Assembly (NCBI RefSeq): GCF_029952525.1
Contig: NZ_JASAOF010000001.1
Coordinates: 248,001 to 312,000, forward strand
Source of the DNA: Saccharopolyspora ipomoeae
GTDB taxonomy: Bacteria; Actinomycetota; Actinomycetes; Mycobacteriales; Pseudonocardiaceae
Reading direction: 5' to 3'
Length of the DNA stretch: 64,000 nucleotides
Shown: in pieces, positions 1-64,000 of the stretch
How the letters are laid out: every line of letters begins with the position of its first letter
Numbering within the stretch: position 1 is the first letter of the stretch
Position numbers and translations under genes: made by a program
The notes under the pieces: generated by a model
What the model saw: the letters and a program-made list of their open reading frames with translations, nothing else
Told to the model about the DNA's origin: nothing
The model's database searches: none

Positions 1-54
1 CTGCGCCGACTCGGCGTCGAGCCTGATCTCCTCCCGTTCCACTCCGTGTCCCAT
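1..54 (-). CDS. ArsR/SmtB-family metal-sensing repressor, N-terminal fragment
   Basis: Only the first 18 codons lie in the window; the gene runs off the left edge. The visible start reads MGHGVEREEIRLDAESAQ, which resembles the leader of actinobacterial ArsR/SmtB regulators ahead of their winged-helix domain. It is divergent from the metal ATPase gene, and the 89-bp spacer holds a TGAAC-N4-GTTCA palindrome of the kind SmtB/NmtR repressors bind. I infer that it represses the ATPase gene and releases DNA on metal binding. Sensor cysteines or histidines cannot be seen, so the metal is unknown. Confidence 0.6.
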   Translation of the reverse strand, partial: MGHGVEREEIRLDAESAQ

Positions 55-78
55 GCGGGCAGTCTAGACCGCTGTTTG

Positions 79-96
79 CATGAACGCATGTTCATG
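79..96. promoter_or_regulatory. Candidate ArsR/SmtB operator between divergent metal genes
   Basis: A perfect inverted repeat CATGAAC-GCAT-GTTCATG lies between the divergent regulator and ATPase starts. SmtB/CzrA/NmtR-type sites carry a TGAAC...GTTCA core with this spacing. It could cover both promoters. The binding protein is inferred from position. Confidence 0.65.
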
Positions 97-143
97 TGTT
101 CTCCTGTGCGGGTCACGCCCGCTCTGCGAAGAGGTCTTCACCC

Positions 144-2033
144 GTGGTCACCTCCACCACCGCTCCCCCGCGCACCGCGCCACCCGCGCGGACCAGGCTG
201 TTCGCGCTGCCCGAGATGCGGTGGGCCGCCGCCGCGCTCGGCCTGTTCCTCGCCGGGCTCGCCCTGCAGCTGTCCGGTGCTCCCGAGTGGTCCTGGTGGG
301 CGCTCTACCTGGCCTGCTACATCACCGGCGGCTGGGAACCGGCGCTCGCCGGGCTGCAGGCGTTGCGGGAGAAGACGCTCGACGTCGACCTGCTGATGGT
401 GCTGGCCGCGATCGGCGCCGCGTCCATCGGCGAGATCACCGACGGGGCGCTGCTCATCGTCATCTTCGCGACCTCCGGTGCGCTGGAGGCGCTGGCCACC
501 GCGCGCACCGAGGACTCCGTGCGCGGGCTGCTCACCCTCGCCCCCGAAACCGCCACGGTCGTCACCTCCGACGGCGTCGAGCAGGTCCGGCCCGCCGCCG
601 AGCTGGAGATCGGCGACGAGGTGCTGATCCGCCCCGGCGAGCGCGTTCCGGCCGACGGCACCGTGCTGTCCGGCTCCAGCGACGTCGACCAGGCGACGAT
701 CACCGGCGAGCCGCTGCCGGTGGACGTCACGACCGGCTCGGAGGTGTTCGCCGGCACGCTCAACGGCACCGGGGCGCTGCGCGTGTGGGTCGGGCGCCGG
801 GCCGAGGACTCCGTGGTCGCGCGGATCGCGGCGCTGGTCGAGCAGGCCGGGCAGACCAAGGCGCGCACCCAGCTGTTCATCGAGAAGGTCGAGCAGCGCT
901 ACTCGATCGGCATGGTCATCGCGACCGTCGCGCTGTTCACCATCCCGCTGCTGCTGGGCTCCGACCTGCGGGAATCGCTGCTGCGGGCGATGACGTTCAT
1001 GATCGTCGCCTCGCCGTGCGCGGTGGTGCTGGCGACGATGCCGCCGCTGCTGGCCGCCATCGCCAACGCCGGACGGCACGGCGTGCTGGTCAAGTCCGCC
1101 GTGGTGATGGAGCACCTGGGCACGACCACCAAGGTCGCCTTCGACAAGACCGGGACCCTGACCCGCGGCACCCCGGAGGTCGCCGAGGTGCGCGTGCTGG
1201 ACCCGGCGTTCTCCCGCGACGAGCTGCTGCGGTTGGCCGCGGCGGCCGAGCGGTCCAGCGAGCACCCGCTGGCGGCGGCCGTGGTGCGCGCCGCCGAGCG
1301 CGAGGAGCTGACGCTGCCGCCCGCCGAGGAGTTCGCGGCGCTTCCGGGGCGCGGCGTCACCGCCCGGGTCGCGGGCCACCACGTCGAGATCGGGGCCGCG
1401 CCCGACAACTACGAGGTCACCGCAGGCCGCACCCCGGTGCTGGTGCGGCGGGACGGCGAGCCGGTGGGCCTGCTGGCCATCACCGACCGGCCGCGACCGG
1501 AGGCCGCCGAGGCCGTGGCCTCGACCCGGGCGCTGACCAGCGATCCCGTGCTGCTGACCGGCGACAGCGCGGCCGGGGCGAGCGAGCTCGCCGCGCACGT
1601 GGGCATCACCGACGTGCGCGCGGGACTGCTGCCGGAGCGCAAGCTCGACGAGGTCGAGGCGATGCAGGCGGCCGGGCACCGGGTCGCGTTCGTCGGCGAC
1701 GGCATCAACGACGCGCCCGCCCTGGCCACCGCGCACGCCGGTGTCGCGATGGGCGGCGCCGCCTCGGACCTCACGCTGCAGACCGCGGACGCGATCATCG
1801 TCCGCGACGACCTCAACGCGATCCCGGCCGTCATCGAGCTCTCCCGCCGCGCCCGCCGCGTCGTCACGGCGAACCTCGTCATCGCGGGCACCTTCATCGC
1901 GGTCCTGGTGACCTGGGACCTCGTCGGCCACCTCCCGCTGCCGCTGGGCGTCGCGGGCCACGAGGGCTCCACGATCCTCGTCGCCCTCAACGGCCTCCGC
2001 CTCCTCCGCCGCGCGGCCTGGAAAGCGGCGTGA
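144..2033 (+). CDS. P1B-4-type metal-transporting ATPase (CtpD/CtpJ-like)
   Basis: Heavy-metal P-type ATPase of 629 residues in the inner membrane, predicted to export divalent metal (Co2+, Fe2+ or Ni2+ for this subclass). The GTG at 144 was chosen because GAAGAGG lies nine bases upstream; an ATG at 96 lacks this and sits in the operator. Visible are the phosphorylation site DKTGTL (Asp334), GDGINDAPA (from residue 518), a membrane SPC motif (290-292) instead of CPC, and HEGST near the C-terminus (His606). SPC plus HEGxT is the hallmark of the P1B-4 group. There is no N-terminal heavy-metal-binding domain. Control by the divergent ArsR gene is likely. Confidence 0.9.
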   Translation: MVTSTTAPPRTAPPARTRLFALPEMRWAAAALGLFLAGLALQLSGAPEWSWWALYLACYITGGWEPALAGLQALREKTLDVDLLMVLAAIGAASIGEITDGALLIVIFATSGALEALATARTEDSVRGLLTLAPETATVVTSDGVEQVRPAAELEIGDEVLIRPGERVPADGTVLSGSSDVDQATITGEPLPVDVTTGSEVFAGTLNGTGALRVWVGRRAEDSVVARIAALVEQAGQTKARTQLFIEKVEQRYSIGMVIATVALFTIPLLLGSDLRESLLRAMTFMIVASPCAVVLATMPPLLAAIANAGRHGVLVKSAVVMEHLGTTTKVAFDKTGTLTRGTPEVAEVRVLDPAFSRDELLRLAAAAERSSEHPLAAAVVRAAEREELTLPPAEEFAALPGRGVTARVAGHHVEIGAAPDNYEVTAGRTPVLVRRDGEPVGLLAITDRPRPEAAEAVASTRALTSDPVLLTGDSAAGASELAAHVGITDVRAGLLPERKLDEVEAMQAAGHRVAFVGDGINDAPALATAHAGVAMGGAASDLTLQTADAIIVRDDLNAIPAVIELSRRARRVVTANLVIAGTFIAVLVTWDLVGHLPLPLGVAGHEGSTILVALNGLRLLRRAAWKAA

Positions 2034-2034
2034 C

Positions 2035-2073
2035 CCCGGCCGAACCGCTCATCCCCGGAGCGGTTCGGCCGGG
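2035..2073. terminator. Bidirectional intrinsic terminator
   Basis: A perfect 16-bp GC-rich stem (CCCGGCCGAACCGCTC and its complement) with a 7-nt loop lies in the 50-bp gap between the convergent ATPase and DUF4232 genes. No U-tract follows, as is common in actinobacteria. Confidence 0.8.
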
Positions 2074-2083
2074 CTCCGCCCGT

Positions 2084-2686
2084 CTACTTCAGCGCGTCGG
2101 GGCTGGCGACCAGCGAGGTGATGCGCAGGCCGGTGACCTCCAGGTGCACCTCGTCGGTGCCGGTGACGTGAATCGGCTGCGGCTGGGACATGTCCGGCAG
2201 CGAACCCTGGAAACCGCTCACCACGTAGGTGTCCGGGGCGTTGGGGCCCGAGACGGCTTCGATCTCGGTGTGGACGAGGCCGCCGGGCTGGAGGGTGAAC
2301 TCCTCCGGAGCGCCCGGCACCGAGATCTTGTCGACCGGGAGCTCCTCGATGGGCGAGTTGGTCATGTCCAGCCCGGCGAGGGCGGGAACGCCGCCGTTGA
2401 TCGTGCAGGTCTTGTCGGATCGGTTGCCGAAGCTGACCAGGAAGTGGCCCGGCCGGCCCTGCACCGCGCTCGCGCTGGCGATGAAGTCCTCGGCCGAGCA
2501 GTTCGAGGTGCCGATGTCGGCCCGGTCCTGGCCCTGACCCGGCTGCGCGGCCGAGACGCGGGCCACCGACGCGGTTTCCACCCCGCTGCCGTGCTGGGCC
2601 AGCGCTGCGGCTCCGCCGCCGGTGGCCAGCAGCGCGCCGCCGACGATCCCGGTGACGGCCAGGGTCTTCCTGCTGGTCTTGCTCAT
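2084..2686 (-). CDS. Secreted DUF4232-type protein
   Basis: Protein of 200 residues with a signal-peptide-like N-terminus (charged MSKTSRK, then a hydrophobic stretch to about residue 30 ending in small residues) and no later membrane segment, so probably exported. The rest resembles the all-beta DUF4232 domain common in actinobacterial exported proteins: one cysteine pair (NCSAED and KTCTING), an alternating beta pattern and a conserved-looking LQPGG. Function is unknown. The ATG at 2686 has GGGGG six bases upstream; an in-frame GTG one codon earlier is possible. It is transcribed alone, away from a large palindromic repeat. Confidence 0.7.
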   Translation of the reverse strand: MSKTSRKTLAVTGIVGGALLATGGGAAALAQHGSGVETASVARVSAAQPGQGQDRADIGTSNCSAEDFIASASAVQGRPGHFLVSFGNRSDKTCTINGGVPALAGLDMTNSPIEELPVDKISVPGAPEEFTLQPGGLVHTEIEAVSGPNAPDTYVVSGFQGSLPDMSQPQPIHVTGTDEVHLEVTGLRITSLVASPDALK

Positions 2687-2803
2687 CACTTACCCCCAGG
2701 GTTGCGTTCGTGGCGCCCCAGCGCCTTGACACCCCTGAAGACGTCCCGTCGCCGATGTCGTTGCGTCCTGATCGAGACGAGTTTCGGCGGACGGCGCGGC
2801 GGT

Positions 2804-2873
2804 GGACGGTTTTAGCCATAATTGTCCGGACGAAACGGACATTGATCATGGGTGATCATGGCTAAAACCGTCC
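2804..2873. repeat. Palindromic intergenic element, copy 1
   Basis: Perfect 16-bp arms GGACGGTTTTAGCCAT / ATGGCTAAAACCGTCC enclose a 38-bp core that contains GTCCG...CGGAC and TGATCA motifs. A second copy lies at 35147-35220 with its core in the opposite orientation. One stem position differs between copies by a base-pair-preserving change (G-C here, A-T there). It sits between the DUF4232 start and the end of the iorA-like gene. No coding capacity is evident. Confidence 0.8.
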
Positions 2874-2920
2874 GCGGTCTCCCCGGTCCCACCGCGAGCC
2901 CGGGGAGACCCCGGCACGGC

Positions 2921-3379
2921 TCACATGTTCTCGGCAGCCTGCTTGATGGCCTGGCGGATCCGGCCGTAGGTGCCGCAGCGGCAGACGTTCTCGATCTTGT
3001 CGATGTCCGCGTCGGTGACGTCGTCGCCCTTCTCGTTGAGCAGCGCGACGGCGGTCATGATCTGGCCCGGCTGGCAGAAGCCGCACTGGGCGACGTCGCG
3101 ATCCAGCCACGCCTGCTGCACCGGGTGCAGCTCATCTCCGTCGGCCAGGCCCTCGATCGTGGTGATCTCGGTGCCGTCGGCGTCTTCGGCCTTGACCATG
3201 CAGGTCTGGACCTCTTCGTCGTCCTGCAAGCAGGTGCAGGCCCTGCAGACGCCGACGCCGCAGCCGTACTTGGGGCCGGTGATGCGCAGCTGATCGCGCA
3301 GCACCCACAGCAGGGGCATCTCCGCCGGGACGTCGACCTCGACGTCCTTGCCGTTGACGGTGAACTCGTACTTGGGCAT
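2921..3379 (-). CDS. (2Fe-2S)-binding subunit of molybdenum hydroxylase (IorA-like)
   Basis: Small electron-transfer subunit of 152 residues in the xanthine dehydrogenase family. It has an N-terminal plant-type ferredoxin fold with C40-x4-C45-x2-C48-x11-C60 and a C-terminal helical domain with the second 2Fe-2S site, CGFC at 99-102 and CRC at 133-135. It passes electrons from the molybdenum centre of the large subunit encoded 35 bp upstream in the same operon. The pair lacks an FAD subunit, as in isoquinoline 1-oxidoreductase and similar two-subunit enzymes that use cytochromes or other acceptors. The substrate cannot be read from sequence. Confidence 0.88.
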   Translation of the reverse strand: MPKYEFTVNGKDVEVDVPAEMPLLWVLRDQLRITGPKYGCGVGVCRACTCLQDDEEVQTCMVKAEDADGTEITTIEGLADGDELHPVQQAWLDRDVAQCGFCQPGQIMTAVALLNEKGDDVTDADIDKIENVCRCGTYGRIRQAIKQAAENM

Positions 3380-3414
3380 GTCGCTCGGGAACTCCTCGAA
3401 GGATCAGGCCGGAA

Positions 3415-5649
3415 TCAGAAGTTGATCGGGAAGCTGCGCGGCTGAGTGCCGGTCGCACGCGCGTAGGCGCAGGCCACGGCGCCGGCCGCGACCGGAACGC
3501 CCAACTCGCCCACACCACCGGGATTTCCGGTCGGAGGCATCACGAAGACCTTCGTCTCGATCGGCGAGTGCCGCTGCCGCGCCCACTTGAAGTCGCTGAA
3601 GCTGCCCTCGCGCACCGCGCCGTTGTCGAAGTGCAGGCCAGCCTGCAGGATCGTCGAGATCCCGTCGATCAGGCCGCCCTGCATCTGCGCCTCCACGCCG
3701 CGCGGGTTGATCGCCCGCCCCACGTCGACGGCGACGAAAGCCTTGGTGACGCGCGGATTCCCGGGATCGGTGGCATCGATCTCCACCAGGCAGGCCGAGG
3801 ACGAGCGGTGCTCCTCGTGCACGGCCAGGCCCTGCGCGTGGCCCTTCGGCAGCGGACGCCCCCAGCTCCCCTCGGAACCGACCTTGCGCAGGACCGCCTT
3901 CGCCCGGTCCGTCTTGAGCGAGTCCATCCGGAACTGCAGCCGGTCCTTGCCCAGCTTCGCCGCGAGCTCGTCGACGACGAGCTCCTGCGCCGCGCGGAAC
4001 GATCCGCCGTGCACCCCGCGCCACTCGGCGGTCTTCACGCCGGGGACCCGCTCGCCCTTGCCGTCGATGGTGACCAGCCCGAACTCGTAGGGCACGTTCT
4101 GGCTGATGTAGAAGACGATCTCGTCGACGGGCTTGTTGATCGCCCCGAAGATCTCCGAGGTCAGCACGATGCCCGCACCGTGCGAGAGGTCGACCATCAC
4201 GCCGCTCATCTTCTGCTGGAAGGAGCGGACCTTCCCGCCCCGGTAGGAGGCGATGATGCGGTGGTGGGTCGGCGGGCGCATCCGCCCGTGCCGGATCTCG
4301 TCGTTGCGGGTCCACATCAGCTTGACCGGCTTGCCGATCGCCTTCGACACCCGAGCGGCCTCGACCGCCGCGTCGTTGAAACCGCGCGCACCGAAGGAAC
4401 CTCCGGCCCGCGTGATGTGCGCGGTGACGGCGGGCTGGGGAAGTCCGACGGCCTTGGCGACGTCGACCTGCACGCCCATCCCGACCTGCCCCGGGTACCA
4501 GACCTCGGCGCGGTCGCGACGCACGTCGGCCACCGCGTAGCTGACCTCCATCGGCGCGTGGCTCACCCCGGCGAAGCTGAAGCTCGCGTCGATCTTGCCC
4601 TCGCCGTCGTCGAGGTTCAGCGCGTCCATCATGCTGCCGGTCTTGTCGCTCAGCTTCGCCTGGATGTCGGCGTCGGAGGTCCGGGCTCCCGGCCCGGGAA
4701 CCCAGGTGACCTGGAGCTGCTGAGCGGCTTCCAGCGCCTGCCAGGTGTTCTCGGCGCAGACCGCGACACCGCTGGGCAGTTCGACCACGTCGGACACGCC
4801 TGCCAGGCCGCGCACGGCGGAGTCGTCGAACGCCGCGACCTTCCCGTCCACTGTGGGTGGTCGCACGACGACGGCGACGACCGAGCCGGGAATCTTGATG
4901 TCACCGACGTACTGGGTGGCGCCGGTGACCATGCCGCGCGCGTCCACCCGGTTCATCGGCTTGCCGAGGACCTCGTGCTCCTCGGGCTTCTTCGGCGTCG
5001 CCGGGACGGCGGGCGCGGCGACCCGGGCGGCGTCCCGGGCCAGCTCGCCGAAGGTCACCGAGCGACCGTCGGGCGCGTGCACCGCGGTGTCCTCGACCGT
5101 CAGCTTCGCCGCCGCCACCCCCAACCGCTCGGCCGCGGCGGTGACCAGCCGGGACCGGGCGCCCGCGGCCATCGAGGCCAGCGGTTTCCACAACGCCCGA
5201 ACACCGCTGGAGAAGCCGGTGAAGTGGTTGATGAACAGCTCCGGCCGGGCATCGGAGATCTCGACGACGACGTCGGAGGGCCGGGCGTTCATCTCCTCGG
5301 CGATCATCATGACCACGGAGGTGTTGATGCCCTGCCCGACTTCCAGCCGCGGCATCTCGAACCGGACCTTGTTGGTACCGGTGATCTCCAGCCGCATCAG
5401 CGGCATCGTGGGCATGGCCAGCAGCGTGACGGCGTCGGCGAAGTCGACCATCGGCTCCAGCGGCGGCAGCGGGACCGGGATCTGGGTCTTCGCCGCGGTG
5501 GCGACGGCCTGGCCTTCCGGGAGCAGTTGCGCGGCGACGGTCAGCGTCGGGGCGGCCATCACGTAGGTGAGGAAGCGCCGACGCCCCACACCGGATGCCC
5601 GTTCCGAATCCGCCGCCGTCGCCCCCTCGGGGGTGTCAGGCATGACCAT
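3415..5649 (-). CDS. Tat-exported molybdopterin-binding subunit of molybdenum hydroxylase (IorB-like)
   Basis: Catalytic subunit of 744 residues, a usual length for the IorB type. A twin-arginine motif RRRFL at 23-27 precedes a hydrophobic stretch, so the folded Mo enzyme is probably exported by Tat; the partner IorA-like protein has no signal and would hitchhike. The segment GGSFGARGF and the late GGVGELGVPVAAGA resemble cofactor-binding loops of the family. The ATG at 5649 has GAGGAG 7 bases upstream; a second ATG two codons later is the alternative. The family oxidises N-heterocycles or aldehydes; the actual substrate is unknown. Confidence 0.87.
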   Translation of the reverse strand: MVMPDTPEGATAADSERASGVGRRRFLTYVMAAPTLTVAAQLLPEGQAVATAAKTQIPVPLPPLEPMVDFADAVTLLAMPTMPLMRLEITGTNKVRFEMPRLEVGQGINTSVVMMIAEEMNARPSDVVVEISDARPELFINHFTGFSSGVRALWKPLASMAAGARSRLVTAAAERLGVAAAKLTVEDTAVHAPDGRSVTFGELARDAARVAAPAVPATPKKPEEHEVLGKPMNRVDARGMVTGATQYVGDIKIPGSVVAVVVRPPTVDGKVAAFDDSAVRGLAGVSDVVELPSGVAVCAENTWQALEAAQQLQVTWVPGPGARTSDADIQAKLSDKTGSMMDALNLDDGEGKIDASFSFAGVSHAPMEVSYAVADVRRDRAEVWYPGQVGMGVQVDVAKAVGLPQPAVTAHITRAGGSFGARGFNDAAVEAARVSKAIGKPVKLMWTRNDEIRHGRMRPPTHHRIIASYRGGKVRSFQQKMSGVMVDLSHGAGIVLTSEIFGAINKPVDEIVFYISQNVPYEFGLVTIDGKGERVPGVKTAEWRGVHGGSFRAAQELVVDELAAKLGKDRLQFRMDSLKTDRAKAVLRKVGSEGSWGRPLPKGHAQGLAVHEEHRSSSACLVEIDATDPGNPRVTKAFVAVDVGRAINPRGVEAQMQGGLIDGISTILQAGLHFDNGAVREGSFSDFKWARQRHSPIETKVFVMPPTGNPGGVGELGVPVAAGAVACAYARATGTQPRSFPINF

Positions 5650-6129
5650 TCAGGACTCCTCTCAAGGGTTGCCCGAGCAACAACCCCAAGCTTCGGCTCG
5701 AACACGGCGAGCAGGGCGTGACAAGCCCACACGCGGCGTTCAGCGCTCCGCGCCTCAGGAACCCCCGCAGATGTGACCGTGCGTGTTGAGCCGTATGCGC
5801 AGACACACCCTGCTGACTACGGCGGAGCACCATAGCGGAGTCAATAAGCACCTGTGCGTGACGAAATCGGGCCATTCCCAACCTGAACGCACCAGTTCCT
5901 GATCACTGTCGGGTGAACCCAAGCAAACGCTTGCCCCGGACCTGCGGAAACGGCGAATCGGGCGCCTTCCGCCCGCACCGGACATCTCACACGACCCCGG
6001 CGGCGCATATCGTTGAGTGACGCAACCGATACCGCTTCGTCACCACCGCCCGGCGCCGAACACCGTTTCCGCGCGCCCGGCAACGGAACTCGGCCGCGCG
6101 CGGTTCTCACGCACCGCTACGACGCGCGC
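5650..6129. other. Non-coding stretch between minus-strand genes
   Basis: About 480 bases with no convincing gene. Short open frames here have no ribosome-binding site or family signature. The promoter of the molybdenum hydroxylase operon must lie here; a TTGACT read on the minus strand (5845 down to 5840) is a weak -35 candidate with no good -10. No strong hairpin was seen. Confidence 0.45.
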
Positions 6130-7014
6130 TCACAGGTCGAGTTCGACCTCGCCGCGCGCCCGGGACACGCAGGGCGCGATCCGGGTGGCCCGCTCCTCCT
6201 CGGGCAGCACGAGGTCGCGGTGCAGCGGCACGCCACCGGTGACCTCGACGACGCACTCCCCGCACACGCCCCGGCGGCAGCGGTTCGCCACCGCCACACC
6301 GGCGGATTCCAGCGCCTCCAGCAGGGTTTCGCCGTCCTCCACCGGCACGGACGTCCCACTGCGACGCAGCTGCGCGGTGAACGGCTCGCCCCCGGCGGGC
6401 CGCGCACCGAAGCGCTCGACGTGCACCCGGCTGCCCGGCCAGCCCGCTTCGCGGGCGCGCGCGGTCACCTCGGCGAGGAACGACTCCGGGCCGCACGCGT
6501 AGAGGTGGGTGCCCAGCGGTTGGTCGGCGAGGTCCAGCCCGCGCCAGAACCGAGCGCGGGAATCGGTGAGGTGCCCGCGCAGGTCCTCGGCGTGCACCCC
6601 GTCCCGGGAGACGTGGTGCACCTCGACCGAGCGCCGCCAGAACCGCGCGGCCCGGAAGTGCGAGAGGATCGGCGTGACACCGATCCCGGCGGCGACGAGC
6701 AGGTGGTGCCGCGCGGACTGCACCGGCGCGAAACCGCTTCGGGGGCCGTCGGTTTCGACCACGTCGCCGGGACGCAGCCGGTGCATCCAGCGGGACCCGC
6801 CGGTGCCGAGGCGCACCGAGATCTCGTAGTGCTCGGGGCGGAACCCGTCACCGGTGAGCGAGTAGGCGTTGCGCCGCTGCCGCCCGCGCTCGTCGGTGCC
6901 GCACAGCACGTCGAGGTGACTGCCGGGCACGTAGGACCGCAGGTCACCGACCAGCCGGATCCGCCGGACGCCTTCGGCGATGAGGCGGGTGTCGGAGACC
7001 GTCAGCCGGTTCAT
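6130..7014 (-). CDS. PDR/VanB-type ferredoxin reductase of the amine demethylase operon
   Basis: Reductase of 294 residues: an N-terminal FAD/FMN-binding barrel (through SLTGDGFRPEHYEISVRLG), a middle NAD(P)H-binding Rossmann part (LLVAAGIGVTPILSHFRA), and a C-terminal plant-type 2Fe-2S ferredoxin with Cys246, Cys251, Cys254 and Cys282. It moves electrons from NAD(P)H to an oxygenase. The ATG at 7014 overlaps the stop of the DUF3445 gene by four bases (ATGA), so the two are translationally coupled, and I infer that it feeds electrons to that heme enzyme. Confidence 0.88.
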   Translation of the reverse strand: MNRLTVSDTRLIAEGVRRIRLVGDLRSYVPGSHLDVLCGTDERGRQRRNAYSLTGDGFRPEHYEISVRLGTGGSRWMHRLRPGDVVETDGPRSGFAPVQSARHHLLVAAGIGVTPILSHFRAARFWRRSVEVHHVSRDGVHAEDLRGHLTDSRARFWRGLDLADQPLGTHLYACGPESFLAEVTARAREAGWPGSRVHVERFGARPAGGEPFTAQLRRSGTSVPVEDGETLLEALESAGVAVANRCRRGVCGECVVEVTGGVPLHRDLVLPEEERATRIAPCVSRARGEVELDL

Positions 7015-7961
7015 CGCCGCAACCACCCCAGCAGCTCCGGCCGGATCTCGCCGTAGCCCTTGTAGTCGGCCATCTCGTCGGGCAGTTCGGCCAGCACGGT
7101 CGCGAACTGCTCGCGCCAGGCCGGGACCAGCACCAGCTCCCGCATCGGCAGCAGGTAGGTGCGGATCAGGAACAGGATCGAGCCCGTCAGCGGCAGCCGG
7201 ATCAGGTGCTGCACCTCCACCCGCAGGTGCAGGTCCTCGCCGAGGTCGCCGACCGAACCCCGCTCGGCGCCCCACTCGTCGTAGCTCTCCAGCGAGGCGT
7301 CGAGCCGGTGCCCGACGGTGGAGCTCCAGTTCAGCCGCCGGTAGCAGTCGCCGGGCTGCAGGCCGAGCAGGAACCGCTCGGCGCGCGGGATCGCGCCGTC
7401 GGCGAGGTCGCGCGGCACCGGTCCGTGCAGGTCGGTGAACGACATGCCGAGCACGAACTTGATGGACCAGTTCGACGCGAACGTGACCGCTCCGGCATCG
7501 GCGAACAGCCGTCCCCCGCGCTCGTCGAGGAGCACGAGGTCGTCGTTGACCTGGGAGGCGGCGAAGCGCAGCGGCGACTCGCCCAGCGAGTCCTCGTCAC
7601 CGAACCGGAACCGCCGGGTCACGCCGAGTCTGCCGTTCTCCCAGCGGAACTCGCGGTCCCCCGTGCTGCTCAGCGTCATCGCCGGGTCGGTGGCGGCGGC
7701 TTCGGCGAGCAGGTGCAGCAGCGCGTCCCAACCGGCCTCCCGCATGTGCGGGAGCTCGACGTGCCTGCCCGGGTCGCGGCGCAGGATCGCGGCGCGCTCG
7801 ACCAGTTCGGCCTCGTAGTCGGCGTGGAAGTCGAGGACGGTGCCGCCCCACTCCCCCGCCGCCGTGCGGTGCGCGCGGGGCGCGGCCTCGACGTTGACGC
7901 TGTAGCGGTAGTGGTCGCCTTCCAGCGGCCACGGGAACCGCCGCACCCGCTCGGGCAGCAT
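7011..7961 (-). CDS. Heme-dependent oxidative N-demethylase (DUF3445) subunit
   Basis: Protein of 316 residues matching the DUF3445/HODM family, whose studied members hold heme with a PAS-like fold and oxidatively remove methyl groups from amines; in methylotrophs a homologue is part of dimethylamine monooxygenase. Family-like stretches are WSIKFVLGMSFTDLHGPVP and RLNWSS near the middle. It lies between a DmmA-type gene (one-base overlap, TGATG) and a PDR/VanB reductase gene (ATGA overlap), the set expected for a dimethylamine-monooxygenase-like complex. A longer in-frame reading upstream belongs to the DmmA region in another frame and was excluded. Confidence 0.87.
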   Translation of the reverse strand: MLPERVRRFPWPLEGDHYRYSVNVEAAPRAHRTAAGEWGGTVLDFHADYEAELVERAAILRRDPGRHVELPHMREAGWDALLHLLAEAAATDPAMTLSSTGDREFRWENGRLGVTRRFRFGDEDSLGESPLRFAASQVNDDLVLLDERGGRLFADAGAVTFASNWSIKFVLGMSFTDLHGPVPRDLADGAIPRAERFLLGLQPGDCYRRLNWSSTVGHRLDASLESYDEWGAERGSVGDLGEDLHLRVEVQHLIRLPLTGSILFLIRTYLLPMRELVLVPAWREQFATVLAELPDEMADYKGYGEIRPELLGWLRR

Positions 7962-8479
7962 CACCGGAACGCCTCCACGTCGGCGTGGAACCCCAGGTAG
8001 GAGCCCCGGTGGCGGGAGAGGTGGCTGTAGATGTGCAACGGCTGCCCGCAACCGGAGCAGGTGGCGCGGGAGCCGGGCCGGGCCGTCACCGGGGTCTCGG
8101 CCGTGCAGTGCGCGCAGTGCACCAGCAGCCGCTCGCGGGAGGTGACGTGGCAGCGGACCTCCTCGTCCACGGCCCCGGCTGCAAGCGCTCGCGCCCGCAA
8201 GGCGAGGACGTCGGCCTCCGGACCGGCCAGCATCAGCCGCCACCCGACCCGCGCCCGCCCGAGCTGCTCGTCCAGGGCGTCGACGACCTCGTCGGCGCTG
8301 CCGGCCTGGGTCGTCCACACCGGACTGAGCGCAGTTTTCATGAGAACTTCCCCCACCCAACCACGCACGATCGCCTCGGCCGAGCCCCCGATCCCGACGA
8401 ACGCGTAGCTCGTCCCCTCGGGATCGACGGCGACCCGCGCGGGCCACTCGGGCAGGCTGGTGCGGGCACCGGCCGCCAT
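7961..8479 (-). CDS. DmmA-family subunit of dimethylamine monooxygenase-like enzyme
   Basis: Protein of 172 residues. The first two thirds contain FVGIGGSAEAIVRGW and MLAGPEADVLALRA, suggesting a small alpha/beta domain; the C-terminal part has two CxxC pairs (HCAHC and TCSGCG), a zinc-ribbon- or rubredoxin-like metal site. This matches the small subunit family found beside DUF3445 demethylases. The ATG at 8479 is used because an upstream extension runs into the terminator hairpin of the preceding gene. First gene of a three-gene overlapping operon. Confidence 0.8.
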   Translation of the reverse strand: MAAGARTSLPEWPARVAVDPEGTSYAFVGIGGSAEAIVRGWVGEVLMKTALSPVWTTQAGSADEVVDALDEQLGRARVGWRLMLAGPEADVLALRARALAAGAVDEEVRCHVTSRERLLVHCAHCTAETPVTARPGSRATCSGCGQPLHIYSHLSRHRGSYLGFHADVEAFR

Positions 8480-8507
8480 CCGCTCGTCCACCCGCCGAGT
8501 ACACAAA

Positions 8508-8539
8508 GGCCGGGCGCGGTGTGTCAACCGCGCCCGGCC
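8508..8539 (-). terminator. Intrinsic terminator after the GT-C-like gene
   Basis: A 13-bp perfect stem (GGCCGGGCGCGGT and its complement) with a 6-nt loop lies just downstream of the minus-strand membrane-protein gene and is followed on that strand by TTTGTG. It separates that gene from the amine demethylase operon. Confidence 0.75.
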
Positions 8540-8569
8540 CAGGTCACGCCGCTGCTGAACCGGCCGGAG

Positions 8570-10678
8570 CTACTGGACCGCCCAGTACCCGAAGGCATGG
8601 AAGTCCGGGGACGGGCCGAACGGGCTCATCGGCGCCAGGCGGATCGTCAGGTCCGGGCCGGTCACCAGGTGCCCGGGGATCGTGATGACGGTCTCCGACC
8701 AGCCCTTCTGCTCCGGCTTGAGCCAGTGCTTGCCCAGGTCGGTGCCGTCGGCGTACACCCGCACGTCGCGCGCGCCGGTGTACAGGCCGGGCTTGGGACC
8801 GGTGGAGTCGTGGCGGGCGACGAGCCGCACCTGCCGGCCCGGGACGAGGTCGTGGAGCGTGAACTCCTCCTCGCCGATGATGTGCCGGGCGCTGTCGACG
8901 ACCTCGTGCCCACCTGTTTCGAGGGTGCGGGCCTCGGTCATCGGCTGGAACCCGGCGCGCGCGGTGTGCACCTCGTGGTCGTGGTCGGCCTCGGAGGTCA
9001 TCGACCCGACGTCGACGTAGTCGCGGATGGTGCCGGTGACCGGGCGGATCGGCTCGTCACCGGTGTCGATCAGGCTCCAGTCGGCCTTGTAGACCGTCAT
9101 GACCGGCAGCGACAGCACCGGGGCGCCGAGCACCCCGGCGTCGGCGAGGTGCTCCAGCTGCACGCCGCTGGGCATCCGGTCGTAGATGGCGATGTAGTCG
9201 GGCCGGTCCTCGGGCGACATCGCGCGCAGCTCCTCGTAGAGCGCGCCCATGCCGTTGAGCGCGGGCTCGGCCAGCCCGTTGGTGGTCAGGCCGACGAGGT
9301 CGACGGTCGGGTGCCCGCCCAGGTAGGCGGCGGCGCCGACGTCGTGCACGCCCAGCCGCGCGTCCTCCGGCAGGTTGCCCTTGGTCCAGTTGGCCAGCGC
9401 GACCACGCGCTCCCGGATGCCGCCCGAGTCCTGCACGGCGTTGTGCACCCAGGTCGGCACCGACAGGGCCGTGAACAGCGCGGCCACCGCCAGCAGCGCC
9501 ACCGGGGTCTTGTCGCCCAGGCGCAGCCGCTTGCCGACCTCGATCAGGCCGATGACGGCGGCGAGCACGAACAGCGGCAGGAACGGCTGCAGGTAGCGGA
9601 CCTGCTGCCACAGCGCGGTTCCCATCGTGGAGATCGAGCCCAGCGCGAGGATCGTGCCGACGCCGATCGTCCAGCCGACCCAGCGGCGCGGGCCGCCGTC
9701 GCGCACCAGCACCGCCACGCCGAGCGCGGCCAGCGCGAGCGCGCCGGGGAAGGCGAAGTCCTGCCGGTTGAGGCCGGCGAGGATCTCCAGGAACGCCGAG
9801 AAGTTGTCCGCGGTCTTGCCCGCGAGCTCGCCGAAGCTCAGGTTCGGCATGCTCAGGTGGGATTTGGCCTGCGAGCCGTTCGGCGACGAGTGACCGGTGG
9901 TGGCCAGGTAGAACAGCAGCTGCGCGGCGATCACCACGAACGGCAGCGCGGACCAGGCCAGCGACCCGATCCGGGCGGGCAGGCTCCGGGCGCGGCGCGC
10001 GCTGACGTAGATCATCAGCGGCGGCACCACCAGCAGGAACACCAGCGCTTCCAGTCGGCACAGCGCCGCCAGCGCCGCCAGGACCGGGGTGAACCGGAAG
10101 ACCCCGCTCGGCAGTTCCCGCACCAGCACCAGCAGCGTGCCGACCAGCAGCAACGAGGTGATCGAGACCTCCATGCCGCTGGAGGCGCCCCACAGCAGCG
10201 GCCCGCTGAGCGCCACCAGGAATCCCGCCCACGCACCGGCGACCGGACCGGCGACGCGACGGCCGAGCAGCACGACTCCCCCGGCGGTGAGCGCGTGGCA
10301 GACCACGCCGAACAGGACGGCGACGGGCAGGAACAGCCCGCCGTGCACGCCGAGGAAGTAGAACGCGCCCAGCACCAGCACGTAGAGCAGGCTGCTGGCG
10401 CCGGTGGAGATCGGGTCACCGTCGTTGTACTGCAGGAACTCGCCCTGCCCGATCTGCTTGGCGTACTGAGCGTGGATGAAGGCGTCGTCCAGCGGCGGGA
10501 TGTAGCGGCCGCCGTTGTAGTGCACGTTGATCAGCACGAACGCCAGTCCGGCGGCCAGCGCCACCAGCGGTACCGCCCACATCCCGATCCGGTCGAGGCG
10601 CCACCGGCGCGCGGGCGCGTCCGCGCGCGTCGTCGGCTCGGCTAACTCCGGTTCGACCAGATCTTTCGTCACGCTCAA
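8570..10678 (-). CDS. Polytopic membrane protein with GT-C-like fold, paralogue A
   Basis: Protein of 702 residues, probably 10 or more membrane helices over residues 35-430 followed by a 260-residue soluble C-terminal domain ending in FGYWAVQ. After the first helix comes LDDAFIH, an acidic pair in the first outer loop as in GT-C lipid-linked sugar transferases. The C-terminal part looks extracytoplasmic and beta-rich. It is closely similar along its whole length to the gene at 10836-12947. The TTG start at 10678 is preferred because GGAAGGA lies upstream and because it aligns with the paralogue's start; a GTG two codons later is possible. Donor and acceptor are unknown. Confidence 0.7.
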   Translation of the reverse strand: MSVTKDLVEPELAEPTTRADAPARRWRLDRIGMWAVPLVALAAGLAFVLINVHYNGGRYIPPLDDAFIHAQYAKQIGQGEFLQYNDGDPISTGASSLLYVLVLGAFYFLGVHGGLFLPVAVLFGVVCHALTAGGVVLLGRRVAGPVAGAWAGFLVALSGPLLWGASSGMEVSITSLLLVGTLLVLVRELPSGVFRFTPVLAALAALCRLEALVFLLVVPPLMIYVSARRARSLPARIGSLAWSALPFVVIAAQLLFYLATTGHSSPNGSQAKSHLSMPNLSFGELAGKTADNFSAFLEILAGLNRQDFAFPGALALAALGVAVLVRDGGPRRWVGWTIGVGTILALGSISTMGTALWQQVRYLQPFLPLFVLAAVIGLIEVGKRLRLGDKTPVALLAVAALFTALSVPTWVHNAVQDSGGIRERVVALANWTKGNLPEDARLGVHDVGAAAYLGGHPTVDLVGLTTNGLAEPALNGMGALYEELRAMSPEDRPDYIAIYDRMPSGVQLEHLADAGVLGAPVLSLPVMTVYKADWSLIDTGDEPIRPVTGTIRDYVDVGSMTSEADHDHEVHTARAGFQPMTEARTLETGGHEVVDSARHIIGEEEFTLHDLVPGRQVRLVARHDSTGPKPGLYTGARDVRVYADGTDLGKHWLKPEQKGWSETVITIPGHLVTGPDLTIRLAPMSPFGPSPDFHAFGYWAVQ

Positions 10679-10835
10679 CCCAACGGGTCCTTCCAGGCAG
10701 GGATTTTCGCGCCTGCACACCGTTGGGCCGGCCCGTGCGATCGACTATAGAGGGCGGTTTTCCCGGATTCGCCGGGAGCCACCGCACAACGCGGTAACCG
10801 TTCGACAACCCGGTCACCGCTCGATAACGCGGTGC

Positions 10836-12947
10836 TCACTGCACGGCCCAGTAGCCGAAGGACTTGTAGTCCGGGTAGGGACCGACGAATTCCTGCGTCG
10901 CGCCCATCCGCACGGTCAGGTCCGGTGAGGTGACCAGGTGGCCGGGGATGTCGATGACCGACTCGTTCCAGCCCTTCGGGTCGGGCACCAGCTCGTGCTT
11001 GCCGAGGTCGACGTCTCCCGCGAACACCCGCACCTCGCGCATCCCGGTGTAGAAGCCGCCCTTGGGCCCGCTGGCGTCGTGCCGGGCGATCAGGTGGACG
11101 GGCCGGCCGGGTTCGAGGTCGTGCAGGGTGAACTCCTCCTCACCCCAGATGTGCCGGGCGCTGTCGACCATCCGCCTCCCGCCGGAGTCGACGGTGCGCA
11201 GTTCGGTCATCGGCGGGAAGTCCGAGCGCGCGGCGTCGAGGTGGTGGTCGTGCGCGCGTTCGGAGTCCATCGAGCCGACGTTGACGCGATCGCGAATCCG
11301 GCCCTGCACGGGGGTTTCCGGCTGATCGCCGGAGCCGAACAGGCTCCAGTCGGTCTTCCAGACGGTGATCTGCGGGGTCGCCAGGACCGGGTCGGTGTAG
11401 ACCCCCGCGGCGGCGAGTTTGTCGAGTTCGATGCCGCCGGGCATGGCGTCGTAGGCGGCGACGTAGTCGGGCAGCTTCTCGGGCGGGAGGGTGCGCAGCT
11501 CCTCGTAGAGCGATCCCATCCCGTTGAGCGCGGGCTCGGCCAGGTCGTTGGTGGTGAGCCCGACGAGGTCGACGGTCGGGTGGCCGCTGAGGTAGGCGGC
11601 GGCGCCGACGTCGTGCACGCCCAGCCGCGCGCCTTCCGGGAGCCCGCCCTTCGCCCAGGCGGCGAGGCTGACGAGCCGTTCCCGGATGCTGGCCGACTCG
11701 ACCACCATCACGTGCGCCCACAGCGGCACCGACACGGCCGTGAACAGCGCGGCGACCAGCAGGATCGCGGTGGCCGCCCGGCCGGACAGGCGCAACCACC
11801 CGACGACCGCGCCGATGCCGATCACGGTGGCCAGCAGGAACAGCGGGAGGAACGGCTGCAGGTACCGGACCTGCTGCCACAGCGCGGTTCCCATCGTCGA
11901 GATCGCCCCCAGCGCCAGCACGGTGCCGAGACCGATCGTCAGCCCGACGTAGCGCCGGGCGTCGTCGTGCCGGGTCAGCGCGACCACGCCGACAGCGGCG
12001 AGCAGCAGCGCGCCGGGGAGGACGAAGTCCTGCCGGGTGAGTCCGCTGAGGATCTGCAGGAATTGCGAGAAGTTCTCGGAGGTCTTGCCGACGAACTCGC
12101 CGAGGTTGAAGTGCGGGATGCTGGTCAGCGACTTCGACTGGGAGCCGTTGGGCGAGGCGTGCCCGGTGGCCAGGCGGTAGAACAGCAGCTGCGCGCCGAC
12201 GACCGCGAACGGCAGCAGGCACCAGGCCATCGCACCGATGCGGGCGAGTCCGGCGCGGCGGCGGCAGGCGTGCATCATCAGCGGCACCAGCACGGCGAGG
12301 AACGCGAGCGCCTCCATCCGGGACAGCGCCGCCAGCGCGGCGAGCACCGGGGTCCAGCGGAAGACCGCGGTCGGCGCTTCGCGAACCACCACCAGCAGCG
12401 TCGCGACCAGCAGGAACGCGGTCAGCGTGATCTCCATGCCGCTGGTGGCGCCCCACAGCATCGGCCCGCTGAAGGCCACCAGAGCACCGGCCCAGCGGCC
12501 GGTGGTGCGGTTGACCAGGCGCTGCCCGAGCAGCAGCACCCCGGCGGCGGTGGCGGCGTGGCAGACGATGCCGAGCAGCACCGCGGCGGGCATCAGCAGG
12601 CCACCGTGCATGCCGACGGCGTGCAGCGCGCCTAGGACGAGCACGTAGAGCAGGCTGCTGGCGCCGGTGCTGATCGGTTCGCCGTCGTGGAACCGCAGGA
12701 ACTCGCCCCGCCCGATCTGCTTGCCGTACTGCAGGTGGATGAAGGCGTCGTCGAGCGACGGGATGTAGCGCCCGCCGTTGTAGTGCACGTCGACGACGAC
12801 GAAGAGCAGTCCGGCCAGCAGCGCCCCCGCCGCCACCAGCCACACCGCGCGGTCCCGCTCCTGCCGGGGCGGGACCGCGCTCCACTCCGGTTGAGCCACA
12901 TCCGTTGCTACTGCGTGCTTCTCGACGGGTTCTTTCTCAATCGTCAC
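10836..12947 (-). CDS. Polytopic membrane protein with GT-C-like fold, paralogue B
   Basis: Protein of 703 residues and tandem duplicate of the downstream gene: same LDDAFIH motif after the first helix, same GTALWQQVRYLQPFLPLF segment, same AYLSGHPTVDLVGLTTN loop and same FGYWAVQ end. The N-terminal cytoplasmic tail is the least conserved part. The GTG at 12947 has GAGAGGA eight bases upstream. The 157-bp gap to the second copy leaves room for a separate promoter. A role in envelope glycan or lipid glycosylation is inferred from the GT-C-like architecture only. Confidence 0.7.
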   Translation of the reverse strand: MTIEKEPVEKHAVATDVAQPEWSAVPPRQERDRAVWLVAAGALLAGLLFVVVDVHYNGGRYIPSLDDAFIHLQYGKQIGRGEFLRFHDGEPISTGASSLLYVLVLGALHAVGMHGGLLMPAAVLLGIVCHAATAAGVLLLGQRLVNRTTGRWAGALVAFSGPMLWGATSGMEITLTAFLLVATLLVVVREAPTAVFRWTPVLAALAALSRMEALAFLAVLVPLMMHACRRRAGLARIGAMAWCLLPFAVVGAQLLFYRLATGHASPNGSQSKSLTSIPHFNLGEFVGKTSENFSQFLQILSGLTRQDFVLPGALLLAAVGVVALTRHDDARRYVGLTIGLGTVLALGAISTMGTALWQQVRYLQPFLPLFLLATVIGIGAVVGWLRLSGRAATAILLVAALFTAVSVPLWAHVMVVESASIRERLVSLAAWAKGGLPEGARLGVHDVGAAAYLSGHPTVDLVGLTTNDLAEPALNGMGSLYEELRTLPPEKLPDYVAAYDAMPGGIELDKLAAAGVYTDPVLATPQITVWKTDWSLFGSGDQPETPVQGRIRDRVNVGSMDSERAHDHHLDAARSDFPPMTELRTVDSGGRRMVDSARHIWGEEEFTLHDLEPGRPVHLIARHDASGPKGGFYTGMREVRVFAGDVDLGKHELVPDPKGWNESVIDIPGHLVTSPDLTVRMGATQEFVGPYPDYKSFGYWAVQ

Positions 12948-13153
12948 CCGAAAGGTCCTCTCGATCCGCCCAGCGGACGCCGCCCCCAGCGACCGTCGGA
13001 ACCCGACACGCACCCGAACCGGATCGCGTTGCCGGGCATGGGGTCATCCACGGTGAAATTAGCCCTCTCGGAGCAGTTTCCTGGGCCAATCGGCATAGAG
13101 GTTAGACCGGAGCGGGGGTTCTCACCGCATCCGGGGGCTCAGGCGTGTTGCAT

Positions 13154-13813
13154 TCAATCCCAGGCGTCGACCGCGTCGATCAGGTTCTCGGTCCAGGAGC
13201 GCAGGATTCGGCGCCCCTCGGAGCCGCTCGCGCCGCGCGGGTCGCCGAGGACACCGCTGTCGCTGACCGCGGCGGTGCCGCCGGTGCGCATCCGGTCGAT
13301 GAGCTCGGAAAGCGGTGCGGTGTTGCCGATCTCGGCCTGTTCGAGGTGCACGACGTGCGGGCGCAGGGCCAGCATCACCGAGGTCTCGGTGCGCCCGGCG
13401 TGGCTGTCGTCGGCACGCCCGGTCGGCGACCAGGCCAGCACCCGGCGGCCCTCCGCGCGCAAGGTGCGCACGGCGTTGCGCACCGGCACGGCGTTGCCGC
13501 CGTGGCAGGAGACGAGCACGACCCCGGCGAAGGCGTCGGCGGAGCGGCCGAGCTCGGTGAGCAGCAGTTCGGTGGCGGCCTGCCCGATCGACAGGGTGCC
13601 CGGGAACGCGGCGTGCTCGCCGCTGGAACCGTAGGCGACCGGCGGCGCGATCACGACGTCGCGCTGCTCGGCGAGGCGCTCGCACAGGGCTGCGGCGATG
13701 TCGGTGTCCACCGTGCAGGGCAGGTGCGGGCCGTGCTGCTCGGTGGCGCCGACCGGGACCGCGAGCAGCCGGGGTTCCCGCAGCTCGGGCCAGGTGGTCT
13801 CGCCGAGGTTCAC
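13154..13813 (-). CDS. mftE: Mycofactocin precursor peptide peptidase MftE
   Basis: Creatininase-family metallopeptidase of 219 residues. In studied systems MftE cuts the MftC-modified MftA peptide to release the C-terminal Val-Tyr-derived dipeptide (AHDP). The metal site is visible in VGATEQHGPHLP and the following DTDIA, with further family signatures VSCHGGN and HAGRTETS. The GTG start overlaps the mftF stop by four bases. Here mftE is the last gene of the operon, separated from mftC by nine genes, whereas in mycobacteria it follows mftD. Confidence 0.92.
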   Translation of the reverse strand: MNLGETTWPELREPRLLAVPVGATEQHGPHLPCTVDTDIAAALCERLAEQRDVVIAPPVAYGSSGEHAAFPGTLSIGQAATELLLTELGRSADAFAGVVLVSCHGGNAVPVRNAVRTLRAEGRRVLAWSPTGRADDSHAGRTETSVMLALRPHVVHLEQAEIGNTAPLSELIDRMRTGGTAAVSDSGVLGDPRGASGSEGRRILRSWTENLIDAVDAWD

Positions 13814-15153
13814 GCCTCGCCTCCGCCGACGGGGACGCTGCTGCGCCCGCCCCGGTCGGTGAGCACCGGCCGCAGCGCGACGGTGCTGCGCTCGCGCAGC
13901 GCGCCGCGCAGCACGCCGCAACCGTAGGCGGCGTCCTCGGCAACGCGGGCGAGGGTGTGCCGCAGCGGGTCGAGCTCGCGCGGTTCGGTGAGGTGGCGGG
14001 CGGCGACGCAGGCCAGCACGAGGCGTCCGCGCTTGCTCAGCAGCAGCGGCGGGATCGCCAGCGGCGCCCACGCGCGTCCGGCGGATTCGACGAGAAGCCT
14101 TGCGGCGCCGATGTTTCCGCGAACGGCGAGGGTGATCGACTCGCGGGCGGGGATGCCGAGCGCGCCGAGCTTGCGGGTGAGCAGCACGGCGGCCGCGCCG
14201 GTCACGGCCAGGGCCGGACGGGGGCGGCCCAGGACGACGAGCAGCCAGGCCAGCGCGCTCCACAGCGACAGCCGCACCGGGGCGACGTTCTCGCCGTGGC
14301 GGCGGCCGAGCGGACCGGCCGAGCAGCCGTAGCCGTAGCGCTGCTTGAGCAGCGCGGGCCAGCTGGGGCGCGGGGCGTGCTCGACGATCGCGGCGGGTTC
14401 GTAGCGGGCCTGGTGGCGCGCGGTGAGCCGCCAGACGAGGTCGACGTCCTCGCCGAAGCGCAGCGTCTCGTCGAAACCGCCGAGTTCGGCGAGCGTTTCG
14501 GTGCGCACGAGCAGCGCGGCGGTGGGCACGTAGCTGATCCGGCCCCCCGCGCGCACCGGGCCGGGCTGCTCGCCCAGGTCCAGCGGCGAGCAGGTCCGCT
14601 CGAACCGCTCCAGAGCCGAATCCCCTCTCCTGCTGCGGACTCTCGGCGCCGCGGCGGCGACCTCGGGGTCCTCGAAGTGCCGCAGCAGCGGGTCGAGCCA
14701 GCCGGGCTCGGGAACGGTGTCGGCGTCGAGGAACGCCACCAGCGGCGTGTCGGCGAGCCGCCACCCGGCGTTGCGGGCGGCGCCCGGTCCGCGCGCGGTG
14801 TCGTGGCGGACGGCGGCGCCGGAGATCGGAGTCGGCGAGCCGTCGTCGACGACCAGCACCCGCATCCCCTCCAGCGCGTCGAGCAGTGCGCCCGGTCGCG
14901 GGCCGCGGACCGGGACGACGACCGTGACGTCGGCGGGCCCCAGGCTCGCGGTGTCGTACTCGGGGTGCAGGACGCCGCTGCGCACCAGCCGCTGCGCGAG
15001 CGAGTTCCCGCTGGTCACGGGCTTCCCGGCCAGCCAGTCGTCGAGGAGTTCGGAGCCGCGCGCGGTGAGCCGCAGGATGCGGTACGGCGAGCCCCCGGCG
15101 ACGGTCCGGCCGTCGTCGAAGCGCTGCAGGCTCGGGTCGGCCACCACTCTCAC
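13810..15153 (-). CDS. mftF: Mycofactocin glycosyltransferase MftF
   Basis: Family 2 glycosyltransferase of 447 residues; MftF homologues attach a glucose oligomer to premycofactocin. An N-terminal 80-residue segment, typical of this subfamily, precedes the GT2 domain, with nucleotide-sugar and metal motif FLDADTVPEPGW, acceptor-loop GEDVDLVWRL and a C-terminal hydrophobic region that may bind the membrane. The GTG start at 15153 overlaps the SDR stop (GTGA); alternative GTGs lie two and three codons in. Its presence suggests the organism makes glycosylated mycofactocins. Confidence 0.9.
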   Translation of the reverse strand: MRVVADPSLQRFDDGRTVAGGSPYRILRLTARGSELLDDWLAGKPVTSGNSLAQRLVRSGVLHPEYDTASLGPADVTVVVPVRGPRPGALLDALEGMRVLVVDDGSPTPISGAAVRHDTARGPGAARNAGWRLADTPLVAFLDADTVPEPGWLDPLLRHFEDPEVAAAAPRVRSRRGDSALERFERTCSPLDLGEQPGPVRAGGRISYVPTAALLVRTETLAELGGFDETLRFGEDVDLVWRLTARHQARYEPAAIVEHAPRPSWPALLKQRYGYGCSAGPLGRRHGENVAPVRLSLWSALAWLLVVLGRPRPALAVTGAAAVLLTRKLGALGIPARESITLAVRGNIGAARLLVESAGRAWAPLAIPPLLLSKRGRLVLACVAARHLTEPRELDPLRHTLARVAEDAAYGCGVLRGALRERSTVALRPVLTDRGGRSSVPVGGGEA

Positions 15154-15932
15154 GCGGTGAACCCCCCGTCGGCGTGGACGACGGTGCCGGTGATCGCCGA
15201 GGCGCGCTCGTCGCACAACCAGCGCACGGCAGCGGCGACCTCCTCGGGTTCCAGGAGGCGGTCGACGACCTGGTGCGTCGCGAACTCCTCGACGTCGTCG
15301 AGGTCGTAGAAGGCCGCGGTGGCGGTGAGCATGTCGGTGCGGGTGGACCCGGGCGAGACCGCCGTGGCGTTGACGCCGGTGCCCCGCAGGTCGGTCGCCA
15401 GCCCCCGGATCAGCCCGACGACCGCGTGCTTGGCCGCGTTGTACCCGGCCAGGTGGTAGAGGCCGCGGTGCGCGGCGGCCGAGGCCAGCGCGACGAACCT
15501 GCCGGAGCGGGGTTCGGGTCGGCGCAGCATCGCCGGGACGGCGGCGCGGGCCAGGTTGGCCACGCCGCGCACGTCGACGTCGAAGAGCAGGTCCAGCTCG
15601 GCGTCGCCGGTCTCCCACAGCGGCGCGCCACCGGCCATGATCGCGGCCGCGGCCACGGCGGCGTCGAGCCCGCCGAACTCGGCCTCGGCGACCTGCACCG
15701 CCTCGGCCAGCGCGGCGGCGTCGCGCACGTCGGCGACGACCTCGCGCACCGACCCGGGGTGCTCGTCGGCGAGCGCCCGCAGCTCGTCGCGGGTGCCGAG
15801 CGAGTAGGGCACGCCGGGCAGGTCGGCGCACACGTCGAGCGCGACGACGTTCCAGCCGTCGGCGGCGAGCCCGCGCACGACGGCGGCCCCGACTCCCCTG
15901 GCGGCGCCGGTGACGAGGGCGACCCGGCTCAT
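15150..15932 (-). CDS. Mycofactocin-coupled SDR oxidoreductase
   Basis: Short-chain dehydrogenase of 260 residues with the Rossmann motif TGAARGVGAA near the N-terminus, catalytic Ser in ASAAAHRG and the YNAAK catalytic motif. SDRs in mycofactocin loci form a subfamily that holds NAD(H) tightly and hands electrons to mycofactocin instead of exchanging the nucleotide; that assignment rests on context here. ATGA overlap with the upstream ETF gene and GTGA overlap with mftF. The substrate alcohol is unknown. Confidence 0.85.
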   Translation of the reverse strand: MSRVALVTGAARGVGAAVVRGLAADGWNVVALDVCADLPGVPYSLGTRDELRALADEHPGSVREVVADVRDAAALAEAVQVAEAEFGGLDAAVAAAAIMAGGAPLWETGDAELDLLFDVDVRGVANLARAAVPAMLRRPEPRSGRFVALASAAAHRGLYHLAGYNAAKHAVVGLIRGLATDLRGTGVNATAVSPGSTRTDMLTATAAFYDLDDVEEFATHQVVDRLLEPEEVAAAVRWLCDERASAITGTVVHADGGFTA

Positions 15933-16750
15933 CCGCGGTACCCGTGACGTCGCAGGTAGCCCAGCAGTTCGTCGGCCGCCTCGGCCGGGTCGAGGGGTCC
16001 GACGACGGTGGGCGGGGTGCGGTCGACGAGCGCCCCGGTGAGCTCCAGGACCCGGTGGTGCGCGGTGTCGCCGCTCGGCGGCGGGTAGGCGCGCGCTCGC
16101 GGGGTGCGCGGGCGGGTGGAGATCACGTCGACGTCGGTGTCCGGCCGGGAGCCCGGCACGACGGTGATCTCCGCTTCCTGCGCGGCGAGCACGGCGGGCA
16201 GCGCGGCGCGGCGCAGCCGCAGGCCGCCCTCGACCGAGACCACGGCGGGCCTCGGCATCCGCAGGACCTCGCGTCCCCCGCCGTCGAGGCGGCGGTGCAC
16301 CAGCACCCGGCCGCCGTCGAGCTCGACGTGGACGACGCCGAGCGCCTGGGCGGCGTCGAGGTGCGCGGCCAGGAACGCCGGGGTCGCGCCGGTACCGCCG
16401 TCGCCGGAGCGGTCGCCGCACAGCACCAGGTCGATCTCGGGCAGCGCGCGAGCGAGGCACCCCGCGGCGGAACCGTTGTGCGCCAAGGAGTTCAGCGGTG
16501 CGTCGAGGTCCACGCGGGTGGCCCGGTCGGCCCCGGCGGCCAGCGCGTCCCGCAGGCCCCGCTCGGTCTCCGGCGGCCCCGCGGTGATGGCGTGGACGCT
16601 GCCGCCGGTGAGCTCGGCGAGCCGCAGCGCGTGCTCCAGCGCGGCGTGCTCGGCGGGCGTCTCGCCCCGGTGGGCGGTGCCCAGCGCCCCGGTCAGCAGG
16701 TCGACCTCGACGCCCTGCCAGGACCGGCTCAGTGCCACTGCGATGCGCAT
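15929..16750 (-). CDS. Mycofactocin-associated electron transfer flavoprotein, beta subunit
   Basis: Protein of 273 residues with the ETF-beta plan: an N-terminal adenine-nucleotide-binding fold (EHALRLAELTGGSVHAITAG, then LVLCGDRSGDGGTGATPAFLA). It is more diverged than housekeeping FixA/EtfB, as the mycofactocin-associated type is. It should pair with the ETF-alpha encoded three genes upstream to form an FAD-carrying electron shuttle that delivers to FixC. Start four bases after the fixX stop. Confidence 0.8.
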   Translation of the reverse strand: MRIAVALSRSWQGVEVDLLTGALGTAHRGETPAEHAALEHALRLAELTGGSVHAITAGPPETERGLRDALAAGADRATRVDLDAPLNSLAHNGSAAGCLARALPEIDLVLCGDRSGDGGTGATPAFLAAHLDAAQALGVVHVELDGGRVLVHRRLDGGGREVLRMPRPAVVSVEGGLRLRRAALPAVLAAQEAEITVVPGSRPDTDVDVISTRPRTPRARAYPPPSGDTAHHRVLELTGALVDRTPPTVVGPLDPAEAADELLGYLRRHGYRG

Positions 16751-16754
16751 GCGC

Positions 16755-17042
16755 TCAACCCCTCCGGAACACGACGCCGTTGCCGCCGTCGGGGTAGGTC
16801 CAGGTGATCGCCCCGGCGTTGTTGCAGATCTGGTAGCAGGTGCCGCACTCGAAGCACTGCTCGTAGTTGAACAGGATTCCGCCGTCGCCGGTGGGCACGA
16901 ACAGCTTCGCCGGGCACGCCGACACGCACGCCTGGGTGGTGCAGGACCGGCAGACCTCGGTGTCGACGGTGATGTGGGCGCGCTCGCCCACGTCGAAGTC
17001 GACAGTGCCCATGCGGTCCTCGAAGGAGATGTCTCGGTACAT
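16755..17042 (-). CDS. FixX-type ferredoxin-like protein
   Basis: Protein of 95 residues with two cysteine groups typical of FixX: CRSCTTQACVSACPAKLF and YEQCFECGTCYQICNN, binding at least one 4Fe-4S cluster. In the Fix system this partner sits on the FixC flavoprotein and carries electrons toward quinone. It starts 12 bp after fixC and is followed closely by the ETF-beta gene. The whole set is inside the mycofactocin operon, so the electron source is probably reduced mycofactocin or the OYE enzymes. Confidence 0.87.
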   Translation of the reverse strand: MYRDISFEDRMGTVDFDVGERAHITVDTEVCRSCTTQACVSACPAKLFVPTGDGGILFNYEQCFECGTCYQICNNAGAITWTYPDGGNGVVFRRG

Positions 17043-17054
17043 GGCCGCCTCTCT

Positions 17055-18341
17055 TCAGCCGAAGGTGCGCAGACCGGTCCAGGCGTCGGCGGCGAGCTGC
17101 CGCAGCCGGACGCCGTGACGGGCGGCGGTGTTGCGGAACAGCTTGCCCAGCCGGGGTTTCGGCGCCGGGTTGCCGACGGTGAACACCCCTTGGGCGAAGT
17201 CGCACAGCAGCTTCGGGTACTGCTGCTGCACCCGGTCGGAGAGCACCAGTTCGGGCGCGCGCTGCAGCCGCTTGTGGTCGGCGAGCACGAAGTTGCCCTC
17301 CAACCGCTCCCGGTACCCGTCGAGCCCGCCGCCGGTCTCGACGGCCTCGGCGGCGGTGCGCCCGGCGGCCAGTCCGGACCCGATCGCGAAGTTGACGCCC
17401 TCCAGCCAGATCCCGGCGGCCAGGCACATCGCCGCGGCGTCGCCGGTGACGAGCATCCCGGGCGTGGACAGCGGCGGCATGCTGCGGTAGCCGCCCTCCG
17501 GGATGAGGTGCGCGGAGTACTCCTTGAGCTCGGCGTCGCGCAGGTAGGGCGCGATCGCCGGGTGCGCCTTGAGGTCGGCGACCACGTCCTCCGGCCGCCG
17601 ACCGGATTTCGCCAGGTCGCTCAGCGAGAGCACGACGCCGACGCTGACGGTGTCGCGATTGGTGTAGAGGAACCCGCCGCCGGCGATGTCGCCGGTGCAG
17701 CCGAGGATCTCGAAGTCGGCGCCCTGGTCGCCGCTGAGCTGGAAGCGCTCGTCGATGGTCTTGCGCGGCAGCGCCAGGGTCTCCTTCACGCCGAGCGTCT
17801 GGTGCTCTGGGTCGGTCCGGGGCAGCAGCCCGGCCTGCTTGGCGAGGAAGGAGTTGACGCCGTCGGCGGCGATGACCACCTCCGCGCGGATGTCGCCGTC
17901 GGGCCGGTCGGTGCGGACGCCGACGACGCGCCCGTTCTCCCGGATCACGTCGGTGGCCACCGTCGAGGTGACCAGCCGGGCCCCTGCCTCGACGGCCTTG
18001 CCCGCCAGCCAGGAGTCGAAGTCGGCGCGGAAGGTCGTCATGCCGTTGTAGGGGGCGCTGCCCCAGTCCTCGGTGCGGAAGTCGACGGTGAGCGCCTGGT
18101 GGTCGGTGAGCATCATGGTGCTGCGGCGGGTCACCCAGCGCTGCACGGGCACCTCGCGCCACCACTCGGGCAGCACCTCGTCGAGCACGCGGGCGTAGAC
18201 GACGCCGCCGTAGACGTTCTTGGAACCGGGGAACGGTCCGCGTTCGAGCAGGATGACGCTGCGTCCGGCGCGGGCGAGTTCGAGGGCGGCGGCCGATCCG
18301 GCGGGACCGGCGCCGACCACGACGGCATCGACTTCAGTCAT
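17055..18341 (-). CDS. FixC-type ETF:quinone oxidoreductase flavoprotein
   Basis: Flavoprotein of 428 residues with an N-terminal FAD-binding GAGPAGSAAALELA motif and the GLAAGRTAAEAV region of the FixC/geranylgeranyl reductase family; LEGVNFAIGSG lies before it. FixC accepts electrons from the ETF pair and passes them with FixX to quinone at the membrane. The ATG overlaps the end of the ETF-alpha gene by eight bases. A complete ETF-alpha/beta, FixC and FixX set in this operon gives a plausible respiratory exit for mycofactocin electrons; in mycobacteria MftG plays that role. Confidence 0.87.
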   Translation of the reverse strand: MTEVDAVVVGAGPAGSAAALELARAGRSVILLERGPFPGSKNVYGGVVYARVLDEVLPEWWREVPVQRWVTRRSTMMLTDHQALTVDFRTEDWGSAPYNGMTTFRADFDSWLAGKAVEAGARLVTSTVATDVIRENGRVVGVRTDRPDGDIRAEVVIAADGVNSFLAKQAGLLPRTDPEHQTLGVKETLALPRKTIDERFQLSGDQGADFEILGCTGDIAGGGFLYTNRDTVSVGVVLSLSDLAKSGRRPEDVVADLKAHPAIAPYLRDAELKEYSAHLIPEGGYRSMPPLSTPGMLVTGDAAAMCLAAGIWLEGVNFAIGSGLAAGRTAAEAVETGGGLDGYRERLEGNFVLADHKRLQRAPELVLSDRVQQQYPKLLCDFAQGVFTVGNPAPKPRLGKLFRNTAARHGVRLRQLAADAWTGLRTFG

Positions 18342-19260
18342 CTCGCCTCCGGCGGTCGAGTTCGGCCAGGACTGCGGGGGCGTCGGCGATGATGCCGAGA
18401 TCCGCCATCGCGGTCATCGGGCAGTGCGGGTCGGTGTTGATGCTGACGACGTGCTCCGGTCGTCCGAGGCCGCCGGTGTGCTGGGTGGCGCCGGAGATGC
18501 CGAACGCGACGTAGAGGTCGGGGTCGACGACGACGCCGGTGGTGCCGATCTGGCGGTCGTGCCCGGCCCAGCCCGCGTCGGTGACCACGCGGGTGGCCCC
18601 GGCGGAGGCTCCGAGCCAGGCGGCGACCTCGGTGAGCGTGCGCATCACGGCGGTCCCGTCCTCGCCCGGGCGGACGAGTCCGGCGCCGCCGCCGAGGATG
18701 CGGCGCGCTTCGGTGAGCTCGACGGTCTCGGGTTCGGGCGGGCGGACCTCGACCAGCTCGGCGTCCCGGGCGGTGCCGGGTGCCGCGTCGAGCGGGACGG
18801 GTTCGGGCGACGGCAGCGGTGTTCCGACACCGCGCACCCCGGGTGTCAGGGTGACGACGACGGGTCCGGTGAAGCGGACGCGCACCTCCACCTGGTCATC
18901 CACTCTGGACAGGTCGGCGGTGTCGGTGCCGCAGCGGACCGCGCCCGCGTGCAGCGCCCTCCCGGTGTCGAACGCCAAGCGGGGAGCGAGGTCTCGCCCG
19001 TCGGGCGAACCGGGCAGCAGCACCACCCGCACCTGGTCGAGCAGCGGAGCCAACGTCGCGGCGAGCGAACCGGGCGCCACCACGGCGGTGTCGACGGTCC
19101 AGGTGCTGCGGGCGGCGGTGAGCTCCTTGGCGGCGCGGGCGGTTCCGGTGCCGGTGAGCAGCACCGCTCCCCCGGCTTCGGCGACGGTCTCGTCGGCACC
19201 GGCGGGCAGCGCGCCGTCGCGGACGACGACGATCGCGAGGGTGTCGGGCAGCGCGCTCAC
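18334..19260 (-). CDS. Mycofactocin-associated electron transfer flavoprotein, alpha subunit
   Basis: Protein of 308 residues. The C-terminal half carries the ETF-alpha FAD-binding signature: GISGATQHTGGLGRPEHVVS, then NTDPHCPMTAMADLGIIAD. The N-terminal half is a diverged nucleotide-binding-like domain. It should heterodimerise with the ETF-beta product. The GTG start overlaps the OYE1 stop (GTGA), so electrons could pass from OYE1 to ETF in a coordinated complex; that order of flow is inferred from gene order only. Confidence 0.85.
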   Translation of the reverse strand: MSALPDTLAIVVVRDGALPAGADETVAEAGGAVLLTGTGTARAAKELTAARSTWTVDTAVVAPGSLAATLAPLLDQVRVVLLPGSPDGRDLAPRLAFDTGRALHAGAVRCGTDTADLSRVDDQVEVRVRFTGPVVVTLTPGVRGVGTPLPSPEPVPLDAAPGTARDAELVEVRPPEPETVELTEARRILGGGAGLVRPGEDGTAVMRTLTEVAAWLGASAGATRVVTDAGWAGHDRQIGTTGVVVDPDLYVAFGISGATQHTGGLGRPEHVVSINTDPHCPMTAMADLGIIADAPAVLAELDRRRRDD

Positions 19261-21200
19261 AGTTCCACCGCCACTCGGTGTCCTTCGATCACGGCCGCGT
19301 GCGCGCGGCGGGGCGCGAGGCAGTCCCCTGCGCGGTGCACCGGGAACGGCGCGTCGCGCAGCTCGTGCCACAGCTCGTCGACAGGGCTCTGGTGCACGGC
19401 GCACACCACCCAGTCGACGACGTGCTCGGTGGTCTCGCCGGTGGTGTGCTTGAGGATCTGCAGCGACACGCGTTCGCCGTCGGCCGAGGCGCCCATGACG
19501 ACCTCGTCGGTGCGCTGGCCGATCCCCTTGGCGTCGGCGCGGATGTTGAAGGTCTCCATGTCCAGCGTGACGCCGAGGTCCTGGCAGACGACCATGCCCG
19601 GGGTGCTGATCCGCACCCGGCAGCCCCGGTCGGCCAGCAGCTCGGCCACCGATGCGGCCTGGTGGAAGCCGAGCTCGTCGACGACGAGCACCTCGCCCTC
19701 GGGGGCGGCGTCCCCGGCGAGCACGTCCCGGACGTCCACGATCCGCTCCAGATCACCTGACCACCAAGGTTTTTGGGGCCGAGCCCCGGTGGCCAGGACG
19801 ACGGCGTCTGGGTGCTCCTCGCGCAGCAGCTGCGCGGTCGCCGCGACGCCGGTCTTGACGTCGACGCCGTGCCGGGCGCACTCGGCGCGCAGGTTGCGCA
19901 CCACGTCGAGGAATTCGGCCCGACCGGGAACGCTCGCGGCCTGCGCGACCTGCCCTCCGGTCTCGGGCGCCTGCTCGAACAACGTCACGTGATGGCCGCG
20001 CTCGGCGGCGGTGGACGCGGCCTGCAGCCCGGCGGGGCCGCCCCCGACCACGAGCACCCGGGATCGCCTGCGCGGCATCGGCAGCGTCACCGATTCCCTT
20101 CCGGTGCGCGGGTTCTCGATGCAGCCGAGCCAGCGGTTGAGACCCATCCGGCCGACGCACTCCTGGTTGCAGGACAGGCAGGTGCGGATGTCGGTGGCGT
20201 GCCCGGAGCGGGCCTTGGCGGCGAAGTCGGCGTCGGCGATCTGGCCGCGCACCACCCCGACAAGGTCGCAATGCCCCTCCTCCAGGGCGCGTTCGGCCTG
20301 GAGCGGGTCCTTGATGCGGCCGACGCCGACCACCGGCAGGTCCACGGCCTGGCGGATGGCGTTGGAGATGAACAGCGCGTAGCCCGGCGGGATCGCCATC
20401 GACGCCTCGATCATGTACAGCGTCGAGGTGGCCACGCCGATCGAGGTGTTGATGTAGTCGACCTTGCCGGTGGCCTCGACCATCTTGGCGACCTCGACGG
20501 CCTCGTCGATGGTGGTGCCGCCCTCGATGAGCTCGTCGCCGCAGATCCGCACGCCCAGCGCCCGGTCGGGACCGAGGGAGGCGCGGACCGCGTCGATGAT
20601 CTCCAGCAGGATCCGGGCCCGGCCCGCCAGCGATCCGCCGTAGGCGTCGGTGCGCTTGTTGGTGGCGGGCGACAGGAATCCGCGCACGATCGACGAGTGC
20701 GAGCACTGCAGCTCCACCCCGTCGAAGCCGCCCTCGGCGCAGTGCGCGGCCACGGTTCCGTACCCGGCGACGACCTCGGCGATCTCGCGGGTGTCGATGG
20801 CCTTGGGGACCTCGCGGAACATCGGGTCGGGCACCGGCGAGGGCGCCCACACCGGCAGCCGCGAGTACATCGACGACGCCTGCCCGCCGTTGTGGTTGAG
20901 CTGCGCGAAGATCGGGGTCCCGTGCGCGTGCACCGCTTCGGTGATGCGCCGGTAACCGTCGATCACCGACGGGTTGAACCCGTGGATGAGCTTCTCGTAC
21001 GGCCAGTCGGTGGGGTGGGTCGAGTGCTCCTCGGTGATGACGAGCCCGGCCCCGCCTTCGGCGCGCGCCGCGTAGTAGGCGGCGTGCTGCTCCGTGGGGT
21101 GCCCGTCGTGCGCGTAGTTGGTGAGGTGCGCGGAGAACACGATGCGGTTGCGCACCGTCACCGGCCCCACGCGCAGCGGGGAGAACAGGTAGCGGCTCAT
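19257..21200 (-). CDS. Mycofactocin system FadH/OYE-family oxidoreductase 1
   Basis: Iron-sulfur flavoenzyme of 647 residues built like 2,4-dienoyl-CoA reductase FadH. An N-terminal old-yellow-enzyme barrel (RYLFSPLRVGPVTVRNRIV to about residue 330) binds FMN; cysteines in CLSCNQEC plus a later Cys bind 4Fe-4S; a C-terminal FAD/NAD domain starts at VLVVGGGPAGLQAA. OYE-type paralogues 1 and 2 are recurrent neighbours of mycofactocin genes; their substrates are unknown to me. ATGA overlap with OYE2 upstream and GTGA with ETF-alpha downstream. Confidence 0.88.
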   Translation of the reverse strand: MSRYLFSPLRVGPVTVRNRIVFSAHLTNYAHDGHPTEQHAAYYAARAEGGAGLVITEEHSTHPTDWPYEKLIHGFNPSVIDGYRRITEAVHAHGTPIFAQLNHNGGQASSMYSRLPVWAPSPVPDPMFREVPKAIDTREIAEVVAGYGTVAAHCAEGGFDGVELQCSHSSIVRGFLSPATNKRTDAYGGSLAGRARILLEIIDAVRASLGPDRALGVRICGDELIEGGTTIDEAVEVAKMVEATGKVDYINTSIGVATSTLYMIEASMAIPPGYALFISNAIRQAVDLPVVGVGRIKDPLQAERALEEGHCDLVGVVRGQIADADFAAKARSGHATDIRTCLSCNQECVGRMGLNRWLGCIENPRTGRESVTLPMPRRRSRVLVVGGGPAGLQAASTAAERGHHVTLFEQAPETGGQVAQAASVPGRAEFLDVVRNLRAECARHGVDVKTGVAATAQLLREEHPDAVVLATGARPQKPWWSGDLERIVDVRDVLAGDAAPEGEVLVVDELGFHQAASVAELLADRGCRVRISTPGMVVCQDLGVTLDMETFNIRADAKGIGQRTDEVVMGASADGERVSLQILKHTTGETTEHVVDWVVCAVHQSPVDELWHELRDAPFPVHRAGDCLAPRRAHAAVIEGHRVAVEL

Positions 21201-23092
21201 CGCAGACCTCCCGCCGCCCGGCGGCCTTCCAGGACCGCTTCGTGGATCGTGCGCGGCGCCACGCAGTCGCCGATCGGCAGGCCGGCGAGGCGCTGATCGG
21301 GCAACCGGTGTCCGCAGTGGACGACGGCGGCGGCCGGGCGCTCGCGGGTCTCGGCGGTGAACACGTCCTCCAGGACGACGTGCCCGTCGCGGACCTCGCG
21401 GAGCAGGGACCGCTTCTCCAGCGCCACGCCTGCCCGCTGCAGCCGGGCGTTGGCGTCGGCGAGGTCGCCGGTCAGCGCGAGTTGGGTGCCCACGACCTGA
21501 TCCTGCGTCACGATCGCGGTCTCCACACCGCGACCCGCCAGCAGCTCGGCGATCCCGACCCCGACGAAGTCGCCGACGGGATCGTGCACCACCACCGGCC
21601 CGTCGGGCGTCCCGCCGCTGAGCAGCTCGACGACGTCGAGCACGACTCCCCCGTCGACCTTGAAGTTCCACGGCCCGGGCGCGGACCCGGTCGCCACCAC
21701 GACCTCCCGCCCGTCCAGCTCGTCGGGCCCGGCCTCCGACCCGGTGCGCACCTGCACCCCGAGCCGCCGGACCTCGCCCTCCAGCCACTCGACCAACCCC
21801 AGCAACCGCCCCCGACCAGCGACTTCGGCGGCGGTTCGCGCCATGCCCCCGAGCCGTTCGTCCCGCTCGACGAGCTCCACCCGGCGGCCCCGGGACGCCA
21901 GCACCCGAGCGGCCTCCAACCCGGCAGGACCACCCCCGACCACCAGCGCGGGCTCCGAGGACGCGATTTCGATGGAACTCGGGTCCCCGATTTCCATCGA
22001 AATCGGGATCTCGTCGGTTTCGTGACCGGCGGTGGGGTTGCCGATGCAGGTGACGAGGGGGTTGCGGTTGTCGCGGACGGAGCACTTCTGGTTGCAGAGC
22101 ACGCAGGGTCGGACCGGGACGCCTTCGCGGGTCTTCGCGACGAGGTCCGGGTCGGCGATCTGGGCTCGGGTCATCTCGACGAGGTCCGCGACGCCGTCGT
22201 CGAGGGCCCACTGGGCCTGGCCGGGGTCGACCACGCTGCCTTGCAGGACCACCGGCGTGTCACCGGCGGATTCCCGGATGCCCCGGCAGAGGTCGATGTT
22301 GAAGCCGGGTTCGGTGTGCAGGTCGGGACGGGTGGCCGAGGTGCCCATCGCCGAGCCGCGGACGACCGCGAGGTAGTCGACCTCGTCCCGGATCGACTCG
22401 ACGATCCCGGAGGCGGCCTCGGGGGTGATCCCGGCCCAGGGCGCGAGTTCGTCGCAGGACAACCGCAACCCCAGCACGCCGTCGCCGATCGCCTCGCGAA
22501 CGGCGGCGACGACCTCCCGCAGCAGGCGGGTGCGGTCGGTGCCGTAGTCGTCGCCGCGCTGGTTGGTCAGCCCGGACAGGAACTGCCGCAGCAGCGAGAA
22601 CTGCCCGGCGTTGAGCTCGACCCCGTGCACCCCGCTGTCGACGGCCAGCCTGGCCGCGTCGGCGAAACCGCCCACCAGCGCGGAGATCTCGGGCTGCTCC
22701 ATCTCCATCGGCATCTCGCGGCTGGCAACGTCGGCCACCCGCGACGGCGCCCACAGCACCTGCTGCGAGAACGCCGAGGAGCCCTGCGAGCCCGAGTGCC
22801 CGAGCCCGGCCAGCACGACAGTCCCGTGTGGACGGCAGGCCTCGGCCACTGCGGCCCAGCCGGGGCCGCACCGCGACGCCAGCGGGGCGCGTTCGTAGGG
22901 CCGGTCCGAGTCGTGGGCGCTGGCGATCTCGGTGACCAACACGCCGGTCCCACCGGCGGCGCGAGCCGCGTAGTAGGCGACGTGCCGGTCCGAGATGTCC
23001 CGCTCCCGGCCGAGATTGGTCTCGTGCGGCCCGAACAGGACGCGCGACGGTGCCTCGGCCCGGCCGAGCCGGACCGGGTGGACGAGTTTCAC
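21197..23092 (-). CDS. Mycofactocin system FadH/OYE-family oxidoreductase 2
   Basis: Second FadH-type enzyme, 631 residues: OYE barrel from KLVHPVRLGRAEAPSRVLF, Fe-S cysteines in CVLCNQKC plus a later Cys, then a Rossmann FAD domain at LVVGGGPAGLEAAR. It differs from OYE1 in having about 11 extra residues in the linker between the Fe-S and FAD domains, and exactly there the DNA forms a 42-bp near-perfect palindrome, suggesting in-frame insertion of a repeat. The GTG start overlaps the mftC stop (GTGA). It takes the place usually held by mftD. Confidence 0.88.
   Translation of the reverse strand: MKLVHPVRLGRAEAPSRVLFGPHETNLGRERDISDRHVAYYAARAAGGTGVLVTEIASAHDSDRPYERAPLASRCGPGWAAVAEACRPHGTVVLAGLGHSGSQGSSAFSQQVLWAPSRVADVASREMPMEMEQPEISALVGGFADAARLAVDSGVHGVELNAGQFSLLRQFLSGLTNQRGDDYGTDRTRLLREVVAAVREAIGDGVLGLRLSCDELAPWAGITPEAASGIVESIRDEVDYLAVVRGSAMGTSATRPDLHTEPGFNIDLCRGIRESAGDTPVVLQGSVVDPGQAQWALDDGVADLVEMTRAQIADPDLVAKTREGVPVRPCVLCNQKCSVRDNRNPLVTCIGNPTAGHETDEIPISMEIGDPSSIEIASSEPALVVGGGPAGLEAARVLASRGRRVELVERDERLGGMARTAAEVAGRGRLLGLVEWLEGEVRRLGVQVRTGSEAGPDELDGREVVVATGSAPGPWNFKVDGGVVLDVVELLSGGTPDGPVVVHDPVGDFVGVGIAELLAGRGVETAIVTQDQVVGTQLALTGDLADANARLQRAGVALEKRSLLREVRDGHVVLEDVFTAETRERPAAAVVHCGHRLPDQRLAGLPIGDCVAPRTIHEAVLEGRRAAGGLR
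21964..22005. repeat. 42-bp palindrome inside the OYE2 coding sequence
   Basis: Arms CGATTTCGATGGAA and TTCCATCGAAATCG enclose a further TCGGG/CCCGA stem, so 19 of 20 possible pairs match with one c/t mismatch. It is 14 codons long, keeps the reading frame and encodes the interdomain linker. It looks like a small inserted palindromic element. Confidence 0.75.
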
Positions 23093-24276
23093 CGCTCGCT
23101 CACCAGCGGAGACGAGTCGCACGGCTTGGCGGGCACGGCGGGCATGCCCAGCCCGACCTTGCGCCGCGAGGAGCGCGAGTGGTCCTGGGTGGACTTCGGC
23201 AGCACGCTCTTGTCCACGATAGACAGCGCGGACTGACCGTGGCCCTGCACGCACTCGGGATCGGGCCCGTCCAGCGGCAGTCCGGTGAAGAACTTCGCCG
23301 CCATGCACCCGCCCTGGCAGGCGTCGTAGTGCGAGCAGGACGCGCAGGCGCCCGCCGACTGCGGTTGCCGCAAGTCGTTGAACAACTCCGACTCCCGCCA
23401 CACGCGGGCGAAACCGCCCTCCTCGCGGACGTTGCCGCCCTTGAACACGTCGTGGATGGCGAACGGGCACGCGTAGACGTCGCCGACCGGGTCGATCAGG
23501 CACACCACCCGCCCCGCGCCGCACAGGTTCAGCCCCGGCAGCGGGGTCGATCCCAGCGCGTTGAGGTGGAAGAACGAGTCACCGGTGAGCACCTGGTCGC
23601 CGTGGGCCACCAGCCAGTCGTAGATCTGGCGCTGCTGCGCGTCGGAGGGGTGCAGCTCGTCCCACACGTCGGCGCCGCGCCCGGAGGGCCGCAGCCGGGT
23701 GATGCGCAGCTGCGCGCCGAAGCGGTCGGCGATGGCCTTGAAGTCGTCGAGCTGGTCGACGTTCTGGCTGGTCATCACCACCGAGATCTTGAAGTCGCGC
23801 ATGCCCGCGTCGGAGAGGTTCTGCAGCGCCGTCATCGCCATGTCGAACGATCCGGGCCCGCGCACGGCGTCGTTGACCTCGCGGGTCGCGCCGTCGAGGG
23901 AGATCTGCACGTCGACGTAGTCGGTGGCGGCCAGCCTGCGGGCGCGCTCGGGATCGATGCGCAGGCCGTTGGTGGAGAACTTGACGCCGACCTGGTGGTC
24001 GATGGCGTAGTCGAGCAGTTCCCAGAAGTCCGGGCGCACGGTGGGTTCCCCGCCACCGACGTTGACGTAGAAGACCTGCATGCGTTGCAGCTCGTCGATG
24101 ACGGCCTTCATCTCGTCGGTCGAGAGCTCGTTCGGGTCACGTCTGCCCGATGAGGACAGGCAGTGCTCGCAGGCGAGGTTGCAGGCGTAGGTCCATTCCC
24201 AGGTCAGGCAGATCGGGGCGTCCAAACCGCCCTTGAACTGCTCGACCAGCGGGAGAACCGGTGCTGTGGTGGTCAT
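23089..24276 (-). CDS. mftC: Mycofactocin radical SAM maturase MftC
   Basis: Radical SAM/SPASM enzyme of 395 residues. The 4Fe-4S cluster for S-adenosylmethionine is held by Cys32, Cys36 and Cys39 (CNLACEHC). The SPASM cysteines follow in the C-terminal third, including CGAGRVVC, CASCSHYDAC and a last Cys in PDPECVQG. MftC decarboxylates the C-terminal Tyr of MftA and crosslinks it to the preceding Val. The ATG at 24276 was chosen over an earlier in-frame ATG because the family begins near this point and GGAAGTGAG lies upstream. 64-bp gap after mftB. Confidence 0.95.
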   Translation of the reverse strand: MTTTAPVLPLVEQFKGGLDAPICLTWEWTYACNLACEHCLSSSGRRDPNELSTDEMKAVIDELQRMQVFYVNVGGGEPTVRPDFWELLDYAIDHQVGVKFSTNGLRIDPERARRLAATDYVDVQISLDGATREVNDAVRGPGSFDMAMTALQNLSDAGMRDFKISVVMTSQNVDQLDDFKAIADRFGAQLRITRLRPSGRGADVWDELHPSDAQQRQIYDWLVAHGDQVLTGDSFFHLNALGSTPLPGLNLCGAGRVVCLIDPVGDVYACPFAIHDVFKGGNVREEGGFARVWRESELFNDLRQPQSAGACASCSHYDACQGGCMAAKFFTGLPLDGPDPECVQGHGQSALSIVDKSVLPKSTQDHSRSSRRKVGLGMPAVPAKPCDSSPLVSER

Positions 24277-24340
24277 TCTCGGCTCACTTCCAACCGGACG
24301 TCGCTGTCGGGCCAAGGAGTCGGATTCTCGGGAGGGCCTG

Positions 24341-24622
24341 CTACTCCGCTTCCGCCTGCGGGCGGATCATGTCGGAGGCGGCGAGGGAGGCCAGGGCCTT
24401 GCGGAACTGCGGCCGACGCTGCTCGGGGAGGGTTTCCAGCGCGTCTTCGACGCTGGGGTGCTCACCGAGTTCGCGGACGAGGTCCACCAGTTCGGGAACT
24501 TTCAGGAACGACAGCTTCCGGTTGCCGAAGTGGTACGCGAGCGCCCCGAAGGGTTCGGGGCGCAACGCGACCTGCGGATTCAACCGGTAGCCGCGGCTGA
24601 TGTCGAACTCCGCGGCGGCCAC
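24341..24622 (-). CDS. mftB: Mycofactocin precursor-binding chaperone MftB
   Basis: Small RRE-type (PqqD-like) protein of 93 residues that presents the MftA leader to MftC. The signature LNPQVALRPEPFGALAYHFG is followed by a helical C-terminal part. The GTG at 24622 lies two bases after the mftA stop. An in-frame GTG at 24640 would overlap mftA and add six unrelated residues, so it was rejected. Confidence 0.92.
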   Translation of the reverse strand: MAAAEFDISRGYRLNPQVALRPEPFGALAYHFGNRKLSFLKVPELVDLVRELGEHPSVEDALETLPEQRRPQFRKALASLAASDMIRPQAEAE

Positions 24623-24624
24623 GG

Positions 24625-24729
24625 TCAGTAGACCCCGCACATCCCGTCGATGGAGACCTCCTCGACGAGGAGCTCTTCCTCGACGACCGGCTCGTTCCCG
24701 GTGCTCTGTTCGATCTGCTGGTCAGCCAT
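24625..24729 (-). CDS. mftA: Mycofactocin precursor peptide MftA
   Basis: Ribosomally made precursor of 34 residues. It begins MADQQIEQS, has an acidic leader (VVEEELLVEEVS) and ends in the diagnostic core IDGMCGVY. The terminal Val-Tyr is what MftC modifies and MftE cuts off to form the redox cofactor. The ATG has GAGGAG eight bases upstream (24743 down to 24738). It is first in the operon, and a palindrome lies just before the ribosome-binding site. Confidence 0.95.
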   Translation of the reverse strand: MADQQIEQSTGNEPVVEEELLVEEVSIDGMCGVY

Positions 24730-24746
24730 GTGCGATGCTCCTCACA

Positions 24747-24767
24747 GTGTCGAGCTACCATCGACAC
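24747..24767. promoter_or_regulatory. Candidate MftR operator
   Basis: A perfect inverted repeat GTGTCGA-N7-TCGACAC lies in the 84-bp space between the divergent mftA and mftR starts, 17 bp before the mftA ATG. TetR-family repressors use such sites. A second small palindrome, TGCAC-CCA-GTGCA, follows at 24774-24786. Binding by MftR is inferred from position. Confidence 0.55.
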
Positions 24768-24813
24768 GGTATTTGCACCCAGTGCACTTTCACAAGACGT
24801 GGAGCGGAATTCC

Positions 24814-25422
24814 TTGCGGCCTGACACATCTGGAGCAGTGCAGCGACCCGGCGGACGCCGAAAGGTCACCACCGCAGCGGAATTGGAGCAGGTCGCGTTC
24901 GACCTGTTCGACGAACAGGGATTCGACCGCACCACGGTCAGCGACATCGCCGCCGCGGCGGGCATCGCGCGGCGCACGTTCTTCCACTACTTCCCGTCGA
25001 AGAACGACATCCCGTGGGGGGACTTCGACTCCGGTTTGGACCGGATGCGCGCCGAGTTCCGCGCGCTACCGGGGGACCTCCCGCTGATGGACGCGGTGCG
25101 GCACTGCCTGGTCGAGTTCAACCGGGTGCCCGCCGAGCAGGTCCCGGACCACCGCAGGCGGATGCGGCTGATCCTGGGAGTCCCCGCGCTGCAAGCGCAT
25201 TCGACGCTGCGCTTCGAGTCGTGGCGCGAGGTGGTGGCCGAGTTCGTCGGCCACCGCCTCGGCCAGCCGTCCACCGCGCTGACCCCGCAGACCATCGCGC
25301 ACGCCTCCCTCGGCGTGGCGCTGTCGGCGTACCAGCACTGGCTGGAACATCCCGAGCAGGAGCTCTCCGACCTGCTCGACACGGCCATGCGCGAACTCGC
25401 GCTCGCGCACACCGATCAGTAG
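24814..25422 (+). CDS. mftR: Mycofactocin system TetR-family regulator MftR
   Basis: TetR regulator of 202 residues. The N-terminal helix-turn-helix is visible in TVSDIAAAAGIARRTFFHYF; the rest is an all-helical ligand domain. It is divergent from mftA, the conserved mftR arrangement, and probably represses the operon. In mycobacteria the homologue responds to long-chain acyl-CoA. The TTG at 24814 has GGAGCGG seven bases upstream; the GTG at 24799 has no such site. Confidence 0.9.
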   Translation: MRPDTSGAVQRPGGRRKVTTAAELEQVAFDLFDEQGFDRTTVSDIAAAAGIARRTFFHYFPSKNDIPWGDFDSGLDRMRAEFRALPGDLPLMDAVRHCLVEFNRVPAEQVPDHRRRMRLILGVPALQAHSTLRFESWREVVAEFVGHRLGQPSTALTPQTIAHASLGVALSAYQHWLEHPEQELSDLLDTAMRELALAHTDQ

Positions 25423-25488
25423 GCATCAATCCATGCGGCGGAGCCGCATTCTCCTCCACCACCCGAGCAACCCGCACCGCCGCGGGTT

Positions 25489-25573
25489 CTGAGCGCCTTC
25501 GTGGCGAGTACGCCGGGACGCCTCGTATTGGCATACTCAAGGAGCGGCGCACGGAGTCCACGAAGGCGCTCAG
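25489..25573. repeat. Long-armed inverted repeat between convergent mftR and adh
   Basis: Perfect 16-bp arms CTGAGCGCCTTCGTGG / CCACGAAGGCGCTCAG flank a 53-nt middle that has its own 8-of-9 stem (GAGTACGCC with GGCATACTC). On both sides lie GCACCGCC-rich repeats. Just after mftR a short hairpin ATGCGGC-GGA-GCCGCAT (25433-25449) may end that transcript. The element could act as a two-way terminator or be an inserted repeat. Confidence 0.7.
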
Positions 25574-25576
25574 GTT

Positions 25577-25620
25577 CCGCCACCCGCACCGCCACGCAGG
25601 TCGACCACCAACAAGATTTC
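25577..25620. repeat. 44-bp post-stop repeat, copy 1
   Basis: On the minus strand this follows directly after the alcohol dehydrogenase stop codon. The 17-mer CCGCCACCCGCACCGCC is identical to 30619-30635, and the remaining bases up to each TCA stop align with few differences. The second copy sits at the same place behind an unrelated gene. A partial third copy, CCCGCACCGCCGCGGG, lies near 25471-25486. Confidence 0.7.
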
Positions 25621-26745
25621 TCAGTAGTCGGCGTCGGTGTAGCGGATGATCCCTCGCATGTTCTTGCCGGCCATCATGTCCGCGTAGCCGGTGTTGATGT
25701 CTTCCAGCTTGTACTCCGTGGTGATGAGCTCGTCGAGCTTGAGAGTGCCGTTGCGGTAGTGCTCCAGCAGGCGCGGGATCTGGGTGCGCGGGCTGACGCC
25801 GCCGAAGATCGCGCCCTGCAACCGCTTCTGCAGCAGGGTGAGCTCGAACAGCGAGACCTGGGCGTCGATCTGGTCGGCGCGGCCCATGCCGGTGACCACG
25901 ACCTGGCCGCCCTTCTTCGTCATCGACAGCGCCGGTTGCAGGTGCTCACCGGTGGTCTCGCCGATGCAGATCAGCACGTTGTCGGCCAGCTGCCCCCAGG
26001 TCAGGTCGCCGACCGCCGCGTGCGCCTCCTCCATGCTCGCGAAGGAGTGCGTGGCGCCGAGCTCCTCGGCCTTGGTGCGCTTGAACTCCACCGGGTCGAC
26101 GGCCACGACGTAGCGGGCACCGGCGGCCGCCGCGCCCTGGACGGCGTTGATGCCGACGCCACCGCAGCCCACGACGACGACGGTGTCGCCGGTGCGGGTG
26201 TCGCCGATCTCGGTCGCGGTGCCCCAGCCGGTGGACACGCCGCAGCCCAGCAGCGCCGCCTTCTCCAGCGGGATGTCGTTCTCGATGGTCTGCACCGACG
26301 CCTGGTTGACCGTCACGTACGGCGCGAAGGTACCCAGCAGGCACATCGGAGCGGCGGGTTTGCCCTGGTAGGTGATGCGGTGGCCACCGGAGATGGCCTC
26401 ACCGGAGAGCAGTCCCGCGCCCGCGTCGCAGAGGTTCTGCATGCCCTTGGCGCACGCCCGGCATCTCCCGCACCCGGGGATGAAGGTGAGCACCACGTGG
26501 TCGCCCTCCTCGATCCCGGAGACCCCGGGACCGACCTTGGTGACGACGCCGGCGCCTTCGTGGCCACCGACCGCGGGGTAGATCGCCATCGGGGTGGCAC
26601 CGGTGCGCAGGTGCTCGTCGGAGTGGCACAGGCCTGAGGCCGCGAGCCTCACCTGCACTTCGCCCTCGATCGGATCGCCCAGTTCGATCTCCGCGATTTC
26701 CCAGTCTTTGCCCGGCTCGTGCAGGATTGCGGCCTTCGTCTTCAT
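25621..26745 (-). CDS. NDMA-dependent (mycofactocin-type) zinc alcohol dehydrogenase
   Basis: Medium-chain zinc alcohol dehydrogenase of 374 residues. Catalytic zinc ligands Cys40 and His62 with Glu63 (GLCHSDEH, GGHEGAG), structural zinc Cys92, Cys95, Cys98 and Cys106, and a Rossmann motif GCGGVGINAVQG are present. It matches the actinobacterial group that keeps NAD bound and needs an artificial acceptor such as NDMA in vitro because mycofactocin is the natural acceptor. The ATG at 26745 has GAGGAG five bases upstream. It lies convergent with mftR, 3' of a repeat-rich spacer. The alcohol oxidised is unknown. Confidence 0.88.
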   Translation of the reverse strand: MKTKAAILHEPGKDWEIAEIELGDPIEGEVQVRLAASGLCHSDEHLRTGATPMAIYPAVGGHEGAGVVTKVGPGVSGIEEGDHVVLTFIPGCGRCRACAKGMQNLCDAGAGLLSGEAISGGHRITYQGKPAAPMCLLGTFAPYVTVNQASVQTIENDIPLEKAALLGCGVSTGWGTATEIGDTRTGDTVVVVGCGGVGINAVQGAAAAGARYVVAVDPVEFKRTKAEELGATHSFASMEEAHAAVGDLTWGQLADNVLICIGETTGEHLQPALSMTKKGGQVVVTGMGRADQIDAQVSLFELTLLQKRLQGAIFGGVSPRTQIPRLLEHYRNGTLKLDELITTEYKLEDINTGYADMMAGKNMRGIIRYTDADY

Positions 26746-26810
26746 AACCACTCCTCGTCGAGTGCGGAAGAACATGCGCATCCGAGAATGAGAACCCGGT
26801 CACAGCGAAG

Positions 26811-27650
26811 TCAAGGACGTGAGCGCACGATCAGAAGCGGTGCCGGAGCGTGGTGGATCAGCTTGTGGCTGGTCGATCCCAGGTGAGCCCCGGCGACACC
26901 GCCCCGGCCGTGGGCCCCGACGACGACCAGCTGTGACTCGGTCGAGTGATTGATGAGCGCGGCGACCGGCGAGCCGCGTCCCACGACCCGTTCGACGGCG
27001 ACGTTCGGGAAGCGCTCCTGCCACCCCGCCATGATCTCGGCGAGGAACAGCTGTTCCTTCTCCGCGACCTCCTCGGCGGGCAGCCTGCTGCGCAGCCACA
27101 TCATGTCGATGCCGACGACTTCCCAGGTGTGCACGACGTGCAGGGGTTCGCCGAGCGAGTCGGCGAGCCGGAACGCCTCGGCGAGCACCGGAGCCGCCGA
27201 TTCCGCGTCGTCGACGCCCACGACGACGGGCCCGGCGGTGGGGAACGTCGGCGGGTCGCCGACGTCCGGGACGACGGCGACGGAGCCGAGGGCGTGCGCT
27301 GCGACCTTGACGGCGACCGCCCCGGCCAGCAGGCCAGTGAACCCGCCGAAGCCGCGGTCGCCGACGACGACCAGTTCGGCGGCGGCCGACTCGGCGACGA
27401 GCACCCGCTCGGGTGAACCGGGCAGTGCCGCGGTGCTCACCTTCGCGTCGGGTTGCTGGGCCTGGGCGTGCTCGGCCGCGTCGGCGAGCCAGCGGGTGAC
27501 CTGGGCGCGCACGTGGTCTTCCCCGGCGTGCGCGGTCGGATCCGCGTAGACCATCCGCAGCTCGCAGCCGCGACGCACGGACTCGCGCGCCGCCCAGGCG
27601 GCGGCGTTGCGCGCGACCGCCGAACCGTCGACACCCACCACGACGTTCAT
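26811..27650 (-). CDS. Tandem-domain universal stress protein
   Basis: Protein of 279 residues with two UspA domains, about residues 1-140 (begins MNVVVGVDGSAVARNAAAWA) and 150-279 (GPVVVGVDDAES). The second ends with the ATP-binding pattern GAHGRGGVAGAHLGSTSHKL; the first has GDRGFGGFTGLLAGAVAVKV. Double-domain Usp proteins of actinobacteria are often induced by dormancy or low oxygen. It lies 65 bp upstream of the alcohol dehydrogenase on the same strand and could be co-transcribed. Confidence 0.9.
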   Translation of the reverse strand: MNVVVGVDGSAVARNAAAWAARESVRRGCELRMVYADPTAHAGEDHVRAQVTRWLADAAEHAQAQQPDAKVSTAALPGSPERVLVAESAAAELVVVGDRGFGGFTGLLAGAVAVKVAAHALGSVAVVPDVGDPPTFPTAGPVVVGVDDAESAAPVLAEAFRLADSLGEPLHVVHTWEVVGIDMMWLRSRLPAEEVAEKEQLFLAEIMAGWQERFPNVAVERVVGRGSPVAALINHSTESQLVVVGAHGRGGVAGAHLGSTSHKLIHHAPAPLLIVRSRP

Positions 27651-27712
27651 CCCGGCCTCCCCCGGTCGATCCCTCCCAGGGTGCGCGACGAGGGCGGCGG
27701 GCGCCTTCCGGA

Positions 27713-29404
27713 TCAGCGCGGCAGGCGGCCCGGCAGCAGCAGTTCGGTGTTGCGGTCGGTGTGGTCGCCGAGCTGGTCGAGGTCGGCGTTGGGGTCGTTG
27801 AACGACAGCTCCCGGTACAGCGCGGCGAGCGCGGCCGGTGAGCGGTCGTCGTAGTCGGCCTGGTACGGGCTGTCGGCCTCGATCAAGGTGGTGAACAGCG
27901 AGATCGTGCCGTCGCGGTTGTCGGCGATCTCGATGACCCGGGCCAGCTGCGGGTAGTCGACGTGCGAGGCGGTGTTGATCTCCCAGAAGGCGCGTTCGGG
28001 GTCGTCGGCGCCGTGCGGGGTGATGGTGTTGCGGTGGGTGTGACCGTTGACCCAGGCCAGGACGTTGGGGAAGCGCTGCAGCAGCCGCACGACGCCGTCG
28101 CCGCCGACGCGGGGCTCGCCGGGCGAGCGGAAGTCGGGCCACAGCGCGGTCATCGTGCCGGACGTGTGGTGGCTGAACAGCACGAACAGCTCGTCGGTGA
28201 CGTGCTGGGTCTGCTTGCGCCCGATCGCGTCGTAGTAGGTGGAGCTGCCGCGGGTGAGCACGTCCTCCAGCCAGCGGTACTGGTCGAGGCCGAGCGAGCC
28301 CTCGGCGAGCCCGGCGGTGTTGGTGGAGTCCATCGCGATGCCGGTGACGCCGGGCGCGATCCGGAAGGTGTAGTGCGGCTTGGGGTCGGCGGCGTCGAAG
28401 CCGTGGCCGACCGGGCCGGGGCCGGTGCGGGCCTCGTCGAGGTGGGCGGCGATGAACTCCTCGGTGGTGAACGGGTGCCGCCGCTGGTCGGGGGTCACGG
28501 TGCGCACGACGGTGTTGCCGCCGAGGATCGTCCGCCCGGAGACCTCGCGTCCGCCGCGCAGCATCTCGGCGACGGCGGCGGCTTCGCGCTCGTCCCGGCC
28601 GATGATCTTGCGGTCGCCGGTGTACCAGTCGTTGACGCGCGGGATGACCTGGTCCGCGAGGGTGCCCATGACGCTGTTGTCGTGGTTGCCGAACACCGCG
28701 TACCAGGGGATGTCCAGGCCCGGGCCGGCGAAGGGGCGCAGCGCGTCGGTCAGCAGTCCGGGCAGCACCGGGAACCCGCGCTCGCGGTAGCGGTCGTCGA
28801 CCCCGCCCTCGGGGTGCCAGTACAGCGGGTCGCCGGAGTCCTGGACGCCCTCGTAGTGCGCGGCACCGGTGTTCTGGGCGATCGGGCCGCCGTTGAGGAC
28901 GGCGAAGTACCAGTCGAGCTCGGCGCGCTCGTGGTTGTCGGTGCTGTCGCCGGTGGTGATCATGAAGTCCATCGGGTGCCCGGTGACCGGACCGGTGCGC
29001 AGCTGGTTGACCCGCTGCACGAGGTGCGCGGCGGCCAGCGCGCCCAGCGTCTCCTGCGGCCGGAAGGCGCCCCCGGCCAGCGGGTGCAGGTACTCGAAGC
29101 GGGCGGGGCTCTGGGCGTCGGTGATGTGCAGGTCGGTGAACTGCGTGAACGCGGTGACCGGGACGCGGCGGTCGATCCGGCCGGGGTCGGCGACGGCGAG
29201 GTCGGTGCGCACGATCTGCGGCCAGCCCGGGCCGGCGATCAGCCGCCGGTAGCCCTCGCCGGAGGCGGGTTGGGCGGCCACGTCCAGGGTCGTTCGCGCT
29301 GGTGCGGCGCTCGCGGTGCCGCTGAATCCGAGCGCCGCGCCCGTCATGCCCGCGCCCGTCATGCCCGCGGCCAGCATGAAGCCGCGCCTGCTCAAGTCCG
29401 TCAT
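27713..29404 (-). CDS. Tat-exported metallophosphoesterase (TIGR03767-like)
   Basis: Exported phosphoesterase of 563 residues. A twin-arginine leader (SRRGFMLAAG, residues 5-14) is followed by a duplicated GMTGA unit in the hydrophobic core. Calcineurin-type metal motifs are in order: FTDLHITDAQ, TGDSTDNHE, FGNHDNS and NGHTHRN. The length and spacing match a Tat metallophosphoesterase subfamily of actinobacteria of unknown substrate. GAGG lies six bases before the ATG. Direct CTGATCAG repeats lie 10-32 bp upstream. Confidence 0.85.
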   Translation of the reverse strand: MTDLSRRGFMLAAGMTGAGMTGAALGFSGTASAAPARTTLDVAAQPASGEGYRRLIAGPGWPQIVRTDLAVADPGRIDRRVPVTAFTQFTDLHITDAQSPARFEYLHPLAGGAFRPQETLGALAAAHLVQRVNQLRTGPVTGHPMDFMITTGDSTDNHERAELDWYFAVLNGGPIAQNTGAAHYEGVQDSGDPLYWHPEGGVDDRYRERGFPVLPGLLTDALRPFAGPGLDIPWYAVFGNHDNSVMGTLADQVIPRVNDWYTGDRKIIGRDEREAAAVAEMLRGGREVSGRTILGGNTVVRTVTPDQRRHPFTTEEFIAAHLDEARTGPGPVGHGFDAADPKPHYTFRIAPGVTGIAMDSTNTAGLAEGSLGLDQYRWLEDVLTRGSSTYYDAIGRKQTQHVTDELFVLFSHHTSGTMTALWPDFRSPGEPRVGGDGVVRLLQRFPNVLAWVNGHTHRNTITPHGADDPERAFWEINTASHVDYPQLARVIEIADNRDGTISLFTTLIEADSPYQADYDDRSPAALAALYRELSFNDPNADLDQLGDHTDRNTELLLPGRLPR

Positions 29405-29413
29405 GTGGGTCCT

Positions 29414-29436
29414 CTGATCAGCCGGGAACTGATCAG
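29414..29436. promoter_or_regulatory. Repeated CTGATCAG boxes upstream of the phosphoesterase
   Basis: Two identical self-palindromic octamers CTGATCAG (29414-29421 and 29429-29436), 15 bp apart, lie just upstream of the phosphoesterase start. They may be a repressor site or a leader hairpin that includes the ribosome-binding site. No known regulator is assigned. Confidence 0.4.
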
Positions 29437-29509
29437 AAAATCTTTCATGTTCAACGCATGCGGAACACCACAGTTCAGGTGAAAAGCCGAAGAACGGCGG
29501 CGAAACGGA

Positions 29510-30427
29510 TCAGCGCAGCACGCCGGTCGGCAGCACCGCGTGCGCGCCCCAGGTCTCGTTGGCGACCTGGGTGATCCGCATGTCGACGGTGGTGCTCGCC
29601 AGCGCGAGCGCGGAGGGCCGGTCGAGGGCCTGCTCGATCTGCAGCCAGTCGACCATCGCGCTCAGCGCCGTGGCGGTGGCCTCGTTGAGGTCGGCGTCGA
29701 AGCCGAAGGTGACCAGGCCGCCCGGGGTTTCGGCGTGGATGCCCGGCGCCGGCCGGTCCACGACCAGGTCCAGCCGGACCCGCGTGGTCATGCCGCACTC
29801 GATGGCCGTGCCGCCGACCTCCCCGTCACCTTGGCGCGCGTGCCCGTCGCCGAGCAGCAGCATCGCGTCCGGCACCGTCACCGGCAGGTACAGCGTCGAC
29901 CCGGCCACCAGCTCGCGGCAGTCGATGTTGCCGCCGCCCTCGGACCGCGGCGGGATCGTCGAGTGCTCACCCGGTTCCGCGGGCGGCATCCCCACCACCC
30001 CGAGGAACGGCGCCAGCGGCACCCGATGCCCGTGCTGATCGGTCCCGGTCTCCCCGTCGAGCTCCCACAACAACCACGCCCGCTCCGCCTCGGCCACCCG
30101 GAGCCGACGCGTCAACCAGGTGTCCTTGCCGGCGGCCGCGGTCCACCCCCACTCGGCAGGCGTGATCTCCTCGAAGTGCACGGCCAGCACCATCCCCGGC
30201 TTCGCCCCGCGCACCGCGATCGGCCCGGTCAGGCAATGCCCCCGCCGCCCGGGGAACGCCCGAGGCCGCTCCTCCCCCGGCACCCGCTGCCGCTCCAGGT
30301 GCCCCGCGCAGTCCAACGACTCCACGGTCACCACGTCCCCGGCCCCGACGCTCACCGCGGGAGCGCTGTCCCGGTTGAACACGTCGACGAGATTCCCGCC
30401 CTCAGCCCGAACCTCGAAAGAACCCAC
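29510..30427 (-). CDS. Acetamidase/formamidase-family protein
   Basis: Cytoplasmic amidase of the FmdA/AmdA family, 305 residues, which hydrolyses short amides such as formamide or acetamide to the acid and ammonia. Family-like segments are GHCLTGPIAVRGAKPGMVLAV, PRSEGGGNIDCRELV, the LLLGDGHARQGDGEVGG motif and AIECGMTTRV. The GTG at 30427 has GGAGG seven bases upstream; a longer in-frame reading would run through a hairpin. The exact amide is unknown. No amide transporter or regulator is adjacent. Confidence 0.88.
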   Translation of the reverse strand: MGSFEVRAEGGNLVDVFNRDSAPAVSVGAGDVVTVESLDCAGHLERQRVPGEERPRAFPGRRGHCLTGPIAVRGAKPGMVLAVHFEEITPAEWGWTAAAGKDTWLTRRLRVAEAERAWLLWELDGETGTDQHGHRVPLAPFLGVVGMPPAEPGEHSTIPPRSEGGGNIDCRELVAGSTLYLPVTVPDAMLLLGDGHARQGDGEVGGTAIECGMTTRVRLDLVVDRPAPGIHAETPGGLVTFGFDADLNEATATALSAMVDWLQIEQALDRPSALALASTTVDMRITQVANETWGAHAVLPTGVLR

Positions 30428-30532
30428 CGCGAAACCTCCACCCCTGAGAACCCCCACCACCCAACCAGGGCGAACTCCCCCAGCCAAGTGACGATCCCCA
30501 CCCACCACGACGAGAACCGCGACATTCGTCGT

Positions 30533-30577
30533 GTCGAAAACCCCGGTTTTCACGTCGCGAAAACCGGGGTTTTCGAC
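30533..30577. repeat. Perfect 19-bp-arm hairpin
   Basis: Arms GTCGAAAACCCCGGTTTTC and its exact complement flank a 7-nt loop. Each arm is itself nearly palindromic (AAAACCCCGGTTTT). It lies between the E1-like gene's 3' end and the acetamidase start, both on the minus strand. It could terminate the upstream transcript or be a repeated palindrome; it lacks a T-run. Confidence 0.8.
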
Positions 30578-30618
30578 GTGAGGACACTCGATGAGGTGAG
30601 TTGGGGGTGTCGGGATTC

Positions 30619-30661
30619 CCGCCACCCGCACCGCCGCGCAAGGCGACCGCACCAACGGTTC
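30619..30661. repeat. 44-bp post-stop repeat, copy 2
   Basis: Read on the minus strand it begins immediately after the stop of the E1-like dehydrogenase and matches copy 1 behind the alcohol dehydrogenase: the same 17-mer CCGCCACCCGCACCGCC plus an aligned stretch up to the stop codon. The two host genes are unrelated, so the repeat itself is what is shared. Confidence 0.7.
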
Positions 30662-32953
30662 TCAGCGGTGGATGAGGTCCAGGGCGGAGCTGATGATGGT
30701 GTCGGTGTCGAGGCCGTGGTGGCGGTAGACGTCGTCGAGGGAACCGGACTGGCCGAAACCGGTGACGCCCAAGTGGATCGAGCGGGTCCGGTTGATCCCG
30801 GCGAGGAAGGCCAGTGCGTGCGGGTGTCCGTCGAGGACGGTCACCATCGGGCGGGCTCGGTCGGCCGGGAAGACCTGGTCGAGGATCGTGCGGTCGGCGT
30901 CGCCGCGGTGGGCGCGGAAGAGCAGGTCCGGGCTGGTCACGCAGAGGACGTCCGCGTCGACGCCCTGCTCGGCGAGGCGGTCGGCGGCGGCCAGCGTCTC
31001 GGTCATGAGCGCGCCCATGCCGACCAGCGTCACCTGCGGGTCCGCGGCGCGGCGCAGCGCGTAGGCGCCGCCGACGACCTGCCTGCGACGGCGTTCCCGG
31101 GCCGCGGGATCGGCCGGCACCGACGCCAGCGACTGGTCCACCGGGCGCGTCGACAACCGCAGGTAGGACGAGGACCCGCCGGGCTTGCCGAGCTGGGACA
31201 TCGCCGCGAGCAGGCACCACTCGGTGTCGACGGCGAACGCGGGCTCGTAGCTGGTCACGCCCGGCTGCTCCAGCCCGATCGACGGCGTGCCGACCGACTG
31301 GTGCGCGCCGCCCTCCGGCGCCAGGCTCACCCCGGACGGGGTGCCGACCAGGATCGACTGGCCGCCGCCGTAGACGCCGAACGACCACGGTTCCAGCGCC
31401 CGCCCGAGGAAGCAGTCGTAGACCACCCCGATCGGCAGCAGCGGCTGACCCCAGCGGCTCCACGTCGAGCCGAGCTCGCCGAGCAGGCTCACCAGGTTCG
31501 TCTCGGCGATCCCGAGCTCGATGTGCTGTCCCGCCGGGCGTTCCCGCCAGTGCAGGATGGTCTCGGCGTCGTCGGCGAACCAGTCGACGCGCTCCGACGG
31601 CGACCAGACCCCGACCTTGTTCAGCCAGCCGCCGAGGTTGGTGGTGGAGCTGACGTCGGGCGCCAGCGTCACGATCCGCTCGGCGGCCTCGGGGGATTCG
31701 CGGGTCAGGTCCAGCAGCGTGCGCCCCAGCGCGGCCTGGGTCGTGGTGGTGCCGCTGGGGGTGCGGCCGATGTCGGCGGGCAGCCGCGGCGGCTTCACCC
31801 GAGCCCGCTCGCGACGCCGCAGTCGGGAAGCCGTTGCGGCGCAGAGCTTCCCGGCCGGGCTGTCGTCGGCGAAGCGGTGCCACGGGTCGTCGAGGTCGGC
31901 GCCGACCTGCGCGGCCAGCTGCCGCATCTGGTCCTCGCCGAGCAGCGAACCGTGGTTCTGCGGGTGTCCCTCGGTGGCCAGGCCGTAGCCCTTGATGGTG
32001 TAGGCGAAGATGACGGTGGGGCGGGTGTCGTCGATGGCCTGGAACGCCGAGTCCAGCGCGTCGAGGTCGTGGCCGCCGAGGTTGCGGATCGCCACCGCCA
32101 GCGTCTCGTCGTCCACATCGGACAGCAGGCGCTCGATCGCGCTGTCCCCGGCGGGAATCCGCGCGCGCAGCTCCTGCGGGGTGCAGCGCAGCAGGCGCTG
32201 GTACTCGGGGTTGCTCATGCCGTCGATGCGCTCGCGCAGCGCTGCACCCCCGGGCCGGGCGAACAGCTCCTCCAGCACCTGGCCGTACTTGAGCGTGATC
32301 ACCTGCCAGCCGGCGGCGGTGAACATGCCCTGCAGCCGGTTCGCGGCGATGTTGGGCACGACGCGGTCCAGCGACTGCCGGTTGAGGTCGACGATCCACA
32401 CGACCTCGCCCAGGTCGGCGACGGTCGGGTCGAGGATCGCCTCCCAGCAGGCCCCTTCGTCGAGCTCGGCGTCGCCGAGCAGCGAGTACTGGCGTCCGGC
32501 GCCCGCCCCTCCGCCGTGGGTGTCGACGTAGCGGCGAGCCACGGCACCCCAGATCGGCGCGGTGGCGCCGATGCCGACCGAGCCGGTCGAGTAGTCGGCC
32601 GGGTCGGGGTCCTTCGTGCGGCTCGGGTAGCTCTGCACGCCGCCGAACTCGCGCAGCGTGGTCAGGTGCTTCTCGTCGAGCGATCCGAGCAGGTAGTTGA
32701 TGGCGTGCAGCACCGGCGAGGCGTGCGGCTTGACCGACACCCGGTCGGCGGCGGTGAGGTGCTCGAAGTACAGCGCGGTCATGATCGACACCATTGAGGC
32801 GCAGGACGCCTGGTGCCCGCCGACCTTGAGCCCGGTGCTGTTCGGCCGGACCCGGTTGGCGTGGTCGATCATCGCGGTGGCCAGCCACAGCACCCGCTGC
32901 TCGACCTCGCGCAGATCCGCCGTCTCGGTGCGCGCCGGTACCACGCTCGTCAT
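30662..32953 (-). CDS. AceE/MdeB-like homodimeric alpha-keto acid dehydrogenase E1
   Basis: Thiamine-diphosphate enzyme of 763 residues with transketolase-like plan. The N-terminal half has the cofactor motif GDAELDEGACWEA...DLNRQSLD, the middle has HIELGIAETNLVSLLGELG, and the C-terminal domain ends with SIHLGVTGFGQSGSLDDVY. It is shorter than E. coli AceE (about 890) and resembles MdeB, a 2-ketobutyrate dehydrogenase E1 found beside an Lrp regulator. Here too a divergent Lrp-type gene lies next to it. It would oxidatively decarboxylate a 2-keto acid with E2/E3 partners from elsewhere. AGGAGG precedes the ATG. Confidence 0.82.
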   Translation of the reverse strand: MTSVVPARTETADLREVEQRVLWLATAMIDHANRVRPNSTGLKVGGHQASCASMVSIMTALYFEHLTAADRVSVKPHASPVLHAINYLLGSLDEKHLTTLREFGGVQSYPSRTKDPDPADYSTGSVGIGATAPIWGAVARRYVDTHGGGAGAGRQYSLLGDAELDEGACWEAILDPTVADLGEVVWIVDLNRQSLDRVVPNIAANRLQGMFTAAGWQVITLKYGQVLEELFARPGGAALRERIDGMSNPEYQRLLRCTPQELRARIPAGDSAIERLLSDVDDETLAVAIRNLGGHDLDALDSAFQAIDDTRPTVIFAYTIKGYGLATEGHPQNHGSLLGEDQMRQLAAQVGADLDDPWHRFADDSPAGKLCAATASRLRRRERARVKPPRLPADIGRTPSGTTTTQAALGRTLLDLTRESPEAAERIVTLAPDVSSTTNLGGWLNKVGVWSPSERVDWFADDAETILHWRERPAGQHIELGIAETNLVSLLGELGSTWSRWGQPLLPIGVVYDCFLGRALEPWSFGVYGGGQSILVGTPSGVSLAPEGGAHQSVGTPSIGLEQPGVTSYEPAFAVDTEWCLLAAMSQLGKPGGSSSYLRLSTRPVDQSLASVPADPAARERRRRQVVGGAYALRRAADPQVTLVGMGALMTETLAAADRLAEQGVDADVLCVTSPDLLFRAHRGDADRTILDQVFPADRARPMVTVLDGHPHALAFLAGINRTRSIHLGVTGFGQSGSLDDVYRHHGLDTDTIISSALDLIHR

Positions 32954-33082
32954 CACGCCTCCTCGCGTTGCCACATTGCGCTCAGAAGAACACCAAGGCA
33001 ACAATCACTGCACAAGACCTGGTCGCGGAATCGAGCAATCTGCTCACGACACCGGGCCGGAACGACCGACGAGGTGAACAGA

Positions 33083-33565
33083 TTGCCCACCGCCGAGCCG
33101 CTCGACGACATCGACATCCGCTTGCTGCTGGCGCTGCAGGACGAGCCGCGCGCGACCGTGGTGGCGCTGGCCGATCGAGTCGGGTTGTCCCGCAACACCG
33201 TTCAGGCTCGGCTGGCGAAGCTGGAACCGCGACTCGGCGCGTTCGAACGCCGCATCGACCCGACCACCCTGGGTTACCCGCTGACGGCGTTCATCACCGT
33301 CCAGGTCACCCAGCAGCACCTCGACCGGCTGGCCGCCGAGCTGGCAGAGATCCCGGAGGTCGTGGAGGTCTTCGGCCTCACCGGCGGCTCGGACCTGCTG
33401 GTGCGCGTGGTGGCCACCGACGCCGACCAGCTGTACCGCATCGCGGGCCGCATCCTCGACACCCCGGGCGTGGAGCGCACGAACTTCTCCCTGGCGATGC
33501 GCACCCTGGTCGAGTTCCGCCTGACCCCGCTACTCGCGGACAAGCTCCGCGCGGACTCCCAGTAG
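33083..33565 (+). CDS. Lrp/AsnC-family transcriptional regulator
   Basis: Regulator of 160 residues with an N-terminal winged helix-turn-helix (ALADRVGLSRNTVQARLAKL) and a C-terminal RAM ligand domain (VVEVFGLTGGSDLLVRVVA). It is divergent from the E1-like dehydrogenase gene 130 bp away and probably controls it in response to an amino acid or keto acid. The TTG at 33083 has GAGG eight bases upstream; the GTG at 33074 is the alternative. Its last 36 bases overlap, tail to tail, the polymerase gene. Confidence 0.85.
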   Translation: MPTAEPLDDIDIRLLLALQDEPRATVVALADRVGLSRNTVQARLAKLEPRLGAFERRIDPTTLGYPLTAFITVQVTQQHLDRLAAELAEIPEVVEVFGLTGGSDLLVRVVATDADQLYRIAGRILDTPGVERTNFSLAMRTLVEFRLTPLLADKLRADSQ

Positions 33566-34567
33566 CCGCACCGGGCGGTCCAGCGGGAAGCGGCCGAGGG
33601 CCTCCTGAGCTGCGATGTCGATGGGTTCGAAGTCGCGGGTGGGGGCGGCGAGGGTGACGCCGTGGGTGTGGGTGCCGAAGCGGGAGTCCCGCACCTTGAC
33701 CACCACGCGGCGGGCGAGGGTGTCGTCGGCGGCGAGGTCCTCGGAGACCTGGCGGGACAGCCGGGTGATCTCGGCGCGCATCGGCTCGACCTCACGCAGG
33801 TCGCGCTGGAAGGTCACCTCGCGGCCGTGCGAGCGGGCCCGGAACGGCTCGTCGCTGACCGGGCTGGAGTCGTAGCCGTGCGCGAGCGCCACCAGCCACG
33901 GGCCGATGTTGGGCCCGAACTCGCCCGCCAGGTCGGCCATCGGGGTGCGCGCCAGCTCGGCGACGGTGGCGATGCCGCGGGCGGCGAGCTTCTTGGCGGT
34001 CTTGGCGCCGACGCCCTGCAGCGCGTCGGTGGGCTTGTCGGCCATCACCTCGACCCAGTTGGACGCGTCGAGGCGGAACACCCCGGCGGGTTTTCCCATG
34101 CCGGAGGCCAGTTTCGCGCGCAGCTTGTTGTCGCCGATGCCGATCGAGCAGTTCAGCGCGGTCCGCTCGCGCACGTAGCGCTGGACGTAGCGGGCGGTGT
34201 CGAGGGCGTCGTCGGTGTCGACGAGCATGAACGCCTCGTCCCACCCCACCACCTCCAGGAGCCCGCCGAGCTCGCCGAGCGCGGTCATCACGTCGGCGGA
34301 GGCGGCCAGGTAGGTCTCGCGGTCGGCGGGCAGGAACACCGCCTCCGGGCAGCGCGCCGCGGCCGTGCGCAGCGGCGTTCCCGACTTCACGCCCCGGGCG
34401 CGGGCCTCGTAGGAGGCACCGGCGACCACGCCGCGCTCGGTCGGATCGCCCGAGCCGCCGACGAGCACCGGGGTGCCGACCAGGTCGGGGTGCCGCAGCA
34501 GTTCCACGGCGACGATGAACTGGTCGAGGTCGATGTGCAGCACCACCCGTTCCACGCCGATCAGCAT
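33530..34567 (-). CDS. DinB2-like Y-family DNA polymerase
   Basis: Translesion polymerase of 345 residues. The N-terminal catalytic block reads HIDLDQFIVAVEL, with metal ligands at Asp13 and in GWDEAFM; YEARARGVKSGTPL, SIGIGDNKLRAKLASGMGKP and the GVGAKTAKKLAARGI helix-hairpin-helix follow. The residue that is an aromatic steric gate in most Pol IV enzymes (Phe13 in E. coli) is Ile18 here. Mycobacterial DinB2, which has Leu at this place and the same GWDEA motif, readily inserts ribonucleotides. A short or absent C-terminal clamp-binding tail fits that clade. Convergent with the Lrp gene. Confidence 0.88.
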   Translation of the reverse strand: MLIGVERVVLHIDLDQFIVAVELLRHPDLVGTPVLVGGSGDPTERGVVAGASYEARARGVKSGTPLRTAAARCPEAVFLPADRETYLAASADVMTALGELGGLLEVVGWDEAFMLVDTDDALDTARYVQRYVRERTALNCSIGIGDNKLRAKLASGMGKPAGVFRLDASNWVEVMADKPTDALQGVGAKTAKKLAARGIATVAELARTPMADLAGEFGPNIGPWLVALAHGYDSSPVSDEPFRARSHGREVTFQRDLREVEPMRAEITRLSRQVSEDLAADDTLARRVVVKVRDSRFGTHTHGVTLAAPTRDFEPIDIAAQEALGRFPLDRPVRLLGVRAELVRE

Positions 34568-34621
34568 CGCTGGAAACGCCCGTTCCCGCCAGGTCCCGCG
34601 CCGATGCGCGAGAATGCCGGG

Positions 34622-35080
34622 ATGAGCAAGCGCAGCGCCGGAATCCTGCTGTACCGGTCCGAGGGGCCGGAGGTCCTCGTCGTGCACCCGGGCGGTCCGT
34701 TCTTCAAGAACAAGGACGACGGCGCCTGGAGCCTGCCCAAGGGCGAGCACGAACCCGACGAGGACCCCCGCCTCGCAGCGCTGCGCGAGTTCGCCGAGGA
34801 GACCGGCATGACGCTGCCGGACCGCGAGCTCCTGCCGCTGGGCGAGGTCAAGATGCGCAGCGGCAAGACCATCACGGCCTGGGCCGCCGAAGGCGATTTC
34901 GACGTGACGTCGTTGCGCAGCAACACCTTCGACCTCGAATGGCCGCCTCGCTCAGGCCGAACCCGGTCCTTCCCGGAAGTCGACAGGGCCCTCTGGTGCG
35001 ACCTGGGAACGGCCCGCACCAAGCTCAACCCGGCCCAAACCCCCTTCCTGGACCGCCTCCTCAACCACCTCACCCCCTGA
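34622..35080 (+). CDS. NUDIX hydrolase
   Basis: Protein of 152 residues with a complete Nudix box: Gly, five residues, Glu, seven residues, then REFAEETGM, starting at GEHEPDE. The preceding PFFKNKDDGAWSLPKG and the following EVKMRSGKTITAWAAE resemble small Nudix enzymes that cut diadenosine polyphosphates or oxidised nucleotides. It is divergent from the DinB2-like polymerase with a 54-bp spacer, so a shared promoter region for nucleotide-pool cleaning and mutagenic repair is possible. Confidence 0.9.
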   Translation: MSKRSAGILLYRSEGPEVLVVHPGGPFFKNKDDGAWSLPKGEHEPDEDPRLAALREFAEETGMTLPDRELLPLGEVKMRSGKTITAWAAEGDFDVTSLRSNTFDLEWPPRSGRTRSFPEVDRALWCDLGTARTKLNPAQTPFLDRLLNHLTP

Positions 35081-35146
35081 CCCCGGCCACCACACCGCGG
35101 ACCAACACACTCGGCGCAGGGTCGCGGAGGGCCGCAACGCTGCGGA

Positions 35147-35220
35147 GGGGACAGTTTTAGCCATAATCACCCATGATCAATGTCCGTTTTGCCCGGACAA
35201 TTATGACTAAAACTGTCCCC
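35147..35220. repeat. Palindromic intergenic element, copy 2
   Basis: 18-bp arms GGGGACAGTTTTAGCCAT / ATGACTAAAACTGTCCCC (one mismatch) around a 38-bp core. The core, reverse-complemented, matches copy 1 at 2804-2873 with about three changes (AATTGTCCGG...AACGGACATTGATCATGG). The stem has a paired G-C to A-T exchange relative to copy 1. It lies between the NUDIX gene and the MHS transporter terminator. Confidence 0.8.
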
Positions 35221-35280
35221 TGGCGACGAACGCGCACACCGCAACCAGCGCACTGCGGATGATGGCGGGACGTTGGAAGG

Positions 35281-35317
35281 ACGAGGCCCCGCCCGGATGT
35301 TCCGGGCGGGGCCTCGT
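35281..35317 (-). terminator. Intrinsic terminator of the MHS transporter gene
   Basis: A perfect 17-bp stem ACGAGGCCCCGCCCGGA with its complement and a 3-nt loop ends 12 bp from the transporter stop codon. It may work in both directions, also ending transcripts from the NUDIX gene. Confidence 0.85.
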
Positions 35318-35328
35318 TCGGTGAGAGG

Positions 35329-36666
35329 TCAGGATTCCAGGGAGGTTTCCCTGGTCTCCCTGCTGGCGATGAGGGCCAGGAGGGTGATGGCGCCGGCGAC
35401 CGCGAGGTAGACGCCGACCCAGCCGAGGCCGTAGGAACCGGCCAGCCAGGTGGCGATGTAGGGCGCGACGGAGGCGCCCAGCAGGCTCGCGATGTTGTAC
35501 GAAACCGAGGCGCCCGTGTAGCGCACGGCGGTCGGGAACAGCTCCGGCAGCAGCGCGCCCATCGGCCCGAACGTCATGCCCATCAGGCCCAGACCGACCA
35601 CCAGGAACAGCACGGTCGCCACCGTCGAGTGGGCGCCGAACCACGGACCCATGAGCAGGCCGAACACGATGATCGCGGTGGTGGTCACCAACAGCGTGGA
35701 GCGGCGGCCGTAGCGGTCGGCCAGCAGGCCCGCGACCGGCACCGTCAGACCGAAGAACACCACGCCGACCAGCAGCATCACCAGGAACGTCGAGCGCTCG
35801 TAGCCCAGGCCCGAGTCCGAGGTGCCGTAGGACAGCGAGAACACCGTCATCAGGTAGAACAGCACGTAGGTCGCCAGCATGATGAACGTGCCCAGCACCA
35901 GCGCCTTGAAGTCGGTGCGGAAGACCTGCACGAACGGCACCTTCGCCCGCTCGTTGTTCTCCAGAACCTTCGCGAACGCCGGGGTCTCGCTCAGGCTCAG
36001 CCGCACCCACAGGCCGACGATCACCAGGACGGCCGACACCAGGAACGGGATCCGCCAGCCCCACGAGGAGAACGCGTCGTCGGACATCACGCCGGAGAGG
36101 ATCAGGAACAGGCCGTTGGCGAAGAAGAACCCGATCGGCGCGCCCAGCTGCGGGAACGTGCCGAACAGCGCGCGCTTGCGCGGCGGCGCGTTCTCGGTGG
36201 CCAGCAGCGCCGCGCCGCCCCACTCGCCGCCCAGGCCCAGTCCCTGGCCGAACCGGCACAGCGCCAGCAGCAGCGGCGCCACGATCCCGATCTGCGCGTA
36301 ACCCGGCAGCAGACCGATCAGCACGGTCGAGATGCCCATCGTCAGCAGCGACGCCACCAGCGTCGCCTTGCGGCCGATGCGGTCGCCGAAGTGGCCGAAC
36401 AGCGCCGAGCCGACCGGCCGGGCGACGAAGGCGATGCCGAAGGTCGCCAGCGAGTTCAGCGTGGCGGCCGTGTCGTCACCGGCCGGGAAGAACAGCTTCG
36501 GGAAGATCAGCACCGCAGCCGTGGCGTAGACGTAGAAGTCGTAGAACTCGATCGAGGTGCCTACGAGGCTGGCGAGCACGACCTGTCGGGTCGAATTACG
36601 TCGGGGCCCGGACCCCGCCTCCCCGGAACCTCGCACGTCTGGTGACGAGGTGTGGCCGACAGCCAT
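35329..36666 (-). CDS. MHS-family MFS metabolite:proton symporter
   Basis: Transporter of 445 residues with 12 predicted helices. The first helix begins GTSIEFYDFYVYATAAVLIF, the mark of the metabolite:H+ symporter family (KgtP, ProP, ShiA). The loop 2-3 motif is FGHFGDRIGRKATL, and GFGQGLGLGGEWGGAAL-like residues follow in helix 5 (RFGQGLGLGGEWGGAALL). Substrates are probably small organic acids, shikimate-like compounds or betaines. The ATG at 36666 has AGGAGG nine bases upstream. It has its own terminator and is likely monocistronic. Confidence 0.88.
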   Translation of the reverse strand: MAVGHTSSPDVRGSGEAGSGPRRNSTRQVVLASLVGTSIEFYDFYVYATAAVLIFPKLFFPAGDDTAATLNSLATFGIAFVARPVGSALFGHFGDRIGRKATLVASLLTMGISTVLIGLLPGYAQIGIVAPLLLALCRFGQGLGLGGEWGGAALLATENAPPRKRALFGTFPQLGAPIGFFFANGLFLILSGVMSDDAFSSWGWRIPFLVSAVLVIVGLWVRLSLSETPAFAKVLENNERAKVPFVQVFRTDFKALVLGTFIMLATYVLFYLMTVFSLSYGTSDSGLGYERSTFLVMLLVGVVFFGLTVPVAGLLADRYGRRSTLLVTTTAIIVFGLLMGPWFGAHSTVATVLFLVVGLGLMGMTFGPMGALLPELFPTAVRYTGASVSYNIASLLGASVAPYIATWLAGSYGLGWVGVYLAVAGAITLLALIASRETRETSLES

Positions 36667-36757
36667 AGCGCCGAACCTCCTGATTAACACGAACGGACGA
36701 ACCCACTCTAAACCTCGGTGACCACGTCCCGAGACGGGGCTCCCGCATGGTGGGCAC

Positions 36758-37576
36758 TCAGGAGGCGAGGAACTCCGTGATCAGCGCGGTCACCCGGGCC
36801 GGGTTGTCCTCCTGGACGAGATGTCCGGCACGTGGGATCCACTCCAGCCGGGCGTGCGGGATGCGACGCGCCAGCTCGCGCCCGCGATCGGCCGGGAGCC
36901 AGGAGTCCTGCTCCCCCCAGCCGATGAGCACCGGGCACTCCAGCTCGCCGTAGCGGTCCTCGACCTCGCGGGTGTAGCGCTCGTCGGCCTGGGCGATCTG
37001 GCGGTAGAACGCCGGCTGCCCGTCCGCGCCGAGCCACGGCGCCACCATCCGGTCCAGCACGTCGGGGCGCAGCTCGCGGTGCGCGGCGGTGGCCAGGTAG
37101 CCGCGCACCAGGGACTCGTGCAGGTGCGGCGGCAACGCGGCGAAGACCTCGGCGTTGGCGTTGACCAGGCGGAAGAACTCCGATCCCCACGGCCGGATGC
37201 TCACCGCGTCCAGCAGCGCCAGCCGCCGGTAGCGCACTCCGTCGAGCAGCGCGCTGCGCAACGACACCGCGCCGCCGAAGTCGTGCGCGATCACCGAGGG
37301 CTCGTCGAGCCCGCAGTGCCGCAGCCAGCCGGTGAACACCTCCTGCTGCGCGGCCAGCGACACGTCCTGCCCCTCGAACTTCGCCGAGGTCCCGTACCCG
37401 GGCATGTCCCACAGGTGCACGCGGTAGCGCGCGCTCAGCGCGTTGGCCACGTCCCGCCACACGAAGGAGGAGAACGGCGTCCCGTGCATCAGGACGACGT
37501 CCTCCCCCTCCCCGAAGCTGTCCCACCGCACCGTCCCGTGCGGCGACTCGTACACCTCGGCCAGCGTCCACTCCAT
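36758..37576 (-). CDS. Alpha/beta hydrolase, haloalkane dehalogenase/epoxide hydrolase-like
   Basis: Hydrolase of 272 residues. The oxyanion HGTPFSS, the nucleophile elbow AHDFGGAVS with Asp rather than Ser, and the catalytic histidine in GHLVQED are present. An Asp nucleophile is typical of haloalkane dehalogenases and epoxide hydrolases. The cap domain lies around residues 130-210. The ATG at 37576 has GGAGG upstream and is kept over an earlier start. Located 75 bp after the CoxL-like gene on the same strand, it may share its transcript. Confidence 0.82.
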   Translation of the reverse strand: MEWTLAEVYESPHGTVRWDSFGEGEDVVLMHGTPFSSFVWRDVANALSARYRVHLWDMPGYGTSAKFEGQDVSLAAQQEVFTGWLRHCGLDEPSVIAHDFGGAVSLRSALLDGVRYRRLALLDAVSIRPWGSEFFRLVNANAEVFAALPPHLHESLVRGYLATAAHRELRPDVLDRMVAPWLGADGQPAFYRQIAQADERYTREVEDRYGELECPVLIGWGEQDSWLPADRGRELARRIPHARLEWIPRAGHLVQEDNPARVTALITEFLAS

Positions 37577-37651
37577 CCCGACCTCCGTGGTTCGTGCGGG
37601 CACGACCCTCGTGCCCCGCAAGGGGATTCGAATCCGGCCGGGACCGGGCCG

Positions 37652-40006
37652 TCAGACGACGGCTTCCTCCTCGTCCGGGGTGTCGTCGGCGCGCAGCGGC
37701 AGCGTCGCGAAGGCGGCCGGGGGTTCCTGCCAGCACGTCGCCGAGGCGCCGTCGCGGATGGCGCGCCAGACCCGCTCGGGCGTGGCGGGCATGTCGACGT
37801 GGCGGACGCCGAGGTGCTTGAGGGCGTCGACGACGGCGTTCTGCACCGCCGGGGTCGACCCGACCGTCGCCGACTCGCCGATCCCCTTGGCGCCCAACGG
37901 GTTCAGCGGCGTCAGGGTCTCGGTGTTGGACGCTTCGAAGAACGGCAGCTCGGCCGCCGACGGGATCGCGTAGTCGGCCAGCGTCGCCGTCTCCGGGTTG
38001 CCGTCGGCGTCGAAGGTGACCTGCTCCCACAGCGCCTGGGCGATGCCCTGGGCGGCGCCGCCGTGCTGCTGGCCGCGCACCAGCAGCGGGTTGAGCACCC
38101 GCCCGCAGTCGTCGACCGCGATGTGCCGCAGCGGCGTCACGAAGCCGGTCTCGACGTCGATCTCGACGACCGAGACGTGCCCGCCGAACGGGAACGTCGC
38201 CCCGTCGGGGGCGAAGTCGACGTTGGCGGCCAGCCGCTCGTCCGCCACTTCGGAGACCACGTCGGCCCAGGTCACGGTCGCGCCCGGGACACCGGCCACG
38301 CCCAGCTCGCCCGCGTCGGTGACCTCGATGTCGTCGGCGCTCGCCTCCAGCCGGGACGCAGCGATCTCCTTGGCGCGCCGGAGGACCTCGGTCCCGGCCT
38401 GGCGCACGGCGCTGCCGCCGATCTGCAGCGAGCGGGACCCGCCGGTGCCGCCACCGCGCGGCACCTCGGCCGTGTCGGACTGGATGAACTCGATCTTGTC
38501 CACCGGGATGCCGAGGGTGTCGTTGACGATCATCGCGAACGCCGTCGCGTGCCCCTGGCCGTGCGCGGAGGTGCCGACCCGGATGCGGGCGCCGTCGGCG
38601 TGCACCTCGACCTCGGCGTACTCGCCGGAACCGCCGCCGGTGATCTCGACGTAGGCGCTGACCCCGATGCCCAGCAGCTTCGTCTCGCCGACCTCGATGC
38701 GGCGGGCCTGCTCGGCGCGCAGCTCCTCGTACCCGGCCAGCCGCAGCGCCTCGTCGAACGGGACCGCGTACTCTCCGCTGTCGTAGGTGGCCCCGGTGAC
38801 CGTCTTGTACGGGAAGCTGTCGGGGACCAGGAAGTTCTTGCGCCGCAACGCGACCGGGTCCACGCCCAGCTCGGCGGCGGCCAGGTCCATCATCCGCTCC
38901 ACCATCGCCGCGGACTCCGGGCGGCCGGCGCCGCGGAACGCGCCGACCGGGGTGGTGTTGGTCAGCGAGGCGATGCCGTCGTAGCTGATCCTGGGGATGT
39001 CGTAGACGCCCTGGGCCATCGTGCGCGTCGGGCCGAGCGCCAGCGAACCGCCGAACCCGGCGTAGGCGCCGCAGTCGCCGACGACCCGGCAACGCATGCC
39101 GACGATCCGGCCGTCGCGGCGCAACCCCAGCTCGGCGTACTGCACCTGGCCGCGCCCGTGCGGCATGCCCTGCATGTTCTCCGAACGCCCCTCGACCCAG
39201 CGCACCGGGCGCCCGAGCTTCAGCGCGAGACCGACGGCCACCACGTGCTCGGAGATCGCCCCGGCCTTGCCGCCGAAACCGCCGCCGACGTGCGGCGAGA
39301 TCACCCGCACCCGCTCCAGGTCGAAGCCGAACGCCTTGGCCAGACCGGCCCGCACGCCGTGCGGCATCTGCGTCGAGACGTGCACGGTGATGTCGTGGTC
39401 CTGCTCGGCTCCACCCGGCTGGACCGCGACGGCGTTGCCCTCCAGCGGGACCACCGCCACCCGCTGGTTCTCGATGCGCGCCCGCACCACCACGTCCGCG
39501 CCGTCGAGCGCGGAATCACCTGCGCGGTCGCGGTATCCGGCGGCGATGTTGGAACCGAGCTCGGGGAACTGCAGCTCGGCGTCCTCGTCGAGCGCGCGCT
39601 CCGGGTCGGCGACCACGGGCAGTTCGCGGTAGTCGACGTCGACGAGTTCGAGCGCGTCGGCCACGGCCGAGGCGGACTCGCCGACGACGACGGCGACCGG
39701 TTCGCCGACGAAGCGCACCCGGTCGGTGGCCAGCGGTGGGCGGGTGACCTCGGGGTTCACCACCACGAACGGCGGCGGCACCGGCAGGTCCAGGTCGGCG
39801 GCGACGTAGGCACCGACGACGCCGGGCGCCGCGGCGGCCTCGGAGGCGTCGATGCTCGTGATCTCGGCGTGCGCGAGGGGCGAGCGCACGAACCCGACGT
39901 GCAGCAGCCCGTCGGCGGCGAGGTTGCCGATGTAGGTGCCCCGGCCTCGGAGCAGGTCGGGGTCTTCGACCCGCTGAACTTCAGTCCCCAGAAGCGAACC
40001 AACCAT
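37652..40006 (-). CDS. Orphan CoxL/xanthine dehydrogenase-family molybdopterin subunit
   Basis: Large molybdenum-cofactor subunit of 784 residues. Family motifs include SPHVGGGFGGKAG, GAFRGAGRPESAAMVERMMD, GQGHATAFAMIVND and the late NPLGAKGIGESATVG with a catalytic Glu. The RGAGR loop is of the form-II CoxL type rather than the CSFR loop of true CO dehydrogenase, so the substrate is probably an aldehyde or heterocycle. No FAD (CoxM) or 2Fe-2S (CoxS) gene is adjacent, unlike most homologues. It has no export signal. AGGG lies eight bases before the ATG. Confidence 0.87.
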   Translation of the reverse strand: MVGSLLGTEVQRVEDPDLLRGRGTYIGNLAADGLLHVGFVRSPLAHAEITSIDASEAAAAPGVVGAYVAADLDLPVPPPFVVVNPEVTRPPLATDRVRFVGEPVAVVVGESASAVADALELVDVDYRELPVVADPERALDEDAELQFPELGSNIAAGYRDRAGDSALDGADVVVRARIENQRVAVVPLEGNAVAVQPGGAEQDHDITVHVSTQMPHGVRAGLAKAFGFDLERVRVISPHVGGGFGGKAGAISEHVVAVGLALKLGRPVRWVEGRSENMQGMPHGRGQVQYAELGLRRDGRIVGMRCRVVGDCGAYAGFGGSLALGPTRTMAQGVYDIPRISYDGIASLTNTTPVGAFRGAGRPESAAMVERMMDLAAAELGVDPVALRRKNFLVPDSFPYKTVTGATYDSGEYAVPFDEALRLAGYEELRAEQARRIEVGETKLLGIGVSAYVEITGGGSGEYAEVEVHADGARIRVGTSAHGQGHATAFAMIVNDTLGIPVDKIEFIQSDTAEVPRGGGTGGSRSLQIGGSAVRQAGTEVLRRAKEIAASRLEASADDIEVTDAGELGVAGVPGATVTWADVVSEVADERLAANVDFAPDGATFPFGGHVSVVEIDVETGFVTPLRHIAVDDCGRVLNPLLVRGQQHGGAAQGIAQALWEQVTFDADGNPETATLADYAIPSAAELPFFEASNTETLTPLNPLGAKGIGESATVGSTPAVQNAVVDALKHLGVRHVDMPATPERVWRAIRDGASATCWQEPPAAFATLPLRADDTPDEEEAVV

Positions 40007-40114
40007 GCGATGAACCCTATCCCTCCGAACGCCCACCGGCAGCGGTCGAAAACCGCGTCGCAGGAGGTGATCAACGGTTTTCGGGGCTTCGGAATTCCCG
40101 GTCTCGCAGATCGA

Positions 40115-40143
40115 TTGACCGGCCGTGTTCGCGTGGGTAGCTT
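40115..40143 (+). promoter_or_regulatory. Predicted sigma-70-type promoter of the Nramp-like gene
   Basis: TTGACC (40115-40120) and TAGCTT (40138-40143) with a 17-bp spacer lie 79 bp before the start. The match to actinobacterial housekeeping consensus is good. Operator-like repeats begin at the -10 end. Confidence 0.6.
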
Positions 40144-40177
40144 TTCACAACCGTACGAAAGTTTCACAACCGTGAAA
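40143..40177. promoter_or_regulatory. Candidate operator: repeated TTTCACAACCGT
   Basis: The 12-mer TTTCACAACCGT occurs at 40143-40154 and 40162-40173, a period of 19 bp (about two helical turns). The second copy is part of a perfect palindrome TTTCAC-AACC-GTGAAA (40162-40177). The location at and just downstream of the -10 suits repression. The regulator is unknown. Confidence 0.55.
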
Positions 40178-40221
40178 ATCGCATGTCTTTCGCACAACCT
40201 CTAGGCACAAGGGAGTGCCCG

Positions 40222-41625
40222 ATGGGAACCAAGGTCGCGACCGCCAACGGCGATCCCTACCTCCTGACCGCCGACGGCATCAAGGAACCACCCACCGGCT
40301 GGGCGGGCAGCCTGCGCTATCTCGGCCCCGGCCTGATCGTCAGCGCCTCGATCGTCGGCTCCGGCGAGCTCATCGCCACCACCGCGCTCGGCGCGAAGGT
40401 GGGATTCGTCCTGCTGTGGATGGTGATCCTGTCCACCGCCGTGAAGGTCGCGGTGCAGGCCGAGCTCGCGCGCTGGACGATCCTCACCGGCAAACCCGCG
40501 CTGACCGGGTTCAACGAGGTACCGCCCAAGATCGGCCGGATCGGCTGGATCAACGTGCTGTGGATCCTCATGGCGCTGTCGAAGTTCCTGCAGATCGGCG
40601 GCATCGTCGGCGGCACGGCCTCCGCGCTGAGCATGCTGATCCCGGTCGGCGGTGACCCGCTCAGCGCCACCTCGCTGGGCGTGTGGACGGCCATCGTGGT
40701 GGCCGGCAGCATCGCGCTGCTGTACTCCAACAGCTACAGCCTCATCGAGCGCGGCGCGTTCGCGCTGGTCGTGGTGTTCTCCATCGCCACCGTGGTCATC
40801 GCGCTCGGCCTGCCGTTCACGCCGTTCAGCTACGGCGGCACGGACGTGCTCAGCGGCCTGACCTTCACCATCCCGGCGGGCGCGATCGGCGCCGCGGTGG
40901 CGATGTTCGGCATCACCGGCGTCGGCGCCGACGAGATCACCTTCTACACCTACTGGTGCGTGGAGAAGGGCTACGCGCGCTGGGTCGGCCCCAACGACGG
41001 CTCGGACGAGTGGAAGGCGCGGGCGCAGGGCTGGATCCGCGTGATGTACAAGGACGTCTTCGTCTCCTGGATCATCTACACCGTCGGCACGCTGGCGTTC
41101 TTCATCATGGGCGCCGCGGTGCTGAACCCGCAGGGCCTGGTGCTCGAGGGCAACGAGATGATCACCACGCTCTCCCAGATGTACACCGACGTGATCGGCG
41201 AGTGGGCGGCCATCGGCTTCCTCATCGGCGCGATCGCGGTGCTCGGATCCACGCTGTGGGCCTCGATCCCGAGCTGGTCGCGGATGTACACCAACGTCCT
41301 GGCCACCCTCGGCGTGCTGGACTGGAACAACCAGGTGGCGCGGGAGAAGTGGGTCCGCGGGTTCATCGTGGTGCTGCCGATCCTGTGGGGCGCGACGTAC
41401 CTGTCGGTGTCCTCGCCGGTGGTGATGGTGCAGATCGGCGGCGTGGCGACCGGCATCTTCCTGCCCGCCGTGGTGGTCGCGACCTGGTACCTGCGCAAGA
41501 CCCAGGTCGACCCGGAGCTGCACGGCGGGCGCTGGTTCAACGTGATCCTGCTGATCAGCAGCATCGCCATCACGCTGCTCGGCATCTACAGCCTGCTCAA
41601 GGTCTTCGGCCTGGGCGGGGACTGA
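40222..41625 (+). CDS. Nramp-superfamily transporter lacking canonical metal motifs
   Basis: Membrane protein of 467 residues, about 11 helices, with overall Nramp similarity. The first helix reads GLIVSASIVGSGELIATTALG; at the place where true Nramp metal transporters have DPGN it has VGSGE. In the sixth-helix region there is GITGVGADEITFYTYW and no MPH. The fold may therefore move something other than Mn2+/Fe2+, or a differently liganded metal. The ATG at 40222 has GGGAG seven bases upstream. Its promoter contains a strong operator-like repeat. Confidence 0.78.
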   Translation: MGTKVATANGDPYLLTADGIKEPPTGWAGSLRYLGPGLIVSASIVGSGELIATTALGAKVGFVLLWMVILSTAVKVAVQAELARWTILTGKPALTGFNEVPPKIGRIGWINVLWILMALSKFLQIGGIVGGTASALSMLIPVGGDPLSATSLGVWTAIVVAGSIALLYSNSYSLIERGAFALVVVFSIATVVIALGLPFTPFSYGGTDVLSGLTFTIPAGAIGAAVAMFGITGVGADEITFYTYWCVEKGYARWVGPNDGSDEWKARAQGWIRVMYKDVFVSWIIYTVGTLAFFIMGAAVLNPQGLVLEGNEMITTLSQMYTDVIGEWAAIGFLIGAIAVLGSTLWASIPSWSRMYTNVLATLGVLDWNNQVAREKWVRGFIVVLPILWGATYLSVSSPVVMVQIGGVATGIFLPAVVVATWYLRKTQVDPELHGGRWFNVILLISSIAITLLGIYSLLKVFGLGGD

Positions 41626-41675
41626 GCAAACGGCGGACTGCGGAAATCAGTGGACTGGGCGGCGAGAATCGTCGT

Positions 41676-42180
41676 GTGCACACCGAACTCGATTTCCGCG
41701 CCGAACCGGTCGGCGGACCGCTCGCCCGCTCGCTGCTGCGCGAGTACACCGACGAGATGGCGAGCCGCTACTACGGCCGCCCGGCCACCGAGACCGAGGT
41801 GGACGAGGCGCTCGACGAGGACCCGGACGACGGGCTGGGTCCGCCGACCGGCGTGTTCCTGATCGCCCGCGAGGGGACCGAGCCGATCGGTTGCGCGGGC
41901 GTGCGCGCGCAGGTCCCCGGCGTCGCCGAGCTCAAGCGGATGTACGTCCGGCCCGCCGCCCGGGGACGCGGACTGGGTGGTGGGGGGCGGGGGGCGCGGG
42001 GGGCGCGCGCCCCCCCCCCCCACCACCGCGCTCGGCTATCGCGCGATCCGGCTGGACACCCGGTCCGATCTGGTCGAAGCCCGTGGTCTGTACGCCACGC
42101 GCGGTTACGTCGAAATCCCGGCTTACAACGACGCCCGCTACGCCTCACACTGGTTCCAGAAGGACCTGCGGAGAGGATGA
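41676..42180 (+). pseudogene. GNAT acetyltransferase, frame broken by a G/C tract
   Basis: The GTG start at 41676 opens a GNAT protein (IAREGTEPIGCAGVRAQV, ELKRMYVRPAARGRGLG), which stops making sense after 41976. The remainder, ALGYRAIRLDTRSDLVEARG to the end KDLRRG, continues in a different frame up to 42180. Between them the acetyl-CoA-binding helix is replaced by 52 bases that are nearly only G then C. This is either a true disruption or a sequence error; one net base shift would restore the frame. The end overlaps the MalY-like gene's first ATG. Confidence 0.75.
41976..42027. repeat. G/C homopolymer palindrome in the GNAT gene
   Basis: Arms GGTGGTGGGGGG and CCCCCCACCACC enclose further runs of six G, and a run of twelve C ends the tract (42010-42021). 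No comparable tract exists elsewhere in the window. Such a sequence is prone to assembly error and to slippage. Confidence 0.8.
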
Positions 42181-42182
42181 GT

Positions 42183-43358
42183 GTGGGCAACGCTTTCGAC
42201 CCCGTGACGACCAGCGCCGTGACGATCGAGGACCTGCGTGCGCGCGGGGGTCTCAAGTGGACGCTGCACGGGGACGCGATCGGCGCGTTCGTCGCCGAGA
42301 TGGACTTCGGCACCTCGCCGGCCGTGCTGGAGGCGCTGCACACCGGCGTCGACGGGCTGAACTTCGGATACCTGCCGCCCCGCCTGACCGCCGAGTTGTC
42401 CCGGGCGTGCGCCGACTACCAGGCACGGCGCCACGGCTGGCGGATCGAGCCGGATCGCGTGCACGCGATCCCCGACGTCATCCGGGCGCTGAAGCTCACC
42501 ATCGAGCACTTCAGCGAGCCGGGCAGCAAGGTCGTCCTGCCCACCCCGGCCTACATGCCGTTCCTGAAGGTTCCGGGCGCGATGGGGCGCGAGCTCATCG
42601 CGGTTCCGCTGGTCGACGACGGAGACCGGTTCACCCTCGACCTCGACGGCCTGGAAGCGGCGTTCCGGGCGGGCGGGAACCTGCTGGTGCTGGTCAACCC
42701 GCACAACCCGCTGGGCCGCGTGTTCACCCAGGAGGAGCTGTCGGCGGTCTGCGAGGTCGTCGACCGCCACGGCGGCCGGGTGTTCTCCGACGAGATCCAC
42801 GCACCGCTGGTCCACGAGGGACACCGGCACACGCCGTACGCGTCGCTGTCGGACACCGCAGCCGGTCACACCATCACCGCGACCTCGGCGTCCAAGGCGT
42901 GGAACCTGCCGGGCCTGAAGTGCGCCCAGCTGCTGCTGTCCAACGACGCCGACGCCGAGCTCCTGCGCTCCCTCGGCGAGCACGTCACCGAAGGCGCCTC
43001 CAACCTCGGCGTCATCGCCAACACCGCCGCCTACACCGCCGGGCAGCCGTGGCTGGACGAGGTGCTCGACTACCTCGACGGCAACCGCCGCGCCGTCGCG
43101 TCGCTGCTGGCCGAGCACCTGCCCGAGGTCGGCTACCGGAAGCCGGAGGGCACCTACCTGGCCTGGCTGGACTTCCGCTCCCTGGACCTGGGCGACCACC
43201 CCGGCGAGTTCTTCCACGAGCGCGCCGGTGTGGTCCTCACCGACGGTCCCGCCTGCGGCGAGGAGGGACGCGGCCACGCCCGCCTCAACTTCGCCACCCC
43301 GCGCCCCGTGCTCGAACGCATCATCACCGACCTCGCCGCCGCGACCCGCAACCGCTGA
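42183..43358 (+). CDS. MalY/PatB-type PLP-dependent aminotransferase or C-S lyase
   Basis: Fold-type I PLP enzyme of 391 residues. Visible are NPHNPLGRVF, SDEIHAPLVHEG and the lysine that binds PLP in TATSASKAWNLPGLK; the SKAWN motif marks the MalY/PatB group, many of which are cystathionine beta-lyases. It may also act as an aminotransferase. A GTG at 42183 is six bases past GGAGAGG and is preferred over an ATG at 42177 that would touch that site. It follows the broken GNAT gene with overlap, so they were once one operon. Confidence 0.85.
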   Translation: MGNAFDPVTTSAVTIEDLRARGGLKWTLHGDAIGAFVAEMDFGTSPAVLEALHTGVDGLNFGYLPPRLTAELSRACADYQARRHGWRIEPDRVHAIPDVIRALKLTIEHFSEPGSKVVLPTPAYMPFLKVPGAMGRELIAVPLVDDGDRFTLDLDGLEAAFRAGGNLLVLVNPHNPLGRVFTQEELSAVCEVVDRHGGRVFSDEIHAPLVHEGHRHTPYASLSDTAAGHTITATSASKAWNLPGLKCAQLLLSNDADAELLRSLGEHVTEGASNLGVIANTAAYTAGQPWLDEVLDYLDGNRRAVASLLAEHLPEVGYRKPEGTYLAWLDFRSLDLGDHPGEFFHERAGVVLTDGPACGEEGRGHARLNFATPRPVLERIITDLAAATRNR

Positions 43359-43380
43359 GCACGTCGGGCGCACCCCGCAC

Positions 43381-43460
43381 CAGGGGCGGCGGTTCTTCCT
43401 CGAACTGAACCGACATTTCGGACATCGGTCGCGGGCGATTCGAGGAAGAACCGCCCCCTG
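43381..43460. repeat. Large inverted repeat downstream of the MalY-like gene
   Basis: Arms of 24 and 22 bp (GGTTCTTCCTCGAA core plus GC-rich ends, with a 2-nt bulge) flank a 34-nt loop that itself has a CCGA...TCGG stem. It ends 23 bp after the lyase stop and probably terminates transcription, though it is long for that. Confidence 0.7.
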
Positions 43461-43555
43461 CCGCGCTTCGCCGACACCGGAGTTTTCGCCCACCCGTCGT
43501 TCCGCCTTCACCCTCGTCTTACCCCGCCAGGAGCTGCCCGGATCACGATGATCCG

Positions 43556-44413
43556 GTGCACGACGCGATGACGACCGGGCTCCCCGGTTCGCGAAGGGTC
43601 CGCAGCCTCGCGGTGCTCGGCGACTCCGTGGCCGCGGGCATGGGCGATCCGATCGCGGGCGGCCGGTGGCGCGGGTTCGCGCCGCTGCTCGCCGAGGCGA
43701 TCGAGGCCGCCCGCTTCACCAACCTCGCGACCAGCGGCGCGCGGGTCGCCGAGGTCTGGCGCGCCCAGCTGCCCGCCGCGCTGCGGGTGGCGCCCGACGC
43801 GGCGGTGCTCATGGTCGGCATGAACGACACGATGCGCGCCGACTTCGACCCGCGACTGCTGCGGCAGCAGCTCGACCACGTGGTGCGCTCTCTGGTGGCG
43901 GCGGGCGCGGCGGTGGTCACCATCCGCTACCACGACCACGCCCGGGTCTTCCGGCTGCCGGGACCGCTGCGGCGGATGCTGAACCGGCGCATCGACGCGC
44001 TCAACCGCGTGCTCACGTCGGTCGCCGAGACGCACGGGGCCGCGGTCGTCGACCTCGACCGGCTGCCCGGCGCCTACCACCGCGCGGCGTGGAGCGTCGA
44101 CCGGCTGCACCCCTCCGAGCTGGGCCACCGGATGCTGGCCGCCGCCTTCGCCGCCGGGCTGGCCGGGCAGGGCCTGCTGGTGCCCTCGGAGGTGTCGCTG
44201 ACCTGCTCCGGCGGTGTTCCGGTGACCCGCATCGACCACGTCCGCTGGCTGCTGATCAAGGGGGTCCCGTGGGTACTCAGCCGAACCCGGGACCTGACGC
44301 TCTACTCGCTGATCTCGTTCGCCCGCAAGGCTTTCCGACGCCCGGGGCGGGCCGCCGACAGCGAAGCGCCCACCGCGCCTAGCGATCCACCCCGGGTGTG
44401 GCCGGCCGGCTGA
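43556..44413 (+). CDS. SGNH/GDSL-type hydrolase
   Basis: Esterase-like protein of 285 residues. Block I GDSVAAGMGD holds the nucleophile Ser; NLATSGARVAE, VGMNDTMRADFD and DRLHPSELGHRM give the oxyanion Gly and Asn and the Asp-His pair. No signal peptide is apparent, so it is probably cytoplasmic. The start is uncertain: GTG at 43556 or ATG at 43568, neither with a strong ribosome-binding site. The final 35 bases overlap, tail to tail, the rhamnosidase gene. Confidence 0.82.
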   Translation: MHDAMTTGLPGSRRVRSLAVLGDSVAAGMGDPIAGGRWRGFAPLLAEAIEAARFTNLATSGARVAEVWRAQLPAALRVAPDAAVLMVGMNDTMRADFDPRLLRQQLDHVVRSLVAAGAAVVTIRYHDHARVFRLPGPLRRMLNRRIDALNRVLTSVAETHGAAVVDLDRLPGAYHRAAWSVDRLHPSELGHRMLAAAFAAGLAGQGLLVPSEVSLTCSGGVPVTRIDHVRWLLIKGVPWVLSRTRDLTLYSLISFARKAFRRPGRAADSEAPTAPSDPPRVWPAG

Positions 44414-47003
44414 TCCCGTGCCGCCCGCCCGGCAACCGCGCGGGGCTCTGCCCGGGCAACCGCACGGTCGCCACGCTGCCCTCGGGCACCTCGACCTCGA
44501 ACTCCCAGGCGTCCTCGTCCCGGCGCCACGCGACCCCGGCGTGCCCGTGCGGCGTGGTGTGGCGGACGTCGGCCCAGGTCACGCGGTCGTCCTGCACCGG
44601 GGCGATGTCGAAGGTCCGCCACCCGGGACTGGTGGCGCGCAACCCGCCGACCCGCTGCTGGATCCACGCCGAGGCCGCACCGAGGAAGTAGTGGTTGTGG
44701 GAGCGGGCGCTCTCGTCCCACGACTCCATCAGCGTCTCCATCCCGAGCCGCCGCCAGATGCCCCAACCGGGCCGGTCCGGCCGGGTCGCCACGGTGATCG
44801 CCAGGTCCGCGCGACCCACGTCGGCCAGCACCGGCAGCAGGTGCTTGGCCGCCACCGCCCCGCAGTCCAGGTGCCCCCGGGAGCGGTACTCGACGTGGTC
44901 GACCAGACCCGCGCCGACGGCCCCGGCGACGTAGGTCGGCACCGCGCCGAAGGCCAGCGGCAGCACGTTCATCGACTGCCGGTACCCCGCCTCGGGCGAG
45001 CGGTAGGTGGCGCTGGCCTGGTCGAAGTACTTCGCGTGGTAGGCGGCGGCGATCGTGCGTCCGGCGTCGCGGTAGCGCTCGGCGTCGCCGTTCCACCCGA
45101 GCACCTGGCAGATGTCGGCGGCGCGCGAGACGACCCGGTAGAGCATCATCGTCGCCGTCGGCTCCGGCCCCTCGGGCGCGTGCCAGTGCCCGGGCGAGAG
45201 CCAGTCGCCCCAGCTGTCGCCGCGCCACAACCCGCCCTCGGCGAGCTCCAGCAGCCGGTCGGTGTAACCGCGGATCGGGTCCCCGTAGCGCTCCAGCAAC
45301 GCGCGATCGCCGTGCTCCCAGTACAGGTTCCACGGGATGAGCACCATCGAGGCGCTCCACGCCGGATCGGGTTCGCGACCCCAGCCCGGGGTGGGCACGA
45401 TCATCGGCACCATGCCGGTCCCGTCGAGCGCGTCGACGTGATCGTCGAGCCACTTGACCAGCGAGTCCTTCAGCCCGAAGTGGTGCAGCACCGCCTCGGT
45501 GCCCAGGTGCGCGTCGGCGGTCCACCCGTTCTTCTCGTACACCGGCGTGTCGGTGGGCACGCCGTGCAGGTTGTTGAGGAAGGTGCGCGCCGTGGCCGCG
45601 TCGATCCAGCTCAGCGTCTCGTCCTCGCAGACGAACGAGCCCGCCTCGGCGACCGCGGTGACCAGCCGCACCGCCCGCACGTCGCTGACGACGGCGTTGC
45701 CGCGGACCTGCACGCTCGCGTAGCGGAACCCCTTGTAGGAGAACTGCGGTTCCCAGGTGACCGGTCCGGAGCCGACGACGTAGCGGTCGACCTGGGACGA
45801 CCCGGCGGCCAGGGCGTTGTCGGTGCGCGCGGTGCCGTCCTCGGCGAGCTGCTCGGCGTAGCGCACGACGACCTCCGCTCCGGGTTCCCCGCGGATCGAG
45901 CAGCGCAGCCGACCGGCGAGGATGGTGCCGAAGTCGTGCACGGTCGTGCCTCCGACGGTCGTTTCCCGCTGCGCCGCCAGGACTTCGGCGCGCCGGACCG
46001 GTGGCGCGGTCGCCTCCTTCAGCAGCCCGCCCGGGGGTGCGACCGCGATGGCCGGTTCCCAGCGAAGTTCGGTGCGCGCGTCGACGGTCTCGCCGGTGTA
46101 GAGCAGGTCCTCGGTGGTCGGACCGGCCGCGACCTCCCAGTCCGGACCGGAGGTCACGACGTGGCGGGCCCCGTCGGCGTCGAGGTACTCCAGCTGGGCG
46201 AGCAGGACCGGTTCCCGGTGCCACGGCGCGAGGTTCCAGCCCCACGTGTTGGCGCCGCGCGCTGCGTAGAAGCCGCGGCCGAGCTCGGCGGTGAGGGTGT
46301 TGCGGCCGGGTTCCAGCGCGACCTCGTAGGTGCGGTGCAGCACGGTGCGGTCGTAGGCGGTCTGGGCGGGTTCGAGGACGTCCTCGGTGACCTCGCGCCC
46401 GTTGAGCCGGAACACGCCGTACCCCAACCCGACCGCGGTCAGCCGCGCTTCGCGCGCGCCCTCGGGGACGTCGAAGGCGGTGCGGAACACGGGGTTGGGC
46501 GCGGGCACGGTGTCCACTCCGATCGCGCGCACACCGCGTTCGACCATCCCGTCGCGCAGCGCGAGCCCGTCCACCGGGAGCGGTGAGACTCCGTCGTCGG
46601 CGAGGGTTTCCGTCGCGTTCGTGCGGGTCCGCCAGCCAACGCGGCCGCGGTCGAGGGTCAGCTCGACCCGGTGCTCGCCCGGCTCGCCCGGTTCGGCGAG
46701 TTCGAGGTAGTGGGCGAAGCGGTCCCACCGGAAACCGCCGACCTCCACGACCGCGTCGGCCAGGACCGCGCCCGCTGCGTCGCGCAGCTCCAGCCTGCCG
46801 CGAGGTTCGCCCTCGCGGACCAGGTCGACGCCGACGGCGGTGAACCTGCCCGGCGCGGTGAAGGTCTGGCCCAGCGACTCCCCCGGCCCGATCCAGGCGA
46901 TCCCATCGGAGTCGATCGAGCGGAGGACGCGATGGGCCGGGTCGGTCCACCTGCCGATCCAGAGCGCGGAGCGGTCGGGGCCGTCGGGGAGGTGCGGATC
47001 CAC
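44379..47003 (-). CDS. Family GH78 alpha-L-rhamnosidase
   Basis: Glycosidase of 874 residues without signal peptide, so cytoplasmic. Order: N-terminal beta-sandwich carbohydrate-like domains (about 1-430), a catalytic (alpha/alpha)6 barrel with DTPVYEKNGWTADAHLGTEA and GDSWGDWLSPG, and a C-terminal beta-domain from residue 800. It removes terminal L-rhamnose from plant or microbial glycosides. It starts nine bases after an MFS transporter gene, so a rhamnoside is probably imported and then cut. GTG start with AAAGGA upstream. Confidence 0.9.
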   Translation of the reverse strand: MDPHLPDGPDRSALWIGRWTDPAHRVLRSIDSDGIAWIGPGESLGQTFTAPGRFTAVGVDLVREGEPRGRLELRDAAGAVLADAVVEVGGFRWDRFAHYLELAEPGEPGEHRVELTLDRGRVGWRTRTNATETLADDGVSPLPVDGLALRDGMVERGVRAIGVDTVPAPNPVFRTAFDVPEGAREARLTAVGLGYGVFRLNGREVTEDVLEPAQTAYDRTVLHRTYEVALEPGRNTLTAELGRGFYAARGANTWGWNLAPWHREPVLLAQLEYLDADGARHVVTSGPDWEVAAGPTTEDLLYTGETVDARTELRWEPAIAVAPPGGLLKEATAPPVRRAEVLAAQRETTVGGTTVHDFGTILAGRLRCSIRGEPGAEVVVRYAEQLAEDGTARTDNALAAGSSQVDRYVVGSGPVTWEPQFSYKGFRYASVQVRGNAVVSDVRAVRLVTAVAEAGSFVCEDETLSWIDAATARTFLNNLHGVPTDTPVYEKNGWTADAHLGTEAVLHHFGLKDSLVKWLDDHVDALDGTGMVPMIVPTPGWGREPDPAWSASMVLIPWNLYWEHGDRALLERYGDPIRGYTDRLLELAEGGLWRGDSWGDWLSPGHWHAPEGPEPTATMMLYRVVSRAADICQVLGWNGDAERYRDAGRTIAAAYHAKYFDQASATYRSPEAGYRQSMNVLPLAFGAVPTYVAGAVGAGLVDHVEYRSRGHLDCGAVAAKHLLPVLADVGRADLAITVATRPDRPGWGIWRRLGMETLMESWDESARSHNHYFLGAASAWIQQRVGGLRATSPGWRTFDIAPVQDDRVTWADVRHTTPHGHAGVAWRRDEDAWEFEVEVPEGSVATVRLPGQSPARLPGGRHGISRPATPGVDR

Positions 47004-47012
47004 GAGTTCCTT

Positions 47013-48266
47013 TCACAGAGCGTTCTTCTCGACCGAGGTGAGCTGTCGCGCACCCGGCAGACGGGGTATCCAGAGCAGGCCGATTCCGGCGGCGAGGAGC
47101 GCCAGGACCGCAACACCGGCGAAGGTGCCGCCCGCGCTGGCCGTGGCCAGGGCCGGGGTCGCGAAACCGATCAGCGCCGCCACGACCCGGCCGAAGGCGA
47201 TCGTGACCCCTTGCGCGGTGGTGCGCAGCAGCGTCGGGAACAGCTCCTGCGACCACACCTTGTAGAGGGTCTCGCCGGCGAAGGCGCTGCCCAGCCCGGA
47301 CAGCAGCAGCGTCGCCAGCAGCGAGAACTCGCTGAAGCCCACGACGAGCGGGAACACCCACGCCAGCACGGTGATCGCCGACCCGGCGGCGAACAGCGGC
47401 CCGCGCGCGGCCGTGTCGACGTAGCGCATGAACACCACGCCCGCGACCAGTCCGACGCCGAGTCCGACGGTGCTGAACAGCGAGTACGTGGCGACCTCGC
47501 CGCCGACGACGTTGACGTGGAGGAACGAGCCGAACTGGCCCATCGTGTTCGCGCCGACGTTCCACATCGCGTAGTAGAGGGCCGTGGCCAGCAGCCCCGG
47601 CAGCAGCGGCGGTCGCAGCAGCTGCGGGAGGTCGCGGAACCGCACCGACTCCCCCGATTCGACGGCATTCCGGGCCCTGCGCCACTCGGCGGATTCCCGC
47701 ATCGTCAGCCGCAGTCCGAGCACCACCAGCGCGACCACGACGAGGTAGCCGAACAGGATTCGCCCACCGACGGCCCCGAAGCCCGACAGCAGTGCGCTGA
47801 CCAGCATGGTCACCGCGATGCCGACGTTCCACAGCACCGAGGAGAACACCACGAGCGCGGCCTTGCGGCCTTCCGGCGCCTCCTCGTTGATCATCGCCAG
47901 CGACACGGGCAGGTCCGCGCCGATCGCCAGACCGATCACCACCGCGCCGATGACCAGCGGTCCCGGTCCGGTGGCCGCCGCGAGCAGCACGGCGCCGAGG
48001 GCGTAGGCGGCCAGCGACCAGGTGAAGATCCTGCGGCGGCCGAAGCGGTCGCCGAGCCGCCCGCCGACCAGCGCGCCGAGCGCGAACGACAACGTCTGCA
48101 GGCCCAGGACCAGCCCGATCTGCCCGTCCGACAACGACATCGACTCGGGGTAGAGGGTGCCGACGACGATGCCCGCGGACACCAGGGCGCTGGAGTCGAG
48201 GAACGAGGCCATGCCGGCGAGGAGCGCGGTGCGCCAGGGGCGGGCCGGTGTCGCGGTGCTGTCCAT
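47013..48266 (-). CDS. MFS transporter, probably for rhamnosides
   Basis: Major facilitator protein of 417 residues with 12 predicted helices. The loop 2-3 motif GGRLGDRFGRRRIF and the sugar-porter-like GLAIGADLPVSLAMINEEAP are visible. It is the first gene of a two-gene operon with the GH78 rhamnosidase (9-bp gap), which suggests that it imports rhamnose-containing glycosides. No regulator is visible next to it within the window's readable genes. Confidence 0.82.
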   Translation of the reverse strand: MDSTATPARPWRTALLAGMASFLDSSALVSAGIVVGTLYPESMSLSDGQIGLVLGLQTLSFALGALVGGRLGDRFGRRRIFTWSLAAYALGAVLLAAATGPGPLVIGAVVIGLAIGADLPVSLAMINEEAPEGRKAALVVFSSVLWNVGIAVTMLVSALLSGFGAVGGRILFGYLVVVALVVLGLRLTMRESAEWRRARNAVESGESVRFRDLPQLLRPPLLPGLLATALYYAMWNVGANTMGQFGSFLHVNVVGGEVATYSLFSTVGLGVGLVAGVVFMRYVDTAARGPLFAAGSAITVLAWVFPLVVGFSEFSLLATLLLSGLGSAFAGETLYKVWSQELFPTLLRTTAQGVTIAFGRVVAALIGFATPALATASAGGTFAGVAVLALLAAGIGLLWIPRLPGARQLTSVEKNAL

Positions 48267-48647
48267 CGAACGCTCCCTGGTCGAGGTGCCGACGGCCTGT
48301 TCGCAGCGTGCACGGGGACGCTGAGCGGAGCTCGATTTTCATGCTAACGATCTACGAGCGGAGCGGGTTCGGAATTTCGGGTGACGGTCGGAGCTCCGGC
48401 CAGCCGAGCCGAACGATGGGCGTGACCTGTGGATACATCCACAGTGGTCACTCAATGGTGCGGTCTTCCAGCCAGTTTCGCAGCGTAACGGCGTCGACCA
48501 ACCGATCGTGCGGCCCAATTCGGTCGCGCCCGCGTTCGCCCGTGCGGCACAATGGGCACACCAGTTCGATTGCTGCTTGACAACTCCACACCGCACGACC
48601 ACGAGCGGGCACGGCCCGGCTCGAGAACCCCACCGGCGCAGCGCCGT
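48267..48647. other. Intergenic stretch without an assignable gene
   Basis: About 380 bases. It holds a perfect small palindrome CTGTGGAT-AC-ATCCACAG (48427-48444) that may be an operator for the MFS/rhamnosidase operon. Several short minus-strand frames around 48339-48705 carry cysteine pairs but show no family match and mixed codon use, so I did not call a gene; a small unknown protein cannot be excluded. Confidence 0.4.
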
Positions 48648-51065
48648 TCACCGCCGACGGTTGGTCCCCCGCGTCGGCGTCGCGCCGGTGGGGTCCTCGG
48701 GCCACGGGTGCTTCGGGTAGCGGCCGCGCAGTTCGGCCCGGACCTGCGGATACCCGCTCCGCCAGAAGGATTCGAGGTCACCGGTCACCGCGGCCGGTCG
48801 CCCGGCGGGCGAGAGCAGGTGCAGCACGACCGGCACCCGCCCGTCGGCGATGCGCGGTGCCCGCTGCCAGCCGAAGACCTCCTGCAGCTTGACCGGCAGG
48901 GCGGGCTGCTCGGCGCTGTAGTCCACGCGGATCTGCGCCCCGGAGGGCACGGCGATGCGGTCGGGAGCGAGCTCGTCCAGCCTGCCCACCTCCGACCAGG
49001 GGACGAGGCGCCGCAACGCCTCCCCGGCGGCCAGCCGCAGGTCCGCGCGACGTCGCGCCTGGGAGAGCTCCGGTTCCAGCCACCGGTCCGCGGCCTCCAG
49101 CAGGGACTCGTCGTCGGTGGCGGGCCACGGGTCGCCGATCGCCCGGTGCAGGAACGCCAGGCGCTGCCGCAACCGCCGCGCGTCGTCGTTCCACCGCAGC
49201 GGTTCCAGCGCCTCGGCGCGCAGGCCCTCCAGCAGCGCGCGCCGGACCTGCTCCGGATCGGGGTCGCGCAGCGGCCTGGTCGCCAGCGGGATCGCGCCGA
49301 GCCGCCGCACCCGCACGGCGCGCACGTCGCCGTCGGCCCAGGAGATCTCGTCCTCCTCGGAGAGCAGCGCGGGCGCGGCGCGGCGGGCCAGCTCCTCGTC
49401 GGCGGGGGCGGCGAGCCGGATGACACCGGCCGACCGCCCGGGCGCGCGGTCGGCGACGGCCACGGCCAGCCACTCCGACCCGCGCAGCGCCGAGCCCGAG
49501 CGCAGCTCGACCGCGGTCCCGGAGGCCATCAGGTACGTGGCGGAGTCCTCGCCGCGGCGCCGCGCGAGCCGCTCGGGCTGCGCCAGCGCCACCACCAGGG
49601 CTTCGTCGCCGTCGCCGCGCGGCGCGTCGGGCACCTGCGCGGCGAGCCTGCGGGCCTCCTCCCGCCAGCGCTGCGCGCCGGGCCCGCCGGAGCGCAGCCG
49701 CGACAGCGCGGTGGTCACGTCGACCTCGGTGGTCAGGTTGTCGTTGTCGAGCAGCGCGACCACCTCGGCGGCGACCTCGCTGCCGGCGCTGTCGGCGCCG
49801 TCGAGCAGGGCACGCGCCAAGCGCGGGTGCAGACCGAACCCGGCCATCCGCCTGCCCCGCTCGGTGACCGACCCGGACCCGTCGAGCGCGCCGAGACCCC
49901 GCAGCACCTCGCGCCCGGCGGACAGCGCCCCGCTCGGCGGGACGTCCCACCACGACAGCGCCGAACCGTCGGGAGTGCCCCAGCAGGCCAGTTCCAGTGC
50001 CAGCCGGGTGAGTTCGGCGGTGCGGATCTCCGGCTCGGGGTAGTCCGGCAGCGTCGAGTGCTCGTGCTCGGGCCAGCAGCGGTACACCACGCCGGGTCCC
50101 TGCCTGCCGGCACGACCGGCGCGCTGCTCGGCGACCGCGGCCGAGACGCGCACGGTCGCCAGCCCGGACAGCCCGCGCCGGACGTCGGTCCGCGAGACCC
50201 GCGCCAGCCCCGAGTCGACCACGGCCCGCACCCCGGGCACGGTCAGGCTGGACTCGGCGACCGCGGTGGCCAGCACGACCCGCCTTCGAGTCCCCGCCCG
50301 CAAAGCCGTGTCCTGCTGGGAGTGCGCGAGCCTGCCGTGCAGCGGCAGAACGTCCACATCGGACAGATCGGCGAGATGCCCGGCGACGCGGCGGATCTCA
50401 CCGGCGCCCGGCAGGAAGACCAGCACGTCGCCGTCCTGCTCGGACAGCGCGGCGCGGGTCGCCCGCGCCACGGCGGACTCGGTGCGCTCCCCGCGCTGCG
50501 GTGGCACGTGCTCGACGCGCACCGGATGCGTGCGGGCGCGGGCGTGCAGCACGGGCGCACCGCCGAGCAGGTCGGCCACCCGCTCGGCGGCCACCGTCGC
50601 CGAGGTCGCCAGCACCTTCAGGTCTGGGCGCAGCCCTTCGCGGGCGTCCAGCAGCAGCGCGAGCAGCAGGTCGGCGTCGAGGTGCCGCTCGTGGCACTCG
50701 TCGAGCACCACCACGTCCACCCCGGACAGCTCCGGGTCGGCCTGCAACCGGCGCACCAGCAGACCCGAGGTCACCACCTCGACGACCGTGTCCGGTCCGC
50801 GCTTGCGCTCGCCCCGCACCGAGTAGCCGACGCGCTGCCCGACCCGCTCCCCCAGCAGCTCGGCCATCCGACCGGCCGCGGCGCGGGTGGCCAGCCTGCG
50901 CGGTTCGGCGACGACGACCCGCAACCCGGCCTCGGCCAGCGCCAGCGGAACCAGCGTCGTCTTGCCGGTGCCCGGCGGGGCCACGAGAACGGCGGTGCCG
51001 TGCCCGGTCAGCGCGGAGGTGACCTCACCCAGGACCGGGCGGACCGGGAGATCGGGGAACTCCAT
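48648..51065 (-). CDS. hrpB: ATP-dependent RNA helicase HrpB
   Basis: DExH-box helicase of 805 residues, the usual HrpB length. Walker A APPGTGKTTL near residue 30, the DECH box in VVLDECHERHLDADL, SATVAAERVA (motif III), and QRAGRAGRQGPG (motif VI) are in order. The C-terminal domain ends with the HrpB-specific PVKLQEVFGWQRAPRI and PAAVTGDLESFW. Cellular role is uncertain; homologues are non-essential RNA helicases. It starts 13 bp after the amidohydrolase stop. Confidence 0.93.
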   Translation of the reverse strand: MEFPDLPVRPVLGEVTSALTGHGTAVLVAPPGTGKTTLVPLALAEAGLRVVVAEPRRLATRAAAGRMAELLGERVGQRVGYSVRGERKRGPDTVVEVVTSGLLVRRLQADPELSGVDVVVLDECHERHLDADLLLALLLDAREGLRPDLKVLATSATVAAERVADLLGGAPVLHARARTHPVRVEHVPPQRGERTESAVARATRAALSEQDGDVLVFLPGAGEIRRVAGHLADLSDVDVLPLHGRLAHSQQDTALRAGTRRRVVLATAVAESSLTVPGVRAVVDSGLARVSRTDVRRGLSGLATVRVSAAVAEQRAGRAGRQGPGVVYRCWPEHEHSTLPDYPEPEIRTAELTRLALELACWGTPDGSALSWWDVPPSGALSAGREVLRGLGALDGSGSVTERGRRMAGFGLHPRLARALLDGADSAGSEVAAEVVALLDNDNLTTEVDVTTALSRLRSGGPGAQRWREEARRLAAQVPDAPRGDGDEALVVALAQPERLARRRGEDSATYLMASGTAVELRSGSALRGSEWLAVAVADRAPGRSAGVIRLAAPADEELARRAAPALLSEEDEISWADGDVRAVRVRRLGAIPLATRPLRDPDPEQVRRALLEGLRAEALEPLRWNDDARRLRQRLAFLHRAIGDPWPATDDESLLEAADRWLEPELSQARRRADLRLAAGEALRRLVPWSEVGRLDELAPDRIAVPSGAQIRVDYSAEQPALPVKLQEVFGWQRAPRIADGRVPVVLHLLSPAGRPAAVTGDLESFWRSGYPQVRAELRGRYPKHPWPEDPTGATPTRGTNRRR

Positions 51066-51078
51066 GTGCGGCCCGGGT

Positions 51079-52698
51079 TTACGCGAGCTCGTCGTCTTCG
51101 GGGTTGTGCTGGAAGATCGTCCGGCCGCGCAGGACCGTGCGCAGGCAGCGCGGCATCGGCGCCTGCGGCGAGAGGTCCGGCAGCGGCGGCACGCCCGAAC
51201 GCGGATCGGTCGACCAGCGCTGCACCCGCGAATCGGTGGCGGCCACCACGAGCTCACCGGCGTCCCACACGGCGTAGGTGGCGGGAGCCCCGGGCACCAG
51301 CGTCCCGGTCACACCGTCGTCGACCCCGGCGGCGCGCCAGCCGCCCCGGGTGTGCGCGGTGAACGCGGCGCGCGGCGAGATCCCGAACCCGTCGGTGCGG
51401 TGGTTCACCGCGGCCTGCACCGACCGCCACGGGTCCACCGGCGTCACCGGCGCGTCCGACCCCAGCGCCAGCAGCACCCCGTGGGCGGCCAGCTGCGAGA
51501 ACGGGTTGAGCAGGGTGCCGCGCGGCAGGCCCAGCCGGCGCGCGTACATGTCGTCGTCACCGCCCCAGGCGGCGTCGAAACCGGGCTGCACCGAGGCGAC
51601 CACGCCGTAGGAACCGAGCTCGGCGGCCTGCTCCTCGTCGATCATCTCCAGGTGCTCCAGGCGGTGCCGCACGCTCGCCAGCGCGGGCGCGCCGACGACT
51701 TCGGCGGCCTTGCGGAACCCCGCGCACACCTCGGCGACCCCGGCGTCGCCGATGACGTGGAACCCGGCCTGGATCCCGGCCCGGGTGCAGGCCACCAGGT
51801 GTTCCGCGACCGCGTCGGCGTCGAGGTAGAGCACTCCCGCCGTGGACGGGTCGTCGGTGTAGGGCTCGCTCAGCGCGGCGGTGCGGGAACCGACGGCGCC
51901 GTCGACGAACAGGTCCCCGGCCAGGCCGCGAGCACCGAGATCGCGGGCGCGCTCGACGGCGCCCAGCTCACCCCAGTAGCCGACGACCTCGGGCACCCCG
52001 CCCTGCTGCGACAGCGCGAGCAGCTCCACCAGGTCCTCGGCACCGGAGATGTCCGGCCCGGCGCACTCGTGCACGCAGGCCACACCGCGGGCGGCGGCCT
52101 GCTGCAGGAAGGCCAGCTGCGCCTCCTTGCGCTGGCCCGAGCCCAGCGCGTCGCGGGCGGCGCGGCGCACGTGGTGGTGCGCGGCGCGGGTCAGCGGCCC
52201 GTAGTCGCTCCAGCCCTCGGCGCCGCGGGCCAGCGGGTCGAGGTTGACCAGCGCGGTCGACACCAGCGCGGAGTGCACGTCGATGCGCGAGAGGTACACC
52301 GGGGCGCCACCGGAAGCGGTGTCGATCTCCTCGCGCGTCGGGGGTCTCCGCTCGGGCCACCAGGTCTCGTCCCAGCCGTGCCCCCACACCAGGGCGCCCG
52401 GGTACTCGGCCACGTGGTCGCGCAGCGCGTGCAGGAACTCCGTCAGCGAAGCGCAGCCGGTCAGGTCCAGGCCGCGCAGCAGCAGACCGGTGGAGGTGGC
52501 GTGCACGTGGGAGTCGACGAAGGCGGGAGTGACGAACGCGCCTTCGAGGTCGACGACCTCGGCATCAGGGTGCAGCGCACGGCCGACCTCGTCGGCGCCG
52601 AGCCACGAGACGACGCCGTCGGTGACGGCCATCGCGGTGGCGGCGGCGTCGGCGGGCGAGTGGATTCGGCCGCCGAGCAACAACGTGGTCTCGGGCAT
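51079..52698 (-). CDS. Amidohydrolase family 3 (YtcJ-like) protein
   Basis: Metal-dependent hydrolase of 539 residues. Metal-binding HxH in FVDSHVHATS, later FHVIGDAGVAEVC, HRLEHLEM and GSDAPVTPVDPW, with the beta-sandwich domain split between the two ends. The family includes N-substituted formamide deformylases and other amidases; most YtcJ-like members have no known substrate. It lies just upstream of hrpB on the same strand. Confidence 0.87.
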   Translation of the reverse strand: MPETTLLLGGRIHSPADAAATAMAVTDGVVSWLGADEVGRALHPDAEVVDLEGAFVTPAFVDSHVHATSTGLLLRGLDLTGCASLTEFLHALRDHVAEYPGALVWGHGWDETWWPERRPPTREEIDTASGGAPVYLSRIDVHSALVSTALVNLDPLARGAEGWSDYGPLTRAAHHHVRRAARDALGSGQRKEAQLAFLQQAAARGVACVHECAGPDISGAEDLVELLALSQQGGVPEVVGYWGELGAVERARDLGARGLAGDLFVDGAVGSRTAALSEPYTDDPSTAGVLYLDADAVAEHLVACTRAGIQAGFHVIGDAGVAEVCAGFRKAAEVVGAPALASVRHRLEHLEMIDEEQAAELGSYGVVASVQPGFDAAWGGDDDMYARRLGLPRGTLLNPFSQLAAHGVLLALGSDAPVTPVDPWRSVQAAVNHRTDGFGISPRAAFTAHTRGGWRAAGVDDGVTGTLVPGAPATYAVWDAGELVVAATDSRVQRWSTDPRSGVPPLPDLSPQAPMPRCLRTVLRGRTIFQHNPEDDELA

Positions 52699-52922
52699 GT
52701 CCTTCGTGCTTTCCGCGTTCCGGGGTTCAACTGCGCAGTCCGCTCACGCCGGGCGGCTCAAGGCGCCGATCCCGTGATCGAACTCAGCCCCCGATCCGCA
52801 CCGGCAACGATCGTTCTGACGAGCTTACCCGCACTAACCGCCCGGCCTTGAACCTGTCGCGATAACCGTGAACGCCAAGCTCAGGCCCCGCTCCAGGCGG
52901 CGCGCACCCGGAAGCGATCCGG

Positions 52923-53462
52923 TCAGCGCTGCGGCGGCTCGTCGAGGCGCTCGGAGCGGACCGGCTGCGGCGGCAGGATGATCGGGGTGTCACGCGGCGG
53001 GGTGTCGTCGGTCTCGTCGACGACCTCGCCGTCGATGAAGTCGCCCTGACGGCCGCCGCCGCGGTGGAACCGCTGCTGGTGCAACCACACCTGGTCCTGC
53101 ATCTGCTTGGCGCGCTTCTCGGCGGCGCGCATCATGCGCTTGCGCACGACCGCCCTGGTCGGCGGCAGGAGCAGCAGGAGCCCGGCGACGTCGCTGAGGA
53201 ACCCGGGCAGCACGATCAGCAGGCCACCGGCCGCGATGAGCATGCCGTCGGAGATCTCCTTGTCGGCGGACCTGCGCATCCTGGCGGCCTCGCGGACCTC
53301 GGCGAGGGTGCGGCGCCCCTCGCGGCGCAGCAGCCAGCTGCCCAGGACCGCGCCCAGCACGAGCAGGCCGAGCGTGGGCAGCAGCCCGATCGCCTGACCC
53401 ATCGCGATCAGCACGGCGAGTTCGGCGACCCCGGCGATGAGGAGCAGCACGAGGATCGGCAC
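52923..53462 (-). CDS. fxsA: FxsA-family membrane protein
   Basis: Protein of 179 residues with four hydrophobic segments in the first 110 residues (ILVLLLIAGVAELAVLIAMG, LGLLVLGAVLGSWLL, GGLLIVLPGFLSDVAGLLLLL) and a polar, proline-rich tail. GGLLIVLPGFLSDVAGLLLL is the FxsA signature; in E. coli the protein counters phage exclusion by F, but the general role is unknown. The GTG at 53462 has GGAGG seven bases upstream and is preferred over a longer reading. Confidence 0.87.
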   Translation of the reverse strand: MPILVLLLIAGVAELAVLIAMGQAIGLLPTLGLLVLGAVLGSWLLRREGRRTLAEVREAARMRRSADKEISDGMLIAAGGLLIVLPGFLSDVAGLLLLLPPTRAVVRKRMMRAAEKRAKQMQDQVWLHQQRFHRGGGRQGDFIDGEVVDETDDTPPRDTPIILPPQPVRSERLDEPPQR

Positions 53463-53641
53463 CCAGGACCTCCAGTAGACACAGGCGTTGCACCCCGTCC
53501 AACGAACGACGGGCCGGAAATTCTCCCAAACCACCCCGGGACATTTCCGGCGAACCTCACAACGCCCGGGCGGGACCCCGCGACCCGCCGCGACCGCAGG
53601 TGCCGGTGGGCGGCCGGGGGCGGCTTCGTAGACTCACGGTG

Positions 53642-54709
53642 ATGCGGGCGCACAAGTCGAAATCGCTCATCCTCCTGCTCGTGGGAAGTCTGCTGGCCCT
53701 CGCGGTGCTGATCAGCGACCAGTACCTGCCGAGTCTGCCGCTGCAACCCAAGCAGCTGCCGGCCGCCGTGGTGACGGTCGGTGACTCCACGCTGTCCGGT
53801 GAAGGTGGCGGCAACTACGTCGCGGGCACCAACGGCGAGAACGACAACTGGTGCCACCGCTCCCCCGCCGCCCCGGTCAACCAGCTGCGCCTGCCGCCGG
53901 AGGTGACCCGGATCAACCTGGCCTGCTCCGGTGCCCGCACCGAGTCGCTGCTCAGCGACCAGGAGTTCGTCGGGGCCGAGAAGTCCCAGTCGGTGCAGCT
54001 GGCCGAGCTGGCCCAGCGGTACCGGATCACCGACGTCGTAGTGCAGATCGGCGCCAACGACGACCCGGGCTTCACCGAGGTGGTCAACCAGTGCGTGGAG
54101 TCCTGGGCCCGCCGCGCCCCGCAGGGCTGCGCGACGCAGCTGCAGGACCGGTGGCCGCAGCGGGTGGAGCGGATGGAGCCCAAGGCTCTCGCGGCGGTGC
54201 ACGACATCCGCGCGGCGATGGACAGCGCCGGCTACACGCCCACCAGCTATCAGCTGATCGTGCAGTCCTACGCGTCCCCGGTGGGCCCGGAGGTGCGGCC
54301 GGAGCTGCAGGGCCTGTCCGGGTGCCCGTTCCAGCCGAGCGACCTGGCGTGGATCCGCGACGTCGGCGTGCCGCAGCTCTCCGACGGGCTGCACGACGTG
54401 GCCCGCCAGGCCGGTGCGCGGTTCCTGGACCTCTCGCGGGCGGGCCACGGCCACGAGGCGTGCACCGGTGATCCGCGGACCGCGAGCGACGAGTGGTTCA
54501 CCCGGCTCACGGTGGACTGGGAAGCGCTCAAGGACGAGCAGCGCGCACCGCACGCGATGCAGGAGTCCTTCCACGCCAACGCCGCCGGCCACGCCCAGCT
54601 GGCCCGCTGCCTCGGCGAGTTCCTGGCCACCACCGAGCCCGGCGCGGCCTGCCTGCCCGACGAGCGCGGCAACCTCACGGCCGTGCCGCTCGCCGACGCC
54701 CACCGGTGA
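53642..54709 (+). CDS. Membrane-anchored or secreted SGNH hydrolase
   Basis: Protein of 355 residues. Residues 8-28 form a signal peptide or anchor. SGNH blocks are clear: VGDSTLSGEGGGNYVAG (nucleophile Ser), LACSGARTESLL, IGANDDPGF and FHANAAGHAQLA (catalytic His), with several Cys that may form disulfides as in extracellular actinobacterial esterases. The ATG at 53642 was chosen because the hydrophobic segment follows at a usual distance. It is unlike the cytoplasmic SGNH protein at 43556. Probable ester or lipid hydrolase at the cell surface. Confidence 0.87.
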   Translation: MRAHKSKSLILLLVGSLLALAVLISDQYLPSLPLQPKQLPAAVVTVGDSTLSGEGGGNYVAGTNGENDNWCHRSPAAPVNQLRLPPEVTRINLACSGARTESLLSDQEFVGAEKSQSVQLAELAQRYRITDVVVQIGANDDPGFTEVVNQCVESWARRAPQGCATQLQDRWPQRVERMEPKALAAVHDIRAAMDSAGYTPTSYQLIVQSYASPVGPEVRPELQGLSGCPFQPSDLAWIRDVGVPQLSDGLHDVARQAGARFLDLSRAGHGHEACTGDPRTASDEWFTRLTVDWEALKDEQRAPHAMQESFHANAAGHAQLARCLGEFLATTEPGAACLPDERGNLTAVPLADAHR

Positions 54710-54743
54710 ACCGGACCGCGCCCCACGAGCGCGGTTTCGCGAA

Positions 54744-55214
54744 TCAGATTGCGGGCGGCCGGTTCTCGAACGGCGTGGACAGCACGACGGTGGTGCGGGT
54801 CGAGACCTTCGCGGCCTCGCGGATCTGGCGCAGCAGGTCCTCCAGCCCCAGCGGCGAGGCCACCCGGACCTGCAGGATGTAGGACTCGTCACCGGCGACC
54901 GAGTAGCAGGACTCGATTTCCGGCAGGTGCTGCAGCCGCTGCGGGTAGTCGTCCGGGGCGGCCGGGTCGATCGGGGTCAGCGAGATGAACGCGGTCAGCG
55001 GCAGACCGATCTGCTCACCGTCCACCTTGGCCGTGTAGCCCTGCAGCGCGCCCCGCTGCTCCAGCCGCCGGACGCGCTGGTGCACGGCCGACACGCTGAG
55101 CCCGACGCGCTCGGCCAGCTCGGTGAAGCTGCATCGGCCGTCGCGCGCGAGCTCGCGCAGGATCGCCCGGTCGGTGGCCTCCAGGGCACCCGGGCCGGTG
55201 TTCCGTTCGCTCAC
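54744..55214 (-). CDS. Lrp/AsnC-family regulator, second
   Basis: Regulator of 156 residues with helix-turn-helix ELAERVGLSVSAVHQRVRRL and a RAM domain (ESCYSVAGDESYILQVRVA). The GTG start overlaps the stop of the M24 peptidase gene by four bases, so the two are co-translated. That link suggests control tied to amino acid or dipeptide supply. Distinct from the Lrp protein at 33083. Confidence 0.88.
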   Translation of the reverse strand: MSERNTGPGALEATDRAILRELARDGRCSFTELAERVGLSVSAVHQRVRRLEQRGALQGYTAKVDGEQIGLPLTAFISLTPIDPAAPDDYPQRLQHLPEIESCYSVAGDESYILQVRVASPLGLEDLLRQIREAAKVSTRTTVVLSTPFENRPPAI

Positions 55215-56344
55215 GCCGGCAGCACCACCAGCTCGTGCGGCTGGTTGTTCACGCTCTCCACGCCGTCCTCGGTGACGATCACGATGTCCTCGATCCGCGC
55301 ACCCCACTTGCCCTGCTGGTAGATGCCGGGCTCGACGCTGAACGCCATGCCCGCTTCGAGGACCAGGTCGTTGCCGCCGACGACGTAGGGCTCCTCGTGC
55401 ACGTCGAGGCCGATGCCGTGACCGGTCCGGTGCACGAAGTTCTCACCGAAGCCCGCCGCGGCGATGGGCTCGCGGGCGGCGGCGTCGATGGACTCGGCGG
55501 TGGCGCCGGGCCGCACGGCGGCGACGGCGGCGCGCTGCGCGGCCTGCAGGACCGCGTAGGTCTCGCGCACGTCGGCCCCGGAGGGCTCGCCGACGGCGTA
55601 GGTGCGGGTGCAGTCGGAGTTGTAGCCGCTGGCGATCGGTCCGCCGATGTCGATGACCACCACGTCACCGCGCTCGATCACCCGGTCGGACACCGAGTGG
55701 TGCGGGCTGGCGCCGTTGGGGCCGGAGCCGACGATGATGAAGGCGGCCTCGGTGTGCCCCTCGGCGATGATGGCCTCGCCGATGTCGGCGCCGACCTCGG
55801 CTTCGGTGCGGCCGGGCTTGAGGAACTCCGCCATCCGGGCGTGCACCCGGTCGATCGCGGCACCGGCGTCGCGCAGCGCCTGCAGCTCGGTGGCGTCCTT
55901 GCGCATCCGCAGCTCGCGCAGCACCGGCGAGGCCAGCACCTGCTCGGTGTCGGGGAGCGCGCCGCGCAGCGGGATCGTGTGCAGCGCGGGCATCGCGTCG
56001 GCCACCGCGATGCGCGAGGGCGTGCCCAGCAGGTCGGCCACGATCCGGTGCGAGTCCTGGCCGTCGACCCAGGTCACGACCTCGATGCCGAGGCCGTCGA
56101 GCGGCACGTCGGCGTACCCGGGGGCCTCCAGCTTGGGCACCACGAGGGCGGGTCGGCCGTCGGCGGGCAGCACCAGGCAGGTCAGCCGCTCGTGCGACTC
56201 ACCTCCGGCGCCCAGCAGATAGCGAAGGTCGGAGCCGGGCGTGATCAGCAGCGCGTCCAGGTCGGAGGCGGCAGCGGTTTCCGCGGCACGGGTCAGGCGC
56301 GCGGCGAGCACGGCGGGGTCCTGCTTCAACGAGACGGTGGCCAT
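55211..56344 (-). CDS. M24-family Xaa-Pro dipeptidase/aminopeptidase
   Basis: Metallopeptidase of 377 residues with a creatinase-like N-terminal domain (1-150) and the pita-bread catalytic domain. Metal ligands lie in VVVIDIGGPIASGYNSDCTRT, the His of RTGHGIGLDVHEEP, SVEPGIY and GARIEDIVIV. It cleaves X-Pro bonds. GTGA overlap with a downstream Lrp-type gene. No signal peptide, so cytoplasmic. Confidence 0.92.
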   Translation of the reverse strand: MATVSLKQDPAVLAARLTRAAETAAASDLDALLITPGSDLRYLLGAGGESHERLTCLVLPADGRPALVVPKLEAPGYADVPLDGLGIEVVTWVDGQDSHRIVADLLGTPSRIAVADAMPALHTIPLRGALPDTEQVLASPVLRELRMRKDATELQALRDAGAAIDRVHARMAEFLKPGRTEAEVGADIGEAIIAEGHTEAAFIIVGSGPNGASPHHSVSDRVIERGDVVVIDIGGPIASGYNSDCTRTYAVGEPSGADVRETYAVLQAAQRAAVAAVRPGATAESIDAAAREPIAAAGFGENFVHRTGHGIGLDVHEEPYVVGGNDLVLEAGMAFSVEPGIYQQGKWGARIEDIVIVTEDGVESVNNQPHELVVLPA

Positions 56345-56452
56345 GGTCCAAGCCTAATCCCGGCGGGGTTGTCCGCCGACCGGCGCCCGGTGGTTCCCCG
56401 CCTCGTCATCGGCCCCGGTGATCCGGGCGTCCGGCGCCTTCGAGCACGGCCG

Positions 56453-56506
56453 GACAGGCGACGTCCCCCCACCCGAGGTCGTCGTGGTGGCGGTAAGTCG
56501 CCTGTC
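56453..56506 (-). terminator. Possible terminator of the fructose PTS operon
   Basis: Arms GACAGGCGAC and GTCGCCTGTC with a 34-nt gap lie about 80 bp after the ptsH stop. The arms are perfect but far apart, so the assignment is weak. Confidence 0.3.
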
Positions 56507-56553
56507 TCGCACCCGGTTCACGGTCGCGGACCGCGGACCGGGTCAGGCCGATC

Positions 56554-56592
56554 GAATCAGGCGGCTCAAATCAGGCGGCTCGAATCAGGCGG
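56554..56592. repeat. 14-bp tandem repeat at the ptsH stop
   Basis: Two full units and one partial unit of (G/A)AATCAGGCGGCTC. The last unit covers the ptsH stop codon, so each further unit presents a TGA in the same frame on the minus strand only if the period allows; with 14 bp it does not. Likely a slippage product. Confidence 0.7.
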
Positions 56593-56860
56593 GGGCCTTG
56601 TCCAGGTCCTGCTCCAGCAGCGCGGCGAGCTCGTCGAGCGAGGTCTCGTCGGCGCAGGTCAGCTCGACCTCCTCGCCGTGGTGGGCGGCGAGGCCCATCA
56701 CGCCGAGGACGCTGGCCGCGTCGACCGGTTCGCCGGCCACGCCGTCGACGACCTTCGCGATCGTGACGGACTCGGAGCGGGATGCCGCGGCCTGGGCGAA
56801 CAGGGCGGCGGGGCGGGCGTGCAGGCCGACGGAGGCGGCGATGCGGACGCGGCGGTGCAT
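56585..56860 (-). CDS. ptsH: Phosphocarrier protein HPr
   Basis: Protein of 91 residues. The active-site histidine is His14 in SVGLHARPAALFAQ; the region VDAASVLGVMGL around Ser50 corresponds to the regulatory serine segment of HPr. It takes phosphate from enzyme I and gives it to the fructose EIIA. It is the last gene in the fru operon, 46 bp after the EIIBC gene. Confidence 0.95.
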   Translation of the reverse strand: MHRRVRIAASVGLHARPAALFAQAAASRSESVTIAKVVDGVAGEPVDAASVLGVMGLAAHHGEEVELTCADETSLDELAALLEQDLDKAPA

Positions 56861-56906
56861 GCGGATTCCTCTCGGAAGTCGTTGGGGTGGAAGGCGTTCC
56901 GACGGC

Positions 56907-58385
56907 TCAGGCGGCGACGGGCTCGGCGGTTTCGGCGGCCCGCTCGGCGGCGGGTTCCCCCGCGGGCCGACCGATCCGCTTGGCGACCAGCACCGCGGCG
57001 GCGGAGACGACCACGCCGATCACGATCGCGGCCAGGTACGGCAGCGGGTTGCCCACCAGCGGGGTCACGAAGATGCCGCCGTGCGGGGCGCGCAGCGTGG
57101 CGCCGAAGCTCATCGACAGCGCACCCGTGGTGGCCGCGCCGATCACGGTGGACGGGATGACCCGCAGCGGGTCGGCGGCGGCGAACGGGATGGCGCCCTC
57201 GGTGATGAACGAGGCGCCCAGCAGCCACGCGGTGCGGCCGTTGGCCCGCTCGGCCGGGGTGAACAGGCCACCGCGCACGGCCGAGGCCAGCGCGAGCGCC
57301 AGCGGCGGCACCATGCCCGCGGCCATCACCGCGGCCATGATCTCCAGCGAGGTCGTGTTGCCGATGCTCAGGCCGCCGACGGCGAACGTGTAGGCGACCT
57401 TGTTGATCGGACCGCCCATGTCGAAGGCGATCATCGCTCCCAGCAGCGCACCGAGCAGGGCCGCGTTGGCCCCGGACAACCCGGTCAGCCAGTCGGTCAG
57501 CGCGGTCATGGCCAGCGCGATCGGCTTGCCGACGACCACGAACATCAGGATGCCGACCACCAGCGTGCCCAGCAGCGGCAGCACCACCACCGGCATGATC
57601 CCGGCGATCCCGCGCGGGACCTTGACGGTCTTGAGCCCGGCGATCACCGCACCGGCGAGCAGACCCGCGACCAGTCCGCCGAGGAACCCGGCGCCGACGG
57701 TCACGGCGATGGCGCCGCCGACGAAACCGGGGGCGATGGCAGGTCGGTCGGCGATCGCGAAGGCGATGAACCCGGCCAGCACCGGCACCAGGAACTCGAA
57801 GGCGGCCGAGCCGATCTGGTTGGCCAGCGCAGCCCAGGAGACCAGGCTGGTCGCGTCGAAGTGGTCGGTGACCGGCGGGGCGTCGGTGATCTGGTAGCCG
57901 CCGAGCGCGAAGCTCAGCGCGATCAGCAGACCGCCCGCGGCCACGAACGGGATCATGTAGCTGACGCCGGTCATGAGCCACTGCCGCAGCCGGCTGCCGA
58001 ACCCGGCACCGGCGGCGACCTTGCTGGACAGCGCGGGCTCAGCGGGTTCGGCGGGCTCCGCGGACCCCGGCTCGGGGGCCTCCGCGGCGGCCTCGGCGGC
58101 GCGGGTCAGCAGCGCGGGCGCGTCGTTGATGGCCTGCTTGACGGGGACCTCGACGATCGGCTTGCCGGCGAAGCGCTCCCGGTCCCGCACGCCCACGTCG
58201 ACGGCGAAGATCACCGCGTCGGCGCTGCGGATGTCCTCTGCCGACAGCGGGGTCGATCCGGCGGAGCCCTGGGTCTCGACCTTCAGCTCGGCACCGGCGT
58301 CGGCGGCCGCCTGTTCGAGGGCCTCGGCGGCCATGTAGGTGTGCGCGATCCCGGTCGGGCAGGCGGTGATGGCCACGTACTTCAC
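56907..58385 (-). CDS. PTS fructose-specific enzyme IIBC
   Basis: Permease of 492 residues. The EIIB domain (1-100) has the phospho-cysteine Cys9 in TACPTGIAHT. An Ala/Glu/Pro-rich linker leads to the EIIC membrane domain (from about residue 130), with FDMGGPINKVAYTF and SFITEGAIPFAAADPLRVIPS typical of fructose EIIC. It imports fructose as fructose 1-phosphate. Its ATG overlaps the EIIA stop (ATGA). Confidence 0.94.
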   Translation of the reverse strand: MKYVAITACPTGIAHTYMAAEALEQAAADAGAELKVETQGSAGSTPLSAEDIRSADAVIFAVDVGVRDRERFAGKPIVEVPVKQAINDAPALLTRAAEAAAEAPEPGSAEPAEPAEPALSSKVAAGAGFGSRLRQWLMTGVSYMIPFVAAGGLLIALSFALGGYQITDAPPVTDHFDATSLVSWAALANQIGSAAFEFLVPVLAGFIAFAIADRPAIAPGFVGGAIAVTVGAGFLGGLVAGLLAGAVIAGLKTVKVPRGIAGIMPVVVLPLLGTLVVGILMFVVVGKPIALAMTALTDWLTGLSGANAALLGALLGAMIAFDMGGPINKVAYTFAVGGLSIGNTTSLEIMAAVMAAGMVPPLALALASAVRGGLFTPAERANGRTAWLLGASFITEGAIPFAAADPLRVIPSTVIGAATTGALSMSFGATLRAPHGGIFVTPLVGNPLPYLAAIVIGVVVSAAAVLVAKRIGRPAGEPAAERAAETAEPVAA

Positions 58386-58834
58386 GGTGCGACCTCCTCG
58401 CTGATGTAGGCGGCCAGCTCGGCCGGGTCGGTGGCCTCGGCGAGCGTCGTCTTGAACTGGGCGCGCACGAGGCGGCGCGCGAGCGCGGCCAGCACGGTCA
58501 TGTGCTGCTCACCGCCACCTTCCGGGGCGGCGATCAGGAAGATCAGCTTGGCGGGTCCGTCCTCGGCGCCGAAGTCCACGCCCGCGCTGCTGCGGCCGAA
58601 GGCCAGCGACGGCGCGGTCACCGCGGTGGAGCGGCAGTGCGGGATGCCGATGCCGCCCTCCAGGCCGGTCGGCATCTGCGCCTCGCGGGCGTCGATGTCG
58701 GCCAGGAAGGTTTCGAGGTCGGTGACGCGGCCGGCGTCCACCAGCCGCTGGGCCAGTTCGCGGACCACGGCCCGCCGGTCGGTGCCGGACAGCTCCAGCT
58801 CGACGAGGTCCCGGGTGATCAGTTCGGTTGTCAT
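58382..58834 (-). CDS. PTS fructose-specific enzyme IIA
   Basis: Single-domain EIIA of 150 residues, with the phospho-histidine His66 in GGIGIPHCRS. It carries phosphate from HPr to the EIIB domain of the downstream gene. In many bacteria it is fused to EIIBC or HPr; here it is separate. It overlaps fruK upstream and EIIBC downstream by four bases each. Confidence 0.93.
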   Translation of the reverse strand: MTTELITRDLVELELSGTDRRAVVRELAQRLVDAGRVTDLETFLADIDAREAQMPTGLEGGIGIPHCRSTAVTAPSLAFGRSSAGVDFGAEDGPAKLIFLIAAPEGGGEQHMTVLAALARRLVRAQFKTTLAEATDPAELAAYISEEVAP

Positions 58835-59775
58835 GCAGCCACTCCGCTGAGGCTCACTGTTGCGTCCACTGCGTCCACCCGCACGCGCTGCGGGTGGACG
58901 TCGTTCAATCCGGGCATGCGGCTTCCCGCGAGCCCGACGGCGGCCGTGCCGTAGGCGACGGCGCTGCGCAGCGCCGCCTCCCCGACCGCGCTCTCGCGCA
59001 GGAACCCGGCGAGCATCGCGTCACCGGCGCCCACGGTGCTGCGCACCTCGGCGGCGGCGCTCGTCGCGTGCAGGGCGCCGGCTGCGCTCACCAGCACCGC
59101 GCCCAGCTCCCCGAGGCTGACCAGCACGGTGCCCACCCCGTCGGCCCGCAGCCGGTGGGCGACGTCGAGCACGTCCCCGAGGTCGCGCAGCGGGCCACCC
59201 GCCAGGTCGGCGAGTTCGGCGAGGTTCGGTTTGATCAGGTCGGGGGCCGCCTCGCAGGCCAGCGCCAGCGGCGGGCCGGAGGCGTCCACGGCGACCCGGG
59301 TGCCCGCGGCGCGGGCCGCGCCGACGAGCCGGGCGTGCAGGTCGGGCGGGCAGCCGTCGGGCAGGCTCCCGCAGGTCACCAGCCATTCGGCGCGCCCGGC
59401 GAGCTCGATCACCGAGGTCTCCAGCGCGGCGATCTCGGCTTCGGTGAGGCGCGGTCCGGGCTCGTTGAACTTGCTGGTGGTGCCGTCGGCCTCCACGACC
59501 GCGATGTTGCTGCGGGTCGCGGCGTTCACCGGGACCTCCACGACCGGAACCGCTTCGGGCGCCAGCAATTCCGCCAGCCGGGCCCCTTCGGCTCCGCCGG
59601 AGGGCAGCACGGCCAGGGTGGGCACGCCCGCGGCAGCCAGGGCCCGGGCGACGTTCACGCCCTTGCCGCCCGGGTCGAGCTGCACCTGCTTGGCGCGGTG
59701 CACCTCGCCGGGCACCACCCGGTCGACCTGGACGGTGCGGTCGAGGCTGGGGTTGGGCGTCACGGTGACGATCAC
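58831..59775 (-). CDS. fruK: 1-phosphofructokinase
   Basis: PfkB-family kinase of 314 residues that makes fructose 1,6-bisphosphate from fructose 1-phosphate. N-terminal VTPNPSLDRTVQVD, the GGKGVNVARALA motif, and the catalytic signature VRSTVGAGDAMLAGFL near residue 250 are all present. Between the DeoR-type regulator and EIIA genes with four-base overlaps on both sides. Confidence 0.93.
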   Translation of the reverse strand: MIVTVTPNPSLDRTVQVDRVVPGEVHRAKQVQLDPGGKGVNVARALAAAGVPTLAVLPSGGAEGARLAELLAPEAVPVVEVPVNAATRSNIAVVEADGTTSKFNEPGPRLTEAEIAALETSVIELAGRAEWLVTCGSLPDGCPPDLHARLVGAARAAGTRVAVDASGPPLALACEAAPDLIKPNLAELADLAGGPLRDLGDVLDVAHRLRADGVGTVLVSLGELGAVLVSAAGALHATSAAAEVRSTVGAGDAMLAGFLRESAVGEAALRSAVAYGTAAVGLAGSRMPGLNDVHPQRVRVDAVDATVSLSGVAA

Positions 59776-60533
59776 GCCAGCACCACCTCCGCCTCGGTCC
59801 GCTGGAGCTCGTCGACGGCGGCCCGGTCGAGGCCGTCGTCGGTGATGACCCGGTCGATCTCGGACAGCTCGGCGAAGCGGCTGAACTGGTCGTCGCCGTA
59901 CTTGCTGTGGTCGGCCAGCAGCACGCGCTGCCTGCAGGCGGCGATCATCGCCGACTTCACCGCCGACTCGGCGGGGTCGGGCGTGGTGCAGCCGCGCGCG
60001 GCGGAGAAGCCGTTGGTGCCGAAGAAACCGACGTCGACGGTCAGCTGCCGGAGCACGTCCAGGGCCCAGGACTCGACGGTGGCGAGCGTGGTGCCGCGCA
60101 CCCGGCCGCCGAGCAGGTGCACGTTGACGCCGTTGCGGGCCGCCAGGAGGTTGGCGGCGGGCAGCGAGTTGGTGACCACGGTCAGCTCCCGGTCGGCGGG
60201 CAGCAGCGCGGCGAGCTTGGCGGTGGTGGTCCCTCCGTCGAGCAGCACGGTGCCCCGGGCCGGGACGTGGTCGAGGGCCGCCTTGGCGATGCGCTCCTTG
60301 GCCTCGGCGTTGGTCTGGTCGCGCAGCGGGACTCCGGGTTCGAAGTCGAGCCGTTCCACGGCGATGGCCCCGCCGTAGACGCGCCGCAGCAGGCCCTGCC
60401 GCTCCAGCGCGGCGAGGTCGCGGCGGATCGTCTCGGGTGCCACCTCGAACTCGGCCGCGGCGGCGGTGACGTCGATGCGCCCGTCCTGCCTCGCCCGCTG
60501 CGCCAGCAGCTGTTGGCGCTCCGCCCCGTACAT
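59772..60533 (-). CDS. DeoR-family regulator of the fructose operon
   Basis: Regulator of 253 residues: an N-terminal winged helix with the DeoR signature RQQLLAQRARQDGRIDVTAAAAEFEVAPETIRRDLAAL and a sugar-phosphate-binding domain with DGGTTTAKLAALLP and VTNSLPAANLL. First gene of the fru operon and divergent from ptsI; it probably responds to fructose 1-phosphate. It overlaps fruK by four bases. Confidence 0.92.
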   Translation of the reverse strand: MYGAERQQLLAQRARQDGRIDVTAAAAEFEVAPETIRRDLAALERQGLLRRVYGGAIAVERLDFEPGVPLRDQTNAEAKERIAKAALDHVPARGTVLLDGGTTTAKLAALLPADRELTVVTNSLPAANLLAARNGVNVHLLGGRVRGTTLATVESWALDVLRQLTVDVGFFGTNGFSAARGCTTPDPAESAVKSAMIAACRQRVLLADHSKYGDDQFSRFAELSEIDRVITDDGLDRAAVDELQRTEAEVVLA

Positions 60534-60644
60534 GCCCGTTTTCCTCCGCTTGGTGTTTGGTGTTGCCTGATTCTGCCTCTTGTTGTCATATTGTCAAGGC
60601 CTCGGGCCCACGAGGATTGAAGCTCGTCGCGTAGGGAGCAGTGC
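60534..60644. promoter_or_regulatory. Divergent promoter region of fru operon and ptsI
   Basis: The region is AT-richer than its surroundings. On the plus strand TTGCCT (60564-60569) and CATATT (60587-60592) are spaced 17 bp. On the minus strand TTGACA lies at 60597 down to 60592 with AGAATC 17 bp beyond. Direct repeats of TTGGTG (TTGGTGTTTGGTGTTG, 60550-60565) may be the DeoR-type operator. The two promoters overlap, so one bound repressor could control both. Confidence 0.55.
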
Positions 60645-62279
60645 ATGTCGACGGTACGAGGAGTCGGAGTCAGCCCCGGCCGGGCGGCCGGCCCGGTCGT
60701 GTTGGTTCATGACCGGTTGCCCGAACCCGCCAGCGGACCCGAGCCCGCCGACCTCGCGGTCGAGGCGGGCCGGATCCGGCCCGCCGCGCAGGAGGTGGCC
60801 GCGCAGCTGCGGGACCGCGCCGAGCGCGCGAGCGGCGAGGCGCGGGCGGTCCTCGACGTCACGGCCGCGATGGCCACCGACCCGTCCCTGCTCTCCGCCG
60901 CCGAGCGGGCGGTGACCGACCGGCGGCTGCCCGCCGCCCGGGCGGTCTTCGAGGCCGCCGCGCAGTTCGCCGAGACGCTGGCCGCCGCGGGCGGTTACCT
61001 GGCCGAACGCGTCCGCGACGTCGAGGACGTGCGGGACCGCCTCGTCGCCCGGCTCTCCGGTGTCGCCGTCGCGGGAGTGCCCGCGACGAGCACGCCGAGC
61101 GTGCTGGTCTCCCGCGACCTCGCCCCGGCCGACACCGCCGACCTCGACCCGAAGATGGTGCTCGCGCTGGTCACCGAGGAGGGCGGCCCGACCAGCCACA
61201 CCGCGATCCTGGCGCGTTCCCTGGGCATCCCGGCCGTCGTGGCCGCGCGCGGCGCGCTGAGCGCCGAGGCCGCCGGGGCCAGGGTGGACGGATCGGCGGG
61301 CACGGTCGAACTCGTCGCCGAGCAGCTCGTGCCCGAAGCCGCGACCCGCACCGAGAACCGCTGGCACGGCACCGGATCGACCTCCGACGGGCACGCGGTG
61401 AAGCTGCTGGCCAACGTCGGCTCGGTCACGGACGCCACCGCCGCCCTCGACGCGGGCGCCGAGGGGTCGGGGTTGTTCCGCACCGAGTTCTGCTTCCTCG
61501 ACGCCACGACCGAACCCACCGAGGCCCAGCAGCGCGAGGCCTACGCCGCGGTGCTCCGGCCGTTCGCCGGAAAGCCCGTCGTGGTGCGCACTCTCGACGC
61601 CGGAGCGGACAAGCCCCTGCCGTTCCTGGACGTCGACGCCGAACCGAACCCCGCGCTGGGCGTGCGGGGCCTGCGGGTCGCCTTCGACCGGCCGGGCCTG
61701 CTGGATCGCCAGCTGGCCGCCATCGTCTCGGCGGCCGAGGACACCGGCGCCGACGTCTCGGTGATGGCACCGATGGTCGCGACCCCGGCCGAGGCGGCGT
61801 GGTTCGCCGAGCGGGCCCGCGCCGCCGGTGTCGGCCGCGTCGGCGTCATGGTCGAGACCCCGGCGGCGGCGCTGTGCGCCGGGGAGCTCCTGTCCGAAGT
61901 GGACTTCGCGAGCATCGGCACCAACGACCTCGCCCAGTACACCTGCGCCGCGGACCGCATGATCGGCGCGCTCGCCGAGCTCAACGACCCGTGGCAGCCC
62001 GCGCTGCTGCGCCTGGTCGCGATGCTCGGCGAAGCCTCCCGCGCGCAGGCCGCACCGGTCGGCGTGTGCGGCGAGGCCGCCTCCGACCCGCTGCTGGCCG
62101 GTGTCCTCGCAGGACTGGGAGTCGCCAGCCTCTCGATGACGGCCGCGGCCCTCCCCTCGGTCGGCGCGGCCCTGGCCGAGCACCCGCTGAAAACCTGGCG
62201 ACGAGCAGCGGAACAGGCGGTCTCAGCCCCCGGAGCAGCCCAAGCCCGCGAACGCGCCCGCGCGGTCCTGGACGGCTGA
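60645..62279 (+). CDS. ptsI: PTS enzyme I (phosphoenolpyruvate-protein phosphotransferase)
   Basis: Protein of 544 residues. Phospho-histidine His185 in GGPTSHTAILARSLGIPAVV; PEP-binding region with EGSGLFRTEFCFLD; catalytic Cys region VGVCGEAASDPLLA near the C-terminus. It starts PTS phosphate transfer by taking phosphate from PEP and giving it to HPr. It is divergent from the DeoR-led fru operon and so is probably co-regulated with fructose use. Confidence 0.95.
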   Translation: MSTVRGVGVSPGRAAGPVVLVHDRLPEPASGPEPADLAVEAGRIRPAAQEVAAQLRDRAERASGEARAVLDVTAAMATDPSLLSAAERAVTDRRLPAARAVFEAAAQFAETLAAAGGYLAERVRDVEDVRDRLVARLSGVAVAGVPATSTPSVLVSRDLAPADTADLDPKMVLALVTEEGGPTSHTAILARSLGIPAVVAARGALSAEAAGARVDGSAGTVELVAEQLVPEAATRTENRWHGTGSTSDGHAVKLLANVGSVTDATAALDAGAEGSGLFRTEFCFLDATTEPTEAQQREAYAAVLRPFAGKPVVVRTLDAGADKPLPFLDVDAEPNPALGVRGLRVAFDRPGLLDRQLAAIVSAAEDTGADVSVMAPMVATPAEAAWFAERARAAGVGRVGVMVETPAAALCAGELLSEVDFASIGTNDLAQYTCAADRMIGALAELNDPWQPALLRLVAMLGEASRAQAAPVGVCGEAASDPLLAGVLAGLGVASLSMTAAALPSVGAALAEHPLKTWRRAAEQAVSAPGAAQARERARAVLDG

Positions 62280-62331
62280 TCCGCGGCAGGTCGGGCACAC
62301 GTCGTCACCCCCGCATGACAAGCTTGGGGGT

Positions 62332-63261
62332 GTGACCGGACCTCTGATGCTCGTGGACTCCGCCGGGTTGTGGTTTCGCTCGTTCTACGCGCTGCCCGAC
62401 TCGTTGACCTCCCCTGACGGCACGCCGGTGAACTCGGTGCGCGGCTTCTGCGACATGCTGGCGAAGCTGATCACCGACCGGCGGCCGTCTCGGCTGGTTG
62501 CCTGCCTGGACAACGACTGGCGCCCGCAGTTCCGGGTCGACGCGCTGCCCTCGTACAAGACGCACCGGGTGGCCGTGGAGGACCCGGACGCCGAGGACGT
62601 GCCCGACGCGCTGTCCCCGCAGATCCCGGTGATCATGGAGGTGCTCGACGCCGCGGGCATCGCCACCGCCGAGGCCGAGGGGTTCGAGGCCGACGACGTG
62701 ATCGGGGCGCTGGCCGATCGGGAGCGCACCGATCCGGTGGAGGTCGTCACCGGCGACCGCGACCTGTTCCAGCTGGTGCGCGCCGAGCCGCAGGTGCGGG
62801 TCATCTACATCGGCGCGGGCCTGGCCAAGGCCCAGGACTTCGGCCCGGCTGAGCTGGCGGAGAAGTACGCGCTGAACCCGCAGCGCGCGGGCGCGGACTA
62901 CGCGGAGATGGCGGTGCTGCGCGGCGACCCGTCCGACGGGCTGCCGGGCGTGGCCGGCATCGGCGAGAAGACGGCCGCGAAGCTGATCACCCAGTTCGGC
63001 TCGCTTGAGGCGCTGCTGCGCGGCGCCGCCGAGGGCGACGCCCGCCTGACCTCGCGCGTCCGCGCGAAGCTCACCGACTCCGCCGAGTACCTGGCCGCGG
63101 CCCCGGCGGTGGTCAACGTCGTCCGCGACGCCCCCGTGGTGATGGACCGCGACTCCGACGCCATGCCCGCGGCACCGGACGTCGACCGCCTCCACGACCT
63201 GCAGAAGACCTGGGGTCTCGGAGCCAGCATCGACCGACTCGTCGCCGCGCTGGAGAACTAG
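62332..63261 (+). CDS. 5'-3' exonuclease (FEN-like, PolA N-terminal-domain type)
   Basis: Nuclease of 309 residues, a stand-alone relative of the 5'-nuclease domain of DNA polymerase I. Acidic metal ligands are in MLVDSAGLWFRSFYALP, EGFEADDVIGALADRE and VTGDRDLFQLV; the DNA-binding H3TH motif is GDPSDGLPGVAGIGEKTAAKL. It likely removes flaps or RNA primers during replication or repair. Start at GTG 62332; an ATG at 62347 is possible. Confidence 0.92.
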   Translation: MTGPLMLVDSAGLWFRSFYALPDSLTSPDGTPVNSVRGFCDMLAKLITDRRPSRLVACLDNDWRPQFRVDALPSYKTHRVAVEDPDAEDVPDALSPQIPVIMEVLDAAGIATAEAEGFEADDVIGALADRERTDPVEVVTGDRDLFQLVRAEPQVRVIYIGAGLAKAQDFGPAELAEKYALNPQRAGADYAEMAVLRGDPSDGLPGVAGIGEKTAAKLITQFGSLEALLRGAAEGDARLTSRVRAKLTDSAEYLAAAPAVVNVVRDAPVVMDRDSDAMPAAPDVDRLHDLQKTWGLGASIDRLVAALEN

Positions 63262-63267
63262 CCGCGA

Positions 63268-63298
63268 CCACCCGACATCTCCCGCCTACTTCGGGTGG
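63268..63298. terminator. Weak hairpin between convergent genes
   Basis: CCACCCGA and TCGGGTGG, 15 bp apart, span the 24-bp gap between the exonuclease and DUF4333 stop codons and run into the latter gene's end. It may stop both transcripts. Confidence 0.4.
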
Positions 63299-63927
63299 CC
63301 GACCTCGTAGACGCCGTCCTCGTTCTTGACGGTGACGGTGACGGTCTTGTTCTGGCCGTTGACCTGGACCTGGCAGTCGAAGCGGCGCTGGACCTCCACC
63401 GGCTGACCGTCCGGGCACGTCACGGTGCCGACCCCGGCGAGGCTGTAGGAGCCCTTGAGGGTCTGGGTGACGCCCTTCTCCACGCTGGCCGCGTCGAAGA
63501 CCGGGCGCACGAAGAACCCGGGCGCCACGAAACCGAGCACCAGCACGATGGCGACGACCACCAGCACGCCCGAACCGCCGAGGATCCACGGCAGCTTCGA
63601 GCGCCCCGCCTTCTTCGGCGGCACCTGCGGGAACCCGAACCCGTCCGGCGACGGGTAGTACGGCTGCGGCTGCCCGTAGCCGTAGGGCTGCTGCCCGTAC
63701 TGCGGCTGCTGGGGCTGGAGCGGCTGCTGCGGCACCGGCTGCGGCGGCATCGGTTGCTGCTGCTGCATCGGCTGTTGGACGGGTTGCTGCTGAACCGGCT
63801 GCGGCACACCGCCGTAACCGCCCGGCTGCGGCTGGCCCTGCGGCATCCCGCCCGGCTGCATCCCGGGCCCCTGGGGCTGCTGCCCCCACTGGGGGTAACC
63901 CCCTGGCGGGCCGTAGGGGGACGACAT
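63286..63927 (-). CDS. Proline/glutamine-rich membrane protein with DUF4333 domain
   Basis: Protein of 213 residues. Residues 1-105 are low-complexity, rich in Pro, Gln, Gly and Tyr; one membrane helix follows (LGGSGVLVVVAIVLVLGFVA); the C-terminal 75 residues are extracytoplasmic with a Cys pair (TVTCPDGQ, RFDCQV), matching DUF4333. The arrangement is common in actinobacterial cell-envelope proteins of unknown function. The ORF-start ATG is preceded by GGAGG. Confidence 0.82.
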   Translation of the reverse strand: MSSPYGPPGGYPQWGQQPQGPGMQPGGMPQGQPQPGGYGGVPQPVQQQPVQQPMQQQQPMPPQPVPQQPLQPQQPQYGQQPYGYGQPQPYYPSPDGFGFPQVPPKKAGRSKLPWILGGSGVLVVVAIVLVLGFVAPGFFVRPVFDAASVEKGVTQTLKGSYSLAGVGTVTCPDGQPVEVQRRFDCQVQVNGQNKTVTVTVKNEDGVYEVGHPK

Positions 63928-64000
63928 CTACACCTCCGGATGAATTCAGCTGGCGCGGCCGACGTTCAGTGATCCAACCACAGTCGGCTCACACCCCACC

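Follow-up and report, generated by a model that had tools for sequence, protein, structure and literature searches.

An isoleucine-gated DinB2-type polymerase gene in Saccharopolyspora ipomoeae and the steric-gate residues of its actinobacterial relatives

We analysed a 64,000-nucleotide stretch of the Saccharopolyspora ipomoeae genome (contig NZ_JASAOF010000001.1, positions 248,001 to 312,000), hereafter the window, and concentrated on one polymerase gene and its surroundings (Table 1). The first-pass annotation had placed a DinB-type polymerase with isoleucine as residue 18 here, and the minus-strand reading frame agrees with it to the base: the protein contains HIDLDQFIVAVEL, and its residue 18 is Ile. 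Both Y-family domains are present (IMS, PF00817, E 6.5e-35; IMS_C, PF11799, E 2.2e-19), and the protein passes the NCBIfam equivalog NF002883 with 485.4 bits against a cut-off of 330. Since the gene is also found in all 22 genomes of the genus, with an Ile gate in 21 and a Val gate in one, it is not a chance reading frame. The nearest named relative at the locus is Saccharopolyspora flava (96% identical). Four relatives were compared at the codon level, and in each of them the raw synonymous differences outnumber the nonsynonymous ones (32/14 to 58/27). One genome of the same genus (G366; L139, L184) has the dinB2 frame in two pieces.

Table 1. Positions of genes and key codons around dinB2 (numbering of the window)
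Feature	Position	Strand	Remarks
dinB2, DinB2/DinP-type Y-family polymerase	33530..34567	-	345 aa; 1038 bases beginning with ATG
Gate codon ATC, Ile18 (= E. coli DinB Phe13, M. smegmatis DinB2 Leu14)	34514..34516	-	coordinates by counting
Catalytic metal-binding Asp13	34529..34531	-	alignment to E. coli DinB
Catalytic Asp110-Glu111, inside GWDEAF	34235..34240	-	alignment to E. coli DinB
Gly50, proposed "polar filter" residue (M. smegmatis DinB2 has Cys here, E. coli DinB has Thr)	34418..34420	-	alignments
NUDIX hydrolase, divergent from dinB2	34622..35080	+	152 aa, full NUDIX box; start codons 54 bp apart
Lrp/AsnC-type regulator gene, convergent with dinB2	33074..33565	+	start uncertain
Pyruvate-dehydrogenase E1/transketolase-like protein	30662-33004	-	~780 aa; upstream of and divergent from the Lrp/AsnC-type gene

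The 3' end of dinB2 overlaps that of the Lrp/AsnC-type gene by 36 bases (33530-33565), and the overlap (gap 0) recurs in five named Saccharopolyspora loci. With 207 bits, the E1/transketolase-like protein stays far under the 860 bits required for aceE. On the other side, the stretch covering the start codons of dinB2 and the NUDIX gene has a mean column identity of 84% in the window and five other Saccharopolyspora (n=6). That the polymerase gene has a NUDIX gene as its divergent neighbour was correctly noted before, the two being separate genes; the accompanying idea that the hydrolase cleans the nucleotide pool found no support. A scan for the NUDIX box, with a strict pattern that may miss variants, gave a divergent NUDIX gene upstream at 27 of 158 loci, namely 21 of 22 in Saccharopolyspora or g1, four of four in g12 and two of two in g21. 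A tblastn search added one locus in g14 (L110), bringing the count to 28 of 158 in four genera, all within the family of the window; neither method found a divergent NUDIX gene in any other genus among these loci. At one f4 locus (L115), a NUDIX box lies upstream in the same orientation as dinB2. The protein itself passes only the general Pfam NUDIX domain. As its NCBIfam and PDB matches are weak (best NCBIfam 40 of 200 bits, MutT1 29.6 of 475), no named substrate family was reached and no substrate can be named. The NUDIX gene is thus a locally conserved neighbour of dinB2. In M. smegmatis, dinB2 and a repressor gene are instead reported to form one operon, according to a reference title in PMC10159617.

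A scan of positions 33300-35300 for sigma-70 promoters and terminators found none. We also looked for a LexA-like palindrome and for TTGTCR, which we take to be damage-response motifs. The palindrome, at up to two mismatches, has four matches in the window against a shuffle mean of 3.0, and TTGTCR, at up to one mismatch, has two against 2.4; at these thresholds, the region between dinB2 and the NUDIX gene holds neither. Damage-response control was rejected on these grounds, the matches not standing out from the shuffles and none lying between the two genes. An origin of dinB2 in a mobile element was also considered. All 72 phage records with a match are below 60% identity (32-35% for the 10 listed), plasmid records with a match number at least 5000, all of those listed again being below 60%, and the GC content of dinB2 (73%) is close to that of the window (72%). 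There is accordingly no sign of a recent move, and this origin was rejected.

The position of the gate residue follows from the alignment. When the protein is aligned by MAFFT to E. coli DinB (L164) and to DinB1 of the same genome (L001), the segment from H11 to E22 is free of gaps, and Ile18 therefore stands where E. coli DinB has Phe13 and DinB1 has its Phe. A phmmer comparison with M. smegmatis DinB2 (PDB 4dez/6jum; E 4e-93) likewise sets Ile18 opposite the Leu gate, numbered Leu14 in PMC4176160, so that the assignment of Ile18 to the steric gate in the first-pass annotation holds. The gate codon is ATC in the window gene as well as in all four close relatives checked. The GWDEA motif said to be common to this protein and M. 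smegmatis DinB2 is indeed there (VVGWDEAF), and the catalytic residues D13, D15 and D110-E111 are kept in 130 of 130 family members of the order. The C-terminal end, VRLLGVRAELVRE, comes only seven residues after the conserved LLGV, where both E. coli DinB and DinB1 of this genome continue in the alignment; judged from sequence alone, the protein consists of the polymerase region and has no clamp-binding extension. This is a reported trait of the DinB2 group (PMC6511836, PMC4176160). An AlphaFold model, for which 26 window and locus sequences were used, has a mean pLDDT of 94.6, and its four top PDB matches are chains of M. smegmatis DinB2 (MsDpo4; TM 0.93-0.94, 50% identity). On this evidence, the window protein is best described as a DinB2/DinP-group Y-family polymerase with an aliphatic gate and intact catalytic residues.

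Besides the gate, a second sugar check, a "polar filter" residue, has reportedly been proposed by Johnson et al. in 2019. We take its position to be the Gly50 column, relying on the Cys-to-Thr variants of M. smegmatis DinB2 in the PDB. With both positions in hand, the window enzyme can be set beside known polymerases. It shares with M. smegmatis DinB2 (PDB 4dez, 6jul-6juo) the fold, about 50% identity, GWDEA, a non-aromatic gate and the lack of a clamp-binding tail, whereas the mycobacterial enzyme combines a Leu gate with a Cys filter, in place of Ile18 and Gly50, and has a different reported gene neighbourhood. The DinB2-like enzymes of Amycolatopsis, Kribbella, Saccharothrix and others in Ordonez et al. 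2014 have the same Ile gate; among the Ile-gate sequences surveyed here, 65 of 90 have a Thr filter, while the window enzyme falls in a Gly subclade of 25 tips. Actinobacterial DinB1 (DinX), represented by L001, is a Y-family enzyme that also has a Gly filter, but it has a Phe gate, SVDEA instead of GWDEA and a long C-terminal extension, at 36% identity. E. coli DinB (Pol IV) has in common with the window enzyme the Y-family fold and the catalytic carboxylates, and differs by its Phe13 gate, Thr filter and clamp-binding C terminus (30% identity).

The 6.6-Mb genome has three PF00817 matches: the window DinB2, DinB1 (L001) and L003. DinB1 contains HMDMDAFFASVEQ, that is, a Phe gate, so that one DinB with an aromatic gate and one with an aliphatic gate coexist in the cell. 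The third protein, L003, looks catalytically dead, with no gate column aligned, and we take it to be ImuB-like.

To see how common such gates are, we surveyed the order of the window and the phylum. Matches above the NF002883 cut-off occur in 130 of 397 genomes of the order, and their gates are Ile in 65, Leu in 35, Gln in 27 and Val in three, with no aromatic residue; Ile is by these counts the ordinary gate. In the family of the window (f1), 53 gates are Ile and three are Leu. Order, phylum and named loci together gave 193 loci with a match. Twenty were dropped: 18 duplicates of rows already included, L141 for its short length and L042 for want of the gate column. The 173 rows kept divide into 10 aromatic ones, which are DinB1-type or from E. 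coli, and 163 non-aromatic ones (I 90, L 38, Q 27, V 8). In the tree, the smallest group that holds all 163 non-aromatic rows has no other tips. In a smaller, more careful tree, the branch of the non-aromatic clade, with the window DinB2 inside it and DinB1 outside, is supported at 100/100. In this sample, the non-aromatic gate therefore marks a single clade.

The phylum survey qualifies what NF002883 can tell. Of 40 matches above its cut-off, 30 were obtained as loci, and all of these are non-aromatic. The other 10 comprise one Gln gate (G074, the same as L140), one Ile, one sequence that ends short of the gate and seven aromatic gates (Phe in six, Tyr in one). These seven (L230-L236), from other actinobacterial families, score just 335-346 bits and have neither the Q before F nor the W of GWDEA. 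In the tree they join the aromatic rows, outside the non-aromatic clade (SH-aLRT 99). Three matches just under the cut-off are all Tyr-gated and likewise lie outside the DinB2 clade. The proposition that every family member above the cut-off is non-aromatic is ruled out by the seven aromatic matches in 40, which also make the cut-off an imperfect boundary of the family.

The residue at the proposed filter position varies with the gate. In the 90 Ile-gate sequences it is Thr in 65, Gly in 24 and Ser in one; in the 38 Leu-gate sequences, Cys in 28, Thr in nine and Ser in one; and in all 27 Gln-gate sequences, Cys. The DinB2 enzymes with a Gly filter, the window enzyme among them, form one group of 25 tips in the tree. 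In all three g31 genomes read, the Phe-gated paralogue, which we take to be DinB1, has Gly at this position as well. If these are the DinB1 enzymes for which strong discrimination is reported, a Gly filter alone does not open the pocket. The Ile and Gly pair of the window enzyme resembles the published DinB1-F23L. It should be kept in mind that the polar-filter model is disputed (PMC10639073).

What these residues may mean for function can be judged from the published relatives. M. smegmatis DinB2, with its Leu gate, is reported to use rNTPs, as the first-pass annotation had stated, and DinB1 gains RNA polymerase activity through F23L (PMC4176160). In the same report, DinB2 retains rNTP synthesis with Ala at the gate. 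M. smegmatis DinB2 in magnesium still prefers dNTPs, by a factor of 100 to 297 on kpol/Kd. That paper also described, in 2014, gates of Leu, Ile or Val in actinobacterial DinB2-like polymerases, with Ile examples from Amycolatopsis, Kribbella, Catenulispora, Saccharomonospora, Saccharothrix and others; the statement is repeated in PMC4227753, and PMC12926913 treats DinP/DinB2 as an actinobacterial group adept with ribonucleotides. The Ile gate is thus an already known class, in print since 2014, and the value of the window gene itself is accordingly modest. In the accessible part of the open-licence literature, we found no assay of any Ile-gate DinB2. By analogy with the Leu-gated enzyme, rNTP permissiveness of the window enzyme may fairly be inferred, though not for the reason that Ile is the more branched side chain, as had been supposed: Ile and Leu each have one branch, that of Ile being at the beta carbon.

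We consider it highly probable, from the sequence and from the published relative, that the window encodes a catalytically intact DinB2 (DinP) repair polymerase that would add rNTPs as well as dNTPs. The pocket with Ile18, and with Gly50, would not expel the 2'-OH, and rNTPs would then be added beside dNTPs. Weighing against this reading are the preference of M. smegmatis DinB2 for dNTPs in magnesium, the in vivo result on its mutagenesis given below, the dispute over the filter model and the lack of damage-response matches between dinB2 and the NUDIX gene. More speculatively, such an enzyme might take part in clamp-independent gap filling, break repair or lesion bypass under dNTP scarcity, and the tolerated ribonucleotides might later be removed by RNase HII. 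The genome does have RNase HII and two Ku genes; since RNase HII is present in 14 of 14 control genomes, its presence proves nothing.

It has a chance only a little below even that permissiveness is real but incidental, with selection acting on lesion bypass or mutagenesis and the gate open for other substrates, e.g. oxidised dNTPs. In one in vivo test, mutagenesis by M. smegmatis DinB2 is reported to be independent of ribonucleotide use, overexpressed L14F giving mutagenesis similar to the wild type (PMC10159617). On the other hand, gates that swap among I, L, V and Q within a crown of 163 tips without any aromatic residue look like avoidance of a sugar gate, although such avoidance could also serve another substrate. 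We regard it as unlikely that the enzyme still rejects rNTPs well, the beta-branched Ile packing on C2' and other pocket residues compensating. The retention of Ile in 21 of 22 genus genomes and its rank as the commonest gate in the sample would fit such a role, and so would the prevalent Thr filter of Ile-gate sequences, which may mean that Leu and Ile members discriminate to different degrees. Yet the filter of the window protein is Gly and not Thr, and neither Ala at the DinB2 gate nor Leu at that of DinB1 stood in the way of rNTP synthesis (PMC4176160). A decaying or inactive homologue similar to ImuB, for which the ImuB-like L003 in the same genome and the split frame in one same-genus genome might be cited, is very improbable given the intact catalytic residues, the presence of the gene throughout the genus and the excess of synonymous differences.

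For the history of the gate, one quick tree, built without the gate and filter columns and rooted on DinB1, requires 16 gate changes, and a simple equal-rates model gives the DinB2 crown gate as Ile 0.66 and Val 0.31. With a single quick tree and this root, the reconstruction is suggestive only, as is the view that follows from it, in which Ile is the usual state and the Leu gate of the studied enzyme arose from another residue.

The Gln-gated branch lies outside the window and is a better and more surprising lead than the window gene. A Gln gate (HVDLDQFQ...) is found in 27 of the 130 order genomes, always with a Cys filter (e.g. L023, L027, L029, L031, L032, L043, L096, L132, L135, L226), and we found no mention of glutamine at the gate in the main text, as far as accessible, of the 2014 DinB2 papers PMC4176160 and PMC4227753. 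Genus g31, which is probably Mycobacterium judging by its matches to PDB 4dez (Leu member E 2.6e-182, Gln member E 1.4e-168), has both types, Leu in 28 genomes and Gln in eight. In the full tree these 28 and eight gates come together at a node of support 99; the successively larger groups around it (supports 90, 7 and 83) bring in the remaining Gln rows and reach 58 tips (27 Gln, 29 Leu, 2 Val). In the smaller, more careful tree, Leu is nested in Gln within g31 on starred branches, the deeper Gln branches being unstarred. The gate codon is CAG in 26 of 27 Gln and CTG in 23 of 35 Leu sequences, which is consistent with a one-base step between the two. Within g31, the direction from Gln to Leu is likely; for the deeper branches it is tentative.

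These observations can be joined in a tentative reading, to which we give rather less than even odds. The DinB2 clade would have lost the aromatic sugar gate once and never regained it in sampled members, starting probably from a beta-branched Ile or Val; Leu would have arisen several times, one large branch would have turned to Gln, and the M. smegmatis Leu would come from Gln stock by one base change. The window enzyme, open at the gate and at the proposed filter, would then tolerate ribose about as well as any natural DinB2. If this is true, enzymes with different gates provide a ready-made set in which to ask whether ribonucleotide use is itself under selection. Should rNTP use hold for I, L, V and Q gates alike, repair synthesis that tolerates ribose would be common in actinobacteria and no peculiarity of mycobacteria. 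The natural combinations of gate and filter would offer a means to measure the joint effect of the two proposed sugar checks.

Two of the plasmid records are worth adding: on a Tsukamurella plasmid (L225), a DinB2 gene with a Leu gate lies near uvrA, and a Gln-gated copy is found in a Nocardia record that bears the label plasmid (L226).
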